This document shows positions 1-64,000 of a DNA stretch of 64,000 bases, in pieces (the stretch's first letter is position 1; every line of letters starts with the position of its first letter). The position numbers and the translations under genes are program-made. The notes under the pieces were generated by a model. That model searched no databases, was not told where the DNA came from, and was given only the letters and a program-made list of their open reading frames with translations. Source of the DNA: Alicyclobacillus contaminans DSM 17975. Lineage in GTDB: Bacteria > Bacillota > Bacilli > Alicyclobacillales > Alicyclobacillaceae. The stretch lies in contig NZ_AUCA01000014.1 of the NCBI RefSeq assembly GCF_000429525.1, forward strand, positions 1 to 64,000, written 5' to 3'.

Positions 1-95
1 CCTTACGCTTCGTGGAGTTTCATGAACCGCCGTATGCGGACCCGCACGTACGGTGGTGTGAGAGGACGGGGGCTAGGCGCCCCCTCCTACTCGAT
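1..95 (+). mobile_element. 3' end of a group II intron (domains V and VI), cut by the window edge
   Basis: Positions 24-58 fold as group II domain V. An 8-bp lower stem pairs ACCGCCGT (26-33) with ACGGTGGT (50-57), a two-base CG bulge follows, and a 4-bp upper stem carries a tetraloop. Positions 63-90 fold as domain VI, pairing GGGGGC (68-73) with GCCCCC (79-84). An unpaired A at 89 lies seven bases from the proposed 3' splice site, the usual branch-point position. The intron would end in AT at 94-95. The reverse transcriptase/maturase, if present, lies upstream of the window. The compact folds resemble bacterial class C introns, but the class cannot be fixed from this piece. Confidence 0.85.
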
Positions 96-110
96 TACAT
101 CTGGCGCGGC

Positions 111-131
111 TCAAGCGGGGTGGCCGCTTGA
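111..131. repeat. 8-bp inverted repeat just after the intron
   Basis: TCAAGCGG (111-118) and CCGCTTGA (124-131) form a perfect 8-bp hairpin with a 5-nt loop. It sits 16 nt downstream of the proposed intron end and 12 nt before the Shine-Dalgarno sequence of the next gene. There is no T-run, so it is not a standard terminator. It may be part of the intron target site or a leader hairpin. Confidence 0.45.
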
Positions 132-159
132 CCATTTGCCGTGAAGGAGACAGTTGTCC

Positions 160-768
160 ATGCGCGTGCAGTACTTGTCGCCACATCAGTTGGAATCCTA
201 TCGACCATTTGTTGATACCTTAATCATAACGACCTATGCGCCATTTCCGCTCGATCCGGCTGTCCCTTGTGCTGCCAGCATGTGGATCGCCGACACATTG
301 GCCCAACGCGTTCAAGACAATTTTGTCGGGCGGGCCAGCACGCTGCCGCTCGGGGTCAACCTTCAGGATATTTCCCCAGGCGCCCTGTCCGCGTGGCAGG
401 GAATGTGGATTCATCCAGTCCGCGGCGCGCTGTGCATCGTCGACAGAACGCTCCTTCGTCCGTCGGTCGTGCACAGGGGGAAATTCCCCGTGGTGTACGC
501 GGATTGGTGGCAGTGGCTTCGCAGCGCGGTGCCGACGCAGCGCTGGTCTGACGCATGGCTGTATCTGTGCATGGCGATCCAACCGTACAGACAGAGCGAG
601 GAGAGACAGTACGCCGGACTGCCGCAGGAACGCTGCGAAGGCATGGCGAAGGAAGGAGGGAGGTTGTTATCGGCGATGGAAGATTGGTTGGTTCATCAGA
701 TATCCGTGCTCTGGCACACGATGGAACAGTCCGGAGAAAACGCGACGGAGTCATACCGAACATACTGA
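160..768 (+). CDS. ypiF: DUF2487 family protein (YpiF-like)
   Basis: This 202-residue protein has no known enzymatic role. It is assigned to DUF2487 from its overall character and position: in Bacillus the family member YpiF lies directly before the menaquinol:cytochrome c reductase operon, and qcrB/qcrC follow here. The N-terminal region contains the stretch DTLIITTYAPFPLD. There is no signal peptide or membrane segment. The ATG at 160 is preferred because AAGGAGA (144-150) lies 9 nt upstream; an in-frame TTG at 154 would be only 3 nt away. A group II intron ends 65 nt before the gene. Confidence 0.7.
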   Translation: MRVQYLSPHQLESYRPFVDTLIITTYAPFPLDPAVPCAASMWIADTLAQRVQDNFVGRASTLPLGVNLQDISPGALSAWQGMWIHPVRGALCIVDRTLLRPSVVHRGKFPVVYADWWQWLRSAVPTQRWSDAWLYLCMAIQPYRQSEERQYAGLPQERCEGMAKEGGRLLSAMEDWLVHQISVLWHTMEQSGENATESYRTY

Positions 769-786
769 ATTTTCGATTTAAATTGC

Positions 787-816
787 TTGACACAAAAATC
801 CACCGGGGGCTAAGAT
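787..816 (+). promoter_or_regulatory. Sigma-A type promoter before qcrBC
   Basis: A perfect -35 hexamer TTGACA (787-792) and a -10 hexamer TAAGAT (811-816) are separated by 18 nt. Transcription would start near 823 and leave a leader of about 190 nt before qcrB. The leader holds no convincing reading frame and no Rieske gene. Its only structure seen by eye is a small stem-loop around 886-905. Confidence 0.65.
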
Positions 817-1014
817 GATCTATGTGCAGCAGTGTTCGGCGGATTGGCAGAGAATGAAGAGAAACGCAACACCCCCGCCACGCATGGTTCGTTCTTACGA
901 GAACCCTTGTGTAGGAAGCGCATTCATGGCGGTGTCGCGTACATCGAACTTTAGATTGGGGTTCAAGGCATCGCTGCACACGACGCTATCCGTACGGGGC
1001 AGGTGATGGGGACC

Positions 1015-1686
1015 GTGTTGAAGAAGGCGTATGACTGGATTGACGAGCGGCTGAACGTGACGCCACTGTGGAGAGATATGGCGGACCACGAGGTGCCCGC
1101 CCACGTCAATCCGGCCATCAAAATGTCGGCGTTTGTATACTGCTTTGGCGGATTGACCTTCCTCGTCATCACCACGCAAATTCTGTCAGGTATGTTCCTC
1201 GCCATGTACTACACCCCGGACATCACCAATGCGTGGTTCAGCGTCCGCTACATCACGGACGAAGTGCTGCTCGGCAATGTGGTTCGCGGCATGCATTTCT
1301 GGGGTGCGAGTCTCGTCATCGTGATGATGTTCCTGCACATGTTGCGCGTCTTTTTCACCGGTGCGTACAAGGCGCCGCGAGAGTTGAATTGGGTGGTCGG
1401 TGTACTCATTTTTTTCGTGGTGCTGGCGTTCGGCTTCACGGGTTATTTGCTTCCCTGGGATCAGAAAGCGTACTGGGCGACAGCGGTGGGCAGCCAAATT
1501 GCGGGATCTATTCCCTGGATTGGCCCCTATATTCAGACGCTGCTGGTGGGCAGCCATACGGTGGGTGCGTTGACGCTCACGCGCTTTTTCGCCATCCATG
1601 TGTTCTTCTTGCCCGCCGCACTGCTCGTGCTGCTGGCGCTGCATTTTATCATGATTCGAGCGCAGCACATCGCCGGACCGCTGTGA
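1015..1686 (+). CDS. qcrB: Menaquinol:cytochrome c reductase cytochrome b subunit
   Basis: This 223-residue protein is the N-terminal half of a split cytochrome b, the form typical of Bacillus bc complexes. It binds two haems b and carries the quinone sites in the cytoplasmic membrane. Sequence hallmarks are HEVPAHVNP near residue 25, the haem-ligand helix RGMHFWGASLVIVMMFLH, GYLLPWDQ, and a last helix pair with HVFFLPA and LHFIMIRAQ. The GTG at 1015 aligns with the family N-terminus (LKKAYDWIDERL) and follows AGGTGAT (1001-1007) by 7 nt; ATG at 1006 is the alternative. The qcrA (Rieske) gene normally found just upstream is absent. Confidence 0.93.
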   Translation: MLKKAYDWIDERLNVTPLWRDMADHEVPAHVNPAIKMSAFVYCFGGLTFLVITTQILSGMFLAMYYTPDITNAWFSVRYITDEVLLGNVVRGMHFWGASLVIVMMFLHMLRVFFTGAYKAPRELNWVVGVLIFFVVLAFGFTGYLLPWDQKAYWATAVGSQIAGSIPWIGPYIQTLLVGSHTVGALTLTRFFAIHVFFLPAALLVLLALHFIMIRAQHIAGPL

Positions 1687-1734
1687 TCATGGACAGTAGA
1701 GACGGCTGGATGACGTGGAAAAGGAGGGTGTGTC

Positions 1735-2496
1735 ATGGCGGGCGGAGAACGAATTCCCGGTACACCCCGGTACCGTCATCATCTGGAGACGAACCCCGGA
1801 ACCGAACCATTCTTTCCGAATTTTTTGTTGAAGGAATGGATAGTCGGCTCGGTGTTTTTGCTGGCATTCATGCTGTGGGTGGTCTTCAATCCCGTGGATC
1901 TGGGTGACCGGGCGAACCCCGACGACACCAGTTTCATTCCGGTTCCCGACTGGTATTTTCTGTTCCTCTATCAAATTCTGAAGTACTACCCGGGCTCTGA
2001 TATTGTGGTCGGCACTGTGTTGGTGCCCATGGTTGCATCACTCCTGCTCGTCTTCGCCCCCTGGCTGGACACGTCCAAAGCGCGCCACCCGTTCCAGCGG
2101 CCGTTGGCGACCAGCGCGATGATGCTCACCACACTGCTGACGATTTGGTTGACCAATGAAGCGGCAGTTCAACACAAAGCCGAGTTGGATGCGGCCAGCG
2201 GCAAGGCTTCTGCGGGTTTGCCGGTGCTGCCGAAGATTCCGGCGTCCCAGATTCACCTGGTCAATACCAACATGCCCGGCTATAAGCTGTTTGAACAGAC
2301 GTGCGCCAACTGTCACGGTAAGTCCGGAGAAGGCGGACTCGGGCCGCCGATTTACGCCATCGGGAAGTATTGGAATGCCAGTCAACTGAAGTCGTTCGTC
2401 AACAATCCGTCTGGCATGATGCCAAAAAACGGAACGTTGAGCAGTGATACGGAGGTTCAACAGGTGGTGGATTGGTTATCTCAACAGAAAGGTTGA
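1735..2496 (+). CDS. qcrC: Menaquinol:cytochrome c reductase subunit IV-cytochrome c fusion
   Basis: This 253-residue protein joins the C-terminal half of cytochrome b (subunit IV, about residues 1-140, with PDWYFLFLYQILKY at 71-84) to a membrane-anchored cytochrome c domain. The c-type haem site CANCH is at 190-194, and Met228 or Met229 is the likely sixth ligand. This is the QcrC architecture of Bacillus. With QcrB it should pass electrons from menaquinol to cytochrome c, provided a Rieske protein is supplied from elsewhere. The Shine-Dalgarno AAAAGGAGGG lies just upstream. The gene ends at a strong hairpin shared with the convergent yitT-like gene. Confidence 0.93.
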   Translation: MAGGERIPGTPRYRHHLETNPGTEPFFPNFLLKEWIVGSVFLLAFMLWVVFNPVDLGDRANPDDTSFIPVPDWYFLFLYQILKYYPGSDIVVGTVLVPMVASLLLVFAPWLDTSKARHPFQRPLATSAMMLTTLLTIWLTNEAAVQHKAELDAASGKASAGLPVLPKIPASQIHLVNTNMPGYKLFEQTCANCHGKSGEGGLGPPIYAIGKYWNASQLKSFVNNPSGMMPKNGTLSSDTEVQQVVDWLSQQKG

Positions 2497-2501
2497 CGCC
2501 C

Positions 2502-2529
2502 GGCCACCGATTGCGAGCAATCGGTGGCC
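2502..2529. terminator. Hairpin between convergent qcrC and yitT-like genes
   Basis: GGCCACCGATT (2502-2512) pairs perfectly with AATCGGTGGCC (2519-2529) across a 6-nt loop. It lies 5 nt after the qcrC stop and 3 nt past the stop of the opposing gene. No T-run follows on either strand. A bidirectional transcription barrier is inferred from position and stability. Confidence 0.6.
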
Positions 2530-2532
2530 CGG

Positions 2533-3369
2533 TTATGGGGAGGGATAGGTGAACCCTTCTCCGAGGACCTCGTGCACGTCGTTGACGACGACGAATGCGC
2601 GCGGATCGATGTCGTGAACAATTTGTTGAATTCGTCCGACTTCCTCTCGCGCCACCACACAGTAGATGACGCGTTTTTCGGCACCGGTGTAGCCGCCGCT
2701 GGCGTCCAACAGGGTGGTTCCGCGCTCCAATTTGGCGTGAATCGCTTCCACAATCTCCGAGTGTTTGTCCGATATGATGTGAACGGCTTTTCCCGCTTTG
2801 ACGCCTTCAATCACGAAGTCAATCACTCGACTGGAAACAAACAATGCGACCAGGGAGTACATGGCCACCTCACGGCCGATGATGAAGGCGACCATGCCAA
2901 TCACCAGCACATCGATGGCAAACAGCGTCTTGCCCATGGAGTAGCCGTACCAGTGCCGAACGAAGCGGGCGATGATGTCCGCGCCTCCCGTGGTGGCTCC
3001 GGCCCGAAAGATGAGGCCGAGCCCCAGTCCGGTGACCACCCCTGCGTAGAGTGCCCCAAGCAGGTGATCCGGCGTTGGCAATTGCAAGTTTGCCGTGAGG
3101 CTGCTGAACAGGGAGACGGCCACCACCCCCACGGTGGTCCGGAGGATGAAATCGTGGCCAAATTTCTTCCACGCCGGGATGAGAAGCGGAATGTTCAGAA
3201 GGAAGAAGGTCAGTCCGAGCGGCCAGTGAAGCTTGTACAGAAGCAGGACGGAAATGCCCACAAATCCGCCCTCCGCCAGGTGGTTGGCGACAAGAAACGC
3301 GTTAAGCCCGACGGAATAAATCAGTCCACCCAAACCAATCAAGAACCATTTGGACCAGCTGCGCAGCAT
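2533..3369 (-). CDS. YitT/DUF2179 family membrane protein (YpjC-like)
   Basis: This 278-residue protein has about five membrane helices in residues 1-175 and a C-terminal cytoplasmic DUF2179 domain of about 80 residues (VHIISDKHSEIVEAI onward). Family landmarks are SVGLNAFLVANHLAEGG near residue 20 and RAGATTGGADIIA near 122. YitT-family proteins have no settled biochemical role. In B. subtilis the paralogue ypjC lies near the qcr/ypjD region, which supports orthology by position. It is transcribed toward qcrC and ends at a shared hairpin. Confidence 0.85.
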   Translation of the reverse strand: MLRSWSKWFLIGLGGLIYSVGLNAFLVANHLAEGGFVGISVLLLYKLHWPLGLTFFLLNIPLLIPAWKKFGHDFILRTTVGVVAVSLFSSLTANLQLPTPDHLLGALYAGVVTGLGLGLIFRAGATTGGADIIARFVRHWYGYSMGKTLFAIDVLVIGMVAFIIGREVAMYSLVALFVSSRVIDFVIEGVKAGKAVHIISDKHSEIVEAIHAKLERGTTLLDASGGYTGAEKRVIYCVVAREEVGRIQQIVHDIDPRAFVVVNDVHEVLGEGFTYPSP

Positions 3370-3424
3370 CAGGCTTCCTCCAACAAGCTCAGAGTACGGT
3401 TCGCGGCTTCATTATACGGAAGCC

Positions 3425-4489
3425 CTACGCGGTAGGCAACTTTTCCCTGGGCCACAGCAGAACGAGCACCAGGAACACGCTGATCCAGCCAAACACCCCG
3501 TACACGTGGGTCACGAGCCGGGTGAAACCCACCTGGCTGCCGAGATAGGCCAGCAGCAACAGGATGGCTGTGGTGCCCGCGAGCCGGCGACCGGTTCCCT
3601 GGGAGAACTGGGCCGCCACGCTGTACACGTTGCCGACCAGCGTCGAGTAGATTTCCCCCCAGAGCACCAACAAAAACAGCCACTGCCAAATGGAACCGAT
3701 TTGGCCCGCCACGCGGGCCATCGGGATATCGAGCTGCATGACGTCGGGATAATTCGCGAACAGAGCGCCCGTGACCGCAAACAACATCACTCCAAGTCCC
3801 GTGGCACCAAGGGCGGCTCCGGTTCGCAGTGTGCGCAGAGACGGAACATTGGCCCCCAACGGAATCAGAACGCCGGTGGCGAGACCGATGTTAAACGCCA
3901 CGTACAGGATGGCGGATACGACGCTGAGCAGGGGAGGCCGCTGACTCAACTGGGCGCCCGTGGCCCAGATGAAGCCGGGAGTTGTATGGTGCAGCACATG
4001 CAGTCCAGCGAACAGCACGAATCCAATCATGGCCGGCACAATCACGGTGTTGGCAGCGACAATGCCACGCATGCCGCGCACGATGGTGAAATAGGTGACG
4101 ACCATTGTCAGCAGAGCCCCCCACTGAAAGGAGATGTGCAAGCTCTGTTGAAAGAGCGCACCGGCTCCAGCAATCATAGCCACCGTGACCCCGAATAACA
4201 TGATGGACAGAACCACGTCCAGCACCGTACCGACGGTTTCGCCGAACAGATGACGGTTCAATTCCCGATAGGAACGGGCGCGCAGCACGTGTCCCAGGTA
4301 CATGACCCGGTATCCCAGCCACGCAAACAATACTGCGGCCAGAGCAATGGCGAACACCCCCGCCGTGCCGAACCGTCCAAAAAACCGAAAAATCTCCTGT
4401 CCTGACGCAAATCCGGCACCGACCACCGTCCCGATGTACGTACATCCCACCTGGAACGCCAACCACGCGCTTCTGATCCGTTGTCCCAT
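3425..4489 (-). CDS. YkvI family membrane protein (APC-superfamily transporter-like)
   Basis: This 354-residue protein has about ten hydrophobic helices. The first helix carries YIGTVVGAGFASGQEI (residues 18-33), the hallmark of the YkvI family, whose unwound GxGxASG helix resembles the substrate site of LeuT-fold transporters. The substrate is unknown. It is probably cotranscribed with the downstream yitT-like gene, 55 nt away on the same strand. The ATG follows the purine-rich sequence GAGGGGGATGCACGAGG. Confidence 0.82.
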   Translation of the reverse strand: MGQRIRSAWLAFQVGCTYIGTVVGAGFASGQEIFRFFGRFGTAGVFAIALAAVLFAWLGYRVMYLGHVLRARSYRELNRHLFGETVGTVLDVVLSIMLFGVTVAMIAGAGALFQQSLHISFQWGALLTMVVTYFTIVRGMRGIVAANTVIVPAMIGFVLFAGLHVLHHTTPGFIWATGAQLSQRPPLLSVVSAILYVAFNIGLATGVLIPLGANVPSLRTLRTGAALGATGLGVMLFAVTGALFANYPDVMQLDIPMARVAGQIGSIWQWLFLLVLWGEIYSTLVGNVYSVAAQFSQGTGRRLAGTTAILLLLAYLGSQVGFTRLVTHVYGVFGWISVFLVLVLLWPREKLPTA

Positions 4490-4636
4490 CCTCGTGCATC
4501 CCCCTCACTTCACCATATGGTCCTGTCCACCGGTTGATGAATTTCGCCGGCCATCGCATGCCCCGGGGCGTTCGCAAATATAGATGAAGCGTACGGGACA
4601 AGCGTCCGTGCATCACAATGCGAGAGGAGGAGGACA

Positions 4637-5440
4637 ATGACCGTATGGCAAGCGGCAATTCTCGGACTGGTGCAGGGGGTGACGGAATTCTTACCCATCA
4701 GCAGTTCCGGCCACCTCGTGCTGCTGCAGCAGCTGTGGCACATGTCGAACTCTGGGTTGCTGTTCATCACCTGTCTGCACCTGGGAACGCTGGTTGCGGT
4801 GGTGTGGGCATTTCGGAATGAAGTGCGCTGGTTGGTGACCCACCCCAATGACCGAATGGTGCGCATGCTAGTCCTGGCACTGGTGCCAACCGCCTTGATT
4901 GGCGCAGTATTCGAAGAACTGTTCGAGGATCTGTTCTCAAGCGGCGTAACCGTTGGCTTTGAATTCATCATGACCGGCGTCGTCCTGTGGTGGATGGACA
5001 CCGCCCCGTCCGGACGCAAATCCGACGCAGAGGTGACGGCTGCGGACGCCCTATGGATTGGCGCGTTGCAGGGGGCCGCCATTCTGCCCGCCCTCTCCAG
5101 GTCCGGCCTGACCATCGCGGCTGGGCTCTGGCGCGGTTTGGATAGGGAGGCCGCAGCGCGATTCTCATTCCTCCTGTCCATTCCGGCGATTCTCGGCGCC
5201 ACGGTGGTGGAGATGGACGATCTGTTTGAAGATCCGAGTCTGTGGGCCGCCACGCCGTGGTCCGCCGTGGCCCTTGGAACCCTGGCTGCCGCCGTCGCTG
5301 GTTACGCGGCGGTGAAAGGGACCATGTGGCTGCTCCGCACATCGCGTATGCGCATGTTTGCCGTCTACGTCTGGGCCGTGGCCCTGTTCGTGCTGGCGGA
5401 TCAAACCCTCGTACATCGGTGGTTTCCGCCACTGTGGTAA
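4637..5440 (+). CDS. uppP: Undecaprenyl-diphosphatase UppP (BacA)
   Basis: This 267-residue integral membrane enzyme dephosphorylates undecaprenyl diphosphate, recycling the lipid carrier of peptidoglycan synthesis and giving bacitracin resistance. The two conserved active-site regions are visible: QGVTEFLPISSSGHL (residues 13-27) and ALSRSGLTIAAGLWRG near 155. About eight membrane helices are expected. The Shine-Dalgarno GAGGAGGAGG lies directly before the ATG. The gene is monocistronic and convergent with ylbJ. Confidence 0.95.
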   Translation: MTVWQAAILGLVQGVTEFLPISSSGHLVLLQQLWHMSNSGLLFITCLHLGTLVAVVWAFRNEVRWLVTHPNDRMVRMLVLALVPTALIGAVFEELFEDLFSSGVTVGFEFIMTGVVLWWMDTAPSGRKSDAEVTAADALWIGALQGAAILPALSRSGLTIAAGLWRGLDREAAARFSFLLSIPAILGATVVEMDDLFEDPSLWAATPWSAVALGTLAAAVAGYAAVKGTMWLLRTSRMRMFAVYVWAVALFVLADQTLVHRWFPPLW

Positions 5441-5490
5441 GCCCCGCGCGCAGGGGATTCCCTTCATCGTTCGCATACATGGTCGCACAT

Positions 5491-5528
5491 GGTGCCGAAG
5501 CGGTTCCGCTGGGAACACCTTCGGCACC
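5491..5528. repeat. Two-tier stem-loop after uppP
   Basis: GGTGCCGAAG (5491-5500) pairs perfectly with CTTCGGCACC (5519-5528). Inside it GTTCC (5503-5507) pairs with GGAAC (5512-5516) around GCTG. The hairpin lies in the 298-nt gap between convergent uppP and ylbJ. Apart from this element and the ylbJ terminator I see no gene in the gap. With no T-run it is not a classic terminator on either strand. Confidence 0.6.
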
Positions 5529-5654
5529 CGTGCGTAGGGGCAGAGGCTTTCGGGGGTGCGGTCGGTACCCGGATGGGCGATGGACGCTGGAACGTGGTGC
5601 GTGCGCGTCCGAATCTTCCTCCGTGCACACGAATTTTCGTGATAAATACGTGAT

Positions 5655-5692
5655 AAATAAAGGGAAAGCGGGTTGGCATCGGCCAATCCGCT
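5655..5692 (-). terminator. Rho-independent terminator of ylbJ
   Basis: Read on the minus strand, AGCGGATTGGC pairs with GCCAACCCGCT (one G-T pair) around CGAT. TTCCCTTTATTTATC follows. It lies 47 nt after the ylbJ stop. Confidence 0.75.
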
Positions 5693-5738
5693 GTTGTTCA
5701 AAGGTTTCGGTTGTGCAACGGATACGCGAGGGACGTCT

Positions 5739-7004
5739 CTAGGACCGGAGCTTGGCTCTCCAGGCAATCACCCGCACCCGGCGCACCAGGTGCACCGCGA
5801 CGGACACCAGGAGGAGACCCGCAGTTAGCCAGACAAAAGAGGTCAATCCCGCTCCAACAACACGCCACCAGGGCGCCCCGGCGGCCGCCGCCTGTGTCGA
5901 TGCGAACACGGGCAACGAGGCCGAGACAGCATGCAGCGCCGTTTTCCCCAATCCAAGCGCCCACAGCGCGTACGTGAAGACGACAGCCAGCACGGCGTGT
6001 AAGAACCTCGCCAAGAAATACGGACTCATCCGGATGTCGGTGCTGGTGATGACACTCGCCACCTGTGCGTGCACGGCGAGACCGCTCCAACCGATGATGC
6101 CGCCGACAATCGCCACGCGCTGGATCAACGGAGCTGCCTGTTGAGCCGCCGTTTGGGCGCTCCCGATATCAATCTCGAGCAAACCGGCGAGGGTCGGATT
6201 GATGAGACTGCTGTGCACGCCCAACAGATGGTACAGGAATGCGATGGGCATTCCAATCACCGTCAGCACGCCGGAGAGGTGCATGACCTCAATCATCACA
6301 GCGAAGAATACGATGAATCCACAAATCATCAGAATGGTCATCATGGATTCAGTCACGGAGTCGCGCAGCAACTTGCCGAAGGGCCGGCCATCCTCCTGGC
6401 GCGCCACGAACACTTCGCGAAACGCTCGGACGAAAATGTTGGTGTTCGCGTGCTGGCCGCTGGTCGGAGTCGGTTCACTGCCGCGTCCCCACAGCTTGAA
6501 ACTCACACCTACCAAAAACGCAGCGATGTAGTGGGCGAGGGCAATCAGCGCGCCGAGCTCCGGTGACTTGAACATGCCAACGGCAACCGCTGTGATCATG
6601 AACAGCGGATCCGCCGTGTTCGTGAACGCGAGCAGTCGTTCTCCTTCAATTCGCGTGCACATGCCGGTTTCCCGAAACCGGGAGGTGATGACGGCGTCCA
6701 TCGGATAGCCGGCCGCCAACCCCATCGACAACGCGAACGCCCCGGCCCCAGGCACGCTGAACAGGGGGCGCATCAACGGCTCAAGCAGGACGCCGAGGCC
6801 GCGAACCATTCCCAGTCCCAGCAGCAGTTCGGCCAGAATGAAAAAGGGCAGCAGGGAAGGGAAAACGATGTCCCAAAACATCTTGAGCCCGGCAATCCCA
6901 GCGTCAAACCCCTGCTTTGGGTAGACGACCAGAGCGACAGTGAAGACAATCACGGCGATTCCTAGCAGATACGTGGTCCACTGGCCCTTTCGCTGTTGAC
7001 TCAC
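5739..7004 (-). CDS. ylbJ: Sporulation integral membrane protein YlbJ
   Basis: This 421-residue protein has about eight or nine membrane helices and two Gate-domain-like halves. The block around KMFWDIVFPSLLPFFILAE (residues 41-59) and the segment GLAAGYPMDAVIT near residue 95 are typical of YlbJ. In B. subtilis ylbJ is a mother-cell sporulation gene required for heat-resistant spores. It stands alone here, flanked by a clear terminator. The GTG start at 7004 follows AAAAGGAGATGAG. Confidence 0.88.
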   Translation of the reverse strand: MSQQRKGQWTTYLLGIAVIVFTVALVVYPKQGFDAGIAGLKMFWDIVFPSLLPFFILAELLLGLGMVRGLGVLLEPLMRPLFSVPGAGAFALSMGLAAGYPMDAVITSRFRETGMCTRIEGERLLAFTNTADPLFMITAVAVGMFKSPELGALIALAHYIAAFLVGVSFKLWGRGSEPTPTSGQHANTNIFVRAFREVFVARQEDGRPFGKLLRDSVTESMMTILMICGFIVFFAVMIEVMHLSGVLTVIGMPIAFLYHLLGVHSSLINPTLAGLLEIDIGSAQTAAQQAAPLIQRVAIVGGIIGWSGLAVHAQVASVITSTDIRMSPYFLARFLHAVLAVVFTYALWALGLGKTALHAVSASLPVFASTQAAAAGAPWWRVVGAGLTSFVWLTAGLLLVSVAVHLVRRVRVIAWRAKLRS

Positions 7005-7168
7005 TCTATCTCATCTCCTTTTGTCGCAGCCGGGCCTCGCACCTGTCCCGGTCAATCAGTACATCATATTGTGGTCGGAAAGGGTTTATGTACAAGGCCC
7101 CGGGCGCTTGTTGACCATGACGGCGAAGGCTTCTTGGGCGGAAGGATGTGCCGGTTGCAGGGTTCCGG

Positions 7169-7174
7169 TATAAT
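7169..7174 (+). promoter_or_regulatory. Candidate -10 element before ypjD
   Basis: A perfect TATAAT lies 34 nt upstream of ypjD, in the divergent gap between ylbJ and ypjD. No good -35 hexamer is visible at 16-18 nt spacing, so the call rests on the -10 alone. Confidence 0.4.
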
Positions 7175-7207
7175 AAGGTACAGATGCCGAATGAGTGAGG
7201 TTTCGAC

Positions 7208-7540
7208 ATGACCCTATCTTTGCAGGACATGCAGCGTCGAGTGGACGCGTATATTGGTCAATTCCAGGAAGGATATTTTCAACCCATGACCCTGGTTGTT
7301 CGGTTGGTTGAAGAGCTCGGGGAACTGGCCCGCGAAGTCAACCACGAGTACGGGGAGAAACCGAAAAAGCCCACCGAGCTGCCGGGCAGCATCGCGTTGG
7401 AATTGGGAGATCTTTTGTTTGTCATTACGTGCCTCGCCAACCGCCTCAACATTGATCTCGAAGCGGCGTTCAACCAGGTGATGCACAAGTTTGAAACGCG
7501 CGATAAAGACCGCTGGACGCGGATATCGAAGGAAGAATGA
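7208..7540 (+). CDS. ypjD: MazG-like nucleotide pyrophosphohydrolase (YpjD)
   Basis: This 110-residue all-alpha protein belongs to the MazG/dUTPase superfamily, which hydrolyses (d)NTPs to monophosphate and pyrophosphate. The metal-binding helices show EELGELAREV (residues 37-46) and ELGDLLFVI (near 68). The length matches single-domain YpjD proteins. It opens the run ypjD-TPR-dapB-mgsA-bshA-cca-birA, as in Bacillus except for the inserted TPR gene. The true nucleotide substrate is not shown by the sequence. Confidence 0.88.
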   Translation: MTLSLQDMQRRVDAYIGQFQEGYFQPMTLVVRLVEELGELAREVNHEYGEKPKKPTELPGSIALELGDLLFVITCLANRLNIDLEAAFNQVMHKFETRDKDRWTRISKEE

Positions 7541-7607
7541 TCTTTCTTGGGCCCGGGTACAAACTGTCTTCGCATCGTCCACATAGGATGGACGTGAGGT
7601 GAGACCA

Positions 7608-8066
7608 ATGCCCGACAGCCCATGGTTTCAAACGGCTTGCGCCTATTTGTTTATCCGGGACTTTGACCGCGCATTGAACGCGTTTCGACGCGCCATGGAA
7701 GAACACCCGGATGACCCGGACTGTTATTTCCACGCGTCCATCACCGCACTCCGGAGCGGCCGCTTGGACGACGCGGAGCGGTGGGCCGCTGAAGCCCGCC
7801 GTTTGTCTCCGCAGGATTCGCTGTATGAGGCGCATTGGCAGCGGGTGCAGGCGGATCGATTGGTGGAACACAGTCTGCGGGCGTGGAGAAACGGTCTGAC
7901 GGAGGATGCGCTGCGCTTGGTTCAAAAAGCGCTCGAGCTCAATCCGCTCAATGACCAGGCGCGGATTCTGGAAGCGGAATGGATGTCACCGAGCCCTGGC
8001 GCCATGCGGCGCGCGGGAGGTGATTTGGACATGAATCTGAGCACATGGAGAGATGACGATGCCTGA
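7608..8066 (+). CDS. Small tetratricopeptide-repeat protein
   Basis: This 152-residue protein has TPR-like helical pairs at about residues 8-40, 42-72 and 88-120; signatures include DFDRALNAFRRAMEEHPDDP and LEDALRLVQKALELNPLNDQ-like helices. No enzymatic motif or signal peptide is present. A protein-protein interaction role is inferred from the repeats only. It is inserted between ypjD and dapB and overlaps dapB by 14 nt, so it is translationally linked to lysine/peptidoglycan precursor synthesis. ATG 7608 is chosen over GTG 7599 because GAGGTGAG (7596-7603) acts as its Shine-Dalgarno. Confidence 0.72.
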   Translation: MPDSPWFQTACAYLFIRDFDRALNAFRRAMEEHPDDPDCYFHASITALRSGRLDDAERWAAEARRLSPQDSLYEAHWQRVQADRLVEHSLRAWRNGLTEDALRLVQKALELNPLNDQARILEAEWMSPSPGAMRRAGGDLDMNLSTWRDDDA

Positions 8067-8874
8067 ACGTGAGGCACCCATACGAATTGCGGTGGCTGGC
8101 GCCAACGGAAAAATGGGGCGGGAAGCGATGGCGGCCCTCTTGGCCCAGCCGAGGTTTGAGATTGTCGCCACATTGGTAAGAACGCCGGCGGCGTTGTCGG
8201 ACAAGCCCTGGACCGAATACGCGGACGCGGAACAACTTCTCGTACAGAAGCATCCGGATGTATGGCTGGATTTCACGGACGCGGACAGTGTGGTGGGGCA
8301 CATCGATCAGTGCGTGGCGTTCGGCGTGCGGCCCGTCGTCGGAGCGACAGGATACACGACGGAGGACATCCTGCGCTGGGACGAGCGTTTGCGCGCGAGC
8401 GATCTGGGGGGCATTGCGGCGCCCAACTTCGCCATCGGCGCGCTGCTGATGATGCGGTTCGCCAGTGAAGCTGCGCGTTTCTACGAGCGCGCGGAGATTG
8501 TCGAGTATCACCACGATGGCAAGAAGGATGCTCCATCCGGCACCGCGCGGCGCACGGCGGAACAAATGGCGGCCCAGCGGACCGAGAGCGCGACGAACGA
8601 GCGCCTTGCCTTCGACGGGGTGTACGAACGCAGAGTCGCTGCCGTGGAACAGCCCGCACGGGGGCTGTTTGTGAAGGACATTCCCATCCACAGTGTCCGC
8701 CTGCCGGGCTTGGTGGCCCATCAGGAAGTCATTTTCGGCGGAACGGGGGAGGTTCTGACCATTCGCCACGACTCGCTGTCCCGCAGCAGTTTTATGCCGG
8801 GCGTTGTCCTGGCCTGCACACGGGTGATGGAATTGCGCGGAATGACGTACGGTTTGGAGCATCTACTCTGGTAG
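8053..8874 (+). CDS. dapB: 4-hydroxy-tetrahydrodipicolinate reductase
   Basis: This 273-residue cytoplasmic enzyme reduces 4-hydroxy-tetrahydrodipicolinate with NAD(P)H in the diaminopimelate/lysine pathway. The dinucleotide motif GANGKMGR is near residue 16. The catalytic signature is [15 protein letters not shown], near residue 151. Length is normal for the family. Start codons ATG 8053 and ATG 8059 are both possible. It overlaps the TPR gene and is followed 17 nt later by mgsA, as in Bacillus. Confidence 0.96.
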
Positions 8875-8891
8875 GACGGGGAGGAGTGCGC

Positions 8892-9302
8892 ATGAACATT
8901 GCGCTGATTGCACACGACCAAAAGAAGGACGACATTGTCAACTTCGCCATTGCGTACCGGCATCTCTTCGCCAAGGCTAATCTGTATGCCACAGGAACCA
9001 CGGGGATGCGCATCGCGGAAGCCACCGGGCTGAACCTGCGTCGCGTGCAGTCGGGGCCCCTCGGCGGTGACCAGCAGATTGGGGCGAAGATTGCGGAGGA
9101 TCAAATGGATCTTGTGATTTTCCTGCGCGATCCGCTCACAGCCCAACCGCACGAACCGGACATCACCGCACTGCTGCGATTGTGCGACGTGCACAACATT
9201 CCGGTCGCGACCAACCTGGCGACAGCGGAAGCCTTGCTGCGGGCGCTGGAACGCGGCGACCTGAACTGGCGCAACGCCGTCCGGGATCCCGCCGGTGATT
9301 GA
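8892..9302 (+). CDS. mgsA: Methylglyoxal synthase
   Basis: This 136-residue enzyme converts dihydroxyacetone phosphate to methylglyoxal and phosphate. Landmarks are [10 protein letters not shown] at the N-terminus, [11 protein letters not shown] near 40 with the phosphate-binding [16 protein letters not shown] near 58 with the catalytic Asp, and [15 protein letters not shown] near 82. ATG 8892 follows GGGGAGGAG and matches the family N-terminus. Neighbours dapB and bshA are the same as in B. subtilis, but bshB1, which lies between mgsA and bshA there, is absent. Confidence 0.96.
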
Positions 9303-9349
9303 GGCCAGTCAGGCGTCCCAGAGGGCGCTTGCGACGTGGAGGTGTGAAC

Positions 9350-10480
9350 GTGCGGATTGGAATCAGCTGTTATCCGACCATTGGCGGATCGGGCGCGGTG
9401 GCAACGGAACTGGGCAAAGCACTGGCGAAAAAGGGGCATCAGGTGCATTTCATCGTCACCGATGTGCCGTTTCGCTTGGGAGAATTTCACCAAAACATCT
9501 ACATACATGAACTCGACACCATGTCGTATCCCGTCCTGCGAACCCCGCCCTACGATTTATCGTTGGCCGCGCTGATGGCCGATATCGTGAAAACATACCA
9601 ATTGGATGTGCTGCATGTGCACTACGCGCTGCCGTTTGCGGTATGCGCGTTTTTGGCGCGTTCCATTGTGAAAGGTCATCGATTTGGCGTGGTCACCACG
9701 CTCCACGGGACCGACGTGACGGTGCTGTCCCAAGACAAAGCGCTGTACGAAGTGATTCGGCTCGGCATTGAACAGAGCGACGTCGTGACGGCGGTGAGCC
9801 AGCATCTGGCCATGCAAACGAAAGCGTTGTTCCGCTTGGACAAAGAAATTCGGTGCGTGTACAACTTTGTCGATCCGGATGTCTTTCATCCACAGCGAGA
9901 TGCGTCCATGCGGAACTGCTTCGGCGCACAGGGGGGCAAAAAGCTTCTCCTGCACATCTCGAATTTCCGACGGGTGAAACGGATTGACGATGTGATCCGC
10001 GTGTTTGCCGGCGTCCGAGAACGGATGCCTGCGAGGCTGCTGCTGGTCGGGGAGGGGCCCGAGTTGCCCACTGCCCGCGAGCTGGTTCACTCTCTGCGGC
10101 TGGCCGAAGACGTGGTGTTTCTCGGCAAGCAGGATCAGGTGGCGCCCATTTGTGCAGCGGCCGACCTGTTGCTCCTGCCCTCGGAAAAAGAGAGTTTCGG
10201 CCTGGTGGCATTGGAAGCCATGGCCTGCGGCGTCCCCGTGGTGGGAACCAGCGCCGGAGGGATTCCCGAGGTGGTCCGCCATGGAGAAACCGGCTACCTG
10301 GCCAATGTGGGCGATGTTCCAACGATGATTGATTACGCGGTGCGCCTCCTGCAGGATGCGGATCTGTACCGGCGTTTTGCCGATGCATCTGTTCGCCGCG
10401 CCAGGACCGAGTTCCATCTGGATGGACAGGTGGCTGAATACGAGGCCATTTATGCGTCGTTGTGTGGAGGCCGTGCGTAA
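9350..10480 (+). CDS. bshA: N-acetyl-alpha-D-glucosaminyl L-malate synthase (bacillithiol)
   Basis: This 376-residue GT4 glycosyltransferase transfers GlcNAc from UDP-GlcNAc to L-malate, the first step of bacillithiol synthesis. It shows [18 protein letters not shown] at the N-terminus, TTLHGTDVT near 115, [12 protein letters not shown] near 165 and the donor-site block [21 protein letters not shown] near 280. GTG 9350 follows GGAGGTG (9338-9344). The gene ends with TAATG, overlapping cca by one base. The deacetylase gene bshB1 is not in the window. Confidence 0.93.
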
Positions 10481-11769
10481 TGCGTTACCCGTGGCCGCCT
10501 GAGGTTCTGTCTGTGCTCCAGCGCCTCGAGTCCGCCGGATACGAGGCTTATCTGGTGGGAGGATGCGTCCGCGATGCCCTGCTGGGCCGCGCTGTCCACG
10601 ATTTCGACGTGGCCACCAACGCGCACCCGGACGCGGTGTTGGCCGCGTTTCCCCGCGTTGTTCCAACCGGGTTGCGGCATGGCACGCTGACCGTCTGGGC
10701 GGGCGAAATGCCCGTGGAAGTGACGACCTATCGCAGCGAGTCCACCTACACGGATGGGCGGCACCCGGATGCCGTGGCGTTTGTGGATTCGTTGCCGATG
10801 GACCTGGCCCGGCGGGATTTCACCATTAACGCCATGGCCATGGATCTGCGCGGCTGCGTGGTCGACTGCCACGGCGGCCGACGCGATTTGGAGCGACGCC
10901 TCATTCGGGCGGTGGGGGAGCCGAAACGGCGTTTTGCCGAAGACGGACTGCGCATTCTGCGCGCACTTCGATTCGCCGCGCAGTTGACGTTCGCCATTGA
11001 ACCGCGCACCTGGGAGGGCATGCAGGCGGAAGCCGGACGCTTGGTTCACGTATCCGCAGAACGACTGGGCGTTGAATTTTCCAAAATGGCCGCGGCCAAT
11101 TGGGCCGCAATCTGCGATGCCCTCGCGGAAAGTCGAATCTGGGATTACCTTCCGCGTCCCGTGCAAAGACTGCGCCAGAGTTGGCCGTCGCTCCGGCGGA
11201 CGGCGGCAGCGTTGGTTCAGTGCTATCCGCAGGAAGTGCCGGAAGCGGACAGAGCCAGCGAGATGATGGCGCTCTGGTGCCTGTGCGCCGGATGTGACGA
11301 AGCTGCGGCGCGGCATGTGTGCCGCGCGATTCGCTGGTCGAATGCCCGAATGCGGTTGGCGGTGGACTTTCTGCGGCTGTTGCGGTCGGACGTCCGGCAG
11401 TGGGATCTCTTGACCTGGCGCGAACAGCTGCTGCAGCACGGCGCCCATCGGGTGCTGCGCGCCTGCCTGCTGCAGGACGTGCTGAAGGACGACGAGCAAC
11501 CGGGCACAGCGCGGTCAGACGTGTGTCGGCAGTACATCGCCAGTCAACCCATCTGGTCAGCTCGGGAGCTACAGTGTTCAGGCCACGACCTGTTGGCCCT
11601 CGGCGTTCGCGGGCAGCGACTCGGCGAGATCAAAACTGCATTGCTGCGCCAGGTATTGATGGGTCGTTTGGCAAACCGGCGAGATGTGCTGCGAGAAGCA
11701 GCGAAGAAATTGACGGAAGGGAGGCGCGAGGATGGGGACGGACAACATCCGCATGACCGAGACGGGTGA
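10480..11769 (+). CDS. cca: CCA tRNA nucleotidyltransferase
   Basis: This 429-residue class II nucleotidyltransferase adds or repairs the 3' CCA of tRNAs. The head has GGCVRDALLG and the metal-binding HDFDVAT (about residues 25-46). The RRDFTINAMAMD motif is near 110 and the template helix EDGLRILRALRFA near 152. The rest is the helical body and tail. ATG 10480 overlaps the bshA stop and has GTGGAGG 9 nt upstream. The 3' end overlaps birA by 38 nt. Confidence 0.95.
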   Translation: MRYPWPPEVLSVLQRLESAGYEAYLVGGCVRDALLGRAVHDFDVATNAHPDAVLAAFPRVVPTGLRHGTLTVWAGEMPVEVTTYRSESTYTDGRHPDAVAFVDSLPMDLARRDFTINAMAMDLRGCVVDCHGGRRDLERRLIRAVGEPKRRFAEDGLRILRALRFAAQLTFAIEPRTWEGMQAEAGRLVHVSAERLGVEFSKMAAANWAAICDALAESRIWDYLPRPVQRLRQSWPSLRRTAAALVQCYPQEVPEADRASEMMALWCLCAGCDEAAARHVCRAIRWSNARMRLAVDFLRLLRSDVRQWDLLTWREQLLQHGAHRVLRACLLQDVLKDDEQPGTARSDVCRQYIASQPIWSARELQCSGHDLLALGVRGQRLGEIKTALLRQVLMGRLANRRDVLREAAKKLTEGRREDGDGQHPHDRDG

Positions 11770-12742
11770 TGTGCGCCAGCAGATTCTCGAAGTGCTTTTA
11801 AAGGAAAGGGACGCGTTCATCTCCGGCAATGAACTCAGTCAGCGCACGGGCGTGTCGCGGACCGCCGTATGGAAACACATCAAAGCGTTGGAGACCGCGG
11901 GGTTTCGGTTCGCCTCGTCGACGCGGGTGGGTTATCGACTGACGGAAGTCCCGGATCTCTTGTTTCCAGCTTTGGTGGCGGAACGGGTTCCCGCCGGGCA
12001 GCATATCGGCCGAAAGGTGGTCTGGTACTCGGAGGTGGACTCCACCAACCGCGTCGCTGCCGATTGGGTTCAGGAGAACGCACCCCACGGAACGGTCGTG
12101 ACCGCCGAGACACAGACGGGGGGAAAAGGACGCCGTGGTCGCGGCTGGTTTTCTCCGGCGGGCGGACTTTGGCTCAGTGTCATTTTTCGGGCGCCAATTC
12201 CCGTGCGCGTGGCCGCTGATCTCACACTGCTGACTTCTGTCGCGGTGCGGCGGGCCATTGTTCAGGAGACAGGGCTCCCCGTGCAGATTAAGTGGCCCAA
12301 TGATCTGCTGCTGCACGGCAAGAAAATTTGCGGCATCCTTGCGGAAATCCGAGCGGATGGAGAAACCCTGCAACACGCGGTGATTGGCGTCGGATTGAAC
12401 AGCAACATTCCCGCCGCAGCGTTTCCCCATGCGCTGACGGACTATGCGACATCGTTGGCCGCGTACAGCGACCAACCTATTTCCAATCTACAATTGGCCG
12501 GCCGCCTATTCTCGGAATTGGAACAATTGTTCCAAGGACTCATTCTGCATGGACAGGGGTTTGGCCACGTACTGGACGAGTGGCGTGCCGCGAGCGCCAC
12601 GCTGGGACGCCGGGTGCGCGTACAGACCCCTCAGGGTTTGGTGGAAGGCGTGGCAACCGACATCAACGCCGGCGGGATCCTCTACGTGCGGCAGGACAAT
12701 GGCCTCGTGGTGCCGATTCACAGCGGGGACGTGCTGTTCTAG
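11732..12742 (+). CDS. birA: Bifunctional biotin-protein ligase / biotin operon repressor
   Basis: This 336-residue protein has a winged-helix DNA-binding domain (about 15-70, with SGNELSQRTGVSRTAVWKHI), a biotin ligase core and a C-terminal domain. The ligase core shows STNRVAADW, the biotinoyl-AMP loop GGKGRRGRGWFSP near 131, and KWPNDLLLHGKKICGILAE near 190. It attaches biotin to carboxylases and can repress biotin genes. The gene overlaps cca by 38 nt. The panBCD genes that follow birA in B. subtilis are missing here. Confidence 0.95.
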   Translation: MGTDNIRMTETGDVRQQILEVLLKERDAFISGNELSQRTGVSRTAVWKHIKALETAGFRFASSTRVGYRLTEVPDLLFPALVAERVPAGQHIGRKVVWYSEVDSTNRVAADWVQENAPHGTVVTAETQTGGKGRRGRGWFSPAGGLWLSVIFRAPIPVRVAADLTLLTSVAVRRAIVQETGLPVQIKWPNDLLLHGKKICGILAEIRADGETLQHAVIGVGLNSNIPAAAFPHALTDYATSLAAYSDQPISNLQLAGRLFSELEQLFQGLILHGQGFGHVLDEWRAASATLGRRVRVQTPQGLVEGVATDINAGGILYVRQDNGLVVPIHSGDVLF

Positions 12743-12811
12743 TTCGTCCGACGCTCACCTGTATAATCCTGCACTGGAACACCGCATGCTAGAACAGAGG
12801 AGGGGGATGCG

Positions 12812-14338
12812 GTGTTCGAACAAGGCTTTGCCACACTCTTTCGAGCGGTGGACAGGATTCAGGCGCAGATGGAGACGGCCGATCCCGGTCTGCGCCGGTA
12901 CCTGCTGGAAGAACTCCTCTGTATACAGCAACTCGGCGAGCGCTGTATCGACGGTTGGATGACGCTCGATGAAAAGATCGCGGAACTCGTCGAAATGTAC
13001 GGATCGGACGTCCCGAAGGCGGAGGAGAGCGAATGGTCCGCTGATTTCAAGCCGCTGGAGGCCCACCAATCCACCTCGCCGAGTCGAACCGACGCCACGC
13101 TGAGCGCAGCGCCGAACGCCGAAAAGGATGATTGGATGGAGGCGGCGTTCGACCTTTCCAACCCCGTCACGCTCGCGTTTCGCAAAGGTCTTGCGTATTA
13201 CGATCTGTATATGTACAGCAATGCGGCGGATTCGCTCGAACAAGCCGTCGCCCGCGAGGACAACCCGTTGGTCCGCCTGTATCTCGCGGCCAGCTATACC
13301 GCAGCGGAACGGTATCCAGAGGCCCTTGAACAAATTGAACGCGTTCGGAACCGGACGGCCGAACCACTGTTTCTGGCAGGCGCCGACGAATTGGAGGCGT
13401 TGGCCTGGTTGAAGCTTGGAGACCCGGCGCGTGCTGTGGCGTGCTTGCGCCGCGTGGCGGATTGCCTGCCGAAGTACCCAGACGTTTGGTTCAACCTCGG
13501 TGTGGCACACATTCTCCATCAGAAGCTGGACGAGGCGCTGGACGCGCTAAACCGCGCGGTTCAGATGAATCCGAACGACATCGAGAGTCTCCGGTTGCTC
13601 GGATACGTGCATCTGCGGCGAGAAGATCACGAAGCGGCGCTGTTCGTCTGTCAGCAAGCGTTGGAAGGCCAACCGCTCAATCCGTCGCTGCTTGAGTTGT
13701 TGGCCGTCATTCAACGGGCGGCGGGACAGTGGTCAGCCTGCATTCGAACTTGCCGGAAGCTTTTGGATGTGAATCCCACGTCCGGGCCGGCACATACCTT
13801 GTTGGCGTGGGTATACATGCGTATGGGCGATCTCCCGCGTGCGGCCACCGTTCTCAAGCGGCGAATCACCCTTGGCAAGGATTGCCCGGATGCGCTGCTT
13901 CAATTGGGTCTGGTGCATCTGATGCAAGGGGACGTGGAGCGCGCGGAAGCGGAGTTGGCGCGGAGTTTGGCGCATGTGCACCACAGGTCGTTGGCCTGGA
14001 TGGGCCTGGGCCGCTGCAGCGCGCTTCAGGGGCGGATGAACCAAGCGCGAACCCGTTATCTCCGGGCGATGCGCGAAACACGAAAGCCGCTGCGACGTCT
14101 GGCCATGTACAGTTACGCCCGGCTCTTGATGGAATTGGGCCAGTATGAACAGGCGGAATCGTACCTGAAGGGGGCGGCGCTGCTCGGCCGCCCAAACGCG
14201 GCCGTCTATCTGAGTCTGGCCGAGTGCGCCCGAGTTCTGGGTCGGGTGTCCGAGGCGGAACGATTACATCAAAAGGCGCTGAACTTTGGAGCGGATCCCA
14301 AGCGGGTTCCATCCGCCCAAGGCAGCGAATCTTCCTGA
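12812..14338 (+). CDS. Tetratricopeptide-repeat protein
   Basis: This 508-residue protein has an N-terminal helical segment (1-70), a low-complexity linker (70-105), and consecutive TPR units from about 118 to 495. The best repeats are near 224-257 (DVWFNLGVAHILHQKLDEAL) and 428-460. No signal peptide or membrane helix is present. Function is unknown beyond a scaffold role inferred from the repeats. The GTG start follows AGGAGGGGG. A TATAAT at 12762-12767 suggests its own promoter, though no clear -35 accompanies it. Confidence 0.75.
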   Translation: MFEQGFATLFRAVDRIQAQMETADPGLRRYLLEELLCIQQLGERCIDGWMTLDEKIAELVEMYGSDVPKAEESEWSADFKPLEAHQSTSPSRTDATLSAAPNAEKDDWMEAAFDLSNPVTLAFRKGLAYYDLYMYSNAADSLEQAVAREDNPLVRLYLAASYTAAERYPEALEQIERVRNRTAEPLFLAGADELEALAWLKLGDPARAVACLRRVADCLPKYPDVWFNLGVAHILHQKLDEALDALNRAVQMNPNDIESLRLLGYVHLRREDHEAALFVCQQALEGQPLNPSLLELLAVIQRAAGQWSACIRTCRKLLDVNPTSGPAHTLLAWVYMRMGDLPRAATVLKRRITLGKDCPDALLQLGLVHLMQGDVERAEAELARSLAHVHHRSLAWMGLGRCSALQGRMNQARTRYLRAMRETRKPLRRLAMYSYARLLMELGQYEQAESYLKGAALLGRPNAAVYLSLAECARVLGRVSEAERLHQKALNFGADPKRVPSAQGSESS

Positions 14339-14411
14339 ACCCAATCAGCCCACGTCGGAAATCAATTTGCTACAATGGTTGCATGCATTTCTGACGAAGG
14401 GGCCGCACGGA

Positions 14412-17273
14412 TTGAAACTGACCATCCTGTTTATCCATACATCGGAACACGACCGCGAAACGCTCGAAAGCCATCCCAGCGTCCACGCGCCGAATGGGGC
14501 TCCGACGGTGTCCGCAGCGACGTGGGAGGACGGACAGTGGACGGCCGCGATGGATGGGCTTGGCGACACATCCGAAGGTGGTTCACCAGACGATGTCCAC
14601 GCTTGGTTGCCGAAACTGCTCTCTCATCTGGATCACAGTTGGATTGTGGGCGTTCCACGGGATGTCGCCCGCACGTGGTTGAATGAGGTGTGCGACGCGG
14701 AGGGCTATCTCTATCCTGACGACAGCCACTGGCTCGACCTCCGGCAGCTGGAGCAAATCCTGTTTCCCACCGTCCACGATTCGCATCCCGGTTCATCGCT
14801 CACCGACGCTGTGTCTGGGATATCTGGCGACGCCAATGGTGCGCTCGCCGCGTGGCAGGAACGGGTGGATATGCTGTGGCGTAAGTCGGTGGCGCTCCCG
14901 TCGCTCACGCTTCAGCACCTGGCCCACCTTGGCGGCCTGTTGTCTCCGGCCATGGGAGCCTGGTTCGGCGCTGCTGCGGAGTGGCGATTGGCCGAGATGG
15001 GTACCCAGCTGCCGCCGCACCTCGAACACGCGCATGACATCATTTACACCCGTCCGAAACCGGAAGAAGCGTCCGGTCGTGACGGGAAGTCCGGAGACAA
15101 CGTGCAAGCGGCGGACGCGGAGGACCTCTCCGTCGACGCGGATGGCGCCGACGACCTGACGACGGCATCCATGCGACTGTTGTCGGAGGACGGGCCGCTG
15201 ACCCGCGTGCTCGACGGCTTTGAGGTTCGACCCGGGCAGGCACAGATGGTTCAGGCGGTGGCGGACGCCTTGGCGGATGCGCATCACCTGATGGTGGAAG
15301 CGGGCACCGGCACCGGCAAATCGCTGGGCTATCTCATCCCGTCGGCTTTATTTGCGCAGACTCATCAAACCCGCGTGGTGGTGTCCACGCACACCATTTC
15401 CCTGCAGGACCAGATTGCGTTGCGGGACTTTCCCACGCTGCGGTCGGTCCTCCAGACGCCCATTGAGTTGGCGGTGTTCAAAGGACGAACGCATTATGTC
15501 TGTCTGAGGAAATTGCGACAGGAAGCCCTGGCGGCCGACATGACCTGGCGAGCGGATGACGTGGAGGCCGCCATGCGCATGATGGTGTGGCTCACGGAAA
15601 CGGGTGAGGGAAGCCGAGAGGAATTGAACCTCGAGGGGATTCGAAACGATCTGTGGCCGCGTGTGCAAAGCGAAACGGAAACGTGTATCAACAAGCGATG
15701 TCCGTTTTTCAGGCCCTGTTATTACTTTCGCGCGCGAAGTCGAGCTCACCAGGCGCAGTTGGTCGTCACCAACCACTCGCTGGTGCTGTCGGATTTAAAG
15801 GCGGAACATCGGGTGCTTCCCAAGTATGACCACCTCATTCTCGACGAAGCTCACCACCTGGAAGAACAGGCCACCAAACAGCTGGGTGAAGAGGTGCACC
15901 AACTGCAGTGTGCCCTGCACCTGCAGCGGTTGTATCGGGACAATGGACGGCACGGCCAGGTGGGCGAACTGTTGAGTAAACTGTCGGGCATCGATGTGGA
16001 GAGCCGACGCGCCCTGCCTGCGCTGGAACGGTTGGCCGACAGCCTGCCCGAGATTCGGAGGCTCATGGATTCCACCTTCATTGCGCTCGGTGAGTTGGTG
16101 CCGAACGGAGAATCAATGGTGCGCGTAACGGAAGAACTCATGGACGTCCCAGGCTGGCAGGCGTATGCCACGCTCTGTGAGGAATTGGCGCGGCAGATTC
16201 AGCAGCTCGATGTGGAATGCGCGAACCTCTCCGACATCGCAGGTCGGGAAACGGATACCGAGATGGCGGGGAGGTTGCTGGACACCGTCGGGTTGCTGCA
16301 GGACTTGCAGGCAAAGTTGACGGTGCTCTGCAGCGCCACGGCTCCATCCGAACATTGGGTGGTGTGGGTGGAGGTGCACCGCCTGAACGAGCGAACGTTC
16401 GTCAGCCTGCACCGGGCGCCCGTGAACGTGGCGCGCCTGCTGCAGGAGAGGTTGTTCGGGGAGAAGCGGAGCGTCGTGCTGACGTCAGCCACGCTGTCGG
16501 ACGGCGGATCGTTTGATTTTACGAAACATCGGCTCGGGCTGACGCAGGCAGCACAAAGTGGACGCCTCGCGACCCTGACGGTGGCCTCTCCCTTTCGGTA
16601 CCGGGATCAGGCCCTGCTCTGCGTGCCGACGGATGTTCCCGAACTGGCCAAATTGTCTCCGTCGGAAGCAGCGGTGTGGTTGAGTGAGTCCCTGTATCAG
16701 TACGCCGTGGTGAGCGAGGGGAGGATGCTGGTTCTATTTACCAGCCACGCGATGCTGCGCGCCACCGCGGAGACGATACGTGAACCCCTGTCCCGGCGCG
16801 GATTGCAGCTGTTTGCTCAGGGCGTGGACGGAAGCCGCAGCTTCGTGCTGGAGGCGTTCCGGAAATTCCCCAAATCGGTGTTGTTTGGGGCGCAATCGTT
16901 CTGGGAAGGGATTGATCTACCGGGAGACCAATTAACCACACTGGTCATTATTCGCCTGCCCTTCGCGCCGCCCACGCATCCGGTCACCGTGGCCCGCCAC
17001 GAACGGCTGATGGCGGAAGGCCGCAGTCCATTCTTTTCCGACAGCCTGCCGGAAGCGATTGTTCGATTTCGACAAGGCTTCGGACGATTGATCCGAACGG
17101 TCCGCGACAAGGGCGTGGTGGTGGTGATGGACAAACGTATCGTCACCTCGCGCTACGGGCATCGGTTCCTACAGAGCGTTCCGGATGTTGGCCGCTGTAT
17201 CGGCCCCGAACGACAGGTGGTGCAGCGGATGCGGACATTCTTACAAACGGAAGCCACAGTCACCTCCACGTGA
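14412..17273 (+). CDS. dinG: DinG family ATP-dependent DNA helicase with degenerate exonuclease domain
   Basis: This superfamily 2 helicase (953 residues from the chosen TTG) has Walker A AGTGTGKS at about 297-304, the DEAH box at 478-481, and the arginine-rich motif QGFGRLIRTVRD near the C-terminus. Cysteines at 364, 425, 430 and 436 reproduce the C...Cx4Cx5C spacing of the DinG iron-sulfur cluster. The first 230 residues occupy the place of the DnaQ-like exonuclease of Bacillus DinG, but the acidic residues are not recognisable (see findings). TTG 14412 has AAGGGG 9 nt upstream; TTG 14286, inside the TPR gene, is the alternative. In B. subtilis dinG also precedes ypmA. Confidence 0.88.
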   Translation: MKLTILFIHTSEHDRETLESHPSVHAPNGAPTVSAATWEDGQWTAAMDGLGDTSEGGSPDDVHAWLPKLLSHLDHSWIVGVPRDVARTWLNEVCDAEGYLYPDDSHWLDLRQLEQILFPTVHDSHPGSSLTDAVSGISGDANGALAAWQERVDMLWRKSVALPSLTLQHLAHLGGLLSPAMGAWFGAAAEWRLAEMGTQLPPHLEHAHDIIYTRPKPEEASGRDGKSGDNVQAADAEDLSVDADGADDLTTASMRLLSEDGPLTRVLDGFEVRPGQAQMVQAVADALADAHHLMVEAGTGTGKSLGYLIPSALFAQTHQTRVVVSTHTISLQDQIALRDFPTLRSVLQTPIELAVFKGRTHYVCLRKLRQEALAADMTWRADDVEAAMRMMVWLTETGEGSREELNLEGIRNDLWPRVQSETETCINKRCPFFRPCYYFRARSRAHQAQLVVTNHSLVLSDLKAEHRVLPKYDHLILDEAHHLEEQATKQLGEEVHQLQCALHLQRLYRDNGRHGQVGELLSKLSGIDVESRRALPALERLADSLPEIRRLMDSTFIALGELVPNGESMVRVTEELMDVPGWQAYATLCEELARQIQQLDVECANLSDIAGRETDTEMAGRLLDTVGLLQDLQAKLTVLCSATAPSEHWVVWVEVHRLNERTFVSLHRAPVNVARLLQERLFGEKRSVVLTSATLSDGGSFDFTKHRLGLTQAAQSGRLATLTVASPFRYRDQALLCVPTDVPELAKLSPSEAAVWLSESLYQYAVVSEGRMLVLFTSHAMLRATAETIREPLSRRGLQLFAQGVDGSRSFVLEAFRKFPKSVLFGAQSFWEGIDLPGDQLTTLVIIRLPFAPPTHPVTVARHERLMAEGRSPFFSDSLPEAIVRFRQGFGRLIRTVRDKGVVVVMDKRIVTSRYGHRFLQSVPDVGRCIGPERQVVQRMRTFLQTEATVTST

Positions 17274-17293
17274 ATGGTGCGCGGTGGAGCAGT

Positions 17294-17340
17294 GGAGCCA
17301 TGCGGATGCAACAACTTCCGGCATGGCTCCTCGTATTTTT
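17294..17340 (+). terminator. Rho-independent terminator of dinG
   Basis: GGAGCCATGC (17294-17303) pairs perfectly with GCATGGCTCC (17321-17330), extended by GG/CC past a bulged G. TCGTATTTTT follows. It separates dinG from the Ku gene. Confidence 0.82.
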
Positions 17341-17389
17341 GCCCACATTATCATCGAGGAATGTCTGGGAGAACAGGGGAGATGGCACC

Positions 17390-18226
17390 GTGCACACCAT
17401 GTGGAAAGGATCCATCAGTTTTGGCTTGGTCAACGTGCCCGTGCGCATGTTCGCCGCAACAGAGTCCAAAGATGTGAAGTTTCGGTATCTGCACAAGGAA
17501 TGCAAAACGCCCATCCAGTACACGCGGACCTGTCCCCGCTGCAATCGTCCCGTCGAATGGGATGAGATTGTACGGGGCTTTGAATACGCCCCAGATCAGT
17601 ATGTGGTGTTTGATCCAGACGAGCTGTCGGCCGTTCAACGCAAGCGGTCTCAGACCATTGACATCGTCGATTTCGTCGAACTGACCGAGATTGATCCGGT
17701 GTATTACGACAAAACCTACTACCTCGCTCCGGAAACGGCCGGCGTTAAAGCATACCGGCTGCTGGAACAGGCGATGGGTCAGACCCACAAAATCGCCATC
17801 GCCAAGACAGTGTTGCGCAACCGCGAAACGTTGGCGTGTATTCGGACCGGACCAAACAGCGTCATCATAATGGAGACCCTGTACTGGCCAGATGAGGTGC
17901 GCGGTGTGGAGGAACTTCCCAATCTCCGTGCGGAGACCCAAATCACCGCTCAGGAATTGACCATGGCTGTCACGCTGATTGAGCAGATGTCGACCTCGTT
18001 TCAACCCGAGAAATACGTGGATGAACATCGGGCTGAGCTCGAGCAGTTGATTGAGCGGAAGGTGGCCAATGACCATGTGACGCAGCCGCCGGCCGCCGCC
18101 GCGCGAGCGGACAACATCGTCGATCTCATGCAGGCATTGCAGGAAAGCTTGAACCAAAAGCAGGCAGCGTCTTCGAAGAAAAAGGCGGCCGCCAGCACGC
18201 GCCGTCGCACCAAGAAAACTTCGTGA
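17390..18226 (+). CDS. ku: Ku protein of non-homologous end joining
   Basis: This 278-residue homodimeric protein would ring DNA double-strand breaks and recruit LigD. Landmarks are MWKGSISFGLVNVPVRMF at the N-terminus, KTPIQYTRTCPRCNRPVEWDEIVRGFEY near 50, YYDKTYYLAPE near 110 and a Lys/Arg/Ala-rich basic tail (about 255-278). The tail is typical of bacterial Ku proteins that bind DNA ends and ligase. GTG 17390 follows AGGGGAGA. The LigD polymerase gene begins 43 nt downstream, forming a two-gene repair operon. Confidence 0.95.
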   Translation: MHTMWKGSISFGLVNVPVRMFAATESKDVKFRYLHKECKTPIQYTRTCPRCNRPVEWDEIVRGFEYAPDQYVVFDPDELSAVQRKRSQTIDIVDFVELTEIDPVYYDKTYYLAPETAGVKAYRLLEQAMGQTHKIAIAKTVLRNRETLACIRTGPNSVIIMETLYWPDEVRGVEELPNLRAETQITAQELTMAVTLIEQMSTSFQPEKYVDEHRAELEQLIERKVANDHVTQPPAAAARADNIVDLMQALQESLNQKQAASSKKKAAASTRRRTKKTS

Positions 18227-18269
18227 GGACACAGGAGAATCGCACCCGTTTGGTATGGGAGTGACCATC

Positions 18270-19172
18270 ATGGAATTACCCGCAGAGCATCCCGTGCGCA
18301 TCACACATCCGAAAAAGGTGCTATGGCCAGAGGCGGGCATCACAAAACTCGATCTGCTCCGCTACTATGCGCAGGTCGCACCCGCGCTGTTGTCGTGGCT
18401 CCGCGACAGACCCCTCACGGTGATCCGTTACCCGAATGGCATTCACGGCCATTCGTTTTTTCAAAAGGACGCGCCGCAGGGCAGGCCGGAGTGGGTCAGG
18501 ACGCATGCCGTGTGGTCCGAAGAGAAACGGCGACATATTGACTGCGTGATTGTGGATTCGGTGGCGACGCTCTTGTGGCTCGGCAATCTGGGGTGTCTGG
18601 AGCTGCACGTGGGGTTCACGACAGCGGCACGGCCCGAGGAACCCACTCACGTTGCCTTTGATCTCGATCCGTCCGTCCCCGGTTTCGAACCGGTTCGCAC
18701 GGTCGCCCTTGGCCTGCATCAATTGCTTCAACGACTGAACCTTCCCAGTGTGTGCAAGACCTCCGGTGCATCCGGCCTACAGGTGTTCATCAAGCTGGCC
18801 GAAGGTCACACGTACGAGCATACGCGCGTGTTCACGCGCGCCGTTGCCGAATATCTCCAGCATCAGTTTCCTTCCCTGGTGACATTAGAGCGTCTTACCC
18901 GAAACCGCAGACACAAAGTGTACGTGGATTATCCGCAACACGGCCGCCACCGCACGCTGATTGCGGCCTACAGCCCGCGCGCCGCCGAGCAGGCCACCGT
19001 ATCGACCCCGCTCTCGTGGCGGGAACTCGAACAAGGCGCGCTGCCTACCGACTACACGCTTCGGAACGTGCCCACCCGGCTGAAATTGACGGGCGATTTG
19101 ATGACCCAATTGGAACCCGTGTCTCTGCGCGACATCTCCGCGTACCTGGAACGCGCCGGCGTTTTTTCCTGA
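18270..19172 (+). CDS. ligD: LigD-type DNA polymerase/primase (stand-alone POL domain)
   Basis: This 300-residue protein is an archaeo-eukaryotic-primase-type polymerase that fills or extends DNA ends in non-homologous end joining. It shows THPKKVLWPEAGITK at the N-terminus, the catalytic acid motif FDLDPS near 131, and KTSGASGLQVFIKL near 166. Unlike B. subtilis LigD, no ATP-dependent ligase or phosphoesterase domain is fused to it, and none lies nearby. ATG 18270 is preferred because GGGAGTG lies 7-8 nt before it; ATG 18255 lacks a well-spaced Shine-Dalgarno. Confidence 0.9.
   Translation: MELPAEHPVRITHPKKVLWPEAGITKLDLLRYYAQVAPALLSWLRDRPLTVIRYPNGIHGHSFFQKDAPQGRPEWVRTHAVWSEEKRRHIDCVIVDSVATLLWLGNLGCLELHVGFTTAARPEEPTHVAFDLDPSVPGFEPVRTVALGLHQLLQRLNLPSVCKTSGASGLQVFIKLAEGHTYEHTRVFTRAVAEYLQHQFPSLVTLERLTRNRRHKVYVDYPQHGRHRTLIAAYSPRAAEQATVSTPLSWRELEQGALPTDYTLRNVPTRLKLTGDLMTQLEPVSLRDISAYLERAGVFS
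19150..19167 (+). terminator. Possible short terminator overlapping the end of ligD
   Basis: AACGC (19150-19154) and GCGTT (19159-19163) form a 5-bp hairpin with loop GCCG. The T-run continues to 19167. It lies inside the last codons of ligD and precedes the mtnP promoter, which makes it plausible, but the stem is short. Confidence 0.4.
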
Positions 19173-19201
19173 ACGCTGTGGAAGCCGACCGGGCCTTCAC
19201 G

Positions 19202-19207
19202 TATAAT
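19202..19207 (+). promoter_or_regulatory. -10 element of the mtn operon
   Basis: TATAAT lies 34 nt before the chosen TTG start of mtnP. A transcript starting near 19214 would exclude ATG 19211 as the start and favour TTG 19241. The -35 region is poor. Confidence 0.45.
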
Positions 19208-19240
19208 CGGATGAAGAAGACGGGGAGGAAGGGATTACGC

Positions 19241-20062
19241 TTGTCTGTAAAATTTGCAATCATCGGTGGTACCGGCGTATATCGGCAGGACATGCTGGAA
19301 AATGCGGAGACCACCGTGTTGGATACACCGTACGGGCAAGCTCAGGCGACGCTCGGTACATACCGCGGCAATACCGTCGCGTTCATGCCGCGGCACGGGA
19401 CGGGACACAGCATTCCGCCGCACCGCATCAATTATCGCGCGAATCTGTGGGCACTCAAATCGTTGGGCGTGGAACAGATTTTCGCGACTGCCGCGGTCGG
19501 TTCACTGCAGTTGGATGTGGCCCCCGGCAGCCTGGTCCTGGTCGACGACTTTCTGGATTGGACGAAACAACGAACTCAGACATTTTTTGAAGATGGACAA
19601 GTGGTGCACGTGGACATGACCGATCCGTACTGCAACCGTCTGCGTAGTCACCTGCGCAATACCGCGCATGAACTCGGTCTGTCGCTGCACGACGGGGGGA
19701 CCTACGTGTGCACGGATGGTCCTCGCTTCGAAACCCGTGCGGAGATTCGAATGTACCAGTCGCTTGGAGCTGCGGTGGTTGGTATGACCACCGCGCCGGA
19801 GGTTGTCCTGGCCAAGGAGCTTGAGATGTGTTATGCGACCGTGGCCATGGTCACCAACTATTGCACGGGAATCAGCCGACAGGCGTTGACCGTTGACGAA
19901 GTGGTGCAAACCATGAACGAGAATGCCCATCAGCTGCAGCGCCTGTTCTTCACGGCCTTGGAAACCATCGATGCAAAGCGGGACTGCAGCTGTGGCCACG
20001 CCGTGGCTGGGCAGATGCCGCTGACCGGAGCCAATGCCAGCGAGCAGGAGGGAAGACATTGA
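19241..20062 (+). CDS. mtnP: S-methyl-5'-thioadenosine phosphorylase
   Basis: This 273-residue enzyme cleaves methylthioadenosine (MTA), the by-product of polyamine synthesis, into adenine and methylthioribose-1-phosphate. It shows AIIGGTGVY at the N-terminus, PRHGTGHSIPPHRINYRANL near 48 and TDGPRFETRAEI near 160, all typical of MTAP. The TTG start is chosen because GGAGGAAGGG lies 7 nt before it and a TATAAT places the transcript start after ATG 19211. The product feeds mtnA, which overlaps the stop codon (TTGA). Confidence 0.92.
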   Translation: MSVKFAIIGGTGVYRQDMLENAETTVLDTPYGQAQATLGTYRGNTVAFMPRHGTGHSIPPHRINYRANLWALKSLGVEQIFATAAVGSLQLDVAPGSLVLVDDFLDWTKQRTQTFFEDGQVVHVDMTDPYCNRLRSHLRNTAHELGLSLHDGGTYVCTDGPRFETRAEIRMYQSLGAAVVGMTTAPEVVLAKELEMCYATVAMVTNYCTGISRQALTVDEVVQTMNENAHQLQRLFFTALETIDAKRDCSCGHAVAGQMPLTGANASEQEGRH

Positions 20063-21111
20063 CGTTGCGAGCCATTCACTGGACGGGAAATACCTTGGAA
20101 CTGCTGGATCAAACGCGGCTCCCGCACGAGGAGGCGTGGATTCGCTGCAATCGGGCAGAGAATGTGGCCACAGCCATTGTGGACATGAAAGTTCGCGGCG
20201 CGCCGGCGATTGCCATTTCCGCCGCCTACGCTGTGGCGCTGGAAGCCATCCAGCATCGGCATCTATCCGTCGCAGCGATGCGCGAAGCGCTGATGCAGAC
20301 CATTGAACGGATGTGTCAGACGCGGCCCACCGCCGTCAACCTGTTCGCGGCGATGCGCACCATGTCCGACGTGGTGCAGTCCGAAGTGACGGACGCGGAC
20401 GACCTGCTTCAGCGGGTGGTGTCCACCGCAGAACGGCTCGCGCAAGAGGACGTCAAAACCAATCGCGCCATCGGCCGACACGGCGCCGAGCTATTTCTCG
20501 GCCCAGTGCAGGTCCTCACGCATTGCAACACCGGATCACTCGCCACGGTGGAGTACGGCACGGCCCTCGGAGTCATCCGCGCGTTGGCCGATCAGGGCCG
20601 CTTGACTCACGTGTACGTGGACGAGACGCGCCCGTACCTGCAGGGAGCCCGGCTGACCGCATATGAACTCAGCCACGAAGGGATTCCGCACACGCTGATT
20701 ACCGACAGTATGGCCGCGCACATGATGAAACAGGGCAAGGTGGACGCCGTGATTGTGGGGGCAGACCGGATTGCGGCGAACGGTGACACTGCCAACAAGA
20801 TTGGAACGTATGGCTTGGCTGTGCTCGCAAAGCACCATCAGATTCCTTTCTACGTGGCCGCGCCGCTCAGCACGTTTGACATGAAGACGCTGTCTGGCGA
20901 GCAGATCCCGATTGAAGAGCGCCGCGGCGAGGAAGTCACAGAGCTCGGCGGCGTGCGAATTGCCCCTGTGACCACACGGGCGGCCCATCCGGCGTTCGAT
21001 GTGACACCGCACGAACTGATCACCGCCATCATCACCGAAGTAGGCGTGATTCATCGACCGACCGAGCATTCGGTGCGGGAGACATGGATGAAAGCGGGGG
21101 ATACGGTATGA
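20059..21111 (+). CDS. mtnA: S-methyl-5-thioribose-1-phosphate isomerase
   Basis: This 350-residue enzyme isomerises methylthioribose-1-phosphate to methylthioribulose-1-phosphate in methionine salvage. Landmarks are VRGAPAIAISAAYAVAL near 45, the active-site Cys in LTHCNTGSLATVEYGTALG near 153, and the catalytic Asp in VGADRIAANGDTANKIGTY near 234. The TTG start overlaps the mtnP stop and has AGGAGGGAAG upstream. No later salvage genes (mtnB, mtnW/X or mtnD) lie in the window, so the fate of the product is unknown here. Confidence 0.95.
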   Translation: MTLRAIHWTGNTLELLDQTRLPHEEAWIRCNRAENVATAIVDMKVRGAPAIAISAAYAVALEAIQHRHLSVAAMREALMQTIERMCQTRPTAVNLFAAMRTMSDVVQSEVTDADDLLQRVVSTAERLAQEDVKTNRAIGRHGAELFLGPVQVLTHCNTGSLATVEYGTALGVIRALADQGRLTHVYVDETRPYLQGARLTAYELSHEGIPHTLITDSMAAHMMKQGKVDAVIVGADRIAANGDTANKIGTYGLAVLAKHHQIPFYVAAPLSTFDMKTLSGEQIPIEERRGEEVTELGGVRIAPVTTRAAHPAFDVTPHELITAIITEVGVIHRPTEHSVRETWMKAGDTV

Positions 21112-22406
21112 GCCAATCCGTTCTGATGGAAGTGGGCGCACTGATTCAGTCGGCCGGGCAAGTGATGCACGAGCCGGCGTATTTGTTGATTCGAGACGGC
21201 ATCATCGCCGAAGTTGGGCGTGGACGATATGCTGGGCCGCGCGAGGGTTTGACAATCTATCGGAGACCGCAGGCACTCGCCATGCCGGGGTTGGTGAATG
21301 CGCACGGACACGCGGCTATGACGTTGTTGCGCGGTGTCGGCGACGACCTGCCGTTGATGACATGGCTGGAGGAGCGCATGTTTCCCAATGAAGCCAAGCT
21401 GACCGAAGATGCCATCTATTGGGGCACGCTGTTGGCCTGCTGGGAGATGATTCAATCCGGAACCACCTGTTTCACCGATATGTACTTTATGATGCACAGC
21501 GCAGCGCGCGCGGTGGAGGAGTCTGGTCTGCGAGCGGTCTTGTCCTGGGGGATGGTGGGCATGGACGCCACATCGTATCAGCAGGGGATTCGCAACTCCC
21601 GGGCATTCATCGGCCAGTGGAACGGGCGGGCCAACGGTCGTATCACTACCACGCTGGGACCCCATGCGCCGTACACCTGTCCGCCAGACCATCTGGCGAT
21701 GGTGGCAGAGTTGTCGGCCGAATTGGATGTGCCCATCCAAATTCATCTATCCGAGACCAAGGTGGAAGTGGACAACAGCCTGCGAGACTACGGGCGCTCC
21801 CCCATTGCGCACGCAGCCGCTTGCGGTTTGTTCGAGCGCCCCGTGTTGGCCGCGCACTGCGTGCATGTGTCCACGGAGGACATTGACCTATTGCTCCAAC
21901 ACGACGTGCGCGTCGCCCATAATCCGCAGAGCAACCTCAAGCTCGGTTCCGGAGTGGCACCTGTAGTCGCCATGAAGCAGGCGGGCCTCACGGTCGGACT
22001 GGGTACGGATGGCGCCGCGAGCAATAACAATTTGGATATGTTTGAAGAGATGCGGCTCGCCGCCACGCTGCACAAAGGTGTGCTTCAGGACGCCACCGCC
22101 ATCCCCGCAGCCACCGCGTTCGCCATGGCGACCGAAGACAGCGCGCGCAGCGTGTTCTTGCCATCCGGTCACGGTACGTTGACCGCGGGGGCGAAGGCGG
22201 ACATCACACTGTTGGATTTGAACAGCACGCACTTCCAACCCACGTTTGACCTGCTGTCGAACGTGGTGTACGCGGCCGGGGCGGATGACGTCACAGATGT
22301 CTTCGTCGACGGACAGCCGCTGTTGCTTCATCGCGAGCCCGTCACGCTGGATACGGAACGAATTCGCTACGAGGTGCGCGCCATCCAGGAGAAACTGTTG
22401 CGGTAA
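21108..22406 (+). CDS. mtaD: 5-methylthioadenosine/S-adenosylhomocysteine deaminase
   Basis: This 432-residue amidohydrolase deaminates MTA and S-adenosylhomocysteine (SAH) to their inosine forms. Metal ligands are visible in NAHGHAAMTLLRG near 55, IHLSETKVE near 205, HCVHV near 245 and GTDGAASNNNLDM near 296. It overlaps mtnA by 4 nt (ATGA), so one transcript encodes both MTA phosphorolysis and MTA/SAH deamination. Substrate preference cannot be read from the sequence; SAH or guanine-like substrates remain possible. Confidence 0.88.
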   Translation: MSQSVLMEVGALIQSAGQVMHEPAYLLIRDGIIAEVGRGRYAGPREGLTIYRRPQALAMPGLVNAHGHAAMTLLRGVGDDLPLMTWLEERMFPNEAKLTEDAIYWGTLLACWEMIQSGTTCFTDMYFMMHSAARAVEESGLRAVLSWGMVGMDATSYQQGIRNSRAFIGQWNGRANGRITTTLGPHAPYTCPPDHLAMVAELSAELDVPIQIHLSETKVEVDNSLRDYGRSPIAHAAACGLFERPVLAAHCVHVSTEDIDLLLQHDVRVAHNPQSNLKLGSGVAPVVAMKQAGLTVGLGTDGAASNNNLDMFEEMRLAATLHKGVLQDATAIPAATAFAMATEDSARSVFLPSGHGTLTAGAKADITLLDLNSTHFQPTFDLLSNVVYAAGADDVTDVFVDGQPLLLHREPVTLDTERIRYEVRAIQEKLLR

Positions 22407-22429
22407 CGGGATTCAATGGTGGCGTTGGC

Positions 22430-22630
22430 TCAGGCTCGAAACAGGGAATTGCGCAGCCCCACGTGCACGGTTGGGTGATTCAGGCAGAGTGTGCAAGCCA
22501 ACGCCTCCAGCCACAGATCCCGCTCGGCGCAGCGCATCAAACCGTCCTCCGGTGACGTGTCATGTGCGGCTGCACCGGGTGCGGTGGCGTCGCCTGTGTT
22601 CGATTTGGTGCGAACAACCCGTATCGGCAT
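22430..22630 (-). CDS. Small protein of unknown function, antisense in the mtaD-surE gap
   Basis: A 66-residue frame starts at ATG 22630 behind a strong Shine-Dalgarno (GAGGAGGTGC, 7 nt away) and ends at TGA 22430-22432. It fills most of the mtaD-surE gap. The N-terminal half is hydrophilic and the C-terminal half leucine-rich, with Cys34 and a CTLC pair (46-49). No family is recognised. The good ribosome site, the fit to the gap and the palindrome just upstream support a real gene; its length makes chance hard to exclude. Confidence 0.5.
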   Translation of the reverse strand: MPIRVVRTKSNTGDATAPGAAAHDTSPEDGLMRCAERDLWLEALACTLCLNHPTVHVGLRNSLFRA

Positions 22631-22652
22631 ATGACGTGCACCTCCTCGCGTA

Positions 22653-22665
22653 ATACTCGTAGTAT
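22653..22665. promoter_or_regulatory. Palindrome between the small gene and surE
   Basis: ATACT (22653-22657) and AGTAT (22661-22665) are inverted around CGT. The palindrome lies 23 nt upstream of the minus-strand small gene and 56 nt upstream of surE, a position where one operator could serve both. No bound protein is known. Confidence 0.35.
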
Positions 22666-22721
22666 CCGCGCGGTGATTGTGCATCATGTCGGCGGATTGA
22701 TGGCAGGAGAGGAGACAATCC

Positions 22722-23501
22722 ATGCGAATACTGATCAGCAACGATGACGGCATCCATGCGGAAGGGATTCGCGCCCTGGCCGAAGCGGTGCACAGTCTCG
22801 GTGAAGTGGTGGTGGTGGCGCCGGATGTCCAGCGCAGTGCTTCCAGCCACGGCATCACACTGTTTCAACGCCTGTACGTGGAGGAAGTCCAGCTCGGCAT
22901 CCCGGGTGCAACCGCGTATTCTGTCTCCGGAACGCCCGTGGACTGCGTCAAGTGGGCGGTGGCCCAGTTGGGCCAGCAGCGCCCATTCGATTTGGTGCTG
23001 TCCGGAATCAATGAAGGGCAGAATTTGGCGACGGATGTTCTCTATTCCGGCACATTGGCCGCCGCCGGGGAAGGCGCGCTGCACGGTGTGCCCGCGGTTG
23101 CTTTCTCCCTGACTGGACCGCCGTTTCCCTATGCGGACGCGGCGGCAGCGGCCCGGCGCATTGTGGATGCCGTGCTTTCGGTGCCCTTTCCCCCCGATAC
23201 GTTTCTCAGCGTCAATTTTCCGGCGAAGGACATCGCATCCGCGCCCTGGCGGGTGGTTCCGTTGGGAGCGCGCAGCTACCAGGATATCTTCGCGCAGCGC
23301 ACGGACGAGTCCGGGCGGGTGTATTACCGGTACACAGGCGAAGCGCTGGACGAGAACGCCGCGTCGGAAACGGATGTACATGCTGTCAATGAAGGGGCCA
23401 TCAGCATCACGCCGCTGACGTACCGTTTTACAAACGAAGCGATGATTGCTACGCTGAAGATGACCTTGGGAACACACTCCGATGGACGGGTGAATTCATA
23501 A
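22722..23501 (+). CDS. surE: 5'/3'-nucleotidase SurE
   Basis: This 259-residue divalent-metal phosphatase acts on nucleoside monophosphates and is linked to stationary-phase survival. The metal site ISNDDGIHAEG is at residues 5-15; APDVQRSASSHGIT near 37, SGTPVDCVKW near 73 and SGINEGQNL near 94 follow the family. The Shine-Dalgarno GGAGAGGAG precedes the ATG. It opens a surE-ypmA-ypmB run whose stop and start codons overlap or nearly touch. Confidence 0.95.
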   Translation: MRILISNDDGIHAEGIRALAEAVHSLGEVVVVAPDVQRSASSHGITLFQRLYVEEVQLGIPGATAYSVSGTPVDCVKWAVAQLGQQRPFDLVLSGINEGQNLATDVLYSGTLAAAGEGALHGVPAVAFSLTGPPFPYADAAAAARRIVDAVLSVPFPPDTFLSVNFPAKDIASAPWRVVPLGARSYQDIFAQRTDESGRVYYRYTGEALDENAASETDVHAVNEGAISITPLTYRFTNEAMIATLKMTLGTHSDGRVNS

Positions 23502-23671
23502 TGGACGACAAGATGACTGTGATAGGTACCCATGTCTGCACAGCCACGGACGATTTATATCAGCTGGTGGATTTCTTGAACCGGAACTTGAAAGACAAGA
23601 ACGTAATCTTCGGATTGTCGAAACATCAGGAACAGGAAGGGAAGATGTTGCTCACGTTGTATCGAGCATAG
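23501..23671 (+). CDS. ypmA: DUF4264 small protein (YpmA-like)
   Basis: This 56-residue protein begins MDDKMTVIGTHVC and contains LVDFLNRNLKDKNVIFGLSK. It matches the length, charge pattern and position of B. subtilis YpmA between dinG and ypmB. Function is unknown. The ATG overlaps the surE stop codon (TAATG), implying translational coupling, and ypmB starts 5 nt after its stop. Confidence 0.82.
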   Translation: MDDKMTVIGTHVCTATDDLYQLVDFLNRNLKDKNVIFGLSKHQEQEGKMLLTLYRA

Positions 23672-23676
23672 AGGCC

Positions 23677-24174
23677 ATGAGCAAGTGGAGAATCTGGTTT
23701 TGGAGCGTGTTCGTCGTCATTTGTATGGTGTTGATTGCCCTGGTCAGCGCGATTTGGAACAATTTATCGAGTGAGTGGAACGTGGAGGAAGTGGCCGCGC
23801 AGGCCGCTTTAAACCAATCTCCCATCGACCACATTCTGCGACACGACGTGTTCACCGGTGCAGATGTCCAAGAGGTGTTTGTCGGCACCGACGCGTTCGG
23901 TCGGACGTGGGATGTGTTTGTGTACGGATCGCCATTTCAGGTGCACGCGGTTCCGGCGTCCACGGTTCTGTCTCCAGATGCGATTTTGAAGCGCACGGCT
24001 GTCGCAGCGCTGCATCCCACAGCCGTACACCTCGGCTATTTGGATGCCGGCGAGCAGCGCAAGCTCAACACATCGACGCATGTGGTGTATGAAATCGAGC
24101 ACCGTAACAGCAAAGGATTGATTTTCTACACGTACGTGGATGCAACGTCCGGTAAGTTGTTAGCTACGTATTAA
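23677..24174 (+). CDS. ypmB: DUF5590/PepSY-like membrane-anchored protein (YpmB-like)
   Basis: This 165-residue protein has one N-terminal transmembrane segment (about 6-28) and an extracytoplasmic part. The C-terminal IFYTYVDATSGKLLATY is typical of PepSY-type folds, and the family is DUF5590 (YpmB). Function is unknown. The surE-ypmA-ypmB gene order partly matches Bacillus, where aspB and asnS follow; here an FtsH-like pair replaces aspB. Confidence 0.8.
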   Translation: MSKWRIWFWSVFVVICMVLIALVSAIWNNLSSEWNVEEVAAQAALNQSPIDHILRHDVFTGADVQEVFVGTDAFGRTWDVFVYGSPFQVHAVPASTVLSPDAILKRTAVAALHPTAVHLGYLDAGEQRKLNTSTHVVYEIEHRNSKGLIFYTYVDATSGKLLATY

Positions 24175-24189
24175 ATCCTACGCGAGTCG

Positions 24190-24215
24190 TTTGACAGGAC
24201 AGGGTCCATGTCAAA
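24190..24215. repeat. 11-bp hairpin after ypmB
   Basis: TTTGACA-GGAC (24190-24200) pairs with GTCC-TGTCAAA (24204-24215, one bulged A) around AGG. It may end the ypmB transcript, although no T-run follows. It may instead be an operator for the promoter 15 nt downstream. Confidence 0.5.
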
Positions 24216-24229
24216 GGAAATATGTGCTG

Positions 24230-24258
24230 TCTACATAACGTGACTGACATGCTATACT
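24230..24258 (+). promoter_or_regulatory. Promoter of the FtsH-like pair
   Basis: TCTACA (24230-24235) and TATACT (24253-24258) have 17-nt spacing and precede the TTG start by 37 nt. Confidence 0.5.
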
Positions 24259-24295
24259 GATTGCGATATCCTGCGCGCAAGGAGGCGGTGAACTG

Positions 24296-24829
24296 TTGAC
24301 ACGCATACGCCTCATTCCGGTAGTCGTCATCGCCTTGGTCAGCCTGCTGGTTTTGTTCGGCGGCTGGTGGGCATATCGAAAATACAATGTCATCAATCCC
24401 TTGACGGAATCGCTTCAGCATGTGACCGGCGTTGAAAGCGTACAGGTCAATCCGAGCAGTCCCAGTTCCATTTCGATTCAACTCGGTCCCGTGACGGACC
24501 TGCAAACCACCTATCAAACCATCTCCCGTGCCGTGGAGCAGGTGTTTGGATCCGGCTCCAGTGTGGCGATGACCCTTGAAGATCATCGAGACGCCGCACT
24601 GACGAATATCTACGAAACAGATATGGCGCCCATCCTTGCGGAAGCCATCCAAAAGGGTGAGTATACGCAGATGGTTGCGATGATCCAGCAGAAGGCGAAG
24701 CAGCTCCACGTCACGGCGAAAGTGAGCATGGATGATCAGAACATCTACCTGCAACTGCAACAGGGCAGCTACTATTTGTACCACGTGCGTCGTTATTCCG
24801 CACTTCAACAGGGAGGTGGTGTTGCGTGA
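24296..24829 (+). CDS. Membrane-anchored protein of unknown function, partner of the FtsH-like protease
   Basis: This 177-residue protein has one N-terminal transmembrane helix (about 6-26) and an extracytoplasmic alpha/beta-like domain ending in an amphipathic, Gln- and Tyr-rich tail. No known family is recognised. Its stop overlaps the start of the FtsH-like gene (GTGA), and both share one promoter and terminator. A role as adaptor, substrate receptor or regulator of that protease is inferred from coupling only. The TTG start follows AAGGAGG. Confidence 0.6.
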   Translation: MTRIRLIPVVVIALVSLLVLFGGWWAYRKYNVINPLTESLQHVTGVESVQVNPSSPSSISIQLGPVTDLQTTYQTISRAVEQVFGSGSSVAMTLEDHRDAALTNIYETDMAPILAEAIQKGEYTQMVAMIQQKAKQLHVTAKVSMDDQNIYLQLQQGSYYLYHVRRYSALQQGGGVA

Positions 24830-26370
24830 TCAAGGAGTGGCTGGTCGGAGTTGGCTTGGCGGTACTGATTTTTCTGGGGATTTTGGGCCTGAACGTGCTC
24901 CCCATTTTCTTTCTGGTCGCCGTATCGGTCGCTTTGTGGTACGTCATGGACAGGCGATCCGCGGCCCCCACGGCCGTTCGCGAGGCGTCCGTGCGGCCGC
25001 GCGTTTCGTTTGACGAAATCGGCGGTCAGGAACATGCCAAGCGCGAATTGATGGAGGCGCTCGACTTCCTGAAGTATCGGGACAAAATCAAGACGCTCGG
25101 TATTCGCCCTTTGAAGGGGATTTTGCTCACGGGACCTCCTGGCACCGGAAAAACCCTGATGGCCAAAGCAGCGGCGACGTATACCGACTCTATCTTTCTT
25201 TCCGCTTCGGGCAGCGAGTTTGTGGAAATGTACGTGGGCGTCGGTGCGCAGCGCGTGCGCGATCTGTTTCGCCGGGCGCGGACACAAGCCAAGAAAGAGA
25301 ACAAGGACAGCGCCATCATCTTCATCGATGAAATTGATGTGCTCGGTGCGCGGCGCGGTCAGCACAGCCATCAGGAATATGACCAAACGTTGAATCAGCT
25401 GTTGACGGAGATGGACGGCATGTCCACCACGCAGTCTCCGCTGGTGCTGGTGATGGCGGCCACCAACCGTCCCGATATGTTGGACAGCGCGCTGTTGCGC
25501 CCAGGTCGATTCGACCGGCAGATCAAGGTTGACCTCCCGGATAAAGAGGGACGGTTGCACATCCTGCAAATTCAGACCAAAGACAAGCCGCTGGCCGATG
25601 ATGTGAACCTGGAGCACATCGCCAAGGAGACCTACGGTTTTTCCGGGGCCCAGTTGGAGTCGTTGGTCAACGAAGCGGCCATCATCGCACTGCGACAGGA
25701 GAAAACGCAAATTACGCAGGAGATGTTCCGAGACGCGGTGGACAAAGTATTGATGGGCGAAAAGACCGGACGCAAGCCGACCGACGAGGAATTGCATCGC
25801 GTGGCCGTCCACGAAATCGGGCACGCCATCGTCAGTGAGTTGATGCGCCCGGGAACGGTCTCTCACATCACCATCGCGCCGCGCGGCAACGCGCTGGGAT
25901 TCGTTCGCCAAATTCCAGAAAATGATCGGTATTTGTACACCCTGGAGCAGCTTCAGCAACAGATCAATGTGGCACTGGCCGGGTGTTTGGCGGAGGAATT
26001 GCACTACGGCAACCGCAGCACGGGTGCGCAAAACGACTTCATGCAGGCGTCTTCGCTGGCGAGGACCATGGTGAAATGCGGCCTGTCCCGCATTGGCATT
26101 GTGGACGAAGAGAACCTGCCCGACACCGTGCTCGACACGGAGGTTCGATATATCCTCGGCCAACAGGAGCAGGCGACGCGCGCACTGCTGCAACCGTTCA
26201 AGCAGCACATCGCGGAGTTCGCGCAATCGGTGGTGGCGGAAGAGAGCGTGTCGGGAGATGCGTTTCGGGCGTGGCTGCAGCAGGTTCAGCAGTCCGCCCG
26301 GGTGGACTGGGCGGTGCCGCTGCCGGCGGGCTTCCACGAAGCGAACGGGACGGCCGTCCCGTCCGCTTGA
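24826..26370 (+). CDS. FtsH-like AAA+ zinc metalloprotease without the extracytoplasmic domain
   Basis: This 514-residue protein has a short hydrophobic hairpin (residues 5-40), an AAA+ ATPase and an M41 peptidase. Walker A GPPGTGKT is at 103-110, Walker B IIFIDEID at 164-171, pore loop MYVGVG near 135, and HEIGH at 329-333; Asp404 is a likely third zinc ligand. All catalytic parts look intact. Housekeeping FtsH is about 600-650 residues with a ~70-residue external domain between its helices, which is missing here, so this is probably a paralogue. GTG 24826 overlaps the partner gene and follows GGGAGGTGGT. Confidence 0.85.
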   Translation: MIKEWLVGVGLAVLIFLGILGLNVLPIFFLVAVSVALWYVMDRRSAAPTAVREASVRPRVSFDEIGGQEHAKRELMEALDFLKYRDKIKTLGIRPLKGILLTGPPGTGKTLMAKAAATYTDSIFLSASGSEFVEMYVGVGAQRVRDLFRRARTQAKKENKDSAIIFIDEIDVLGARRGQHSHQEYDQTLNQLLTEMDGMSTTQSPLVLVMAATNRPDMLDSALLRPGRFDRQIKVDLPDKEGRLHILQIQTKDKPLADDVNLEHIAKETYGFSGAQLESLVNEAAIIALRQEKTQITQEMFRDAVDKVLMGEKTGRKPTDEELHRVAVHEIGHAIVSELMRPGTVSHITIAPRGNALGFVRQIPENDRYLYTLEQLQQQINVALAGCLAEELHYGNRSTGAQNDFMQASSLARTMVKCGLSRIGIVDEENLPDTVLDTEVRYILGQQEQATRALLQPFKQHIAEFAQSVVAEESVSGDAFRAWLQQVQQSARVDWAVPLPAGFHEANGTAVPSA

Positions 26371-26392
26371 CCAATTGTCATATGATGCGAGA

Positions 26393-26446
26393 GAGGCAGC
26401 TTCGGACGTCCTTTTGGACGGCGCCGGAAGCTGCCTCGGTGTGTTT
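26393..26446 (+). terminator. Rho-independent terminator of the FtsH-like operon
   Basis: GAGGCAGCTTC (26393-26403) pairs perfectly with GAAGCTGCCTC (26427-26437). An inner GTCC-TTTT-GGAC hairpin caps the stem, and GGTGTGTTTTC follows. Confidence 0.75.
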
Positions 26447-26463
26447 TCTGGACGGCCGTCGCT

Positions 26464-26492
26464 GTTCACGATGGGCGTGGGTTTGATATAAT
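26464..26492 (+). promoter_or_regulatory. Sigma-A type promoter of asnS
   Basis: TTCACG (26464-26469) and a perfect TATAAT (26487-26492) are 17 nt apart. The leader of about 25 nt is too short for a T-box. Confidence 0.65.
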
Positions 26493-26524
26493 TCGAGGGA
26501 CTGACGTATCTGGAGGGAATCTCT

Positions 26525-27820
26525 GTGTATCCGGTGACGACGATTCAAGAAATAGGACAATTTGTTGGACAAACCGTAACTTTGCGCGGCTGGTTGTACA
26601 ACAAGCGCTCAAGCGGCAAGATTCAATTTCTGCAGGTCCGCGATGGAACGGGCGTCATTCAATGTGTCGCGGTCAAGAACGAAGTGGGCGACGAGATATT
26701 TGAAAAGTGTTCGAAACTGACCCAGGAGACCTCGCTGGTGGTTCACGGCACCGTCCGCGCGGACGAGCGGGCTGCCGGTGGCTATGAAGTGACCCTGGTG
26801 GATGTGGAACCGGTGGGGGGATCGGTCGATTATCCCATCACCCTGAAGGAACACGGTGTCGATTTTCTGTTGGATCACCGCCATTTATGGATTCGCACGC
26901 CGCGGCAACGCGCCATCCTGAAAATCCGCGCGGAAGTACAGCGCGCGATGGCGGAGTTCCTCGATGCGGAAGGATTCACGCGGGTCGATCCGCCCGTTTT
27001 AACGCCTTCCTCCGCCGAGGGTACCACCGAACTCTTCCACATCAAGTACTTCGACGAAGATGCGTACCTCACGCAGAGCGGCCAGATGTACATGGAAGCT
27101 GCGGCGATGGCTCTGGGAAAGGTGTATTCCATGGGCCCCACCTTCCGCGCCGAACGCTCGAAAACCCGGAGACATCTGATTGAATTTTGGATGATTGAAC
27201 CGGAGATGGCTTATTTCACACACGAGGACAATGTGGCGCTGCAGGAGCGGTTCGTGTCCCACGTGGTTCAGCACACGCTGAAGCACTGCAGCCGCGAGCT
27301 GGAAACCATCGGTCGCGACGTGAGCAAGTTGGAGCGCGTGACCGCGCCTTTCCCGCGGATGACGTACGACGAAGCGGTGGAGTGGCTGCAGAAGCAGGGC
27401 CATGACATTCAGTGGGGCGACGATTTCGGCGCGCCGCACGAAACAGCGCTCGCGGAGCAATTTGACCGCCCGGTGTTCATTGAGAGGTACCCAACCGCGC
27501 TCAAGGCGTTCTACATGCAGCCGGACCCCGCGCGGCCAGAGGTGGTCCTGTGTGCAGACCTGCTGGCACCGGAGGGCTATGGCGAAATCATCGGCGGCAG
27601 CGAGCGCATCCATGACTACGACCTGATGAAACAGCGGTTTGAGGAACACCACCTGCCGGAGGCATCGTACGGTTGGTATTTGGATCTGCGCAAATACGGC
27701 AGCGTGCCCCATTCCGGCTTTGGCATCGGCTTGGAACGGACGGTCGCGTGGATCTGCGGTCTGGAACATGTGCGTGAAGCGAACCCGTTCCCGCGCATGC
27801 TGTATCGTCTGTATCCGTGA
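26525..27820 (+). CDS. asnS: Asparaginyl-tRNA synthetase
   Basis: This 431-residue class IIb synthetase charges tRNA-Asn. It has an N-terminal OB fold (about 1-100, [14 protein letters not shown]) and a catalytic core with class II motif 2 near [15 protein letters not shown] (203-217) and motif 3 [15 protein letters not shown] near 398. [20 protein letters not shown] near 100 is typical of AsnRS rather than AspRS. The GTG start has TGGAGGG upstream. It lies before dnaD, as in Bacillus, and ends in its own terminator. Confidence 0.95.
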
Positions 27821-27836
27821 GAATGCTCCGCCCGAG

Positions 27837-27876
27837 CAACCGCCTGGGGTTCGGTCGACCAGGCGGTTGTTCCGTT
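27837..27876 (+). terminator. Rho-independent terminator of asnS
   Basis: CAACCGCCTGG (27837-27847) pairs perfectly with CCAGGCGGTTG (27859-27869), followed by TTCCGTTTC. It lies 16 nt after the asnS stop. Confidence 0.75.
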
Positions 27877-27913
27877 TCGTGATATACTTCATGTATGCGG
27901 GAGGGAATGCGGA

Positions 27914-28672
27914 GTGAAACCGTCGGAGAGAGAGAATGCCAACGCGGATTTTCTGGGAAGTCCATTCTTGTCGCTGCCGCGCGAGTTGATGAAGCGGTAC
28001 CCGGAATTGAGCATTGGTCCGGCGGAGTTCTTGGTACTCCTCCAAATCATCACATCCATTCAGGTGGATGGGGTCGACTTTCTGACGCCGCAGGAACTCG
28101 GTCAGCGGTGCGGCATGGATGCCGACGCCACGGCTGTGCACATGGAGCGGTTGGTGGAACGGGGGCTCCTGTCCATCGGTGAACGAATTGATGACCAACA
28201 GACCCACAGCGCTTACTTTGACCTGAAGCCGCTGTGGCAGCGGTTGCGCGGACGAGACCCGCTGACTTCGCCGGTACGGGAGTGGCGCAAGGACGCCATC
28301 ACCTTGTTCGAAGAAGAGTTTGGGCGTCCATTGTCCTACATGGAGTGCGATCAGATTCGCCAGTGGATGGAACGGGACGGCCACCCGGAATGGTTGATTG
28401 TGGAGGCCCTGCGCGAAGCGGTCTTTGCCAATAAATTCAGCTTTCGGTATATCGACAGAGTGCTCTTCGACTGGTATCGCAACGGCGTGCGCACCAAAGC
28501 AGAACTGGAAGCGTATCGAGAGAATTACCGCGAGCGCGCCAAGAGTCGAGCTGAGACCGCCGCGTCTCAGGCCTCCAGGTCGGCGGATAAACCGAAAGCG
28601 GGGAAAACGCCGAAAAAACCCCAGCACGATGAACGCTATTCCGCCTTCTACCAGTTGTTCCCCGACAGTTGA
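27914..28672 (+). CDS. dnaD: DnaD-domain replication initiation protein
   Basis: This 252-residue protein has a winged-helix N-terminal domain (about 20-110) and a DnaD/DnaB_2 domain (about 125-200). The latter carries FEEEFGRPLSYMECDQIRQW and the FRYIDRVLFDWYRNGV signature. A Lys-rich tail (about 205-240) ends in YSAFYQLFPDS. DnaD helps load the replicative helicase in low-G+C Firmicutes. GTG 27914 is used, with GGGAGGG upstream. A clear terminator follows, so dnaD is the last gene of this syntenic block; nth, which follows dnaD in B. subtilis, is absent. Confidence 0.92.
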   Translation: MKPSERENANADFLGSPFLSLPRELMKRYPELSIGPAEFLVLLQIITSIQVDGVDFLTPQELGQRCGMDADATAVHMERLVERGLLSIGERIDDQQTHSAYFDLKPLWQRLRGRDPLTSPVREWRKDAITLFEEEFGRPLSYMECDQIRQWMERDGHPEWLIVEALREAVFANKFSFRYIDRVLFDWYRNGVRTKAELEAYRENYRERAKSRAETAASQASRSADKPKAGKTPKKPQHDERYSAFYQLFPDS

Positions 28673-28693
28673 ATCCACAAAGCACGAGATACG

Positions 28694-28728
28694 GCCGGTC
28701 GGCGATGCCGGCCGGCTTGTTTGTATTC
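28694..28728 (+). terminator. Rho-independent terminator of dnaD
   Basis: GCCGGTCGGC (28694-28703) pairs with GCCGGCCGGC (28707-28716) around GAT, with one G-T pair. TTGTTTGTATTCT follows. Confidence 0.85.
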
Positions 28729-28798
28729 TCGTCGCCCATACATAACCCACGGCCCCGAAAGTCATCCTATACGGAGAATGGGACTGGAGGGATGGCCT

Positions 28799-30256
28799 GT
28801 GCTTTGCGTCGCGTTGTACATCATCCAGGCGATGCTGTTGTGCAGCGTGGCCGTCAGGGACGTCAAACATCCGGTGCGTGCACTGGCATGGCTTATCATC
28901 GGCATCGTACTGCCGTTCGTCGGAGTGGGGCTCTACTTTGTCCTGTACCGGCGCCTACCCGCCCAAAGCCGCAAACAGACGGGCGAGTCGCCGGGGAAAC
29001 CGGATTCCACCGAGGTGCCCCCAGCCATTTCCACACCATCCGGTCGCAATATTTGTCGTATTGTCACCCATATGACCCGCGCGCCGGCCGTGCCGGCGGA
29101 ATGCACCGTTTACAGCGATGGACGGGCGATGTACCACGCGTTGCTGCGCGCGTTGCGACAGGCGAGGCACAGCATCGATTTGGAATTTTATATTTTCCGC
29201 GCGGATCATATCGGCATGCGTGTTGTGGATGTCCTGTGCGAACAGGCCCGTGCAGGGGTTCGAGTGCGGTGGATCCGCGATGGCGTCGGCAGCCGATCGC
29301 TGCCAAAGGCGGTGGTGGACCGATGCGAAGCGGCGGGCATCCGCTGCCGCGTCTTTTACCCGGTTCGCTTTCCTTGGCTCAGCCCGCGCTTGAACCGTCG
29401 GGATCACCGAAAGATTGTGGTGGTGGATGGCGAGCGAGCCTTCGTGGGCGGTATGAATATTGGCGATGAGTACACCGGACAGAAAGATGACGTGGGTCGT
29501 TGGCGCGATACGCATCTCCACATCGTGGGCGGCGGTGCGTGCCGCGAGCTCTCGCGCGTGTTCGAACGCGCCTGGACCCTGTCGAGCGAAGAGCGAAGGC
29601 GGAATAACCCATCACGCCATCCGAGGGCCGTGACGGATAGGCTTGCGACGGAATTCTCCGCGGAGGTCGCCCCGCCGGCGCACCGGCCGCCGCCATCCTC
29701 CACGCATCAGGGGTGGGTACAGACGGTCGACAGCGGACCCGACTATCCGATTCCATCCGTACGCAACCTGTTTTTCGCGGGCCTGACGCAGTCCGAGTCA
29801 TCGGTGGATATCATCACGCCCTATTTCATTCCGGACACCGATCTGCTCACAGCCATGAAGGTGGCCGTGCACAAGGGGGTTCGCGTTCGTCTGCTGGTAC
29901 CGGAGCAGCCGGATCACGCGGCGGTGGGATACGTCTCCAGAACGTTTTATCCGGAACTGCTGCGGGCCGGCATCGACGTGTATCTGTACCAAGAAGGCGT
30001 GCTGCATGCGAAAGTGATGATCATTGACGGAGAAACCTGCGTGCTTGGCGCAGCAAATTACGACCTGCGGTCGTTCCGCACCAACTATGAGGTATGCCAG
30101 GTGGTGTACAGCCAAGCGCTGGCGAATTATCTGGAGCGTCAGTTTGAGGCAGATCTGCAGCGGAGCACACCGCTGAACGCGCGCTGGCTCGCGAACATCC
30201 CCCCTTGGCAGCGGCCGGTGGAGCGCGTGGCTCGACTGTTTGCGCCGCTGCTGTAA
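28799..30256 (+). CDS. cls: Cardiolipin synthase (phospholipase D family)
   Basis: This 485-residue membrane enzyme joins two phosphatidylglycerol molecules into cardiolipin. Two N-terminal membrane helices (about 3-20 and 27-50) precede two PLD domains. Their HKD motifs are at His203-Lys205-Asp210 and His403-Lys405-Asp410, both complete. GTG 28799 is preferred because TGGAGGG lies 6 nt upstream; ATG 28778 has its purines only 1 nt away. A linker of 50-90 residues between the helices and the first PLD domain is rich in Pro and Ser. Confidence 0.88.
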   Translation: MLCVALYIIQAMLLCSVAVRDVKHPVRALAWLIIGIVLPFVGVGLYFVLYRRLPAQSRKQTGESPGKPDSTEVPPAISTPSGRNICRIVTHMTRAPAVPAECTVYSDGRAMYHALLRALRQARHSIDLEFYIFRADHIGMRVVDVLCEQARAGVRVRWIRDGVGSRSLPKAVVDRCEAAGIRCRVFYPVRFPWLSPRLNRRDHRKIVVVDGERAFVGGMNIGDEYTGQKDDVGRWRDTHLHIVGGGACRELSRVFERAWTLSSEERRRNNPSRHPRAVTDRLATEFSAEVAPPAHRPPPSSTHQGWVQTVDSGPDYPIPSVRNLFFAGLTQSESSVDIITPYFIPDTDLLTAMKVAVHKGVRVRLLVPEQPDHAAVGYVSRTFYPELLRAGIDVYLYQEGVLHAKVMIIDGETCVLGAANYDLRSFRTNYEVCQVVYSQALANYLERQFEADLQRSTPLNARWLANIPPWQRPVERVARLFAPLL

Positions 30257-30390
30257 CGGCGTCCACGGCACGGTGCGATTTACAGGAATCTCCTGATTAC
30301 ATCCCACCCGAGTCGGGTAACTGTTAAATGGCGCAGCAAATCGTTGACTGCGAATCCGGTGCGCCAAGATCTTCGACAGGGGGGTCCATC

Positions 30391-30597
30391 ATGACGGTTG
30401 CAACCCAGGTGAAGCAAACATTGGCCGGCCTCAAGAGCGCGCAGGCAAGTTTGGAGACATTCGCACTGCAAACCCAAAACCAGCAGGCAAAGCAATGCTA
30501 TACGGATGCGGCCAATCAGACCCAGGCCATCATCACGTCGTTGGAACAGCGGGTTCAGCAGCTGGAAGCGGAAGAACCGCAGTATCAAGGATTCTGA
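30391..30597 (+). CDS. DUF1657 small protein
   Basis: This 68-residue, mostly helical protein begins TVATQVKQTLAGLKSAQ and ends EEPQYQGF. Both are typical of DUF1657 proteins encoded in mobile spoVA-type operons of spore-formers, which are linked to spore heat resistance and germination. The downstream DUF421 protein ends in a related helical segment (ANLKKFQADLESFSLQT). The ATG at 30391 follows AGGGGGGTCC. No spoVAC, spoVAD or spoVAE gene is present. Confidence 0.8.
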   Translation: MTVATQVKQTLAGLKSAQASLETFALQTQNQQAKQCYTDAANQTQAIITSLEQRVQQLEAEEPQYQGF

Positions 30598-30605
30598 TGC
30601 AGTGT

Positions 30606-30640
30606 GAGCCCTCGCCGCCGGTGAACTGGGGCGAGGGCTC
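30606..30640 (+). repeat. 11-bp perfect hairpin between DUF1657 and YetF genes
   Basis: GAGCCCTCGCC (30606-30616) pairs with GGCGAGGGCTC (30630-30640) around a 13-nt loop. No T-run follows and the downstream Shine-Dalgarno begins 20 nt later. It may attenuate or process the transcript between the two genes. Confidence 0.55.
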
Positions 30641-30676
30641 GCCTGGCTTCACGGGGAAACGAGGGGTGAGACATCC

Positions 30677-31522
30677 GTGCAACCATTCGGTCTGTTGTTG
30701 ATCCGCACCATCGTCGCGTTCGTACTGACCGTCGCGGCCGGCCGCTTCTTGGGCCAACCGTTGAAAGTGTTGGCGGGTATCGGGCTTGCGGTGATGGCCG
30801 CGTGGACGGTGGTCAACCCCGGCGGATCGGTCTACTACGGATTGACCGCCATAGTCGCTTGGACGCTGCTCTATGTCGCCGTCCAGTACCTCACGCTGAA
30901 ATCTCTTGGCTTTCGAAACCTGGTCTCCGGGAAGTCCACCCCTCTCGTCGCGGGCGGAAAGGTATTGGACGAAAATCTTCGCAAGTCGAGGATGACCGTG
31001 GACGATGTGGTGTCCATGTTGCGCGCAAAGGATGCCTTTAAACTGGCCGACGTTGAATTTGCCGCCATGGAGCCGGACGGAAGTCTGAGTGTCCTGCTCA
31101 AGTCGGATGTGCAACCGTTGACGCCCAAATCCACCAACCTGTCCATGGCAAACGAGCCAGCGCCGGCGACCGTGATTGTCGACGGAGAGGTCTTGTCAGA
31201 TGCCTTGGCCAACCTCGGATACACCAGGGCGTGGTTATGGGAGCAGATACAGGCCAAGGGCGCCCATTCGTGGAATGACGTGTTCCTGGCCCAGGTGGAC
31301 GGCCGGGGCAATGTGTATGTGGACCTGTACAACGATTTGCAACCGCAGCCGCCGGATCAGCCGGATCCTCGTCGCGTGGTGTTGGCCAACTTAAAAAAAT
31401 TTCAAGCCGATTTGGAGTCGTTCAGCCTGCAGACAGCCAACCCCTCCGCGAAAGCCGCATACGCAGAACACGCCCAACGTCTGGCGCAAGTCATCCAACG
31501 TTTGCAGCCGTACCTGCGGTGA
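30677..31522 (+). CDS. DUF421 (YetF-like) membrane protein with C-terminal DUF1657-like segment
   Basis: This 281-residue protein has three N-terminal membrane helices (within residues 5-75) and a cytoplasmic DUF421 domain. The domain shows LVAGGKVLDENLRKSRMTVDDVVSMLR-like sequence near 95, ADVEFAAMEPDGSLSVL near 124 and a second conserved unit near 165-215. The last 50 residues resemble the DUF1657 protein encoded just upstream. YetF proteins of this layout accompany mobile spoVA operons and are tied to spore properties. GTG 30677 follows GAGGGGTGAG. Confidence 0.82.
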   Translation: MQPFGLLLIRTIVAFVLTVAAGRFLGQPLKVLAGIGLAVMAAWTVVNPGGSVYYGLTAIVAWTLLYVAVQYLTLKSLGFRNLVSGKSTPLVAGGKVLDENLRKSRMTVDDVVSMLRAKDAFKLADVEFAAMEPDGSLSVLLKSDVQPLTPKSTNLSMANEPAPATVIVDGEVLSDALANLGYTRAWLWEQIQAKGAHSWNDVFLAQVDGRGNVYVDLYNDLQPQPPDQPDPRRVVLANLKKFQADLESFSLQTANPSAKAAYAEHAQRLAQVIQRLQPYLR

Positions 31523-31562
31523 CGCAATCCCCCCATCGCACCTACGGCTGTGGGCCGCCTCC

Positions 31563-31589
31563 CGAAAAGTCGCTTGACTTTTCGTCTTC
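31563..31589 (+). terminator. Rho-independent terminator after the YetF-like gene
   Basis: CGAAAAGTC (31563-31571) pairs perfectly with GACTTTTCG (31576-31584) around GCTT. TCTTC follows. Confidence 0.65.
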
Positions 31590-31646
31590 AGCAATAAACG
31601 CTTTAGTGGGTAAAATAATCATTGGCCGAACGGGAGGAAATTCTTC

Positions 31647-32294
31647 GTGAGCACTCGACGACTATTGGTATTGAATCTGGTCATCATCTTGCTCATCGTT
31701 GTGGCTGGATTCGTCGGTTATTACTTCTACAACCAATCGACCCTGTACCTGAAGACGGACAACGCCCAGGTCACCGGGCAACAGGTGACGATTGCCGCAC
31801 CCGCGACCGGCAAACTGGTATCCTGGAAAGGAACCAATGGCGCGACATTCAACGCGGATGACACCGTTGGGACGGTGGAAGTGCAACAGAACGGGAAAAC
31901 GGTGGATATCCCCGTGACCATTCCCGCCAACGGGACGATTGTGCAAAACTCAGCGGTGCAAAACGAAATCGTGGCGGCGGGAACGCCCCTTGCATACGCC
32001 TATGACATGCACAACCTGTGGGTGACGGCCAACATCAAGGAGACCCAGATCACGGACGTGAAAGTGGGGCAGAACGTGGACGTGTACGTCGATGCCGATC
32101 CGGGCGTGACCATCAAGGGAACCGTCAGCAGCATCGGCCTCGCCACGGCGAACACGTTCAGCTTGTTGCCGCAGTCCAATACATCCGCGAACTACACGAA
32201 GGTGACGCAGGTCATTCCGGTCACAATTTCCATCAGCGGCAGCCAGGGAGAACTGGTACCAGGCATGAGCGCAACGGTCCGGATTCACAAATAA
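31647..32294 (+). CDS. Short HlyD/EmrA-type efflux adaptor
   Basis: This 215-residue protein has one N-terminal membrane helix (about 6-28), a lipoyl/barrel-sandwich region (about 40-125, starting LKTDNAQVTGQQVTI) and a beta-barrel domain ending MSATVRIHK. EmrA-type adaptors usually carry a long coiled-coil hairpin inside the lipoyl domain; here it is replaced by a short loop. It probably assists the DHA2 permease encoded 12 nt downstream. The GTG start has GGGAGGAAA upstream. Confidence 0.82.
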   Translation: MSTRRLLVLNLVIILLIVVAGFVGYYFYNQSTLYLKTDNAQVTGQQVTIAAPATGKLVSWKGTNGATFNADDTVGTVEVQQNGKTVDIPVTIPANGTIVQNSAVQNEIVAAGTPLAYAYDMHNLWVTANIKETQITDVKVGQNVDVYVDADPGVTIKGTVSSIGLATANTFSLLPQSNTSANYTKVTQVIPVTISISGSQGELVPGMSATVRIHK

Positions 32295-32306
32295 GGGGTG
32301 TCGGCC

Positions 32307-33953
32307 TTGGCAAAGCACGAAGTGAGGACAACCAAAGCGCGTGAAGCGCCCAACCACAGAATGGTCATTCTCATGGTTCTGTTGTTGGGTGTGTTCGTGG
32401 CCATCCTGAACCAGACCTTGCTCAACGTCGCGATACCGCACCTGATGACGGCGTTCAACGTCTCGGCGGACACGGTGCAATGGCTGTCCACCGCCTACAT
32501 GTTGACCACCGGGGTGCTGGTGCCGCTCAGCGCATTTTTGATTGGCACTTTCACCACCCGGCAACTGTTCATCATATCGATGGTGCTGTTCACTGCGGGA
32601 TCGTTCATCTGCAGCATTTCGCCGACATTCGGCGTCATGCTGCTGGGACGCATCACGCAGGCCGCCGGCGGCGGTGTGATGATGCCGCTCATGATGACGG
32701 TCATTTTGGATCTCTTTCCACCGCAGACGCGTGGGAAAGCGATGGGAACGATGGCGATTGCTCTGTTTTTCGCGCCGGCCATCGGTCCGACCCTGTCCGG
32801 CTGGATGATAGAACACTGGAGCTGGCGCCTGTTGTTCTACGTTGTCATCCCCATCGCCCTGATTGACCTGGTGATGGCGGTGTTTCTCCTGCCCAATGTG
32901 GAAACGCCGGGGAAAAAGCCGAAACTGGATGCGTGGGGGGCCATCACGTCCATCATTGGCTTCAGCACGTTGTTGTATGGCTTCAGTGAGGCGGGCAGCA
33001 AAGGATGGAGCGATTCGGTTGTCATCAGTTCCATCTCCATCGGCGTGGTGTTCGTGATTCTGTTCATCGTTCAGGAAGTCAGATCACAAAACCCCATGCT
33101 GAACCTGCGCGTGTTCCGCTTCGATATATTCACGTTGACGACGGTCGTGGGCGCACTCATCAACATGGCCATGTTTGGAGCCATGATACTGACGCCCATT
33201 TACATGCAGAACATTCGCGGCTTCACGCCGCTGCAATCCGGCTTGGCCATGCTCCCGGGAGCGCTCTTGATGGGTATCATGTCGCCCATCTCCGGAGCCC
33301 TCTTTGACCGCTTGGGCGCGCGGCCGCTCGCCGTCATCGGCTTGCTCATCACGGCCATCACCACCTGGCAGTTCACGAAGTTGACCAGTGACACGTCGTA
33401 TGCGCACGTGATGTGGCTGTACACCTTCCGCATGTTCGGGATGTCTTTCATCGCCATGACCATTCAGACGGCGGGGCTGAACCAGTTGCCGAGAGAATAC
33501 TACAGCCACGGTACGGCGGCATCGAACACGGCGCGACAGGTGGCATCGTCGCTGGGGACCGCCATTCTCGTCTCGGTCATGACGACGCGGACGCAGGTTC
33601 ATTATGCGGATTACCAGAATGTCGTGACCATCAACAATCCGCATTTGGCTCAGAACCTGGCCATGTTGTCTCAAGGTTTCGCAGTCAAGATGGGACTGCC
33701 GACCGCTGCGGGTCAGAGCGTCACCGATTACTTGCTGTACAGTCTAGCCATGCAACAATCGACGATTGAAGGGATTAACGACGCGTTCTGGTGGGCGACC
33801 ATCGGAACCATCATCGCCCTGATTCTGTCGCTGTTCATTCGTCGCGTGAAATTTTCTGCCGTACGAACACAGCCACCGAAACCAGCCATTGACGACAGCG
33901 CGCCGCGGAAGTATCTCAACGAAACGAGAGCCGATGCCGCCGCAAAAGTGTAA
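32307..33953 (+). CDS. DHA2-family (EmrB/QacA) drug:proton antiporter
   Basis: This 548-residue permease has about fourteen membrane helices. It shows FVAILNQTLLNVAIPHL in helix 1, WLSTAYMLTTGVLVPLSAF in helix 2, GRITQAAGGGVMMPL in helix 4, and the antiporter motif C block APAIGPTLSGWMIEHWSWRLLF. Substrates are unknown. TTG 32307 is chosen because AAGGGG lies 8 nt before it; GTG 32298 overlaps those purines. It is cotranscribed with the adaptor gene upstream and a small membrane protein downstream. Confidence 0.88.
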   Translation: MAKHEVRTTKAREAPNHRMVILMVLLLGVFVAILNQTLLNVAIPHLMTAFNVSADTVQWLSTAYMLTTGVLVPLSAFLIGTFTTRQLFIISMVLFTAGSFICSISPTFGVMLLGRITQAAGGGVMMPLMMTVILDLFPPQTRGKAMGTMAIALFFAPAIGPTLSGWMIEHWSWRLLFYVVIPIALIDLVMAVFLLPNVETPGKKPKLDAWGAITSIIGFSTLLYGFSEAGSKGWSDSVVISSISIGVVFVILFIVQEVRSQNPMLNLRVFRFDIFTLTTVVGALINMAMFGAMILTPIYMQNIRGFTPLQSGLAMLPGALLMGIMSPISGALFDRLGARPLAVIGLLITAITTWQFTKLTSDTSYAHVMWLYTFRMFGMSFIAMTIQTAGLNQLPREYYSHGTAASNTARQVASSLGTAILVSVMTTRTQVHYADYQNVVTINNPHLAQNLAMLSQGFAVKMGLPTAAGQSVTDYLLYSLAMQQSTIEGINDAFWWATIGTIIALILSLFIRRVKFSAVRTQPPKPAIDDSAPRKYLNETRADAAAKV

Positions 33954-33982
33954 ACGCAGCCGCGGGGAGGGGGTGAAGGGAT

Positions 33983-34231
33983 TTGGCATTTGTGATCGGC
34001 TTCACCGCCCTGGTGGTGGTGGTTGGCGCCATACTCATCATCATCAATCTCAAAGCGGCCGCCCTGGACGAAGAAGACGCGCAGCAGCAAGCAGCTTCAC
34101 CCATCCTGCTGCCGCCGGGGTCCCAGTCTGACCAACCAGGTGCACCCGACGACGGGGAGAATCCCCGTCGCGCGCCTGACCTCTCAACGCATGGTGAGCT
34201 CGGCGACGGCGTTTTGAACCAAAAATCCTAA
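33983..34231 (+). CDS. Small single-span membrane protein
   Basis: This 82-residue protein has one hydrophobic helix (about 2-24, FVIGFTALVVVVGAILIII) and an acidic, Gln/Pro-rich tail. No family is recognised. The TTG start follows GGGGAGGGGGTGA. It lies 29 nt after the permease gene and before a strong terminator, so it appears to be the third gene of the efflux operon. A part in the pump is inferred from position only. Confidence 0.5.
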   Translation: MAFVIGFTALVVVVGAILIIINLKAAALDEEDAQQQAASPILLPPGSQSDQPGAPDDGENPRRAPDLSTHGELGDGVLNQKS

Positions 34232-34263
34232 GGGTACCAGACTCTCCAAATTACCATGACCTT

Positions 34264-34303
34264 CCCCGGCGCTACGCCGGGGCGGCATGCCCTTTCTTTT
34301 TTT
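34264..34303 (+). terminator. Rho-independent terminator of the efflux operon
   Basis: CCCCGGCG (34264-34271) pairs with CGCCGGGG (34275-34282) around CTA. An alternative GGGC/GCCC stem directly precedes TTTCTTTTTTT (34293-34303). Confidence 0.82.
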
Positions 34304-34470
34304 CAGATCTTGCCAACCACTTCTCATCAATGTCTAATGTGCTTGTCATACCCTCCCAAACAGGGCACCCTGAAAGTATCCATCAGATGAAGGCTCGGTC
34401 CGAACGGCACGTTGCCATCGGTGGCCATCGGGCCGGATACAGGCATGGGACACGTGACGGAGGAACAGAC

Positions 34471-35166
34471 ATGAGTGACCGATACCGAATTCTCGTGGTT
34501 GAAGACGAAGAAGACATCGCCGAATTCCTGGCGATGGAATTTGAGTACGAGGGATACGCTGTGACCACGGCGCTCGACGGCCGCGAGGGATTGAAGCTGG
34601 CGCTGGAGAAGTCGTGGGATATTATTTTGTTGGATGTCATGCTGCCACACATGAGCGGCATGGAAGTGTGTCGGCGGATTCGCGCCGTCAGCCAGGTACC
34701 CATCATCATGTTGACGGCTCGAGGCAGTGTGCCGGATCGGGTGGCGGGTCTGGATGCGGGTGCAGACGATTACTTGCAGAAACCGTTCGCCATTGAAGAA
34801 TTGTTGGCGCGCATCCGAGTTTTGTTGCGCCGGAGCCATGGGCCCGCGCACGAAAGCCCACTGCTGACCTGCGCGGATTTGTCCCTGAATCCGGCCACGC
34901 GAGAGGTGGAACGTCAAGGGAAATCGATTCACCTGACCGCCCGGGAGTTCGACCTACTCGAGACGTTCATGCGCCATCCCAATCAGGTGTTGACACGGGA
35001 CCAGTTGCTGGAACAGGTGTGGGGATATGATTACAGTGGGGAGACCAATATTGTGGATGTTTACGTGAGATATGTCCGGCAAAAAATCGATGTGCCGTTT
35101 GACTTCCCGCTCATCCACACCGTGCGGGGCGTTGGCTACATCCTCAAGGGGTCTGGCGGCCAGTGA
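34471..35166 (+). CDS. OmpR/PhoB-family response regulator
   Basis: This 231-residue regulator has a receiver domain (1-120) and a winged-helix DNA-binding domain (about 135-228). The acidic pocket is Glu11-Asp12, the phosphorylation site is Asp55 in ILLDVMLPH, and the switch Lys lies in YLQKPF. The output domain ends GETNIVDVYVRYVRQK and HTVRGVGYIL, typical of PhoB. ATG 34471 follows ACGGAGGAAC. It overlaps the kinase gene by 4 nt (GTGA). The target genes are not evident. Confidence 0.93.
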   Translation: MSDRYRILVVEDEEDIAEFLAMEFEYEGYAVTTALDGREGLKLALEKSWDIILLDVMLPHMSGMEVCRRIRAVSQVPIIMLTARGSVPDRVAGLDAGADDYLQKPFAIEELLARIRVLLRRSHGPAHESPLLTCADLSLNPATREVERQGKSIHLTAREFDLLETFMRHPNQVLTRDQLLEQVWGYDYSGETNIVDVYVRYVRQKIDVPFDFPLIHTVRGVGYILKGSGGQ

Positions 35167-36587
35167 AACTGAAAATTGCTGTGCTCGCCGCATCGGTTCT
35201 GTTCTGCATCCTGGTTGCACTCGGCGGCTTCATCTACTTCACCGTGTACACGCGCGTGACGTCCATCCAAAACAACGAACTTGCCAACACGGCGCAAAGC
35301 ATCGGACAGTATTATTCTGCCCATGCGCAGGCCGTCCAGGATCCGAGCGCAAGCCAACACCTCTACCGGTGGCTGGCCCAGTACAGCCGACATGACCAAG
35401 ACGTCGTTCTGTTTGACAGCCAGGGCAACGTGGTGGCCGCCGTGGGGCGGGACAACCTCCCCGCAGTCGTCGCCCGCTTCCGGCCGGTGGCGAGTCAGGA
35501 GCAGAAGACGTTCGCGTTGGACAGCAACCAACAGGTCACCTACACGGTCATCCCGGTGATGAACGAATCCGGAGCGAAACGCATCGGCTGGGTGGTGTTG
35601 GCCTCTGATGCGAGCGCCATTCAGGAGTACATGGAGTCTCTGCTCACCGTGCTTGCGGTGGGATGTCTCGGCGCCGTCGTGCTGGCGGGGTTCGGCGGGT
35701 ACCTGATTGCTGCGGCCGCACTGCGCCCCATGCATCAACTCATTGAGGTGGTGGAAGGCATTGAAGCGAACCGCCTGAGCACACGGGTTCCCCATATCAA
35801 TAGCCGAGACGAGGTGGGACGGCTCGCGGCGACGTTCAACAACATGCTCGGGCGCATTGAACGCTCGTTCGCCCAGCAGCGTCGATTTGTGGCGGACGCG
35901 TCCCACGAAATTCGAACGCCTCTCACCACCATCCTCGGTTACACAAACCTCCTGCGACGGTGGGGCAAGACGCGCCCAGATGTCCTCGAGCGCGGAATTC
36001 ATGTGATTGCCAAGGAATCGAATCGCCTTCTACGGTTGTCCGACGACCTGCTCCTGCTGGCGGGATTAGAAGCGACCACGACGCAGTTGGTATCGGAACA
36101 ACGAGCGGAGGTTGACTCCATCGCAGCGGACGTGGTCGAACAACTGAGTGTCGTGTACCCGGACGTCGCTGTGGACATGAGTCTGGCGGCTGATGCGGAG
36201 GTGCGCATGACTCCGGAACATCTGCGGCAGGTGCTGACGAACGTGATGGCGAACGCGCTCAAGTACACCGAAGCCGGCGGACAGGTCACGGTCCAGACGG
36301 AGCGGACGCATCTAGACCGGGTTCTTATCACCGTTGCCGATACCGGCATGGGCATCCCTGCAGAAGATCTCCCTCATGTCTTCGAACGTTTCTATCGCGC
36401 GGACAAATCCAGAGAGCGCAAACGGGGGGGCAGCGGACTCGGGTTGGCCATCGTCAAGGAACTGGTCGACCATTACGACGGATCCATTCAGATGGAGAGC
36501 CAGGTCGGCGCGGGGACTGTCGTTCGCATTGAACTGCCGCTGGCCGAGGCTGCCGCATCCGCTGCGGGGCGCCCGTCCCCCCCATGA
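35163..36587 (+). CDS. Membrane sensor histidine kinase
   Basis: This 474-residue kinase has two membrane helices (about 4-27 and 160-184) around an extracytoplasmic sensor of about 130 residues, a HAMP domain (186-240), HisKA with the phosphorylated His248 in DASHEIRTPL, and an ATPase domain. The N-box has Asn364, and the glycine loops are DTGMG (393-397) and GGSGLGLA (422-429). All key residues are present. It pairs with the response regulator that it overlaps. The signal is unknown. Confidence 0.93.
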   Translation: MKLKIAVLAASVLFCILVALGGFIYFTVYTRVTSIQNNELANTAQSIGQYYSAHAQAVQDPSASQHLYRWLAQYSRHDQDVVLFDSQGNVVAAVGRDNLPAVVARFRPVASQEQKTFALDSNQQVTYTVIPVMNESGAKRIGWVVLASDASAIQEYMESLLTVLAVGCLGAVVLAGFGGYLIAAAALRPMHQLIEVVEGIEANRLSTRVPHINSRDEVGRLAATFNNMLGRIERSFAQQRRFVADASHEIRTPLTTILGYTNLLRRWGKTRPDVLERGIHVIAKESNRLLRLSDDLLLLAGLEATTTQLVSEQRAEVDSIAADVVEQLSVVYPDVAVDMSLAADAEVRMTPEHLRQVLTNVMANALKYTEAGGQVTVQTERTHLDRVLITVADTGMGIPAEDLPHVFERFYRADKSRERKRGGSGLGLAIVKELVDHYDGSIQMESQVGAGTVVRIELPLAEAAASAAGRPSPP

Positions 36588-36596
36588 AATGGGGGG
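36578..36596 (+). repeat. Hairpin overlapping the kinase stop codon
   Basis: CCCCCCAT (36578-36585) pairs with ATGGGGGG (36589-36596) around GAA. The stop codon of the kinase gene (36585-36587) lies in the stem top. It may terminate the two-component transcript, but there is no T-run. Confidence 0.5.
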
Positions 36597-36605
36597 ATGC
36601 GCGGT

Positions 36606-36626
36606 AAAAACCCCCGTATTCGGGGG
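36606..36626 (-). terminator. Minus-strand terminator-like hairpin with no minus-strand gene
   Basis: Read on the minus strand, CCCCCG-AATA-CGGGGG is followed directly by TTTTT, a compact intrinsic terminator. No minus-strand gene is visible upstream of it; the kinase and oxidase genes on both sides are on the plus strand. It may block antisense transcription or end an unseen small RNA. Confidence 0.5.
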
Positions 36627-36719
36627 ATTCACGTCGGCAGGACCGGACACTACACTCGAGATAAGGGTGATACGGATAGGCCGAAGGCGGTCCACTTCAC
36701 GGTGGGAGAGTGCGTATCC

Positions 36720-37643
36720 ATGCGAACCATGCAAACTGTGACGGAAAAAGGGTTGGATCACTCCATTTTGCCGATGCGGCTGTACCACAAAGCGAAGAAA
36801 CTCGGAATTTGGGATCCGAGGGATATCGACTTCACAAAGGATGCGGAGGACTGGGCAGGGTTCAGCGACATTCAGCGGGCCATCCTTTTGCGCCTGTGCA
36901 GTTTGTTTCAGGCGGGGGAAGAGGCGGTCACGCGAGATCTGTTGCCGCTGATTCGGGCCATTTCTCTTGAAGGAAGACTGGAAGAAGAGATGTATTTGGC
37001 GACCTTTCTGTGGGAAGAAGCCAAGCACACGGAAGTCTTTCGCCGATTCTTGGATGAGGTGGCCTGTGAGAAGAACGACCTCACGGCCATGCATGGCCCC
37101 AACTACCGGGCCATTTTCGACACCCAGTTGCCCGCGTCGATGGAGCGCCTCATCCACGACCCATCTCCGGCTGCGCAGGCGGAAGCCTCGGTAACCTACA
37201 ACATGGTCGTCGAAGGCGTGTTGGCGGAAACCGGGTACTACGCGTTCTACAACATGCTGCAGGCGAACGGAAAGATGCCTGGCCTGCTGCGGGCCATCGG
37301 CTATTTGAAAAAGGACGAATCACGTCACATCGGCTACGGAACCTACCTGTTGTCAAGGCTTATCAGTGAACAAGACGAGATTTGGCAAGTTGTTCAACGC
37401 CGGATTCAGCAACTGATGCCGTACGCCGTTGGCGTGGTATCCGAACTGTTTGAAGTCCTCAACCAACAGTTGGACGCCGTCGCGGCAGCCGGTGAAGAGC
37501 TCTTCGAACTGGACCAGCAGGACTTCATGAACTATGCCATGAAACAGTTCCAATCGCGTATGAATGTATTGGAGCGCGCCCGCGGAAAATCGGTGGATGA
37601 GATCTACCATGTCAGCGAAGCAACGGTCGGGGTGCTCGATTGA
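36720..37643 (+). CDS. R2-like ligand-binding oxidase (Mn/Fe)
   Basis: This 307-residue ferritin-like protein has the six R2-type metal ligands: Glu67, Glu100, His103, Glu165, Glu200 and His203. It also has Val70 and Tyr160, which form the Val-Tyr ether cross-link in R2lox. From memory of the Geobacillus kaustophilus R2loxI numbering (Glu69, Val72, Glu102, His105, Tyr162, Glu167, Glu202, His205), every position is offset by exactly two. The family carries a Mn/Fe cofactor and binds a long-chain fatty acid; its physiological reaction is unknown. It is therefore not a ribonucleotide reductase subunit. ATG 36720 has GGTGGGAGAG upstream. Confidence 0.92.
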   Translation: MRTMQTVTEKGLDHSILPMRLYHKAKKLGIWDPRDIDFTKDAEDWAGFSDIQRAILLRLCSLFQAGEEAVTRDLLPLIRAISLEGRLEEEMYLATFLWEEAKHTEVFRRFLDEVACEKNDLTAMHGPNYRAIFDTQLPASMERLIHDPSPAAQAEASVTYNMVVEGVLAETGYYAFYNMLQANGKMPGLLRAIGYLKKDESRHIGYGTYLLSRLISEQDEIWQVVQRRIQQLMPYAVGVVSELFEVLNQQLDAVAAAGEELFELDQQDFMNYAMKQFQSRMNVLERARGKSVDEIYHVSEATVGVLD

Positions 37644-37751
37644 CACATTGTCACTGCGATCCTGCCGTTCACCCCATCCGGTACGAACGCCGAATTCCAA
37701 ACTCGGCGATTCGATACATCGCATGAATCATGGACCCATTCAGAGAGGAGC

Positions 37752-38093
37752 ATGGCAATGGCGAGCACGAAAGAGATTTTCGACAAGATTCGCGAAACGT
37801 TGTCGGCAGATCCAGGCGCCGCGGGCGGCCTGGAGGCGGTGTATCAGTTCAACCTCAGCGGAGAGGACGGCGCTGTATACCAAATCATTCTGAAAGCTGA
37901 CTCGGCGGACGTAGCGGAAGGCACCCCGGCGCCAGCCGATTGTACGCTGGAATTGACCGCGGACGATTTCAAAGCCCTGGTGGAGGGCCGCCTGAACGGC
38001 ATGAACGCCTTCATGAGCGGACAACTTCGCGTCCTTGGGGATATCGGCCTGGCCATGCGCCTGGAACAGGTGCTGAGTGCCTACGCACAATAA
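37752..38093 (+). CDS. SCP2 sterol-binding domain protein
   Basis: This 113-residue single-domain protein resembles bacterial SCP-2 lipid carriers: YQFNLSGEDGAVYQIILKAD near 30, DCTLELTADDFKALVEGRLNGMNAFMSGQLRVLGDIGLAMRL-type sequence in the C-terminal half. The fold has a hydrophobic tunnel that binds fatty acyl or isoprenoid chains. It lies between an R2-like oxidase and an acyl-CoA ligase, which points to a shared lipid substrate. The ATG at 37752 has AGAGAGGAG upstream. Confidence 0.85.
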   Translation: MAMASTKEIFDKIRETLSADPGAAGGLEAVYQFNLSGEDGAVYQIILKADSADVAEGTPAPADCTLELTADDFKALVEGRLNGMNAFMSGQLRVLGDIGLAMRLEQVLSAYAQ

Positions 38094-38120
38094 TCCGCGC
38101 TATATCCTCGACTCATCATT

Positions 38121-38152
38121 GGCCGCACCTGACGACGGGTGCGGCCGTATTG
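38121..38152 (+). terminator. Terminator-like hairpin after the SCP2 gene
   Basis: GGCCGCACC (38121-38129) pairs perfectly with GGTGCGGCC (38138-38146), followed by GTATTGTTG. The weak T-run may allow partial read-through into the ligase gene. Confidence 0.6.
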
Positions 38153-38194
38153 TTGGGCGTGATGCTCAAACGGCGAACGACAGGAGGGAGCATT

Positions 38195-39718
38195 GTGAAT
38201 ATGGTTCAGCTGTTGGAACACAATCTCCAAACATACGGTGAGTACGTCCATCTGATCTACGAGGGACAATCGTTTACGAATATCCACCACGACCGAGTGT
38301 CATCCCAATGGGCACATGCTTTGCTCAACCTGGGTGTGTCCCGGGGCGATCACGTGCTGCTCATGCTGCCCAATATTCCTGAGGTTTTCTGGGCTTACAG
38401 CGCCGTGGTCAAGACGGGAGCCGTCGTCATCCCGGTGATGCCGCTGTTGCAGGTGGACGAAGTGCGGCATATTGTCCAGGATGCGCATCCCGTGGCCGTG
38501 TTGACCTCGGTGCTGTTGGCCGACAAGGTGTCCCAGGCGGTTGCAGCGTCCGGTGACATGGCACAGGTGCTGTTGGTGGATGACGAGGAACCTGCTGGCC
38601 TCCCTGGGCTATCCTCCCGTTGTTCCACCGAACGCCCCGAATTGTTCGTCGAGGACGACGCGGTGGCCGTCATCCTTTATACCTCTGGCACCACGGGCCG
38701 TCCCAAAGGCGTCGAGCTGACGCATCGAAATCTGTACAGCAATGCGCGGGCAGCGGCCACACTGGCGGAGAAATACAAGTTGAACGCGCCGCAGCGCACT
38801 GGCCTGTTCGTATTGCCGTTGTCGCACGCCTTTGGCTTCACCATGATGAATACTTCGATTGTGCTCGGAGAGCGAAACGTCCTGTTGCCCCACTTTCAGC
38901 CCCAACGGGTTTTGGAAGCCATCCAAACCTATCGGGTAACTCATTTCTCCGGTGTTCCCACGATGTTTCGTTCGATGTTGGCGTATCCAGACGCAGATAG
39001 ATATGACGTGTCGTCTCTGACGCTTTGCATTTCTGGATCAGCGCCCATGCATGCTTCGGAAATCACGGCATTTCAGGACAAATTTGGCGCGACCATCTAC
39101 CAGGGTTACGGCCTGTCCGAAGCAGCGCCCATCGTTACAGCCCCCCATTTCGACAAACCGCACAAACCGGAATCCGTGGGGCTGCCGCTGCCCGGTGTCG
39201 AAGTCCGAATTGTGGATGAGACAGATACTCCGGTCCCAACCGGAAAGGTGGGGGAACTGGTGGTGCGCGGGCCGAATGTCAGCCCTGGTTACCACCGCCT
39301 TCCTGAAGCGACGAGGCAGGTTTTCAAAGATGGCTGGCTGCACACGGGCGACATGGCCAAAGTCGACGACGAAGGTTATGTGTACATTGTGGATCGGAAA
39401 AGGGACGTGATCATCCGGGGCGGTTTCAACATCTACCCGCGAGACGTGGAGTTCCTGTTGAACCAACACGATGGCGTGAGTGAGTCGGCCGTCATCGGGG
39501 TACCCGCAGAACCAATGGGCGAAGAGGTCGTGGCGTTTGTTGTCAAGACGCGGCATCCGGACGTCACGGCCGAAGAACTGTTGGCGTATTGTCGGGCGCA
39601 CCTGGCGAAATATAAAACCCCGCGGGAAATTCGCTTCGTAAGTTATCTGCCGAAAAACTTGCTGGGCAAGGTCGACAAGAAGCAGTTGCGTCAACAAATC
39701 TCTGTCACGTCCATCTAG
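38195..39718 (+). CDS. Long-chain fatty acid-CoA ligase (AMP-binding family)
   Basis: This 507-residue enzyme activates a carboxylic acid with ATP and CoA. It has the P-loop ILYTSGTTGRPKG near 158, YQGYGLSEAAPIV near 295, the GWLHTGDMAKVDDEGYVYIVDRKRD block near 378 and the catalytic Lys in LLGKVDK near 495. Acyl chain preference cannot be read. Association with SCP2 and R2lox genes favours a long-chain lipid. GTG 38195 is chosen from its spacing to AGGAGGGAG; ATG 38201 is possible. Confidence 0.88.
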   Translation: MNMVQLLEHNLQTYGEYVHLIYEGQSFTNIHHDRVSSQWAHALLNLGVSRGDHVLLMLPNIPEVFWAYSAVVKTGAVVIPVMPLLQVDEVRHIVQDAHPVAVLTSVLLADKVSQAVAASGDMAQVLLVDDEEPAGLPGLSSRCSTERPELFVEDDAVAVILYTSGTTGRPKGVELTHRNLYSNARAAATLAEKYKLNAPQRTGLFVLPLSHAFGFTMMNTSIVLGERNVLLPHFQPQRVLEAIQTYRVTHFSGVPTMFRSMLAYPDADRYDVSSLTLCISGSAPMHASEITAFQDKFGATIYQGYGLSEAAPIVTAPHFDKPHKPESVGLPLPGVEVRIVDETDTPVPTGKVGELVVRGPNVSPGYHRLPEATRQVFKDGWLHTGDMAKVDDEGYVYIVDRKRDVIIRGGFNIYPRDVEFLLNQHDGVSESAVIGVPAEPMGEEVVAFVVKTRHPDVTAEELLAYCRAHLAKYKTPREIRFVSYLPKNLLGKVDKKQLRQQISVTSI

Positions 39719-39928
39719 ATACAAGGACGCACCCTGCCAGCATGGAGTTCTATGAGTTCCACCACCTTCGCCGTTCGCGTTGCTGTCGAATGACGCGGAC
39801 GGCGACGCCAGTCGCCAATTTTCGCGAATTCATGGTACAAGCTCCACAAAAAATCGTGTACACTACAAAAGAAGCGGCAACGTGCGCATTCCGTACGGAT
39901 AATTTCTTCATCGAAAGGACTATCACAC

Positions 39929-40693
39929 ATGGATTGGAAGACACTCCGCGTACCCGCGACACTCACGGCCGTTGTAGCCTGCTTGGCCACGGGCATCAAT
40001 CTGTGGTGGATGCCAGCCCATTCCGCAACGCCCTCTGCCGATACGGCGCAAGCCACGCCACTCTCCAGCGGGGCTTACGATACATCCGTCTATCATGCGG
40101 CGTTGGTCCAAGGTACGTCGGCAACCACGTTCGACAACTGGATGCAACCAGGACAGCTCTCCATGGAGACTCAGTTGCTGGGTCTGCGTCCTGCCAAGGC
40201 GCCCTCTCTGCCGCCTTCACAACGAATTCCGTATGATACACCGGTCGGCCGCGGTTTCGACTGGTCCGCGCCAACTGGGGGACCGTACCCTGACATCCGG
40301 AACGACCACAATCTTTGGATTGACGCCTCGCTGTCGCAGCAACGCATTCGGATTATGAATGGAAATCGAGTGATCTACACCATGATCACTTCCTCCGGTT
40401 TGGACGGTCCCAACACCTACACACCGACCGGAACCTATTACATACAAAACCGAGGTACATGGTTCTATGAACCACGGTTTCACGAAGGGGCCGAGTATTG
40501 GGTGTCGTGGAAAGGCTGGGGCCAGTATCTGTTTCACACGGTGCCCATGGACGCCAATCACCATATCTTGCCGACGGACGCTGCTCGGCTGGGCGTCAAA
40601 GATTCCCATGGGTGTTTCCACCTGACCATCGCAGACGCCAAGTGGATTTATGACAATATCCCAACAGGCACCAAAGTTGTCATCCATCTTTAA
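39929..40693 (+). CDS. L,D-transpeptidase (YkuD domain), exported
   Basis: This 254-residue protein has an N-terminal signal anchor (about 9-32), a linker, and a C-terminal YkuD domain from about 125. The domain begins NLWIDASLSQQRIRIMNGN and holds the active-site motif DSHGCFHL with its catalytic Cys near 227. Such enzymes make 3-3 peptidoglycan cross-links or attach proteins to the wall, outside the membrane. The Shine-Dalgarno is weak (AAAGGA, 11 nt away). Downstream are other envelope genes. Confidence 0.88.
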   Translation: MDWKTLRVPATLTAVVACLATGINLWWMPAHSATPSADTAQATPLSSGAYDTSVYHAALVQGTSATTFDNWMQPGQLSMETQLLGLRPAKAPSLPPSQRIPYDTPVGRGFDWSAPTGGPYPDIRNDHNLWIDASLSQQRIRIMNGNRVIYTMITSSGLDGPNTYTPTGTYYIQNRGTWFYEPRFHEGAEYWVSWKGWGQYLFHTVPMDANHHILPTDAARLGVKDSHGCFHLTIADAKWIYDNIPTGTKVVIHL

Positions 40694-40697
40694 TGCA

Positions 40698-40792
40698 TCC
40701 ATTCAACGAAATCGTATACAATGTGATGATAGATTCATATGCAGTGGGTTCGTATGGTCTCCGGCGAACACCGCTGCATTTCGTTGAATGGA
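40698..40792 (+). repeat. 15-bp perfect inverted repeats in the leader of the glycosidase gene
   Basis: TCCATTCAACGAAAT (40698-40712) and ATTTCGTTGAATGGA (40778-40792) are exact reverse complements separated by 65 nt. An inner GTTCG/CGAAC stem (40748-40752 with 40765-40769) would cap the fold. The element begins 5 nt after the L,D-transpeptidase stop, and its second arm abuts the Shine-Dalgarno (40794-40802) of the next gene. I see no clear promoter inside it and no target-site duplication outside. Confidence 0.85.
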
Positions 40793-40807
40793 AGAGGTGG
40801 ACCGTTG

Positions 40808-41821
40808 GTGACCACACCGTTGGAGTCGAATGTTGTCGTCGCCCCAACGCGGCCAATTCGGCGACGAGTGACGAAAATTCTTAAGCGCTCTGCGCTTGTT
40901 TTGCTCTGCCTGATGTATGTTGTGGTGTCAACTGCCGGTTTGGCCCTGTATGGGCCCTTCGACAATATTCGGCGAACCATCATCGGCGCAGTCTTGACGA
41001 GTTCACACCCGTGGGTGATTCGGCCGTTTTTTTCTGCGGCAACGCTGAAGAAATATTCACCGGTATCCATCGATAAGATGTCCACCGGTTCGATGAATGT
41101 CAATGACTACTCGAACATTCACAACAACCAAATCGAAGTGATCCCGATTCAATCCGACAAGTACACGGGTTGTCTGCTCGTGATTCACGATCCAAAGCGG
41201 GTCCACGTCGCCGTGACTCAGCATTTGGGCAACATCGGCGAGACGGTCTCGCAGATGGTCAAGGATGCTCACGCCATTGCCGGGATTAACGGCGGCGGTT
41301 TCTTCGACGGACAGGGGCATGGAACGGGCGGAGAACCGATGGGCCTGACCTTTTCGCGGGGAAAATATATTGCCGGAAACAAGAGCGGTGCCCAGCCCGT
41401 TATCGGCATCACCCGGACGGGGGCACTGATTGTTGGCAAATATACCTATCAGGAATTGCAGAAACTGGGCGTGCAAGAGGCGGTGTCGTACGGCCCCGAA
41501 CTGGTTCGCGACGGTAAGCCGTATTTGAGCTCGAGCGACGGTAGTTGGGGAATCGCACCGCGCAGTGCCATTGGTCAACGCAAAGATGGCTCCATCCTGT
41601 TGCTCGCGCTATCTGGACGCGGACACGGCGGCATCGGCGCGAGCCTGATGGACTGTCAGGACGTCATGCTCGAGTACGGCGCTGAAATCGCAGCGAATTT
41701 GGACGGTGGATACAGTTCCGAACTGTACTACAACGGTCAATTCTTGGTCGCACCCTCCAATCCTCTGGGCGAACGGTATGTGGCCACCAGTTTCGTTGTT
41801 GACGGGGAGGGGAAGGCGTGA
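40808..41821 (+). CDS. Phosphodiester glycosidase family (NAGPA-domain) protein, membrane-anchored
   Basis: This 337-residue protein has one N-terminal membrane helix (about 27-50) and an extracytoplasmic NAGPA-type domain. Hallmarks are AIAGINGGGFFDGQGHGTGGEPMG-like sequence near 158, PRSAIGQRKDGSILLLALSG near 255 and the terminal AANLDGGYSSELYYNG near 300. The family is named for the enzyme that uncovers mannose-6-phosphate; bacterial members probably hydrolyse sugar phosphodiesters in wall polymers. GTG 40808 follows AGAGGTGGA; an in-frame TTG lies at 40805. Confidence 0.85.
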   Translation: MTTPLESNVVVAPTRPIRRRVTKILKRSALVLLCLMYVVVSTAGLALYGPFDNIRRTIIGAVLTSSHPWVIRPFFSAATLKKYSPVSIDKMSTGSMNVNDYSNIHNNQIEVIPIQSDKYTGCLLVIHDPKRVHVAVTQHLGNIGETVSQMVKDAHAIAGINGGGFFDGQGHGTGGEPMGLTFSRGKYIAGNKSGAQPVIGITRTGALIVGKYTYQELQKLGVQEAVSYGPELVRDGKPYLSSSDGSWGIAPRSAIGQRKDGSILLLALSGRGHGGIGASLMDCQDVMLEYGAEIAANLDGGYSSELYYNGQFLVAPSNPLGERYVATSFVVDGEGKA

Positions 41822-42570
41822 CCAAACATCGCAAGCGCCGTCGCACCCATGCACGTCCGCGCCGTCGTTGGAAGTGGACGATGGTCGCGACCGCGTTCGT
41901 CCTGCTGACCGGAGCGCAATTCATGGCACTGCACCGATTGGATCAGTATCTCGGGCCGTCGAACACACCGCCTCCGGAGGATACATCATCGAAACCGCAG
42001 CCGCCGAAACAGGCGCCCCCGGCTCCAGCGGACGCGGTGCTTTCGAAATACAGTTCGGACAAACAGTACATGGCATATACAACGGCGGACCACCAATTGA
42101 TTGTTGAGGACGCCAGCGGCACGCTGAACCAGATTCCCGTCGAAGGCCAGGTCACCTACATGGAGTGGCTGGGATCATCGGGAACCCTGCTGTATTTCGT
42201 TCAGGGCACCTATCTGACCGCCTACCTGTTGCAGGCGGCCGCCGAAAAACCGGTCATGATTCAGCAGTGGTACGGGGGATACAGAACGGTGGTGGCGACG
42301 TACTTCTCACCGTATCTGGAATATTTGTACATGGAGTTGCAAAACGGCCAAATCGACGAAGTATACAAATATGACGCCGTGTATGGAGTCATCGCCTTGC
42401 CTCTGCCACAGGTGCGCATACGGGATATTCAATACGATGACAAATCTGACATCATGACCCTTCACGATACTGCAGGCAACGTGTGGACGTATAAAAATGA
42501 CAAACTGTATCTGAATGGCGGCTTGTACCAAGCAGTGACCACAACACGCACCTCCAGTGCTCGTCGCTAG
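41818..42570 (+). CDS. Membrane-anchored protein of unknown function
   Basis: This 250-residue protein has a strongly basic N-terminus (KHRKRRRTHARPRRR), one membrane helix (about 20-38), a Pro-rich linker (about 48-70) and an extracytoplasmic beta-rich domain. Repeated Tyr-rich strands suggest a propeller or sandwich fold. No family is recognised. It overlaps the glycosidase gene by 4 nt (GTGA) and ends at a strong terminator, so the two are cotranscribed. A structural or accessory role in wall polymer processing is inferred. Confidence 0.65.
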   Translation: MTKHRKRRRTHARPRRRWKWTMVATAFVLLTGAQFMALHRLDQYLGPSNTPPPEDTSSKPQPPKQAPPAPADAVLSKYSSDKQYMAYTTADHQLIVEDASGTLNQIPVEGQVTYMEWLGSSGTLLYFVQGTYLTAYLLQAAAEKPVMIQQWYGGYRTVVATYFSPYLEYLYMELQNGQIDEVYKYDAVYGVIALPLPQVRIRDIQYDDKSDIMTLHDTAGNVWTYKNDKLYLNGGLYQAVTTTRTSSARR

Positions 42571-42573
42571 GAT

Positions 42574-42601
42574 GCCCTCCTCAGCGAGGGGCTTTTTTTT
42601 T
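42574..42601 (+). terminator. Rho-independent terminator of the envelope operon
   Basis: GCCCTC (42574-42579) pairs with GAGGGGC (42586-42592, one bulged G). Nine T residues follow. Confidence 0.85.
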
Positions 42602-42774
42602 GCCCGTACCCCCGCTTTCGATGCGTTAAGCCCCCTCACGCAATTCTAATGATCTCTCAGGGAAGCTTAAAGATCTGAGGCCTACACTGACAGGCGTATG
42701 AGTCGTTTCGCCCACCACCACGCAGGACGAATCGCCTGATTAACAACAACAGTATGATTGAAGGAGACTTTCGG

Positions 42775-43932
42775 ATGAATCATTGGCTCACGTTTGGAAT
42801 GTCGAATTATCAGACCTCAGGATTCTCCGATACCTCTCGGCATATGACACACGCGTTCGCCGGACGCCGTCACTATGTGGAGCCGCCGAAACCCATCACC
42901 GCCTGGAAACGCCTCGATGGACACGTGGTTCGTTGGGATTATGAATCCATCGAAGATGTGAATCGATTGATTCCGCCGTTGCCCATCCCAAGTCGCCTGG
43001 ACAAGTTTGGCGTGGGCGCCGCGCTGCAAGCGAAACAGTTGGACAGAGTGCTCTCTACCATCATTGGCACGGCGTGGCGAGAGAACACTGTCGCCTACGT
43101 TACCAATTGGACGCCTCAATTTCAGCCTTTGATTGAAAAACTGGCACCGAAGTTCCTGGTGTTTGACATCGTGGACGACGTGCTGTCATTTCCATACCGA
43201 ATGAACAAGGAACGGACAGAGGCTGCCTGGAGCAAATTGGCCGCGCAGGCAAACCTGGTGGTCGCGGTGTCCGAGACACTGCAACAGGACGCCATTCGTC
43301 GGTGGCAACGACCGGTGCAGGTCTTGTCGAACGCCGTCGACGCCGACCATTTCTCTACGCCCTCCCGCAACGTACCAAAGGGGGTTCAGCATTCACCGGT
43401 GCCGCGCGTCGGATTCGCCGGCTCCATCAACCACTGGTTGGACTATGAACTGATTTTGCACATGGTCCGCGCACACCGGGGGGTCTGCTGGTATTTCGCG
43501 GGCCGCCGCGGGCATTTTGGCGACGTTGCGACCCAGCGAGCGCACGACGCAGTGTTCGCCGAACCGAACGTCCATTATGTGGGCGAACTTTCGTATCATG
43601 AACTGCCTGGCTTTCTGCATGCGATGGACGTGCTGTGGCTGCCCCGAAAGGCCAATCGGGCCAGCGCGGCGTCCAGCCCCCTGAAACTCTTTGAATATCT
43701 GGCCGTGGGTAAGCCCATTGTCGCGTTGGGCGTCCCGGTGCCAAAGGATGTGGAGCGACTCATCTACCATGTGGAACATCCAACGCTGGAAAACTTCGAG
43801 GACTGCTTCCAACACGCCATGGCGGAGTACAAAGGGGAGAGCCCCTCGCTCTGGGAGTCCCGGCGCCATGCCGCCGGTCAACGAACGTGGAAACAGCGGG
43901 TGGAAGCCGTGATCGACGCCCTGATGACCTGA
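42775..43932 (+). CDS. Glycosyltransferase (GT4-like)
   Basis: This 385-residue protein has a two-Rossmann GT-B layout. VVAVSETLQQDAIRRW near 162 and PRVGFAGSINHWLDYELI near 208 begin the C-terminal half. LGVPVPKDVERL and LKLFEYLAVGKPIVAL (near 298) form the donor-binding region of GT4-type enzymes. It resembles capsule or spore-coat polysaccharide glycosyltransferases. Donor and acceptor are unknown. ATG 42775 follows AAGGAG. It has its own position between two terminators. Confidence 0.8.
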   Translation: MNHWLTFGMSNYQTSGFSDTSRHMTHAFAGRRHYVEPPKPITAWKRLDGHVVRWDYESIEDVNRLIPPLPIPSRLDKFGVGAALQAKQLDRVLSTIIGTAWRENTVAYVTNWTPQFQPLIEKLAPKFLVFDIVDDVLSFPYRMNKERTEAAWSKLAAQANLVVAVSETLQQDAIRRWQRPVQVLSNAVDADHFSTPSRNVPKGVQHSPVPRVGFAGSINHWLDYELILHMVRAHRGVCWYFAGRRGHFGDVATQRAHDAVFAEPNVHYVGELSYHELPGFLHAMDVLWLPRKANRASAASSPLKLFEYLAVGKPIVALGVPVPKDVERLIYHVEHPTLENFEDCFQHAMAEYKGESPSLWESRRHAAGQRTWKQRVEAVIDALMT

Positions 43933-43947
43933 CCCGGCGTGGGGTAA

Positions 43948-43973
43948 GGGCAGGCGGGAGAGTTCCTCTGCCC
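43948..43973 (+). terminator. Terminator-like hairpin after the glycosyltransferase gene
   Basis: GGGCAG (43948-43953) pairs with CTGCCC (43968-43973), with an inner GGA/TCC pairing. No T-run follows. It lies 5 nt upstream of the cobalamin operon promoter. Confidence 0.4.
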
Positions 43974-43977
43974 CCCC

Positions 43978-44006
43978 TTGCCAATCCCAACTACATCCTC
44001 TATCAT
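43978..44006 (+). promoter_or_regulatory. Sigma-A type promoter of the cobalamin operon
   Basis: TTGCCA (43978-43983) and TATCAT (44001-44006) are 17 nt apart; each matches consensus at five of six positions. Transcription from about 44013 would give ~90 nt before the riboswitch. Confidence 0.65.
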
Positions 44007-44014
44007 AAAGCCAA

Positions 44015-44036
44015 ATGGGAAAGCTTGTTTTCCCAT
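44015..44036 (+). other. 5'-terminal hairpin of the cobalamin operon mRNA
   Basis: ATGGGAAA (44015-44022) pairs perfectly with TTTCCCAT (44029-44036). It begins within a few bases of the predicted transcript start, where such stems often shield mRNA from 5' decay. That role is inferred. Confidence 0.45.
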
Positions 44037-44102
44037 GTTCGGTGATCAGAACCGTTGATGCACTCAGCGTCCGGGGAGGTCACCGCATAACGGAATATCG
44101 CG

Positions 44103-44312
44103 GAAAAGGTGTTCTTCGCACTGGATGTACGGAATCACGAGCATGGGAGGCTCTGGTCCGTCGCCGGTGCGCAAGAACTGAAAAGGGAAACCGGTGAAAA
44201 TCCGGTGCGGTCCCGCCACTGTGAAGGGGAACAGCCATTGTACGCCACTGAGCCCGACGGCTTGGGAAGGCCATGGCGCGTGATGAACCTGAGCCAGGAG
44301 ACCTGCCTTTTC
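44103..44312 (+). ncRNA. Cobalamin (adenosylcobalamin) riboswitch aptamer
   Basis: The conserved core is clear: GGGAAACCGGTGAAAATCC (44185-44203), then CGGTCCCGCCACTGT, the B12 box (44208-44222), and near the 3' end GAGCCAGGAGACCTGCC. A closing P1 stem pairs GAAAAGG (44103-44109) with CCTTTTC (44306-44312). The element controls the whole cobalamin operon and the cobalt permease, presumably lowering expression when the cofactor is abundant. A structured spacer (44315-44385) and an intrinsic terminator (44409-44438) form the likely expression platform. Confidence 0.95.
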
Positions 44313-44408
44313 TGAAACACCACTGACACATCGTCTGCGGGAGCGGCCGCTGTGTCTGGAACCTACGGTCGATAGGGAGGTGTTTGTGGCGGCTTCTTGT
44401 CGTTTACA

Positions 44409-44438
44409 GGCACTCTCGTCTTCGAGAGTGCCTTTTTT
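44409..44438 (+). terminator. Riboswitch-controlled intrinsic terminator
   Basis: GGCACTCTCG (44409-44418) pairs perfectly with CGAGAGTGCC (44423-44432) around TCTT, followed by six T residues. It lies between aptamer and cbiX, so premature termination is the likely switch. Upstream, AAACACC (44315-44321) can pair with GGTGTTT (44379-44385). Confidence 0.9.
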
Positions 44439-44490
44439 GACGAGTTCCGTTCCGAACCCTTCCTCCTGACTGACACAAGGAGGAATGTAC

Positions 44491-45309
44491 ATGAGCGAAG
44501 TGACGTTGCTGATTGGTCATGGCAGTCGTGATGCCGAAGGGAACTCTGAATTCTTGCAGTTCGCAGACAACGTCCGCCAGCAGTTGCCCCAACAACAGGT
44601 GGAAGCGTGTTTCCTCGAATGGTCCGAACCCTCCATTCCAAGTGCACTGGACCGCTGTGTGAAGATGGGAGCAGAGCGAATTGTCGCAATCCCCGTCATC
44701 CTGTTGGCGGCATCCCACGTGAAACAGGAAATTCCCGACATTCTCAGCGAAGCGCAAAGCGCCCATCCAAATCTGCGGATTATGTACAGCCAGCCGCTCG
44801 GCCTCCACGACAACGTTTTTCAGTTGCTGCAACAGCGTCTGCAGGAACACTTGCAAACGCTGTCCCCGCACAACTTATCGGAGACAGCCGTTGTTCTCAT
44901 GGGGCGAGGAAGCAGCGATCCGGAGGCAAACAGTGAGTTATATAAACTCGGCCGCAAACTCTGGGAGCAGTTCCCTCTCCGGACTGTCGAAATGTGCTTC
45001 ACCGGGATTACGGAGCCGCGGGTACCGGAAGGGATTGAACGCGCCATCCGGCTCGGCGCAAAGCGCGTGATCGTGCTGCCGTTCTTTCTGTTCACTGGCG
45101 TACTCATCAAACGCGTGCAGCACCTGTTGACGGACATTCAATCGCGGAATCCCGGCATTGAATTGTCAATGGCCCCCTACTTTGGCAACCATCCTCTGTT
45201 GGTTGACACCGTCATCGCGCGTCACCGAGAGGCGGTGTCGGGAGACGCGCTGGCCGCTTTTGGCCCACAGACTGGCCGTGATCTCGCCGCAGCGGGCGGG
45301 GCGGTGTGA
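44491..45309 (+). CDS. cbiX: Sirohydrochlorin cobaltochelatase (two-domain CbiX)
   Basis: This 272-residue class II chelatase inserts cobalt into sirohydrochlorin at the start of the early-cobalt route. It holds two CbiX units: LLIGHGSRDAEGNSEF at the N-terminus, with the metal-binding His in the first and ASHVKQEIP near 73; LMGRGSSDPEANSELY near 134 begins the second. The His-rich and MxCxxC tail of B. megaterium CbiX is absent. ATG 44491 has AAGGAGG 7 nt upstream. It is the first gene after the riboswitch terminator. Confidence 0.92.
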   Translation: MSEVTLLIGHGSRDAEGNSEFLQFADNVRQQLPQQQVEACFLEWSEPSIPSALDRCVKMGAERIVAIPVILLAASHVKQEIPDILSEAQSAHPNLRIMYSQPLGLHDNVFQLLQQRLQEHLQTLSPHNLSETAVVLMGRGSSDPEANSELYKLGRKLWEQFPLRTVEMCFTGITEPRVPEGIERAIRLGAKRVIVLPFFLFTGVLIKRVQHLLTDIQSRNPGIELSMAPYFGNHPLLVDTVIARHREAVSGDALAAFGPQTGRDLAAAGGAV

Positions 45310-45313
45310 GTCA

Positions 45314-46102
45314 ATGAGGGGACGGGTATTTCTCATCGGCGCCGGGCCCGGTCACAAAGGTCTGTTGACCCTCCGCGCCATCGAGTGTCTCGAGCTGGCG
45401 GAAGTGGTGTTGTACGACCGCCTGGTTTCACCCGAGGTTCTGGCGTGTATTCCCGAAACCGCCGAACGAATCGACGTCGGTAAATCCGCCCGCCATCACC
45501 GCATGGAGCAAACGGAGATTATCCAGCGCCTGATTCAGCATGCGGAGGCTGGCCGCACGGTGGCTCGTCTCAAAGGGGGCGATCCGTTCGTGTTCGGCCG
45601 CGGCTCGGAGGAAGCGCAAGCTCTCGCCGAACGCGGAATTCCCTTCGAAATTGTGCCAGGCGTCAGCTCGGCGATCGCGGGCCCCGCGTTGGCGGGCATT
45701 CCCCTGACACATCGGGGGATTTCCACCGGGTTTCACGTCGTGACGGGACATGAATGCCTGGATTCCGCGGGAACGCCATGGCCGCTCCTGGCGGCCTCCA
45801 ATTTGACCCTGGTCATTCTAATGGGCTTGGGTCGACTGGAAACCATCGTGGAACAACTGATTCGCCACGGACGGTCGGCGACAACGCCTGCGGCCGTCAT
45901 CCAGGAGGCCACAACCCCGCGTCAGCGCGTGGTGGCAGGCACGCTGTCAGACATCGCCGAGCGCGTCAGGGCTGCGGCGATAGAGCCACCGGCACTGATT
46001 GTGGTGGGGCAGGTCGTAGCCATTCGAGACCAGCTGGGTGGGCTCGTCGAAGCGGTGGGGACGCCGCAGGTCACATCAAGGATGGGGGGCGATGGATGGT
46101 GA
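45314..46102 (+). CDS. cobA: Uroporphyrinogen-III C-methyltransferase
   Basis: This 262-residue SAM-dependent enzyme methylates C2 and C7 of uroporphyrinogen III to make precorrin-2. It shows FLIGAGPGHKGLLTL near 6, the VLYDRLVSPE stretch near 32, ARLKGGDPFVFGRGSEE near 84 and EIVPGVSSA near 111. It stands alone, without the fused HemD or CysG domains seen in other bacteria. The next oxidation to sirohydrochlorin needs a precorrin-2 dehydrogenase, which is not in the window. Confidence 0.93.
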   Translation: MRGRVFLIGAGPGHKGLLTLRAIECLELAEVVLYDRLVSPEVLACIPETAERIDVGKSARHHRMEQTEIIQRLIQHAEAGRTVARLKGGDPFVFGRGSEEAQALAERGIPFEIVPGVSSAIAGPALAGIPLTHRGISTGFHVVTGHECLDSAGTPWPLLAASNLTLVILMGLGRLETIVEQLIRHGRSATTPAAVIQEATTPRQRVVAGTLSDIAERVRAAAIEPPALIVVGQVVAIRDQLGGLVEAVGTPQVTSRMGGDGW

Positions 46103-47772
46103 TGGGATGCATCTACGTGGTCGGCTTTGGACCGGGGAGTGTGGAGCATATCACCGCGCGGGCCCGCGAGGCCATCGCGGAAAGCAGCGCCGTGATTGGC
46201 TACAACACGTACGTCGACTTGTTGGCTTCGCTCGTCGCGGACAAGGAAATTGTCCGGACCGGGATGACAGAGGAAGTCAGTCGCGCGCAGCGCGCGGTCG
46301 ACCTGGCGATGGGCGGCCGCACCGTGGCTGTGATTTCAAGCGGCGACGCGGGGCTGTACGGTATGGCGGGATTGGTATACGAGGTGTTGATGGAACACGG
46401 GTGGCAACCAGGGGACAACCCGACGGTGGAGGTCATTCCCGGCATCTCCGCCATTCACTCGTGTGCAGCGCTGCTCGGCGCGCCCATCATGCACGACGCT
46501 TGCACCATTAGCCTGTCAGACCACCTGACGCCCTGGTCGGTGATTGAGCAGAGACTGGAGGCCGCCGCCGCGGCGGATTTTGTGATAGCCCTGTACAACC
46601 CGCGAAGCGGCCGCCGTACGCGGCAGATTGTCGAGGCGCAGCGCATTCTGCTCAAATATCGTCGGCCGGATACGCCGGTGGGACTGGTCAAGAGCGCGTA
46701 TCGCAGCCGCCAGCAGGTGGTGCGCACCACACTGTCCGATATGCTCAACCACGAGATCGGTATGCTGACAACTGTCATCATCGGGAATCAATCCACGTTC
46801 TATTACGGGGACCTGATGATCACCCCACGGGGGTATCAACGCAAGTACACGCTCGGCGAAGCGACCCAGCGCCTGCGCCCGAAAGATCGGCTGAAACCCG
46901 AGAACGAACCGTGGGCCCTGCCGCAGGCCCCTCGGCAAACCGATACGCATCCAGGGCATCACGCTGGAAGCGGAACTACGGCGCCGAATACACCGCGAGC
47001 CTGGGCTGAGGCGGCACTGGCCCAGCTCGAACGTCGCGCGGATCCGAAACCGGCATTGTCGGGCACGCCGCCTGCAGAAGCAGTTTCTGCCATCCCCGTC
47101 GCTCATTCATGGCCCAACGCGCAAACTCAGATTCTCGAGGTGGCCGTCAGTCCAGGGGTGGCGAACAAGAAGTTTCTTCCGAGTCAACTGCTGGTGCTTG
47201 CGGACTTGGCCGGATCGACCGGTGAGATTGAATACACCACCGCGCACCAGCTGATTCTGCGCGTGGCAACCGACGACCCGGAGCACGTTGTCTCGCAGCT
47301 GCAGGAGGCTGGGTTGACCGTTCTGCCGACAGGCGACGTGGTCAAAGTCAAGGCCTGCGACTTTTGCGACGGAGAAAAAGCGGATGGCATTCCCTACGCG
47401 GAGACCATCGCGAGACGCCTGGCGGGTCTGTCCGTGGAAAAGGAACTGCGCATCGGGTACAACGGGTGCGCCATGTCCTGCTACGGGGCGGTGACGGAGG
47501 ACATTGGCCTCGTCTTTCGCAAAGGCAAGTTCGATCTGTTCCTCGGCGGCAAGACCACCGGGCGTAACGCGGGGCCGGGGCAGCGCGTGGCCGAGGGCAT
47601 TCCCGCGGAAGAGATGCCGGACTTGTTGGAGCGGATTGTCCAGCGGTACCGCCAGGAGGCCTTTCCCGGCGAACGATTTCACAAGTTTTTTGCGCGTGTG
47701 GGTGAGATTGAGGGTTTCTCCCACACGTCGCAGCCACAGACCATCGCCGTGGACAGTCCCTGCGGCTCGTGA
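46096..47772 (+). CDS. cbiH60: Cobalt-factor III C17-methyltransferase fused to a sulfite-reductase-like Fe-S domain (CbiH60 type)
   Basis: This 558-residue protein has a CbiH/CobJ ring-contraction methyltransferase (about 1-250; YVVGFGPGSVEHIT, SSGDAGLYGMAG, YNPRSGRR), a Pro/Ala-rich linker (265-335), and a C-terminal half-module of the nitrite/sulfite reductase type (340-545). That module has a ferredoxin-like fold region and cysteines 421, 424, 458 and 462 (CDFC; NGCAMSC), suited to a [4Fe-4S] cluster. The same fusion, CbiH60, acts in the anaerobic-type pathway of Bacillus megaterium. ATG 46096 overlaps cobA by 7 nt. The methyltransferase makes cobalt-precorrin-4 and contracts the ring. 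Confidence 0.9.
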   Translation: MVMGCIYVVGFGPGSVEHITARAREAIAESSAVIGYNTYVDLLASLVADKEIVRTGMTEEVSRAQRAVDLAMGGRTVAVISSGDAGLYGMAGLVYEVLMEHGWQPGDNPTVEVIPGISAIHSCAALLGAPIMHDACTISLSDHLTPWSVIEQRLEAAAAADFVIALYNPRSGRRTRQIVEAQRILLKYRRPDTPVGLVKSAYRSRQQVVRTTLSDMLNHEIGMLTTVIIGNQSTFYYGDLMITPRGYQRKYTLGEATQRLRPKDRLKPENEPWALPQAPRQTDTHPGHHAGSGTTAPNTPRAWAEAALAQLERRADPKPALSGTPPAEAVSAIPVAHSWPNAQTQILEVAVSPGVANKKFLPSQLLVLADLAGSTGEIEYTTAHQLILRVATDDPEHVVSQLQEAGLTVLPTGDVVKVKACDFCDGEKADGIPYAETIARRLAGLSVEKELRIGYNGCAMSCYGAVTEDIGLVFRKGKFDLFLGGKTTGRNAGPGQRVAEGIPAEEMPDLLERIVQRYRQEAFPGERFHKFFARVGEIEGFSHTSQPQTIAVDSPCGS

Positions 47773-47792
47773 CCGGAAAGGAGGTGCACCCC

Positions 47793-48635
47793 ATGATTTT
47801 TCTGTTGGCCGGAACCAGTGACGCGCGAGCGCTGGCGCAGGTCATTCAACACGCCGGGTATCCGGTGCAGGCAAGTGTCGTCACAGAGCATGCCGCGGTC
47901 GCGCTGCGAACGGCTGGCATTCCGACGCGGGTTGGGAGACTGGACGTCCAAGGCATGGCGGACGCCATGTTCCAGGCCGGCGCCCAGGTGGTTGTGGACG
48001 CCAGCCATCCGTTTGCGGAAGAGGCCCACCGAACCGCGATGGCCGCAGCAGAAACCCTCGGCATTCCGTACATCCGGTTTGAACGAACCGGCAACGATGG
48101 GCAGCAGGGAGTGCTGTGGGTGGACAGCTATGAGGACGCGGCCAACGTGGCTGCGGAGAAAGGGGGAAGCATCCTGCTGACGACCGGTGGCAAGACGCTG
48201 CCCGTGTTCGCGAAACGCCTGTTGAACCAGCCCAACCTCCGGCTCGTCATCCGCCTGCTGCCCCGCGTCGACAACTTGCAGATGTGCGCCGAACTGGGCA
48301 TTCCGCAGGAGAATATCGTCGCCATGCAAGGGCCGTTCTCGTATGAACTGAACCGTGCGCTGTATGCGCACTTCCGGACGACCCTGATGATTACGAAAGA
48401 CAGCGGAGAGCCCGGTGCCGTGGATGAAAAGGTCCAGGCCGCGCTCGATGCAGGCGTGGAGGTGGTGGTCATTCGCCGCCCCAAGCTCGACTACGGAATC
48501 TGCCATTTCTCCGTGGACGCCGTGATGGCCGAACTCGCCAACCATCTTCCGTTGCCAAAACCGCTCATGGAAGAGAAAGGAGACGGAAATCATGTCGCAG
48601 TTTCGACCCGCAACCACCCAGCCTCAGGCGATTGA
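47793..48635 (+). CDS. cbiJ: Cobalt-precorrin-6A reductase
   Basis: This 280-residue Rossmann enzyme reduces the corrin macrocycle with NAD(P)H. It shows FLLAGTSDARALAQ at the N-terminus, VVDASHPFAEEAH near 71, YIRFERTG near 92, LLTTGGKTLPVFA near 127 and MITKDSGEPGAVDEKV near 200. ATG 47793 lies behind a near-perfect AAAGGAGGTG. The 3' end overlaps cbiC by 44 nt. Confidence 0.93.
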   Translation: MIFLLAGTSDARALAQVIQHAGYPVQASVVTEHAAVALRTAGIPTRVGRLDVQGMADAMFQAGAQVVVDASHPFAEEAHRTAMAAAETLGIPYIRFERTGNDGQQGVLWVDSYEDAANVAAEKGGSILLTTGGKTLPVFAKRLLNQPNLRLVIRLLPRVDNLQMCAELGIPQENIVAMQGPFSYELNRALYAHFRTTLMITKDSGEPGAVDEKVQAALDAGVEVVVIRRPKLDYGICHFSVDAVMAELANHLPLPKPLMEEKGDGNHVAVSTRNHPASGD

Positions 48636-49236
48636 GGACCGGAGCTTTCAGATCATCGCCGAAGAACTCGGACCGCATCCCTTCACGACAGAGCAGTTTC
48701 CCGTGGTGCAGCGGGTGATCCACGCGTCCGCGGACTTCGAGCTGGGCCGCAGTCTGGTGTTTCATCCCGATGCGGTCGCCGCAGGAATCACCGCCATCCA
48801 ATCCGGCAAACAGATTGTCGCCGACGTGCAGATGGTGCAGGCGGGCATCAACAAGTCGAGGTTGGCAAAGTACGGATCGGACGTGCACGTGTTCATTTCC
48901 GACGAGGACGTTATCGCAGCGGCCCGTCAGGAGAACACCACGCGGGCGATTGTCGCCATGCGCAAAGCGTGCGCGCTGTACCCGGACGCCATTTTCGCCA
49001 TCGGCAACGCGCCCACCGCGCTGCTCGAGCTGGTGCGGTTGGTCCAAACCGGACGGGCGCAGCCCAGTCTGATTGTGGGCGTCCCCGTCGGGTTTGTCTC
49101 CGCCGCCGAGTCCAAAGATCTGCTGGCGGCGGTGGACATACCGTTCATCACCAACCGCGGCCGCAAGGGAGGCAGCCCCGTCGCCGTGTCCATCGTCAAT
49201 GCGCTGTGCCTGCTCGCCGACCGAGAAGGCAGGTGA
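48592..49236 (+). CDS. cbiC: Cobalt-precorrin-8 methylmutase
   Basis: This 214-residue enzyme moves the C11 methyl group to C12, giving cobyrinic acid. The catalytic His is in RVIHASAD near residue 43; VADVQMVQAGINKSRL near 82, AIGNAPTALLELV near 141 and GVPVGFVSAAESK near 163 follow the family. The ATG has GAAAGGAGACGG upstream and lies inside the end of cbiJ. Confidence 0.95.
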   Translation: MSQFRPATTQPQAIEDRSFQIIAEELGPHPFTTEQFPVVQRVIHASADFELGRSLVFHPDAVAAGITAIQSGKQIVADVQMVQAGINKSRLAKYGSDVHVFISDEDVIAAARQENTTRAIVAMRKACALYPDAIFAIGNAPTALLELVRLVQTGRAQPSLIVGVPVGFVSAAESKDLLAAVDIPFITNRGRKGGSPVAVSIVNALCLLADREGR

Positions 49237-49242
49237 GCGGGC

Positions 49243-50346
49243 GTGTCGGAAATGCTGGATGTGCCGGCTGGGCCGCTGCGCCACGGATATACCACAGGCG
49301 CCTGCGCCACCGCCTGTGCGAAGGGAGCGCTGCTCTCTCTCATTCAACAACGGGCCGTGCGGGAAGCCACCATCTGGATTCCCGCCGGCCGGTGGGTGAC
49401 GTTCGCCCTGCACGACGTCACCTACACCAAGAACACCGCCGCAGCCGCGACCATCAAGGACGGCGGGGACGATCCGGATGCCACCCACGGCGCCACCATC
49501 GTGGCAACGGTGTCCTGGTTCTCGGAACCAGGCGTAACGATTGACGGCGGTATTGGCGTGGGGCGCGTGACCAAGCCGGGCCTGCCCATCCCGGTCGGCA
49601 TGGCGGCCATCAATCCGGTGCCGAGGCAGATGATTCAGAGCACCGTGGAGGAGGTGCTCGCGGCGTACGGCATCGAGCGCGGCGTGCGCGTGGTGATCTC
49701 CGTCCCGGACGGCGAGGAGATTGCCAAAAAGACCATGAATGGGCGGCTCGGCATCGTGGGGGGTATCTCCATTCTCGGAACGCGAGGCATCGTGGTGCCG
49801 TTTTCCACATCCTCGTACAAAGCCAGCATCGCCTACGCCGTGAATGTGGCTCGGGAACAGGGGGTGCGCTCGGTGGTTCTGACAACGGGCGGACGCAGCG
49901 AGAAATTCGCCATGCAGATGTACCCCGACCTGCCTCTGGAGGCGTTCATCGAAATGGGGGATTTTGTGGGCTTCGCCGCGAAGCAGGCGAAGCGGGCCGG
50001 CATGCGGGAAATCCGTTTCGTCGGCATGTTGGGTAAGTTTTCGAAAGTTGCTGCAGGTATCATGATGGTCCATGCCAAACGTGCTGCGGTGGATTTTGCG
50101 CTGCTCGCAGAACTGGCCAGAGAGGTCGGCGTGCCCGACGACTTGGCGGATCAAATCCGGACGGCGAACACCGCCAATCAGGTGGGAGACTGGCTGCTCG
50201 AGTGGGGCTACCCGGAATTTTTTCGCGTGTTGGCCAAGCGCTGTTGTGAACAGGTGGCCTCGCACATCGGCGGCGGACTCCGCATCGATACCTGTTTAAC
50301 CACACTCGGCGGAGAGGTGTTGGGCAGTGCAGACTACAACCCGTAA
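49243..50346 (+). CDS. cbiD: Cobalt-precorrin-5B C1-methyltransferase
   Basis: This 367-residue enzyme methylates C1 in the early-cobalt route. It is specific to that route, so it marks the pathway type. The N-terminal signature is GYTTGACATACAKGAL near 14; GIGVGRVTKPGLPIPVG near 105, GGISILGTRGIV near 172 and GMLGKFSKVAAG near 261 also match. The GTG start is 6 nt after the cbiC stop. The 3' end overlaps cbiET by 20 nt. Confidence 0.94.
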   Translation: MSEMLDVPAGPLRHGYTTGACATACAKGALLSLIQQRAVREATIWIPAGRWVTFALHDVTYTKNTAAAATIKDGGDDPDATHGATIVATVSWFSEPGVTIDGGIGVGRVTKPGLPIPVGMAAINPVPRQMIQSTVEEVLAAYGIERGVRVVISVPDGEEIAKKTMNGRLGIVGGISILGTRGIVVPFSTSSYKASIAYAVNVAREQGVRSVVLTTGGRSEKFAMQMYPDLPLEAFIEMGDFVGFAAKQAKRAGMREIRFVGMLGKFSKVAAGIMMVHAKRAAVDFALLAELAREVGVPDDLADQIRTANTANQVGDWLLEWGYPEFFRVLAKRCCEQVASHIGGGLRIDTCLTTLGGEVLGSADYNP

Positions 50347-51583
50347 TCGACTTCTCGTGATTGGCATTGGCGACGACGGCGAGCAGAGCCTGTTGCCGCG
50401 GGTGCGCGAAAAACTCAACGACGCGGACATTCTGTACGGCAGCGAACGCCAGTTGGCGCTCGTCTCCGCAGAGACGTTCGCGGGGGAGCGCCGGGTGCTT
50501 CCGCGCCCGCTGCAGAAGTTCCTTTGCGACATCAATCAGCTCAATGAAGCGTGCTCCGTGGCCGTGCTGGCCAGCGGTGATCCGTTGTTCTATGGCATCG
50601 GTTCCACGTTGATTCGCGCGTTGGGCCGCGACCGAGTGGAGGTGTGGCCCGCGCTCAGTTCCGTTCAACTGGCGTTCGCGCGGGCTGGGGAGGCTTGGCA
50701 GCAGGCGCGGCTGCTCAGCGTTCACGGCCGCCCGCTCACAGGATTGGCCCAGCGCGTTCACGGCGCTAAATCCGTCGCCCTGTTGACCGACGGCATCCAT
50801 ACGCCGAATGCCATCGCCAAGTATTTGCTCCATTTTGAGATGACCGAGTACGACATGTTCGTCGCGGAGCGCCTCGGAAGCCCAGAGGAAACCTGCGCGT
50901 GGTACAGTCTGGCCGAAGCTGCCGACGCCGTGTTCGATCCGCTCAATGTGGTCATTCTGAGTCGGCGCGCGGATGCCAGCGCCCCATCGTTTCACCTCGG
51001 CGTGGACGATGCAAAATTCGCGCAGCGCAAACCGGACAGGGGACTCATCACCAAGCGAGAGGTTCGCATCGTGAGTCTGTCCGAATTGCGTCTGCGGGCG
51101 GGCGATGTCCTGTGGGACATCGGCGCCTGCACGGGCAGCGTCGGGATTGAGGCGATTCTCCAGCAACCTGAGGTGGAGGTTTACGCGGTCGAGAAAAACG
51201 CCGAGGACCTCGAAAATCTGCGCGTCAATCAAATCACGTTCCGCACCGACTTTGTCGCCGTTCACGCCAAGGCGCCCGCCGGCCTCGACCAGTTTCCCGA
51301 TCCGGACGCGGTCTTCATCGGAGGCAGCGGCGGTGAACTGAGGGAACTGCTCCACCTGTGTGCAACGCGGTTGAAGCCAGGTGGACGCATTGTGGTCAAC
51401 GCGGCCACCTTGGAAACTCTGGCGACCGCCCATCAGACCCTGTTGGAGCTTGGATTCGCCGTGTCCGTCACAATGCTCCAAACCGCGCGCAGCAAACCCA
51501 TTCTCCAGTTCACCCGACTGGAGGGCATGAATCCCGTGTACCTGGTCTCGGCCATGCGGAAGGAAGCGGGGGATGGCGCGTGA
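50327..51583 (+). CDS. cbiET: Cobalt-precorrin-7 C5/C15-methyltransferase, CbiE-CbiT fusion
   Basis: This 418-residue protein joins CbiE (about 1-205, a tetrapyrrole methylase for C5) and CbiT (about 215-418, C15 methylation with decarboxylation). CbiE shows VIGIGDDGEQSLLPR and ASGDPLFYGIGSTL. CbiT shows GLITKREVRIVSLSELRL and the SAM motif LWDIGACTGSVGIEA near 263. Fusion matches CobL of the oxygen-dependent pathway and CbiET of other bacteria. The GTG start lies within cbiD. Its stop overlaps cbiL (GTGA). Confidence 0.93.
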   Translation: MQTTTRNRLLVIGIGDDGEQSLLPRVREKLNDADILYGSERQLALVSAETFAGERRVLPRPLQKFLCDINQLNEACSVAVLASGDPLFYGIGSTLIRALGRDRVEVWPALSSVQLAFARAGEAWQQARLLSVHGRPLTGLAQRVHGAKSVALLTDGIHTPNAIAKYLLHFEMTEYDMFVAERLGSPEETCAWYSLAEAADAVFDPLNVVILSRRADASAPSFHLGVDDAKFAQRKPDRGLITKREVRIVSLSELRLRAGDVLWDIGACTGSVGIEAILQQPEVEVYAVEKNAEDLENLRVNQITFRTDFVAVHAKAPAGLDQFPDPDAVFIGGSGGELRELLHLCATRLKPGGRIVVNAATLETLATAHQTLLELGFAVSVTMLQTARSKPILQFTRLEGMNPVYLVSAMRKEAGDGA

Positions 51584-52293
51584 CCTCAACCTGCGGAACC
51601 CTCTACGGCATCGGCGTGGGCCCGGGAGACCCTGAATTGATCACGGTGAAAGCGTACCGGTTGCTGCAGACCTGTCCGGTCATCGCCTACCCGAGAAAGC
51701 GCAGCGGCAGCCGCAGCTACGCCGCCGACATTGTGGAGCAGTACGTCGACCGCCAGACCAAGACGATGCTTGGACTCGTGTTTCCGATGACGCGCGACGA
51801 GACAGTGTTGGAACAGTACTGGAACACCACCGTTCAGTCGCTCTGGGAGCATTTGCGGCAGGGGCGGGACGTGGCCTTTGTCACTGAAGGGGATCCACTG
51901 CTCTACAGTACGTTCATTCACGTCTTGCGGCAGATGCAAGCGCAGCATCCGGAAGTACCGGTTGTCTCGGTACCTGGTGTGTCTTCCGTCAACGCGGCGG
52001 CCAACCGCCTGGGGCTGCCCCTCGCAGACGGCGATGAATGGGTGGCCATCGTGCCGGCAACCGATGATCGGGACGCGATGCGGGACGCCCTGCTGCGCAA
52101 CGACTGCGTGGTGTTCTTGAAGGTGGCGAAAGTGCTGTCCACCATCCTTCAGCTCTTGGAAGAATTGGACATGGTGGATGGCGCGTTTGTGTGCAGCCAT
52201 GTCACCTCCGCCCGCGAACGGATCTGGCGCAACGTCCGCGAGGTCGCCCAGGCGGAATTACCCTACTTAACCTTGATGGTGGTGAAGCGATGA
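51580..52293 (+). CDS. cbiL: Cobalt-factor II C20-methyltransferase
   Basis: This 237-residue SAM enzyme methylates C20 to give cobalt-factor III. It shows YGIGVGPGDPELITVKAYRLL at the N-terminus in parts, FVTEGDPLLYSTFIHV near 100 and VPGVSSVNAAANRLG near 130, with KVAKVLSTI near 185. GTG 51580 overlaps the cbiET stop; AGGAAGCGGGGG lies upstream. Its stop overlaps the cbiF start (ATGA). Confidence 0.92.
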   Translation: MTSTCGTLYGIGVGPGDPELITVKAYRLLQTCPVIAYPRKRSGSRSYAADIVEQYVDRQTKTMLGLVFPMTRDETVLEQYWNTTVQSLWEHLRQGRDVAFVTEGDPLLYSTFIHVLRQMQAQHPEVPVVSVPGVSSVNAAANRLGLPLADGDEWVAIVPATDDRDAMRDALLRNDCVVFLKVAKVLSTILQLLEELDMVDGAFVCSHVTSARERIWRNVREVAQAELPYLTLMVVKR

Positions 52294-53078
52294 CAGACGC
52301 AGCAAAAGTATATCTGGTGGGCGCCGGCCCCGGCAGCCCAGATCTGATCACGGTGCGCGGACTCCGATTGCTCCAGCGGGCGGATGTGGTGGTCTACACC
52401 GACAGCCTGGTCTCCGAAGAACTCGTCGCCGAGGCCAATCCCGCAGCCGTCGTGCATCGAAGCGCCGGCATGATCCTCGAAGACATCATCGATGTGATGG
52501 CCGACGCAGTGACTGCGGGTAAGGTGGTGGTGCGGCTGCACACGGGCGATCCGGCCGTGTTCGGCGCAACCCTGGAGCAGATGGTCAGACTTCGGCAACG
52601 CGGCATCCCCTACGAGATTGTCCCCGGTGTCAGTTCGGTCTTTGCGGCGGCGGCCATCCTCGAAGCGGAGCTCACCGTTCCGGAGTTGACCCAGACGGTC
52701 ATCCTCACGCGGATGGGCGGGCGAACGCCCGTACCCGAGCGGGAGCAGTTGCGCGACTTGGCGGCGCATCACACGACCATTGCGCTGTATCTCAGCGCGA
52801 CGTTGGCCAAGCGAGCGGTGGACGAACTGTACGCCGCAGGCTGGGCGCCCGACACACCGGCGGCCGTCGTCCAGAAAGCAACCTGGCCGGATGAGAAAGT
52901 GGTGCGAACCACCCTCCGCGACCTGGTGCGCGCAATGGGCGACGCACACATTACGAGCCACGCCATGATTCTCGTGGGTTGGGCGCTCCATCCAGCGTTG
53001 CGGGACAATCCGGCCCACCGGTCAAAGTTGTACGACGCCTCCTTCACCCACCGATTCCGGCGGGGGGTGTCGCGATAA
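52290..53078 (+). CDS. cbiF: Cobalt-precorrin-4 C11-methyltransferase
   Basis: This 262-residue SAM enzyme methylates C11. It shows YLVGAGPGSPDLITVRG near 8, VVYTDSLVSEEL near 34, RLHTGDPAVFGATLEQ near 82, YEIVPGVSSVFAAAA near 109 and LTRMGGRTPVPE near 138, all typical of CbiF/CobM. It ends in TAATG, overlapping cbiG by one base. Confidence 0.94.
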   Translation: MTDAAKVYLVGAGPGSPDLITVRGLRLLQRADVVVYTDSLVSEELVAEANPAAVVHRSAGMILEDIIDVMADAVTAGKVVVRLHTGDPAVFGATLEQMVRLRQRGIPYEIVPGVSSVFAAAAILEAELTVPELTQTVILTRMGGRTPVPEREQLRDLAAHHTTIALYLSATLAKRAVDELYAAGWAPDTPAAVVQKATWPDEKVVRTTLRDLVRAMGDAHITSHAMILVGWALHPALRDNPAHRSKLYDASFTHRFRRGVSR

Positions 53079-54199
53079 TGCGAGATGCCACAGCGGCTGT
53101 GGTCGCCATCACCAAACACGGAACGGCCATCGCCCGGCGACTCCAGGATGCCCTGCCGGACGTGGACGTGTACTATCCAGCAAAATTCGCGGCCGGAGAC
53201 GAACGGGAACGCGGTATCCATCTGTTTGAAGGGTCGGTGGTGAACCACGTCCCGGAACTGTTCCGTCAGTACCGGGGTCTGGTCGGGATCTTCTCGCTCG
53301 GCGCCATGGTTCGTCTGATTGCACCCCTGTTGCGCGACAAGAAGTCCGATCCGGCCGTGGTCGTGGTCGATGATCGCGCGGAACACGCCATCAGCGTGCT
53401 GTCCGGACACCTCGGCGGAGCCAACCGGCTCACGCAGCGGGTCGCCTCCGCACTCGGCGCAAAGCCGGTCATCACCACCGCGTCCGACGTGAATCGGACG
53501 TTGGCGGTGGATTTGTTGGGGCAAGCGCATGGCTGGGTCATTGAAAACTTTGATCAGGTCACGACGGTCAGCGCGGCGGTGGTCAACGAAGAGCGCGTGC
53601 ACATCATTCAGGAGGCGGGCGAGACGGATTGGTGGCCGTACGAGAACCCTCTCCCGCCGCATTTGCGCGTGTTTTCCTCGCTGTCCGAAGCACGGCAAAC
53701 GCCGAGAGACGCAGCGTTGCTCATCACGCCGCGCCTGCTCGCGGCTGAGGAGTCTGCGGAGTGGCTGCAGCGCGGTGTCCTGTATCGGCCGAAGGTGCTC
53801 GTGCTCGGCATCGGCTGCAACCGCGGAACGGACGTCGAAGAACTGGACCAGGTGATCCGGGACACGCTCCTGGCCCATCGATTGTCCATTCTCAGCGTGC
53901 GAAACGTGGCGACCATTGACTTGAAAGCGAACGAAGCCGGGTTGTTGGCGCTGTGCGAACGGTACGGTTGGCCGCTCGTGACCTATCGCGCGGAACAGTT
54001 GAACACCGTGCCGCTGCCGCACCCGTCGGAAACGGTGTATCGCTACGTCGGCGCCTACGGAGTGTGTGAACCCGCAGCGCGGTTGTCAGCCGGAGCCGAT
54101 GACTGGCTGGTGGAAAAAGTCCGCCGGGGAAACGTCACCTTGTCCATCTGCCAGGTGCCGTTTCTCGATGAGCGGCGCAAAGGAGCACAGCCAAGATGA
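53078..54199 (+). CDS. cbiG: Cobalt-precorrin-5A hydrolase
   Basis: This 373-residue enzyme opens the delta-lactone and releases the C2 unit as acetaldehyde in the early-cobalt route. It has an N-terminal domain (GIFSLGAMVRLIAPLL-type, near 68, and DRAEHAISVLSGHLGGANRLT in two parts near 97), a linker, and a C-terminal domain starting VLVLGIGCNRGT near 240. CbiG is, with CbiD, a marker of the anaerobic-type pathway. The stop overlaps cbiA by 4 nt. Confidence 0.92.
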   Translation: MRDATAAVVAITKHGTAIARRLQDALPDVDVYYPAKFAAGDERERGIHLFEGSVVNHVPELFRQYRGLVGIFSLGAMVRLIAPLLRDKKSDPAVVVVDDRAEHAISVLSGHLGGANRLTQRVASALGAKPVITTASDVNRTLAVDLLGQAHGWVIENFDQVTTVSAAVVNEERVHIIQEAGETDWWPYENPLPPHLRVFSSLSEARQTPRDAALLITPRLLAAEESAEWLQRGVLYRPKVLVLGIGCNRGTDVEELDQVIRDTLLAHRLSILSVRNVATIDLKANEAGLLALCERYGWPLVTYRAEQLNTVPLPHPSETVYRYVGAYGVCEPAARLSAGADDWLVEKVRRGNVTLSICQVPFLDERRKGAQPR

Positions 54200-55614
54200 T
54201 GAAACCGAGATTGATGATTGCCGGTACCCACAGCGGTGCGGGAAAGACCACGGTGACCCTCGGCCTGATGGCCGCCCTGCGCCGGCGCGGGTACCAGGTG
54301 CAGGGATTCAAGGTGGGGCCGGACTACATCGACCCGAGCTACCATACGGCCATCACCGGCAGACCGTCGCGAAATCTGGATCCGTGGATGATGGGCGAGG
54401 CAGCGGTCCGCGAGGTGTTTCACCGCGGCAGCGACGACTGCGATATTGCCGTTGTGGAAGGGGTCATGGGGTTGTTCGACGGCCGCGATCCGCGTTCGGA
54501 CGAAGGCAGCGCGGCCCACGTCAGCCGGCTGCTCGATATCCCGGTGATACTGGTCATGGACGCGGCGAGCATGGCGCGCAGCGCGGCTGCCGTGGTGCTC
54601 GGCTTTCAACAGATGCAGCCGACGGTGCCGTTGGCTGGGGTGATTCCCAACCGCGTGGGTGGGCAGCGGCACTACGAACTGGTGGAGACAGCCATCTCGT
54701 CGGTCAGTTCGGTCCCTGTGTTTGGCTACCTCACCACACACCCGGAGCTGCAGCTGCCGGAACGCCACCTCGGCCTCATTCCCGCCCTGGAGCGCGGTGA
54801 ATTGGAGGACCTGTTTACCGCGTTGGCCGCGGTTGTGGAGGAAACGATAGACGTCGATGGCTTGCTCGCAGCCGCCCGTCGCGCCCCCGCTCTTGCGCCG
54901 GTGGATCCGGTATTGTTTCGACCGCCTGCGGAACGGCCGCAGGTCACCGTGGCCATCGCGCGCGACCACGCGTTCAACTTCTACTACCCGGAAAATTTGG
55001 AGTTGCTCGCCTGGCACGGAGCGGAGTTGGTCGAATTTCGTCCACTGGCCGGGGAGTGCATTCCGGATGGCGCCGACGGCGTCTACTTCGGCGGGGGGTT
55101 TCCGGAAGAGTTCGCGGACCAGTTGAGCCAACATAACGCGCTGCGGGCGCAGCTTCAGCGGCTTGCTGCCGACGGCATGCCCATTTACGGGGAGTGCGGA
55201 GGTTTCATGTATCTCACGGCTTCGCTCACGGACAGGCACGGCCAAAGCCATCCGATGGCCAACCTGCTGCCCGCCAGCGTGCGGATGCAGCATCGTCTGC
55301 AGGCGCTCGGCTATCGCGAAGTCACCGCGCTGACCGACAATCTGTTGTTGGCGGCTGGAGAACAAGCGCGCGGACACGAGTTTCACTATTCCACCGCGAC
55401 CATGGATGCGCCGAACGCATGGCCCTACGCCTATCACAGCCAGGGGCTGCGCGGCAGCGGGCGCGAGGGGTACGCCAGGGACAACATCCTGGCCGGATAC
55501 ACGCATTTGCACTTTGCATCGAATCCCAACCTCGCCCCGCGGTTTGTTGCAGCCTGTGCTGCGTACCGTGCCCGGCGACAGTCGGATGGAAAGGAGTGGC
55601 CTGGATGCGAATGA
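54196..55614 (+). CDS. cbiA: Cobyrinate a,c-diamide synthase
   Basis: This 472-residue glutamine amidotransferase amidates the a and c side chains of cobyrinate. The ATP-binding loop GTHSGAGKTT is near residue 10, KVGPDYIDPSYH near 40 and the triad-type amidotransferase Cys in YGECGGFMYL near 333; GHEFHYS near 393 completes the site. AAGGAG lies 12 nt upstream, so ATG 54196 or the in-frame ATG 54199 may be used. It overlaps the permease gene by 10 nt. Confidence 0.94.
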   Translation: MMKPRLMIAGTHSGAGKTTVTLGLMAALRRRGYQVQGFKVGPDYIDPSYHTAITGRPSRNLDPWMMGEAAVREVFHRGSDDCDIAVVEGVMGLFDGRDPRSDEGSAAHVSRLLDIPVILVMDAASMARSAAAVVLGFQQMQPTVPLAGVIPNRVGGQRHYELVETAISSVSSVPVFGYLTTHPELQLPERHLGLIPALERGELEDLFTALAAVVEETIDVDGLLAAARRAPALAPVDPVLFRPPAERPQVTVAIARDHAFNFYYPENLELLAWHGAELVEFRPLAGECIPDGADGVYFGGGFPEEFADQLSQHNALRAQLQRLAADGMPIYGECGGFMYLTASLTDRHGQSHPMANLLPASVRMQHRLQALGYREVTALTDNLLLAAGEQARGHEFHYSTATMDAPNAWPYAYHSQGLRGSGREGYARDNILAGYTHLHFASNPNLAPRFVAACAAYRARRQSDGKEWPGCE

Positions 55615-56582
55615 GACACCCATCGCGCGGACTGGTGGGGGGTGTCGTCCTGCTGCAGGTGTTGACCGTCGCCGGGTTGTTCATCCTGTGGGAACACGCA
55701 CCTTCCCTGCTCGCCGTGGGGATGGTGGCCTACACGTTCGGTCTGCGCCACGCGGTGGATGCGGATCATATTGCAGCCATCGACAACACCACGCGAAAGC
55801 TGGTGGGCGAAGGGAAACGCCCGTTCTCCATTGGACTATACTTTTCTTTGGGCCACTCGTCGGTCGTGTTTGTGCTCACCCTGCTCACCGCGGTATCGGT
55901 TCAAGCGTTCGCGGCCGCAGGGGCGGCCGCCGAGCGAATTGGGTACATTGGAACCATCATCTCGGGACTCTATCTGTGTCTGGTCGGAGCCGCGAACGTG
56001 GGTCCGTTTTGGCAGTCGGTCCGCGCCTTGCTGCGCGGCGCCGGTACGGAAGGGATGGGGGCATCCGGTCGAGGAGGACTGTGGTCGAAAGCGTTTGACC
56101 GGGTCCTCCGGTCGATTCCCGATGGACCGCACATGTTTTGGGTGGGGCTTTTGTTCGGGCTCGGGTTTGAAACCGCGACCGAGATTGCACTGCTCGCCAT
56201 CTCTGCTTCCTCCGCCGCTCGCGGTGTGCCCATCTGGCAGGTGATGGTTCTGCCGCTGGCGTTCGCCGCGGGCATGAGCCTGGTGGATGCCGCCGACGGC
56301 GTGTTGATGACCATGACGTACGAATGGGCTCAGGCCAGCCGGCGGACACAGCACGTCTACAACGCCATTGTCACGGGGTTGTCCGTGATGGCCGCGTTTG
56401 GCGTGGGCACCGTGGAATGGCTGCAGGTGGCGGTGAACGGGCGGACTACGGGGGTGCCCTGGTTGGATGGATTGTTGCGCATCCCGTTCGGCTGGCTGGG
56501 GGCGGGCATTGTCGCCGTCTTCGCCGTTCTGTTTCTCTACCTGGCTTGGCAGAGAAGAGTCGACCCATCTCCGGAATCATGA
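55605..56582 (+). CDS. Nickel/cobalt permease (NiCoT, HoxN/NixA type)
   Basis: This 325-residue protein has about eight membrane helices. The family signature RHAVDADHIAAIDN is at residues 48-61 (HX4DH metal site), with LGHSSVVFVLT near 83 and GLGFETATEI near 185. It imports nickel or cobalt; its place between cbiA and cobQ, under the cobalamin riboswitch, favours cobalt. It takes the place of the CbiMNQO importer common in other cobalamin operons. ATG 55605 has GAAAGGAGTGG upstream. Confidence 0.92.
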   Translation: MRMRHPSRGLVGGVVLLQVLTVAGLFILWEHAPSLLAVGMVAYTFGLRHAVDADHIAAIDNTTRKLVGEGKRPFSIGLYFSLGHSSVVFVLTLLTAVSVQAFAAAGAAAERIGYIGTIISGLYLCLVGAANVGPFWQSVRALLRGAGTEGMGASGRGGLWSKAFDRVLRSIPDGPHMFWVGLLFGLGFETATEIALLAISASSAARGVPIWQVMVLPLAFAAGMSLVDAADGVLMTMTYEWAQASRRTQHVYNAIVTGLSVMAAFGVGTVEWLQVAVNGRTTGVPWLDGLLRIPFGWLGAGIVAVFAVLFLYLAWQRRVDPSPES

Positions 56583-56617
56583 CGAACAAGCGAACGAGTG
56601 TGAAGGAGAGGACTGCG

Positions 56618-58174
56618 ATGGCATCCAGTGTCATGGTGATGGGCACCGCTTCCAATGTGGGCAAGAGCATTCTCTGCACCGCTCTTTGCCGCATTCTCCA
56701 CGAGGATGGGTACAGCGTGGCGCCGTTCAAGGCGCAGAATATGTCCCTCAACTCTGCGGCCACGCCGAGCGGGCGGGAGATTGGACGCGCGCAGGCGGTC
56801 CAGGCGGAGGCCTGCGGGATTTTGCCGAATGAGCACATGAACCCCGTGCTGTTGAAGCCAACCGGCCGCCATCAGACGCAGGTGGTGGTGCAGGGGAGAG
56901 TGTATAAAACCACCTCGGCCAGGGACTATTTGGAGAACCGATTGGATGACGTATGGGAGGCGGTGGTGGACAGCTACCGCTTCCTGGCGGACAGATACGA
57001 ATGGATTGTCATTGAAGGCGCTGGCAGCCCGGTCGAAATGAACCTCAAGCCGAGAGACATCGCCAACGTCCGCACGGCGGAGTTGGCCGACGCGCACGTG
57101 CTGTTGGTGGCGGACATCGACCGCGGCGGCGTGTTCGCCTCCATCGTGGGTACGCTGCAGCTGCTCGAGCCAAGCGAACGCGCCCGCGTCAAGGGCATCA
57201 TCATCAACAAATTTCGCGGAGACCGTTCCCTGTTTACCGACGGGATTCGCTGGATTGAGTCCTACACCGGCGTCCCCGTGCTTGGGGTGCTGCCCTTTCT
57301 GCCCGACTTGAACATCGAAGCGGAGGATTCCGTCGCATTGGAGGAAGCGCGGTATCGACTGCCGGCAGCGGATGGCGCCGTGCGTGTGGCTGTGATTCAA
57401 CTGCCGCACATGGCCAATTTCACCGATTTCGATCCGCTCTTCCTGACCCCCGGCGTGACCGTCCGTTTCGTGCAAACTCCAGCAGAGCTCGAGGACGTTC
57501 ACGCGATCATCCTTCCCGGCAGCAAGGACACGCTGATGGATGGCCTGTGGCTCCAGGAAACCGGCTTGTCCGCAGCGCTCGCTGAACGGCGGGCCGCTGG
57601 CTGCCACATTGTCGGGATTTGCGGTGGATTTCAGCTGCTTGGTCAACGGATTCTCGATCCGGACCACTGGGAAGGGCCCATCGACGAAGTGGCGGGGTTG
57701 GGGTGGCTGCCCGTGGTGACCACCATGACCGGAAGCAAACGCACCATGCCCGTCACCGGGCGGGTGTTGGGACCGCTCGGCCCCATGCCGGTGGAAGGCT
57801 ACGAAATCCATATGGGGCGGACGGAACGGCTCGCCGGAGGGAGTCCGTTTGCACAAGTCCAGTCCCCGGATGGAGACGGTGCGTGGTTTGATGGCGCCGT
57901 GAGCGATGACGGGCGCGTGATGGGCACTTACCTGCACGGCATCTTCCATAACGATCAGTTTCGACGGCGGTGGTTGACCGCCATCTGCCATCAGTTTGGT
58001 TTGCAGGTCCCCGCAGCGCCGGATACCTCGTTTTCGGAGATGAAGTCCGCCGCCCTGCGTCGCCTCTCGTCGGCGGTCCGAGCACATCTGGATATGCCCC
58101 GTTTGTATGGGATCCTTGGGTATGCCCCGAAACGGGGGACACCCGCAGAAACGGGAGGTCCGGCGTTGTCATGA
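56618..58174 (+). CDS. cobQ: Cobyric acid synthase
   Basis: This 518-residue amidotransferase amidates side chains b, d, e and g of adenosylcobyrinate diamide. It shows GTASNVGKSILCTALCR near 9, FKAQNMSLNS near 38, the DIDRGGVFAS block near 165, the nucleophile in GICGGFQLLG near 333 and GTYLHGIFHN near 435. ATG 56618 has AAGGAGAGG 7 nt upstream. The stop overlaps cobC (ATGA). Confidence 0.95.
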   Translation: MASSVMVMGTASNVGKSILCTALCRILHEDGYSVAPFKAQNMSLNSAATPSGREIGRAQAVQAEACGILPNEHMNPVLLKPTGRHQTQVVVQGRVYKTTSARDYLENRLDDVWEAVVDSYRFLADRYEWIVIEGAGSPVEMNLKPRDIANVRTAELADAHVLLVADIDRGGVFASIVGTLQLLEPSERARVKGIIINKFRGDRSLFTDGIRWIESYTGVPVLGVLPFLPDLNIEAEDSVALEEARYRLPAADGAVRVAVIQLPHMANFTDFDPLFLTPGVTVRFVQTPAELEDVHAIILPGSKDTLMDGLWLQETGLSAALAERRAAGCHIVGICGGFQLLGQRILDPDHWEGPIDEVAGLGWLPVVTTMTGSKRTMPVTGRVLGPLGPMPVEGYEIHMGRTERLAGGSPFAQVQSPDGDGAWFDGAVSDDGRVMGTYLHGIFHNDQFRRRWLTAICHQFGLQVPAAPDTSFSEMKSAALRRLSSAVRAHLDMPRLYGILGYAPKRGTPAETGGPALS

Positions 58175-58731
58175 ACATTACGTTTATCCGACACGGAGAA
58201 AGCGAGTGGAACCAACTGGGCAGGATTCAAGGGAATTTGGATATCCCGCTGTCCCATCGCGGACGCCGCCGGGTGGATGAGGTGGCGGGGGCGCTGTGGC
58301 GGCCAGCCATTCAGGTGATTTGGACGAGCCCGCTCGCGCGGGCACAGGAAACCGCCCGCCGCATCGCCGCGCAGTGGCAACGTCGAGGATGGCGCGGCAG
58401 CCTTCGGATACAACCAGATTTGCGAGAACGATGTTACGGCGTGTTCCAAGGACAGGTGCTGCAGAACTCAGGCGTACAGGACGAGGCGAGCATCATGGGG
58501 CCCGGCGTGGAGCCGTGGGCGGATGTCATGGTGCGGGTGGAACGCGCGCTGGGCGACATCTGCAGCGCACCGGGAGACGCACTCGTGGTGGTGCACGGCG
58601 GCTGGCTGAAGGCGTTGTTTGCCCGACTTGGCAAAGAGGAGGAGACGCGCGGCGCGGATGTGCCCAACCTGTGGCCGTGGACCGTGCCGCGCCAACAATT
58701 GTTTCCGACGCACACAGGAGGGATGGATTAA
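58171..58731 (+). CDS. cobC: Alpha-ribazole phosphatase-like histidine phosphatase
   Basis: This 186-residue phosphoglycerate-mutase-fold protein has the catalytic RHGES near residue 7, TSPLARAQETA near 53, ERCYGVFQG near 86 and VVHGGWLKAL near 138. In this operon it most likely removes phosphate from alpha-ribazole-5'-phosphate or cobalamin-5'-phosphate. Specificity cannot be read from sequence and other small phosphate esters are possible. It overlaps cobQ by 4 nt and abuts cobT-bluB. Confidence 0.8.
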   Translation: MNITFIRHGESEWNQLGRIQGNLDIPLSHRGRRRVDEVAGALWRPAIQVIWTSPLARAQETARRIAAQWQRRGWRGSLRIQPDLRERCYGVFQGQVLQNSGVQDEASIMGPGVEPWADVMVRVERALGDICSAPGDALVVVHGGWLKALFARLGKEEETRGADVPNLWPWTVPRQQLFPTHTGGMD

Positions 58732-60492
58732 GTGGACCGGAAAGAAATGACGGACACGGTGGACAGCGGGGAATGGGCCGCCCATCGAGCGCGGGAGAGA
58801 CTGGACAACCTCACGAAACCATTGGGAAGCCTGGGAGATTTGGAATCGTTGATCACGCGCCTGGCCGCCATTACCACCACGCCCATTCCTCGCCTGCAAC
58901 GGCCTGTGTGTCTGGTGTTCGCTGCCGATCACGGCGTGGTTCTGGAAGGCGTATCGGCGTACGAAGGCAAGGTCACGGAAGAGATGGCGGTCAACGTGTG
59001 CATGGGCGGATCGGTCAGCAGCGTGTTTGCGCGAACGCTCGACATTCCGCTCACGCTGGTGGACGTGGGCATCCGAAGCACCGTCCGCCACCCCGCTGCC
59101 GTCGTGCGCAAGGTGGCCGCGGGCACGCGCAATTTTGTGCACGAACCGGCCATGACAGTGGATGAAGCCAAGTCGGCTGTGCAGGTTGGAGAGGACATGG
59201 CCGAACAGTGCATCGACGCGGGACACGACGTGTTGTTGCTGGGAGAACTCGGCATTGGCAACACCACGTCGGCCAGCGCGATGGCGGCCATGCTGCTCGC
59301 GTGCCCCGTCCACGAGGTGGTGGGGATGGGCAGCGGCCTCGACACAGAAGGACTGGAGCGCAAACGGCGCGTGGTGGAACGAGCCGTGGCGCGTCACCAG
59401 CCCGACGTCACCTCCCTCTGGGACGTGCTCGCCAAGGTGGGCGGCCTGGAATTGGCCGCGCTGGCCGGCGCATGTCTGGCGGCCGCGCAGAGGCGGGTGC
59501 CGGTGGTATTGGACGGGTTCATGACGGCGGTGGCGGCGCTCTGGGCGGTGCGGTACAACCCAGCTGTGGCAGAGGTTCTGGTGGCCTCCCATCAGTCGGC
59601 GGAGCCGGGACACCAACGCGTGCTCTCAGCCCTCGGATTGCAGCCCCTGCTGCAACTGAACCTGCGGCTCGGCGAGGGCAGCGGCGCATTGCTCGCATGG
59701 CCGTTGATCCGCTTGGCGTGTTCGGCCATGGCGGAGGTGGCAACCTTCGCTGACGCTCAGGTGAGCAATCCGCACGCAGCGCGCGCGTCGAAGGTTCCAC
59801 CTGCCCAGCCGAATGAGCCGTCGAGGCCTGCGCCGGTCGCGAATGATTTTTCGACCATTGAACGGGACGCGGTGTACAAGGCCATCTTGGCGCGCCGGGA
59901 CATCCGGGTCTTTCTTCCGGACGACATTCCACCGGACGTCCTGCGGCGCATCCTGCTTGCGGGACACCACGCGCCGTCCGTGGGATACATGCAGCCGTGG
60001 AATTTCATCGTCATCCGCAATCGCGAGGTCATTCGAAAATTGCACGCCGTGGTGGATCGGGAACGGGTGCGAGCGGCGGAAAACTACCAGGACTTGCGGC
60101 AGCAGCACTATCTGCGGCTGAAGGTGGAGGGGCTGCTGCAGGCGCCGGTCACGATTTGCGTGACCAACAACCCGGAGCGGGGCGGTCCGCACGTTCTCGG
60201 CCGAAACACAATTCCCGAGACCGATCTGATGTCCACCGCGTGCGCCATCGAAAATATGTGGCTGGCCGCGCGCGCGGAGGGCATCGCCATGGGCTGGGTG
60301 AGCATGTACGAAAAAGCCGACGTCCAGGAGATCCTGAGCATCCCTCCGCACATTGAGCCGGCCGCCCTGCTGAGTTTGGGGTACACGCCGCATTTTCCGG
60401 ATATCCCCTTGTTGGAGCGGGTCGGTTGGAGCGAGCGGTTGCCCTTTTCGGAGATGGTGTTTGAGAACGAGTGGGGGAGGAAATGGCTGTGA
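58732..60492 (+). CDS. cobT-bluB: CobT-BluB fusion: DMB phosphoribosyltransferase and 5,6-dimethylbenzimidazole synthase
   Basis: This 586-residue protein joins CobT (about 1-348) to BluB (about 376-586) through a Pro-rich linker. CobT shows FAADHGVVLEGVSAY near 63, GELGIGNTTSASAM near 171 and the catalytic Glu315 in LGEGSGAL. BluB shows RRDIRVFLPDDIP (388-400), HHAPSVGYMQPWNF (412-425) and MGWVSMYE near 520. BluB breaks down FMN with oxygen to form dimethylbenzimidazole (DMB); CobT converts DMB to alpha-ribazole phosphate. The fusion would pass one product directly to the other. GTG 58732 follows AGGAGGG. Confidence 0.93.
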   Translation: MDRKEMTDTVDSGEWAAHRARERLDNLTKPLGSLGDLESLITRLAAITTTPIPRLQRPVCLVFAADHGVVLEGVSAYEGKVTEEMAVNVCMGGSVSSVFARTLDIPLTLVDVGIRSTVRHPAAVVRKVAAGTRNFVHEPAMTVDEAKSAVQVGEDMAEQCIDAGHDVLLLGELGIGNTTSASAMAAMLLACPVHEVVGMGSGLDTEGLERKRRVVERAVARHQPDVTSLWDVLAKVGGLELAALAGACLAAAQRRVPVVLDGFMTAVAALWAVRYNPAVAEVLVASHQSAEPGHQRVLSALGLQPLLQLNLRLGEGSGALLAWPLIRLACSAMAEVATFADAQVSNPHAARASKVPPAQPNEPSRPAPVANDFSTIERDAVYKAILARRDIRVFLPDDIPPDVLRRILLAGHHAPSVGYMQPWNFIVIRNREVIRKLHAVVDRERVRAAENYQDLRQQHYLRLKVEGLLQAPVTICVTNNPERGGPHVLGRNTIPETDLMSTACAIENMWLAARAEGIAMGWVSMYEKADVQEILSIPPHIEPAALLSLGYTPHFPDIPLLERVGWSERLPFSEMVFENEWGRKWL

Positions 60493-61055
60493 GAATTTAC
60501 ACGCGTGGCGGCGACGAAGGAAAAACAGGACTGATTGGCGGAGTGCGCCGATTCAAGGACGACCTGCGGGTGGAAGCGTACGGCAGCGTGGACGAGGCGG
60601 GCGCGTTCATCGGGTTGGCCGTCAGTTATCTGGAAGCGGACGGCCACCAGGATCTCGTGGATGTCCTGTTGACCGTGCAGCAAACGCTGTGGGACGTGGG
60701 GGCGGACTTGGCCGCGGCCCGCACGGATCGCTACCAGTATCGCACGCCGGAGGACGCGGCAGCGCAGTTGGAGCCGTGGATTGACCGGTACAACCAGGAG
60801 GCGGAGGCGGTTCAGCGATTCATCCTGCGCGGCGGCACGCTGGCCGCGTCCGCCCTGCACGTGGCGTGCACTGTCGTGCGAAGGGCCGAACGGCGTACGG
60901 TTCGACTGATGCAGGTGGAATCGATTCACCCTCCGGTGCTCAGGTACCTGAACCGGTTGTCCGACCTGCTGTTCGTGTTGGCGCGCGTGGCAAACGCGCG
61001 GGCGCAGCGACGCGACGTGGAGTACGTGCACAGCGCGAACGTGTTTCGCGGCTGA
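60489..61055 (+). CDS. pduO: ATP:cob(I)alamin adenosyltransferase, PduO type
   Basis: This 188-residue trimeric enzyme adds the adenosyl ligand to cobalt(I) corrinoids. The ATP-binding N-terminus YTRGGDEGKTGLIGG is at 4-18; VEAYGSVDEAGAFIG near 33, FILRGGTLAASALHVA near 114 and VVRRAERRTVRL near 132 match the family. GTG 60489 is chosen because GGGGGAGG lies 8 nt away and it overlaps the previous stop (GTGA); ATG 60483 would be only 2 nt from that Shine-Dalgarno. Confidence 0.93.
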   Translation: MRIYTRGGDEGKTGLIGGVRRFKDDLRVEAYGSVDEAGAFIGLAVSYLEADGHQDLVDVLLTVQQTLWDVGADLAAARTDRYQYRTPEDAAAQLEPWIDRYNQEAEAVQRFILRGGTLAASALHVACTVVRRAERRTVRLMQVESIHPPVLRYLNRLSDLLFVLARVANARAQRRDVEYVHSANVFRG

Positions 61056-61096
61056 CCTTTGAGAGAGGATTCGATAGAACAAGGAGGGAGCACGGC

Positions 61097-61645
61097 ATGA
61101 CGGTGCTCGTACTGGGCGGTGCACGCAGCGGCAAGAGCCGGTTTGCGGAACGGCTGGCAGCACGCTGGTCGGAGGAAAAAGGACTGCCCGTCACCTATTT
61201 GGCAACGTCGGCACCCATGGTCGAAGATGACGAATGGGCCGAACGCGTTCGCCGGCACCGCCAGCAGCGTCCAGCCACGTGGGCGGTGGCCGAAGTGCCC
61301 ATGGCTGTGGCGGAATGGCTGGCAGCCGTGAAGACGCCCCAGATTGTGTTGGTGGACTGCCTGTCGCTGCTCGTAAACAACTGGTTGTTTCACGAGGGTA
61401 TGGACCGAGACCTGCTGGCAGAGCGACGGCAGGCACTGGTGGACGCGTTGCAAACCACGCCGGCGACGGTGATTGCGGTCAGCAACGAGGTCGGCAGCGG
61501 CATTGTGCCGGAACAGGCGCTGTCTCGTTGCTATCGGGATGAATTGGGCTGGCTGAATCAGCAGGTGACTGCCGTGGCCAGCGCGGTTTACTGGGTGGTG
61601 GCCGGGATTGCCATCGACGTGAAGGCCACGGGTGTGACGATATGA
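61097..61645 (+). CDS. cobU: Adenosylcobinamide kinase / adenosylcobinamide-phosphate guanylyltransferase
   Basis: This 182-residue bifunctional enzyme phosphorylates adenosylcobinamide and adds GMP. The P-loop GGARSGKSRFAE is at residues 7-18; YLATSAPMVEDDEWAERVRRH-type sequence near 34, VDCLSLLVNNWL near 88 and SNEVGSGIVPEQ near 129 follow the family. AAGGAGGGAG lies upstream. It is followed by cbiB after an 88-nt gap with no other gene. Confidence 0.94.
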   Translation: MTVLVLGGARSGKSRFAERLAARWSEEKGLPVTYLATSAPMVEDDEWAERVRRHRQQRPATWAVAEVPMAVAEWLAAVKTPQIVLVDCLSLLVNNWLFHEGMDRDLLAERRQALVDALQTTPATVIAVSNEVGSGIVPEQALSRCYRDELGWLNQQVTAVASAVYWVVAGIAIDVKATGVTI

Positions 61646-61733
61646 TCCGGATGGACCGCACCATCGGCGTACGCCGCGGTGAACGGCCGTCCCCACGCGG
61701 TCCGAAGCGTGGTCCAGGAAGGAAGGACGGTCT

Positions 61734-62723
61734 GTGAATCTGCTGGTCATCGCGGCTTGCGCAATGGCCCTGGACTTTATGGTGGGTGATCCGCCCGCTC
61801 TGCCACACCCCGTTCGCTGGATGGGCCGGTTCATTCGGTGGTTTGACACGCGTTTCAATCACTGGCAGTCCGACGAGGGATCGGCTGCGCGCTGGAAAGG
61901 CGTGGTCTTGGCTGCGGTGACGCCCATCGGTGCAGGAGGGTTGACGTGGCTGGTGATATGGGCGGCCGCTCGGTGGAACCCGTGGCTGGGGACGGTTCTC
62001 GGCATCGCCCTGTCCGCCACTACGATGGCCTGGCGGGGCCTGGTGGACGCCGGACAACGGGTTTACCAGGCGCTCACCACGCCGAACGAAACAGAAGCCC
62101 TCCGGTTGGAGGCAGGCAGGAGGGCGGTGGCACAGATTGTGGGACGGGATACGGAACACCTCTCCCGGGCAGAGGTGGTGCGGGCTGCCGTGGAGACCCT
62201 CGCCGAAAATGTGGTGGATGGCATCGTGGCTCCGGTGTTGTTCGCGGCGGTCGGCGGAGCCCCGCTGGCAATGGCGTACCGCGCGGTCAATACGCTGGAT
62301 TCCATGGTCGGGTACCGAAACGAACGCTACGCCGACTTTGGCTGGGCATCCGCACGGTTGGACGACGCGCTCAACTACATTCCGGCTCGTATCACCGTCC
62401 TGTGCATGTGGATGTCCGCGGTGTTGCTGGGCTATCGGGCGAGCGAGGCGTGGCGCGTCATGCGGCGGGATGGCCGCAAACACCCGAGTCCCAACAGCGG
62501 ATTGCCGGAGGCGCTGATGGCAGGCGCGCTCGGTGTTCAGTTGGGCGGGATCAATTATTATCACGGACGTGCGTCTCGACGAGCGTACCTGGGTGATCCG
62601 GAACATCCGCTCGACATCCCCCGGATTCGGGAGGCTATCCGAATGGTTCATGGCACGGCCGCGATGCTGTGGCTGCTGTTGACGATGGGAGGCGTCGGTT
62701 GGTGCTTCGTACATGGTTTTTAG
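61734..62723 (+). CDS. cbiB: Adenosylcobinamide-phosphate synthase
   Basis: This 329-residue membrane protein attaches aminopropanol (or its phosphate) to adenosylcobyric acid. It shows DFMVGDPPALPHPVRWMG near 14, ETLAENVVDGIVAPVLF near 155, NTLDSMVGYRNERY near 186 and DAPNP-like HPSPNSGLPEALMAGALGV near 252. Several hydrophobic helices are present. The GTG start has AGGAAGGAAGG upstream. It overlaps cobS by 22 nt. The aminopropanol phosphate would come from the CobD enzyme encoded at the window end. Confidence 0.93.
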   Translation: MNLLVIAACAMALDFMVGDPPALPHPVRWMGRFIRWFDTRFNHWQSDEGSAARWKGVVLAAVTPIGAGGLTWLVIWAAARWNPWLGTVLGIALSATTMAWRGLVDAGQRVYQALTTPNETEALRLEAGRRAVAQIVGRDTEHLSRAEVVRAAVETLAENVVDGIVAPVLFAAVGGAPLAMAYRAVNTLDSMVGYRNERYADFGWASARLDDALNYIPARITVLCMWMSAVLLGYRASEAWRVMRRDGRKHPSPNSGLPEALMAGALGVQLGGINYYHGRASRRAYLGDPEHPLDIPRIREAIRMVHGTAAMLWLLLTMGGVGWCFVHGF

Positions 62724-63448
62724 CCCTTCAGTTCTGCACGATTCTGCCGGTTCCGCGTTCAGGTGCAACACCGACAGTGGACGATTTGCGGCGCAGTGTG
62801 ATCTGGTATCCGGCCGTCGGGGTGATGTTAGGCGCCGCGCAGTGGCTTGTCCAGTCCATCGCCAGCCACTGGCTGCCCGCCTCGCTGACCGCAGGTCTCG
62901 GTGTGCTCGCGCTCACCGTGCTCACTGGAGGCCTGCACCTGGACGGCCTGATGGATACGATGGATGCGGTGGGCAGCCGACAGCGCGGTGACGCAGCGCT
63001 CGACATCATGAAGGACAGCCGGGTTGGCGCCATGGGCGTGCTCGCCGCCATATTCGCCATCGGATTGAAAGCGGCCGCGAGCGCGGCGGTTCCCGCGTCC
63101 GACTGGCTGCCCTTCCTCTGGGTGCCCTGCGTATCCCGCGCGGGCCTCGTCGCGTCCATGAACTTGGCCGGCGCAGCCCGGCCCGGACAGGGCCTTGGCG
63201 CCATATTCGCCAGACAGGTGCCCTGGTGGGTGGTGACCTGTGCAGTCGGCACACCGTTCCTGCTGCTGGCCCTCGGAGGCGCCCCGGTCAAATATCTGAT
63301 GGCCACCGCCGGGATGGGGCTGTGGATGTGGGCTTGTGTGTCCTGGCTTGCCCGCCGGTTTGGCGGGATGACCGGGGATACGTACGGTGGTTTGCACGAG
63401 ATGTTGGAAGTCGGTGGTTTCGTCATCGCCGCAGCATTGTCGCGGTGA
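62702..63448 (+). CDS. cobS: Adenosylcobinamide-GDP ribazoletransferase (cobalamin synthase)
   Basis: This 248-residue membrane enzyme joins adenosylcobinamide-GDP with alpha-ribazole or its phosphate, closing the nucleotide loop. It shows LQFCTILPVPR near 9, the metal-binding LTGGLHLDGLMDTMDAVGS near 73, DSRVGAMGV near 102 and GGMTGDTYGG near 223. Six or so membrane helices are expected. GTG 62702 follows GGGAGGCG by about 7 nt; TTG 62699 is possible. It overlaps the end of cbiB. Confidence 0.93.
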   Translation: MLRTWFLALQFCTILPVPRSGATPTVDDLRRSVIWYPAVGVMLGAAQWLVQSIASHWLPASLTAGLGVLALTVLTGGLHLDGLMDTMDAVGSRQRGDAALDIMKDSRVGAMGVLAAIFAIGLKAAASAAVPASDWLPFLWVPCVSRAGLVASMNLAGAARPGQGLGAIFARQVPWWVVTCAVGTPFLLLALGGAPVKYLMATAGMGLWMWACVSWLARRFGGMTGDTYGGLHEMLEVGGFVIAAALSR

Positions 63449-63516
63449 TGCGGCAACAGCCATCCGATGGAGACCTCTGTCGGCAGATATCTTGCATTTG
63501 GAAAGGAGATGTGCCC

Positions 63517-64000
63517 ATGAACGGACCCATGGTGCACGGTGGGCGCGTGCATCGCTGGTGTGCCGAAGACCACCGCGGCCCGGCGGACATCCTGGACTTC
63601 AGCGCCAACCTGCACCCGCTCGGCCCACCCATGGAAGTTTGGCGAGCGCTGGAGGCCGCGCTGCCACTCATCCGGCACTATCCGGACGACACACAGCAGC
63701 ATGTGAAGCAAGTCCTCGCAGAATATTACGACGTGGAGCCCGACACCTTGGTTTGCGGCAACGGCGCAACGGAGGTCATGGAGTTGATTGTCCGGACCAT
63801 TCGCCCCACCCGCATCTGGGTGCTAGAGCCGGCGTTCGCGGAATACGAGGCCATCGCGCAGCGGATGCGAATTCCGGTGCAGTCACTGCCTTTATCCTCA
63901 ACACCCCAGTACAACCTGCCGCTGGCTGAACTGGATGGACAGGTGCGCGCCGGCGAACTGGTTGTTCTCAACACGCCGCACAATCCCAGCGGCTGGCACT
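63517..64000 (+). CDS. cobD: Threonine-phosphate decarboxylase (CobD), truncated by the window end
   Basis: The first 161 residues of a PLP-dependent class I/II aminotransferase-fold protein are present. It shows HGGRVHRW at 8-15, LDFSANLHPLGPP near 28, RHYPDDTQQHVKQVLAEYY near 54, VCGNGATEVMELI near 80 and NTPHNPSG near the window edge. In this context it decarboxylates L-threonine phosphate to aminopropanol phosphate for CbiB. A histidinol-phosphate aminotransferase is similar but less likely here. The ATG follows GAAAGGAGATG. Confidence 0.9.
   Translation, partial: MNGPMVHGGRVHRWCAEDHRGPADILDFSANLHPLGPPMEVWRALEAALPLIRHYPDDTQQHVKQVLAEYYDVEPDTLVCGNGATEVMELIVRTIRPTRIWVLEPAFAEYEAIAQRMRIPVQSLPLSSTPQYNLPLAELDGQVRAGELVVLNTPHNPSGWH

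Follow-up and report, generated by a model that had tools for sequence, protein, structure and literature searches.

What an R2-like ligand-binding oxidase (R2lox) does in the company of a lipid carrier and an acyl-CoA ligase, and on which substrate, is the question raised by a locus of Alicyclobacillus contaminans DSM 17975. The role of R2lox is unsettled, and the sole activity report found in the literature comes from work with crude lysate (PMC10867098). The genes conserved around R2lox in Bacilli point to a likely pathway, step by step. The window, i.e., the whole stretch of DNA analyzed (64,000 nucleotides), contains the following features:

36720..37643, + strand: R2lox (R2-like ligand-binding oxidase), 307 aa, assigned from metal ligands, cross-link pair and family score
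37758..38093, + strand: SCP2-type lipid carrier, in an ORF running from 37752, assigned from PF02036 and predicted fold
38120..38147, + strand: terminator-like hairpin between SCP2 and ligase, 12-pair, G+C-rich, then TATTGTTG (T-rich tail)
38195..39718, + strand: AMP-forming acyl-CoA ligase, PRK06187-like, about 507 aa

R2lox and its downstream neighbours

The window R2lox scores 364.6 bits against the NCBIfam model NF006202 'R2-like ligand-binding oxidase' (cut-off 315) and also passes NF006200 (288.7 bits, cut-off 194); it lies under the respective cut-offs of the sister models NF006199, NF006198 and NF006201. A search of solved structures placed its 15 best relatives at 196–225 bits, and structures named R2lox or GkR2loxI-type top that list, followed by class I R2 proteins at no more than 43 bits; 4hr0 and its mutants are GkR2loxI structures (PMC10867098). 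The six metal ligands and the Val70/Tyr160 cross-link pair claimed in the preliminary description are invariant in a 17-sequence alignment (ligands E67, E100, H103, E165, E200 and H203; pair V70/Y160). With an offset of 2, they correspond to E69, V72, E102, H105, Y162, E167, E202 and H205, the residues listed for GkR2loxI in PMC10867098. The predicted product of 36720–37643 is confirmed by these comparisons as an intact R2lox with its full complement of ligands and the cross-link pair. Identity as a class I ribonucleotide reductase R2 protein (NrdB) was ruled out, the best NrdB model scoring 52.5 bits against a cut-off of 237. None of the genes identified was recognized as an electron donor for R2lox.

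An SCP2 protein and an acyl-CoA ligase do follow on the same strand, as had been proposed: the former reaches 77.3 bits on PF02036 (cut-off 21.3), and the latter 304.2 bits on AMP-binding (cut-off 29.9) and 62.8 bits on AMP-binding_C (cut-off 24.5). All three genes are open and full-length on the + strand. Better spacing from AGGAG favours ATG 37758 as the SCP2 start over the ORF opening at 37752, and the ligase probably starts at GTG 38195 behind AGGAGGG, which gives 507 aa. When the predicted SCP2 model (mean pLDDT 84.6) was used for a fold search, the best matches were to the SCP2-like domain of human MFE-2 (31–33% identity), with UbiJ and a mosquito SCP2 structure containing a bound C16 fatty acid also among the matches. 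The chain-length preference of the ligase was left unassigned because its 470.1 bits fall just below the model cut-off, and its PDB matches give no specific hint on the substrate. The hairpin lies between SCP2 and ligase, and therefore a single transcript is not assured.

Recurrence and linkage of the grouping

The gene-neighbourhood survey suggested in the preliminary description was carried out, and the three-gene grouping recurs. Genome L034 has the identical order R2lox–SCP2–ligase, continued by ACAD1–ACAD2–hydratase–SDR–thiolase, and ten genomes besides that of the window, L034 among them, carry R2lox, SCP2 and the orthologous ligase within one 20-kb stretch (L033, L034, L038, L039, L053, L065, L143, L144, L145 and L146). 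The window ligase is 55–60% identical to the ligase located after SCP2 in L033, L034, L038, L039 and L053. R2lox, SCP2 and most beta-oxidation genes stand together in twelve loci (L033, L034, L053, L143–L149, L120 and L138), five of which have no close ligase (L147–L149, L120 and L138). This recurrence runs counter to the outcome (no recurrence) that the preliminary description had named as refuting its proposal. A plain three-gene unit is harder to uphold, given the hairpin and a congeneric genome in which SCP2 stands at the same site, R2lox is absent and 32 residues from the ligase end are all that is left of that gene.

Within the order, SCP2 lies no more than 20 kb from R2lox in 11 of the 14 genomes with both on one contig, one of which (G016) was counted on a weak 27-bit SCP2. 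With NrdB as a control, SCP2 was found within 20 kb in 0 of 7 genomes of the order, and on this ground a chance neighbourhood of R2lox and SCP2 was rejected. For these counts, R2lox comprised 27 rows above 270 bits and NrdB 26 weak rows (25 genomes); six intermediate rows (70–101 bits), a weak partial row of G018 (contig C1) and two pieces of a deleted R2lox copy on contig C32 belong to neither set.

Across the class set of 398 genomes, R2lox is present in 64, SCP2 in 88 and both in 48 (Fisher p 5e-24, uncorrected for kinship). The two lie within 20 kb of each other in only 15 of these 48 genomes; in 14 they share a contig at larger distances, reaching 2.9 Mb, and in 19 they are on different contigs. 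SCP2 genes scoring at least 100 bits on their own profile occur within 10 kb of R2lox in 14 of 62 Bacillota rows with long flanks, the window excluded, and in 0 of 18 such rows outside Bacillota; these 10-kb counts leave out short-flank rows and weak SCP2 genes, e.g., that of L042 (27 bits). The low linkage across the class (15/48 genomes) and outside Bacillota (0/18 rows) is a point against tight coupling. Judged by gene order and recurrence, we consider the functional grouping of R2lox, SCP2 and ligase, often inside a larger oxidation cluster, to be real.

Fuller clusters and candidate substrates

In several lineages, larger R2lox clusters contain acyl-CoA dehydrogenases, a hydratase, an SDR, a thiolase, alcohol or aldehyde dehydrogenases, a UbiB-like kinase and a small protein termed c10. 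The preliminary description called the physiological substrate of R2lox unknown, which is partly outdated: in 2024 GkR2loxI was reported as an alkane monooxygenase that degrades C10–C22 alkanes, on the basis of a crude-lysate assay (PMC10867098). A mutant in two ligands lost its activity only partly (PMC10867098), and we regard the alkane evidence as modest. The R2lox of L146 has 6 differences from GkR2loxI (4hr0) over 300 aligned residues, as counted by eye, and in the adjacent ORF, of Pfam family DUF6230, two published peptides from the alkane-induced protein P21 were recognized by eye. L146 appears to carry the Geobacillus kaustophilus GK2769–GK2782 cluster itself. This cluster, in which GkR2loxI is GK2771 (PMC10867098), shares R2lox and an acyl-CoA ligase with the window, and an ALDH, an ADH, an ACAD pair, a hydratase, an SDR, a thiolase and a P21-type (DUF6230) protein with the window's relatives, whereas in the window R2lox and the ligase are accompanied by SCP2 alone. 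The cluster in L146 includes SCP2, a UbiB-like gene and c10 as well. SCP2, sterol, ABC1, GK2773, GK2775 and GK2776 do not occur in the main text of PMC10867098, and SCP2 and the UbiB-like kinase are parts beyond the published cluster description.

The preliminary description had a long-chain acid or isoprenoid oxidised, carried and activated. The functional grouping behind that proposal holds, but the order of steps is probably a different one: alcohol or aldehyde dehydrogenases lie near R2lox in several fuller clusters (the alcohol dehydrogenase being of the zinc type in L146 and the iron type in L053), and a route from hydrocarbon through alcohol and aldehyde to acid, followed by the ligase, is likelier for this reason. 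Direct hydroxylation or desaturation of a long-chain fatty acid by R2lox, with SCP2 carrying the product and the ligase activating it, would leave those dehydrogenases unneeded, and the gene of an alkane-inducible protein adjoins the GkR2loxI-like gene. GkR2loxI produced in E. coli did co-purify with C16 or C18 hydroxy fatty acids (PMC10867098, introduction), the mosquito SCP2 structure holds a C16 fatty acid, and just SCP2 and the ligase follow R2lox in the window, yet we consider this route unlikely.

The acyl-CoA dehydrogenases bear on the isoprenoid part of the earlier proposal. ACAD2 orthologues were found in 14 of the 59 genomes of the order, all of them among the 21 genomes with R2lox. 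The site of the catalytic Glu is occupied by Tyr in 11/11 ACAD1 and by Glu in 13/13 ACAD2 proteins; a catalytic Glu in one adjacent subunit only was taken as the sequence sign of a two-subunit (alpha2beta2) acyl-CoA dehydrogenase, and ACAD1–ACAD2 of the fuller clusters in relatives would be a putative example. Steroid heterotetrameric dehydrogenases likewise have the Glu in just one subunit (PMC8399759), and an isoprenoid or other bulky substrate is to that extent conceivable. The cluster hydratase is of the crotonase type (ECH_1), and the second-best PDB match of the SDR is a (3R)-hydroxyacyl-CoA dehydrogenase.

Peroxisomal MFE-2 and SCPx serve the beta-oxidation of branched chains. They share an SCP2-like domain with the window, and with its relatives also the joining of a thiolase to an SDR-type dehydrogenase within one system; here, by contrast, the proteins are separate and bacterial, with a crotonase-type hydratase, acyl-CoA dehydrogenases and R2lox at the start. 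A bulky or branched lipid (an isoprenoid, an alicyclic chain or a sterol-like side chain) might accordingly be degraded by a peroxisomal-type pathway with MFE-2-like SDR and SCP2, thiolase and two-subunit ACAD. The ACAD residues, the MFE-2 fold match and the SDR match all favour such a substrate, but medium-chain and unspecified acyl-CoA dehydrogenases stand first in the PDB lists of both ACAD1 and ACAD2, no steroid-ring-specific gene is among the cluster genes identified, and the window lacks both ACAD genes; we rate it as quite improbable.

The remaining partners are a kinase, c10 and the DUF6230 protein. The UbiB-like kinase scores 219 bits on the UbiB model, below the cut-off of 488; its type was set by a score band of about 150–176 bits among the matches listed, and kinase counts omit partial matches (G037, 168 bits, in a genome without R2lox; G041, 120 bits; G005, 65 bits). 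The protein c10 has no match in Pfam or NCBIfam, and its predicted model shows a long C-terminal helix at low confidence (pTM 0.30). It occurs in 30 class-set genomes, 30/30 with R2lox (R2lox overall 64/398), and within 25 kb of R2lox in 27 of them; the search scored 11 candidates per genome, so that absences are not final, and a marginal G235 match was dropped. Of the order's 59 genomes, 8 have DUF6230; R2lox is present in every one of these and lies within 8 kb of DUF6230 in 7; class-wide DUF6230 absences are lower bounds, G002 and G009 having been missed in the class search and found in the order search. UbiB, UbiJ and UbiK are accessory factors of ubiquinone synthesis. A similar set may be present in L053, where a UbiB-family kinase, an SCP2 with a predicted UbiJ-matching fold and c10, the small protein with the predicted long helix, are adjacent to one another; in relatives the kinase and the small protein stand near R2lox, while of such a set the window has only SCP2. 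As a regulator lead that was set aside, 36 of 109 R2lox rows, the window excluded, have a GAF-LuxR protein no more than 10 kb from R2lox; there is none in the window, and the best relative in its genome is on contig C47, with no cluster genes near.

The reduced locus and its probable pathway

When the whole window was scanned with the profile of R2lox and those of twelve partners, R2lox, SCP2 and the ligase were the sole matches. The aldehyde and alcohol dehydrogenases and beta-oxidation genes that accompany R2lox and ligase in a GK2769–GK2782-type alkane cluster are thus not together with them here, and a kinase and small coiled-coil partner beside SCP2, as in UbiB–UbiJ–UbiK, were found neither in the window nor in its genome. 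The window genome gave no match to c10 or to DUF6230 (the P21 family), its two ABC1 matches include no cluster-type UbiB kinase, its only ACAD2 relatives are paralogues at 39–47%, and the similarity of its thiolases to that of the clusters is likewise at paralogue level only. By gene content, the window genes look like a stripped-down form of a larger cluster common to a number of related bacteria.

Such a locus might be a decaying remnant, its three genes neighbours by descent that no longer cooperate and its R2lox repurposed or dispensable. Several partners are missing from the genome, a second R2lox copy is internally deleted and lies in two pieces on contig C32, and the congeneric site retains the ligase end and has no R2lox. 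The three window genes are nevertheless open and full-length, R2lox has every ligand, and its end branch is short (0.18, versus 0.36 and 0.37 for its neighbours, in a quick tree without bootstrap in which 20 long end branches were flagged). We think decay very unlikely.

On balance, and with only a slight lean, we favour the reading that the window genes are a reduced copy of a Bacilli R2lox hydrocarbon-oxidation cluster, probably feeding fat breakdown; its basis is genes, conservation, co-occurrence and linkage, all known here from sequence. R2lox, a Mn/Fe or di-iron oxidase with a lipid-binding channel, would hydroxylate a long-chain hydrocarbon. Alcohol and aldehyde dehydrogenases would convert the alcohol to the acid, a step possibly assigned in the window genome to the Fe-ADH and ALDH that adjoin the deleted R2lox copy on contig C32. 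The ligase, by its family, would form the acyl-CoA, and SCP2 may shuttle the intermediates, or the substrate with its low solubility, among membrane, oxidase and ligase. The window genome would then have to rely on general beta-oxidation, because the two beta-oxidation parts of the cluster that were sought genome-wide gave no orthologue (ACAD2) or paralogue-level relatives only (thiolase). In the fuller clusters, the dedicated ACAD pair, hydratase, SDR and thiolase could complete the chain, with the UbiB-like ATPase, c10 and the P21-type membrane protein as possible helpers in drawing the substrate from the membrane.

More tentatively, and with doubt outweighing confidence, we hypothesize that R2lox in Bacilli is the entry oxidase of a pathway devoted to membrane hydrocarbons, that the UbiB-like ATPase, SCP2 and c10, as a new family of small proteins, form an access machine lifting hydrocarbons or bulky isoprenoid-like chains from the membrane to R2lox, and that the resulting acid is degraded by a two-subunit steroid-type ACAD, the window keeping only the R2lox–SCP2–ligase part. 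If this were true, UbiB and SCP2 proteins would share a role outside quinone synthesis.

Three-gene grouping in the window

The preliminary description had placed R2lox, an SCP2 lipid carrier and an acyl-CoA ligase side by side on one strand, and had proposed that they oxidise, carry and activate a long-chain acid or isoprenoid. Open reading frames and family matches bear out this placing, on the + strand:

36720-37643, + strand, R2lox
37758 (probable start), + strand, SCP2 lipid carrier
38195 (probable start) to 39718, + strand, AMP-forming acyl-CoA ligase

R2lox scored 364.6 bits against an NCBIfam cut-off of 315. In the alignment it has the full set of six metal ligands together with the Val/Tyr pair, each of them invariant among 17 relatives. 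The ligase score falls slightly under the long-chain subfamily cut-off. The SCP2 protein was predicted with good confidence, and the modelled fold resembles that of the SCP2-like domain in human MFE-2; UbiJ (for UbiJ-UbiK, see PMC9499169) is also among the fold matches, lower in the ranking. The SCP2-ligase gap holds a 12-pair hairpin with a T-rich tail, predicted as a possible site of transcription termination; hairpins are predicted in this gap in the related loci L034 and L038 too, where the terminator scan returned no site. Profiles for R2lox and for twelve partner families were run over the full window and the remainder of its contig, and they detected only R2lox, SCP2 and the ligase.

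Recurrence and instability of the R2lox-SCP2 link

Among 59 genomes of the order, R2lox (threshold above 270 bits) occurs at 27 places in 21 genomes, the window counted, and the stretches around the 26 other places were fetched. The three-gene grouping does recur: L034 carries R2lox, SCP2 and ligase in the order and strand of the window, followed by two acyl-CoA dehydrogenases (ACAD1, ACAD2), a hydratase, an SDR and a thiolase, and R2lox, SCP2 and an orthologous ligase share one stretch in ten genomes beyond the window (L033, L034, L038, L039, L053, L065 and L143-L146). L033 and L053 have the genes of L034 rearranged, with no thiolase within the fetched stretch of L033. Of the 14 order genomes that carry both on one contig (17 with both), 11 have SCP2 no more than 20 kb from R2lox, the congeneric genome G016 being counted by a weak SCP2 match of 27 bits; with NrdB as linkage control the figure is 0 of 7 on one contig (14 with both). 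Because kinship among these genomes is often close, the independent cases of linkage are fewer than those counted.

In a class set of 398 genomes, sampled from a larger group, R2lox (E up to 1e-40) was found in 64, SCP2 (E up to 1e-12) in 88 and both in 48 (Fisher p 5e-24, genomes treated as independent despite kinship). The two lie within 20 kb in 15 of these 48, farther apart on the same contig in 14 and on different contigs in 19. A scan of named genomes covered the best 80 of 363 loci. When only R2lox rows flanked by 8 kb or more in both directions are counted and group totals summed, 14 of 62 rows from Bacillota (window left out) and 0 of 18 from elsewhere have SCP2 at a distance of up to 10 kb. 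In a quick R2lox tree of 110 rows, the SCP2-linked rows, which include a second L043 copy labelled through the same SCP2 gene, occupy at least four separate parts:

Part 1, clade like GkR2loxI (GK2771 of Geobacillus kaustophilus)
Part 2, L043/L053 pair
Part 3, the window's clade, 27 rows
Part 4, CECT 9360/V59.32b pair

Over 82 rows of this tree, SCP2 linkage switches state no fewer than 10 times. The link has therefore often been lost or gained, which is evidence against strict dependence and also against one frozen arrangement.

Fuller clusters and their likely function

Pfam and NCBIfam matches around L053 comprise two acyl-CoA dehydrogenases, enoyl-CoA hydratase, SDR, thiolase, aldehyde dehydrogenase, Fe-alcohol dehydrogenase and an ABC1/UbiB-family kinase, together with a small protein, c10, that matches neither database. 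Profiles built from clusters of the order located R2lox and SCP2 together with most beta-oxidation genes in L033, L034, L053, L143-L149, L120 and L138, with no close ligase in L147-L149, L120 and L138, no kinase or c10 in L120 and L138, and alcohol or aldehyde dehydrogenase matches in only some. The catalytic-Glu position is Tyr in all 11 ACAD1 sequences, and the Glu is present in all 13 of ACAD2; steroid heterotetrameric dehydrogenases have that Glu in one subunit only (PMC8399759). ACAD1 may be a non-catalytic partner.

Several families accompany R2lox. After a marginal c10 match (G235) was dropped from 31 of the 398 class genomes, R2lox was present in 30 of 30 and within 25 kb of c10 in 27. 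The c10 family (L053:14858-15268 and 19 relatives, alignment A2) has an invariant core, RxxAFxxQSGGP ... HLxxxxDHGxxG, and frequently a helix-prone C-terminal tail. DUF6230 occurs in 8 of 59 order genomes, all with R2lox and 7 with the two within 8 kb; across the class, R2lox is present in 24 of the 30 genomes with DUF6230. All 14 order genomes (of 59) with ACAD2 orthologues contain R2lox, as do all 16 whose UbiB-family kinase scores in the range of the cluster copies, a count that leaves out a partial 168-bit match in G037, a genome without R2lox. In 36 of 109 rows a GAF-LuxR regulator, a candidate hydrocarbon sensor, maps no more than 10 kb from R2lox, and in 17 it is divergently oriented at a distance below 500 bp:

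L034:7495-9129, GAF-LuxR regulator
L033:8131-9369, GAF-LuxR regulator
L093, L120 and others, GAF-LuxR regulator

By eye, the R2lox of L146 (genome G284) differs from GkR2loxI (4hr0) at six of 300 aligned residues, and the next ORF, a DUF6230 member, contains both internal peptides quoted in PMC2676291 for P21, a membrane protein that G. thermoleovorans B23 makes in response to alkanes. The GK2771 cluster is therefore very probably the one present in L146. According to PMC10867098, crude recombinant GK2771 lowered the amounts of C10-C22 alkanes, and a mutant in two ligands lost only part of this activity; SCP2, sterol, ABC1, GK2773, GK2775 and GK2776 do not occur in its main text. A literature search, with later papers on GkR2loxI or its family (one on Lysinibacillus, PMC11596681) outside the comparison, returned none linking R2lox to SCP2, UbiB or a sterol carrier.

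Judged from gene content, hydrocarbon oxidation feeding beta-oxidation is the best reading, favoured by a modest measure. Direct oxidation of a fatty acid by R2lox is a less likely alternative, and a bulky isoprenoid-like substrate slightly less likely again.

Two further genes were observed beside dehydrogenases. L146:14941-15369, between the zinc alcohol dehydrogenase and aldehyde dehydrogenase of this GkR2loxI-type cluster, is a 142-aa ORF with no Pfam match that looks like a distant SCP2-type protein. In the R2lox-ALDH-ADH cluster type, a DUF779-type gene sits between the aldehyde and Fe-alcohol dehydrogenases (Pfam was run on the L043 copy only):

L043:6702-7073, DUF779-type, Pfam match
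L044:11920-12273, DUF779-type
L045:12007-12366, DUF779-type

Reduced state of the window genome

The window genome has no match to c10 or DUF6230, two ABC1 matches (279 and 30 bits) outside the cluster band, and only paralogues of ACAD2 (39-47%) and of the cluster thiolase (best 54%). A second R2lox copy (L047:17661-18252, contig C32) has lost about its middle third, several ligands included, and lies upstream of intact-looking ALDH and Fe-ADH genes.

The syntenic site in G016 has the flanks of the window, with HlyD, MFS, response regulator and kinase on one side and YkuD and NAGPA on the other. It keeps an intact SCP2 (66%) and, beside it, a ligase remnant (L161:9701-9796) of the last 32 residues only, at 69% identity. 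R2lox is absent from this site, where a GAF-LuxR gene of the type found near R2lox elsewhere is present. The shared flanks, SCP2 and remnant suggest that an ancestor had R2lox grouped with SCP2 and the ligase and that the group then decayed in G016; R2lox may instead have been gained in the window lineage. Upstream of R2lox, window positions 31647-36587 encode a HlyD-type protein (by reading), an MFS transporter, a response regulator and a histidine kinase, whose order is kept in G016 at 66-85% identity.
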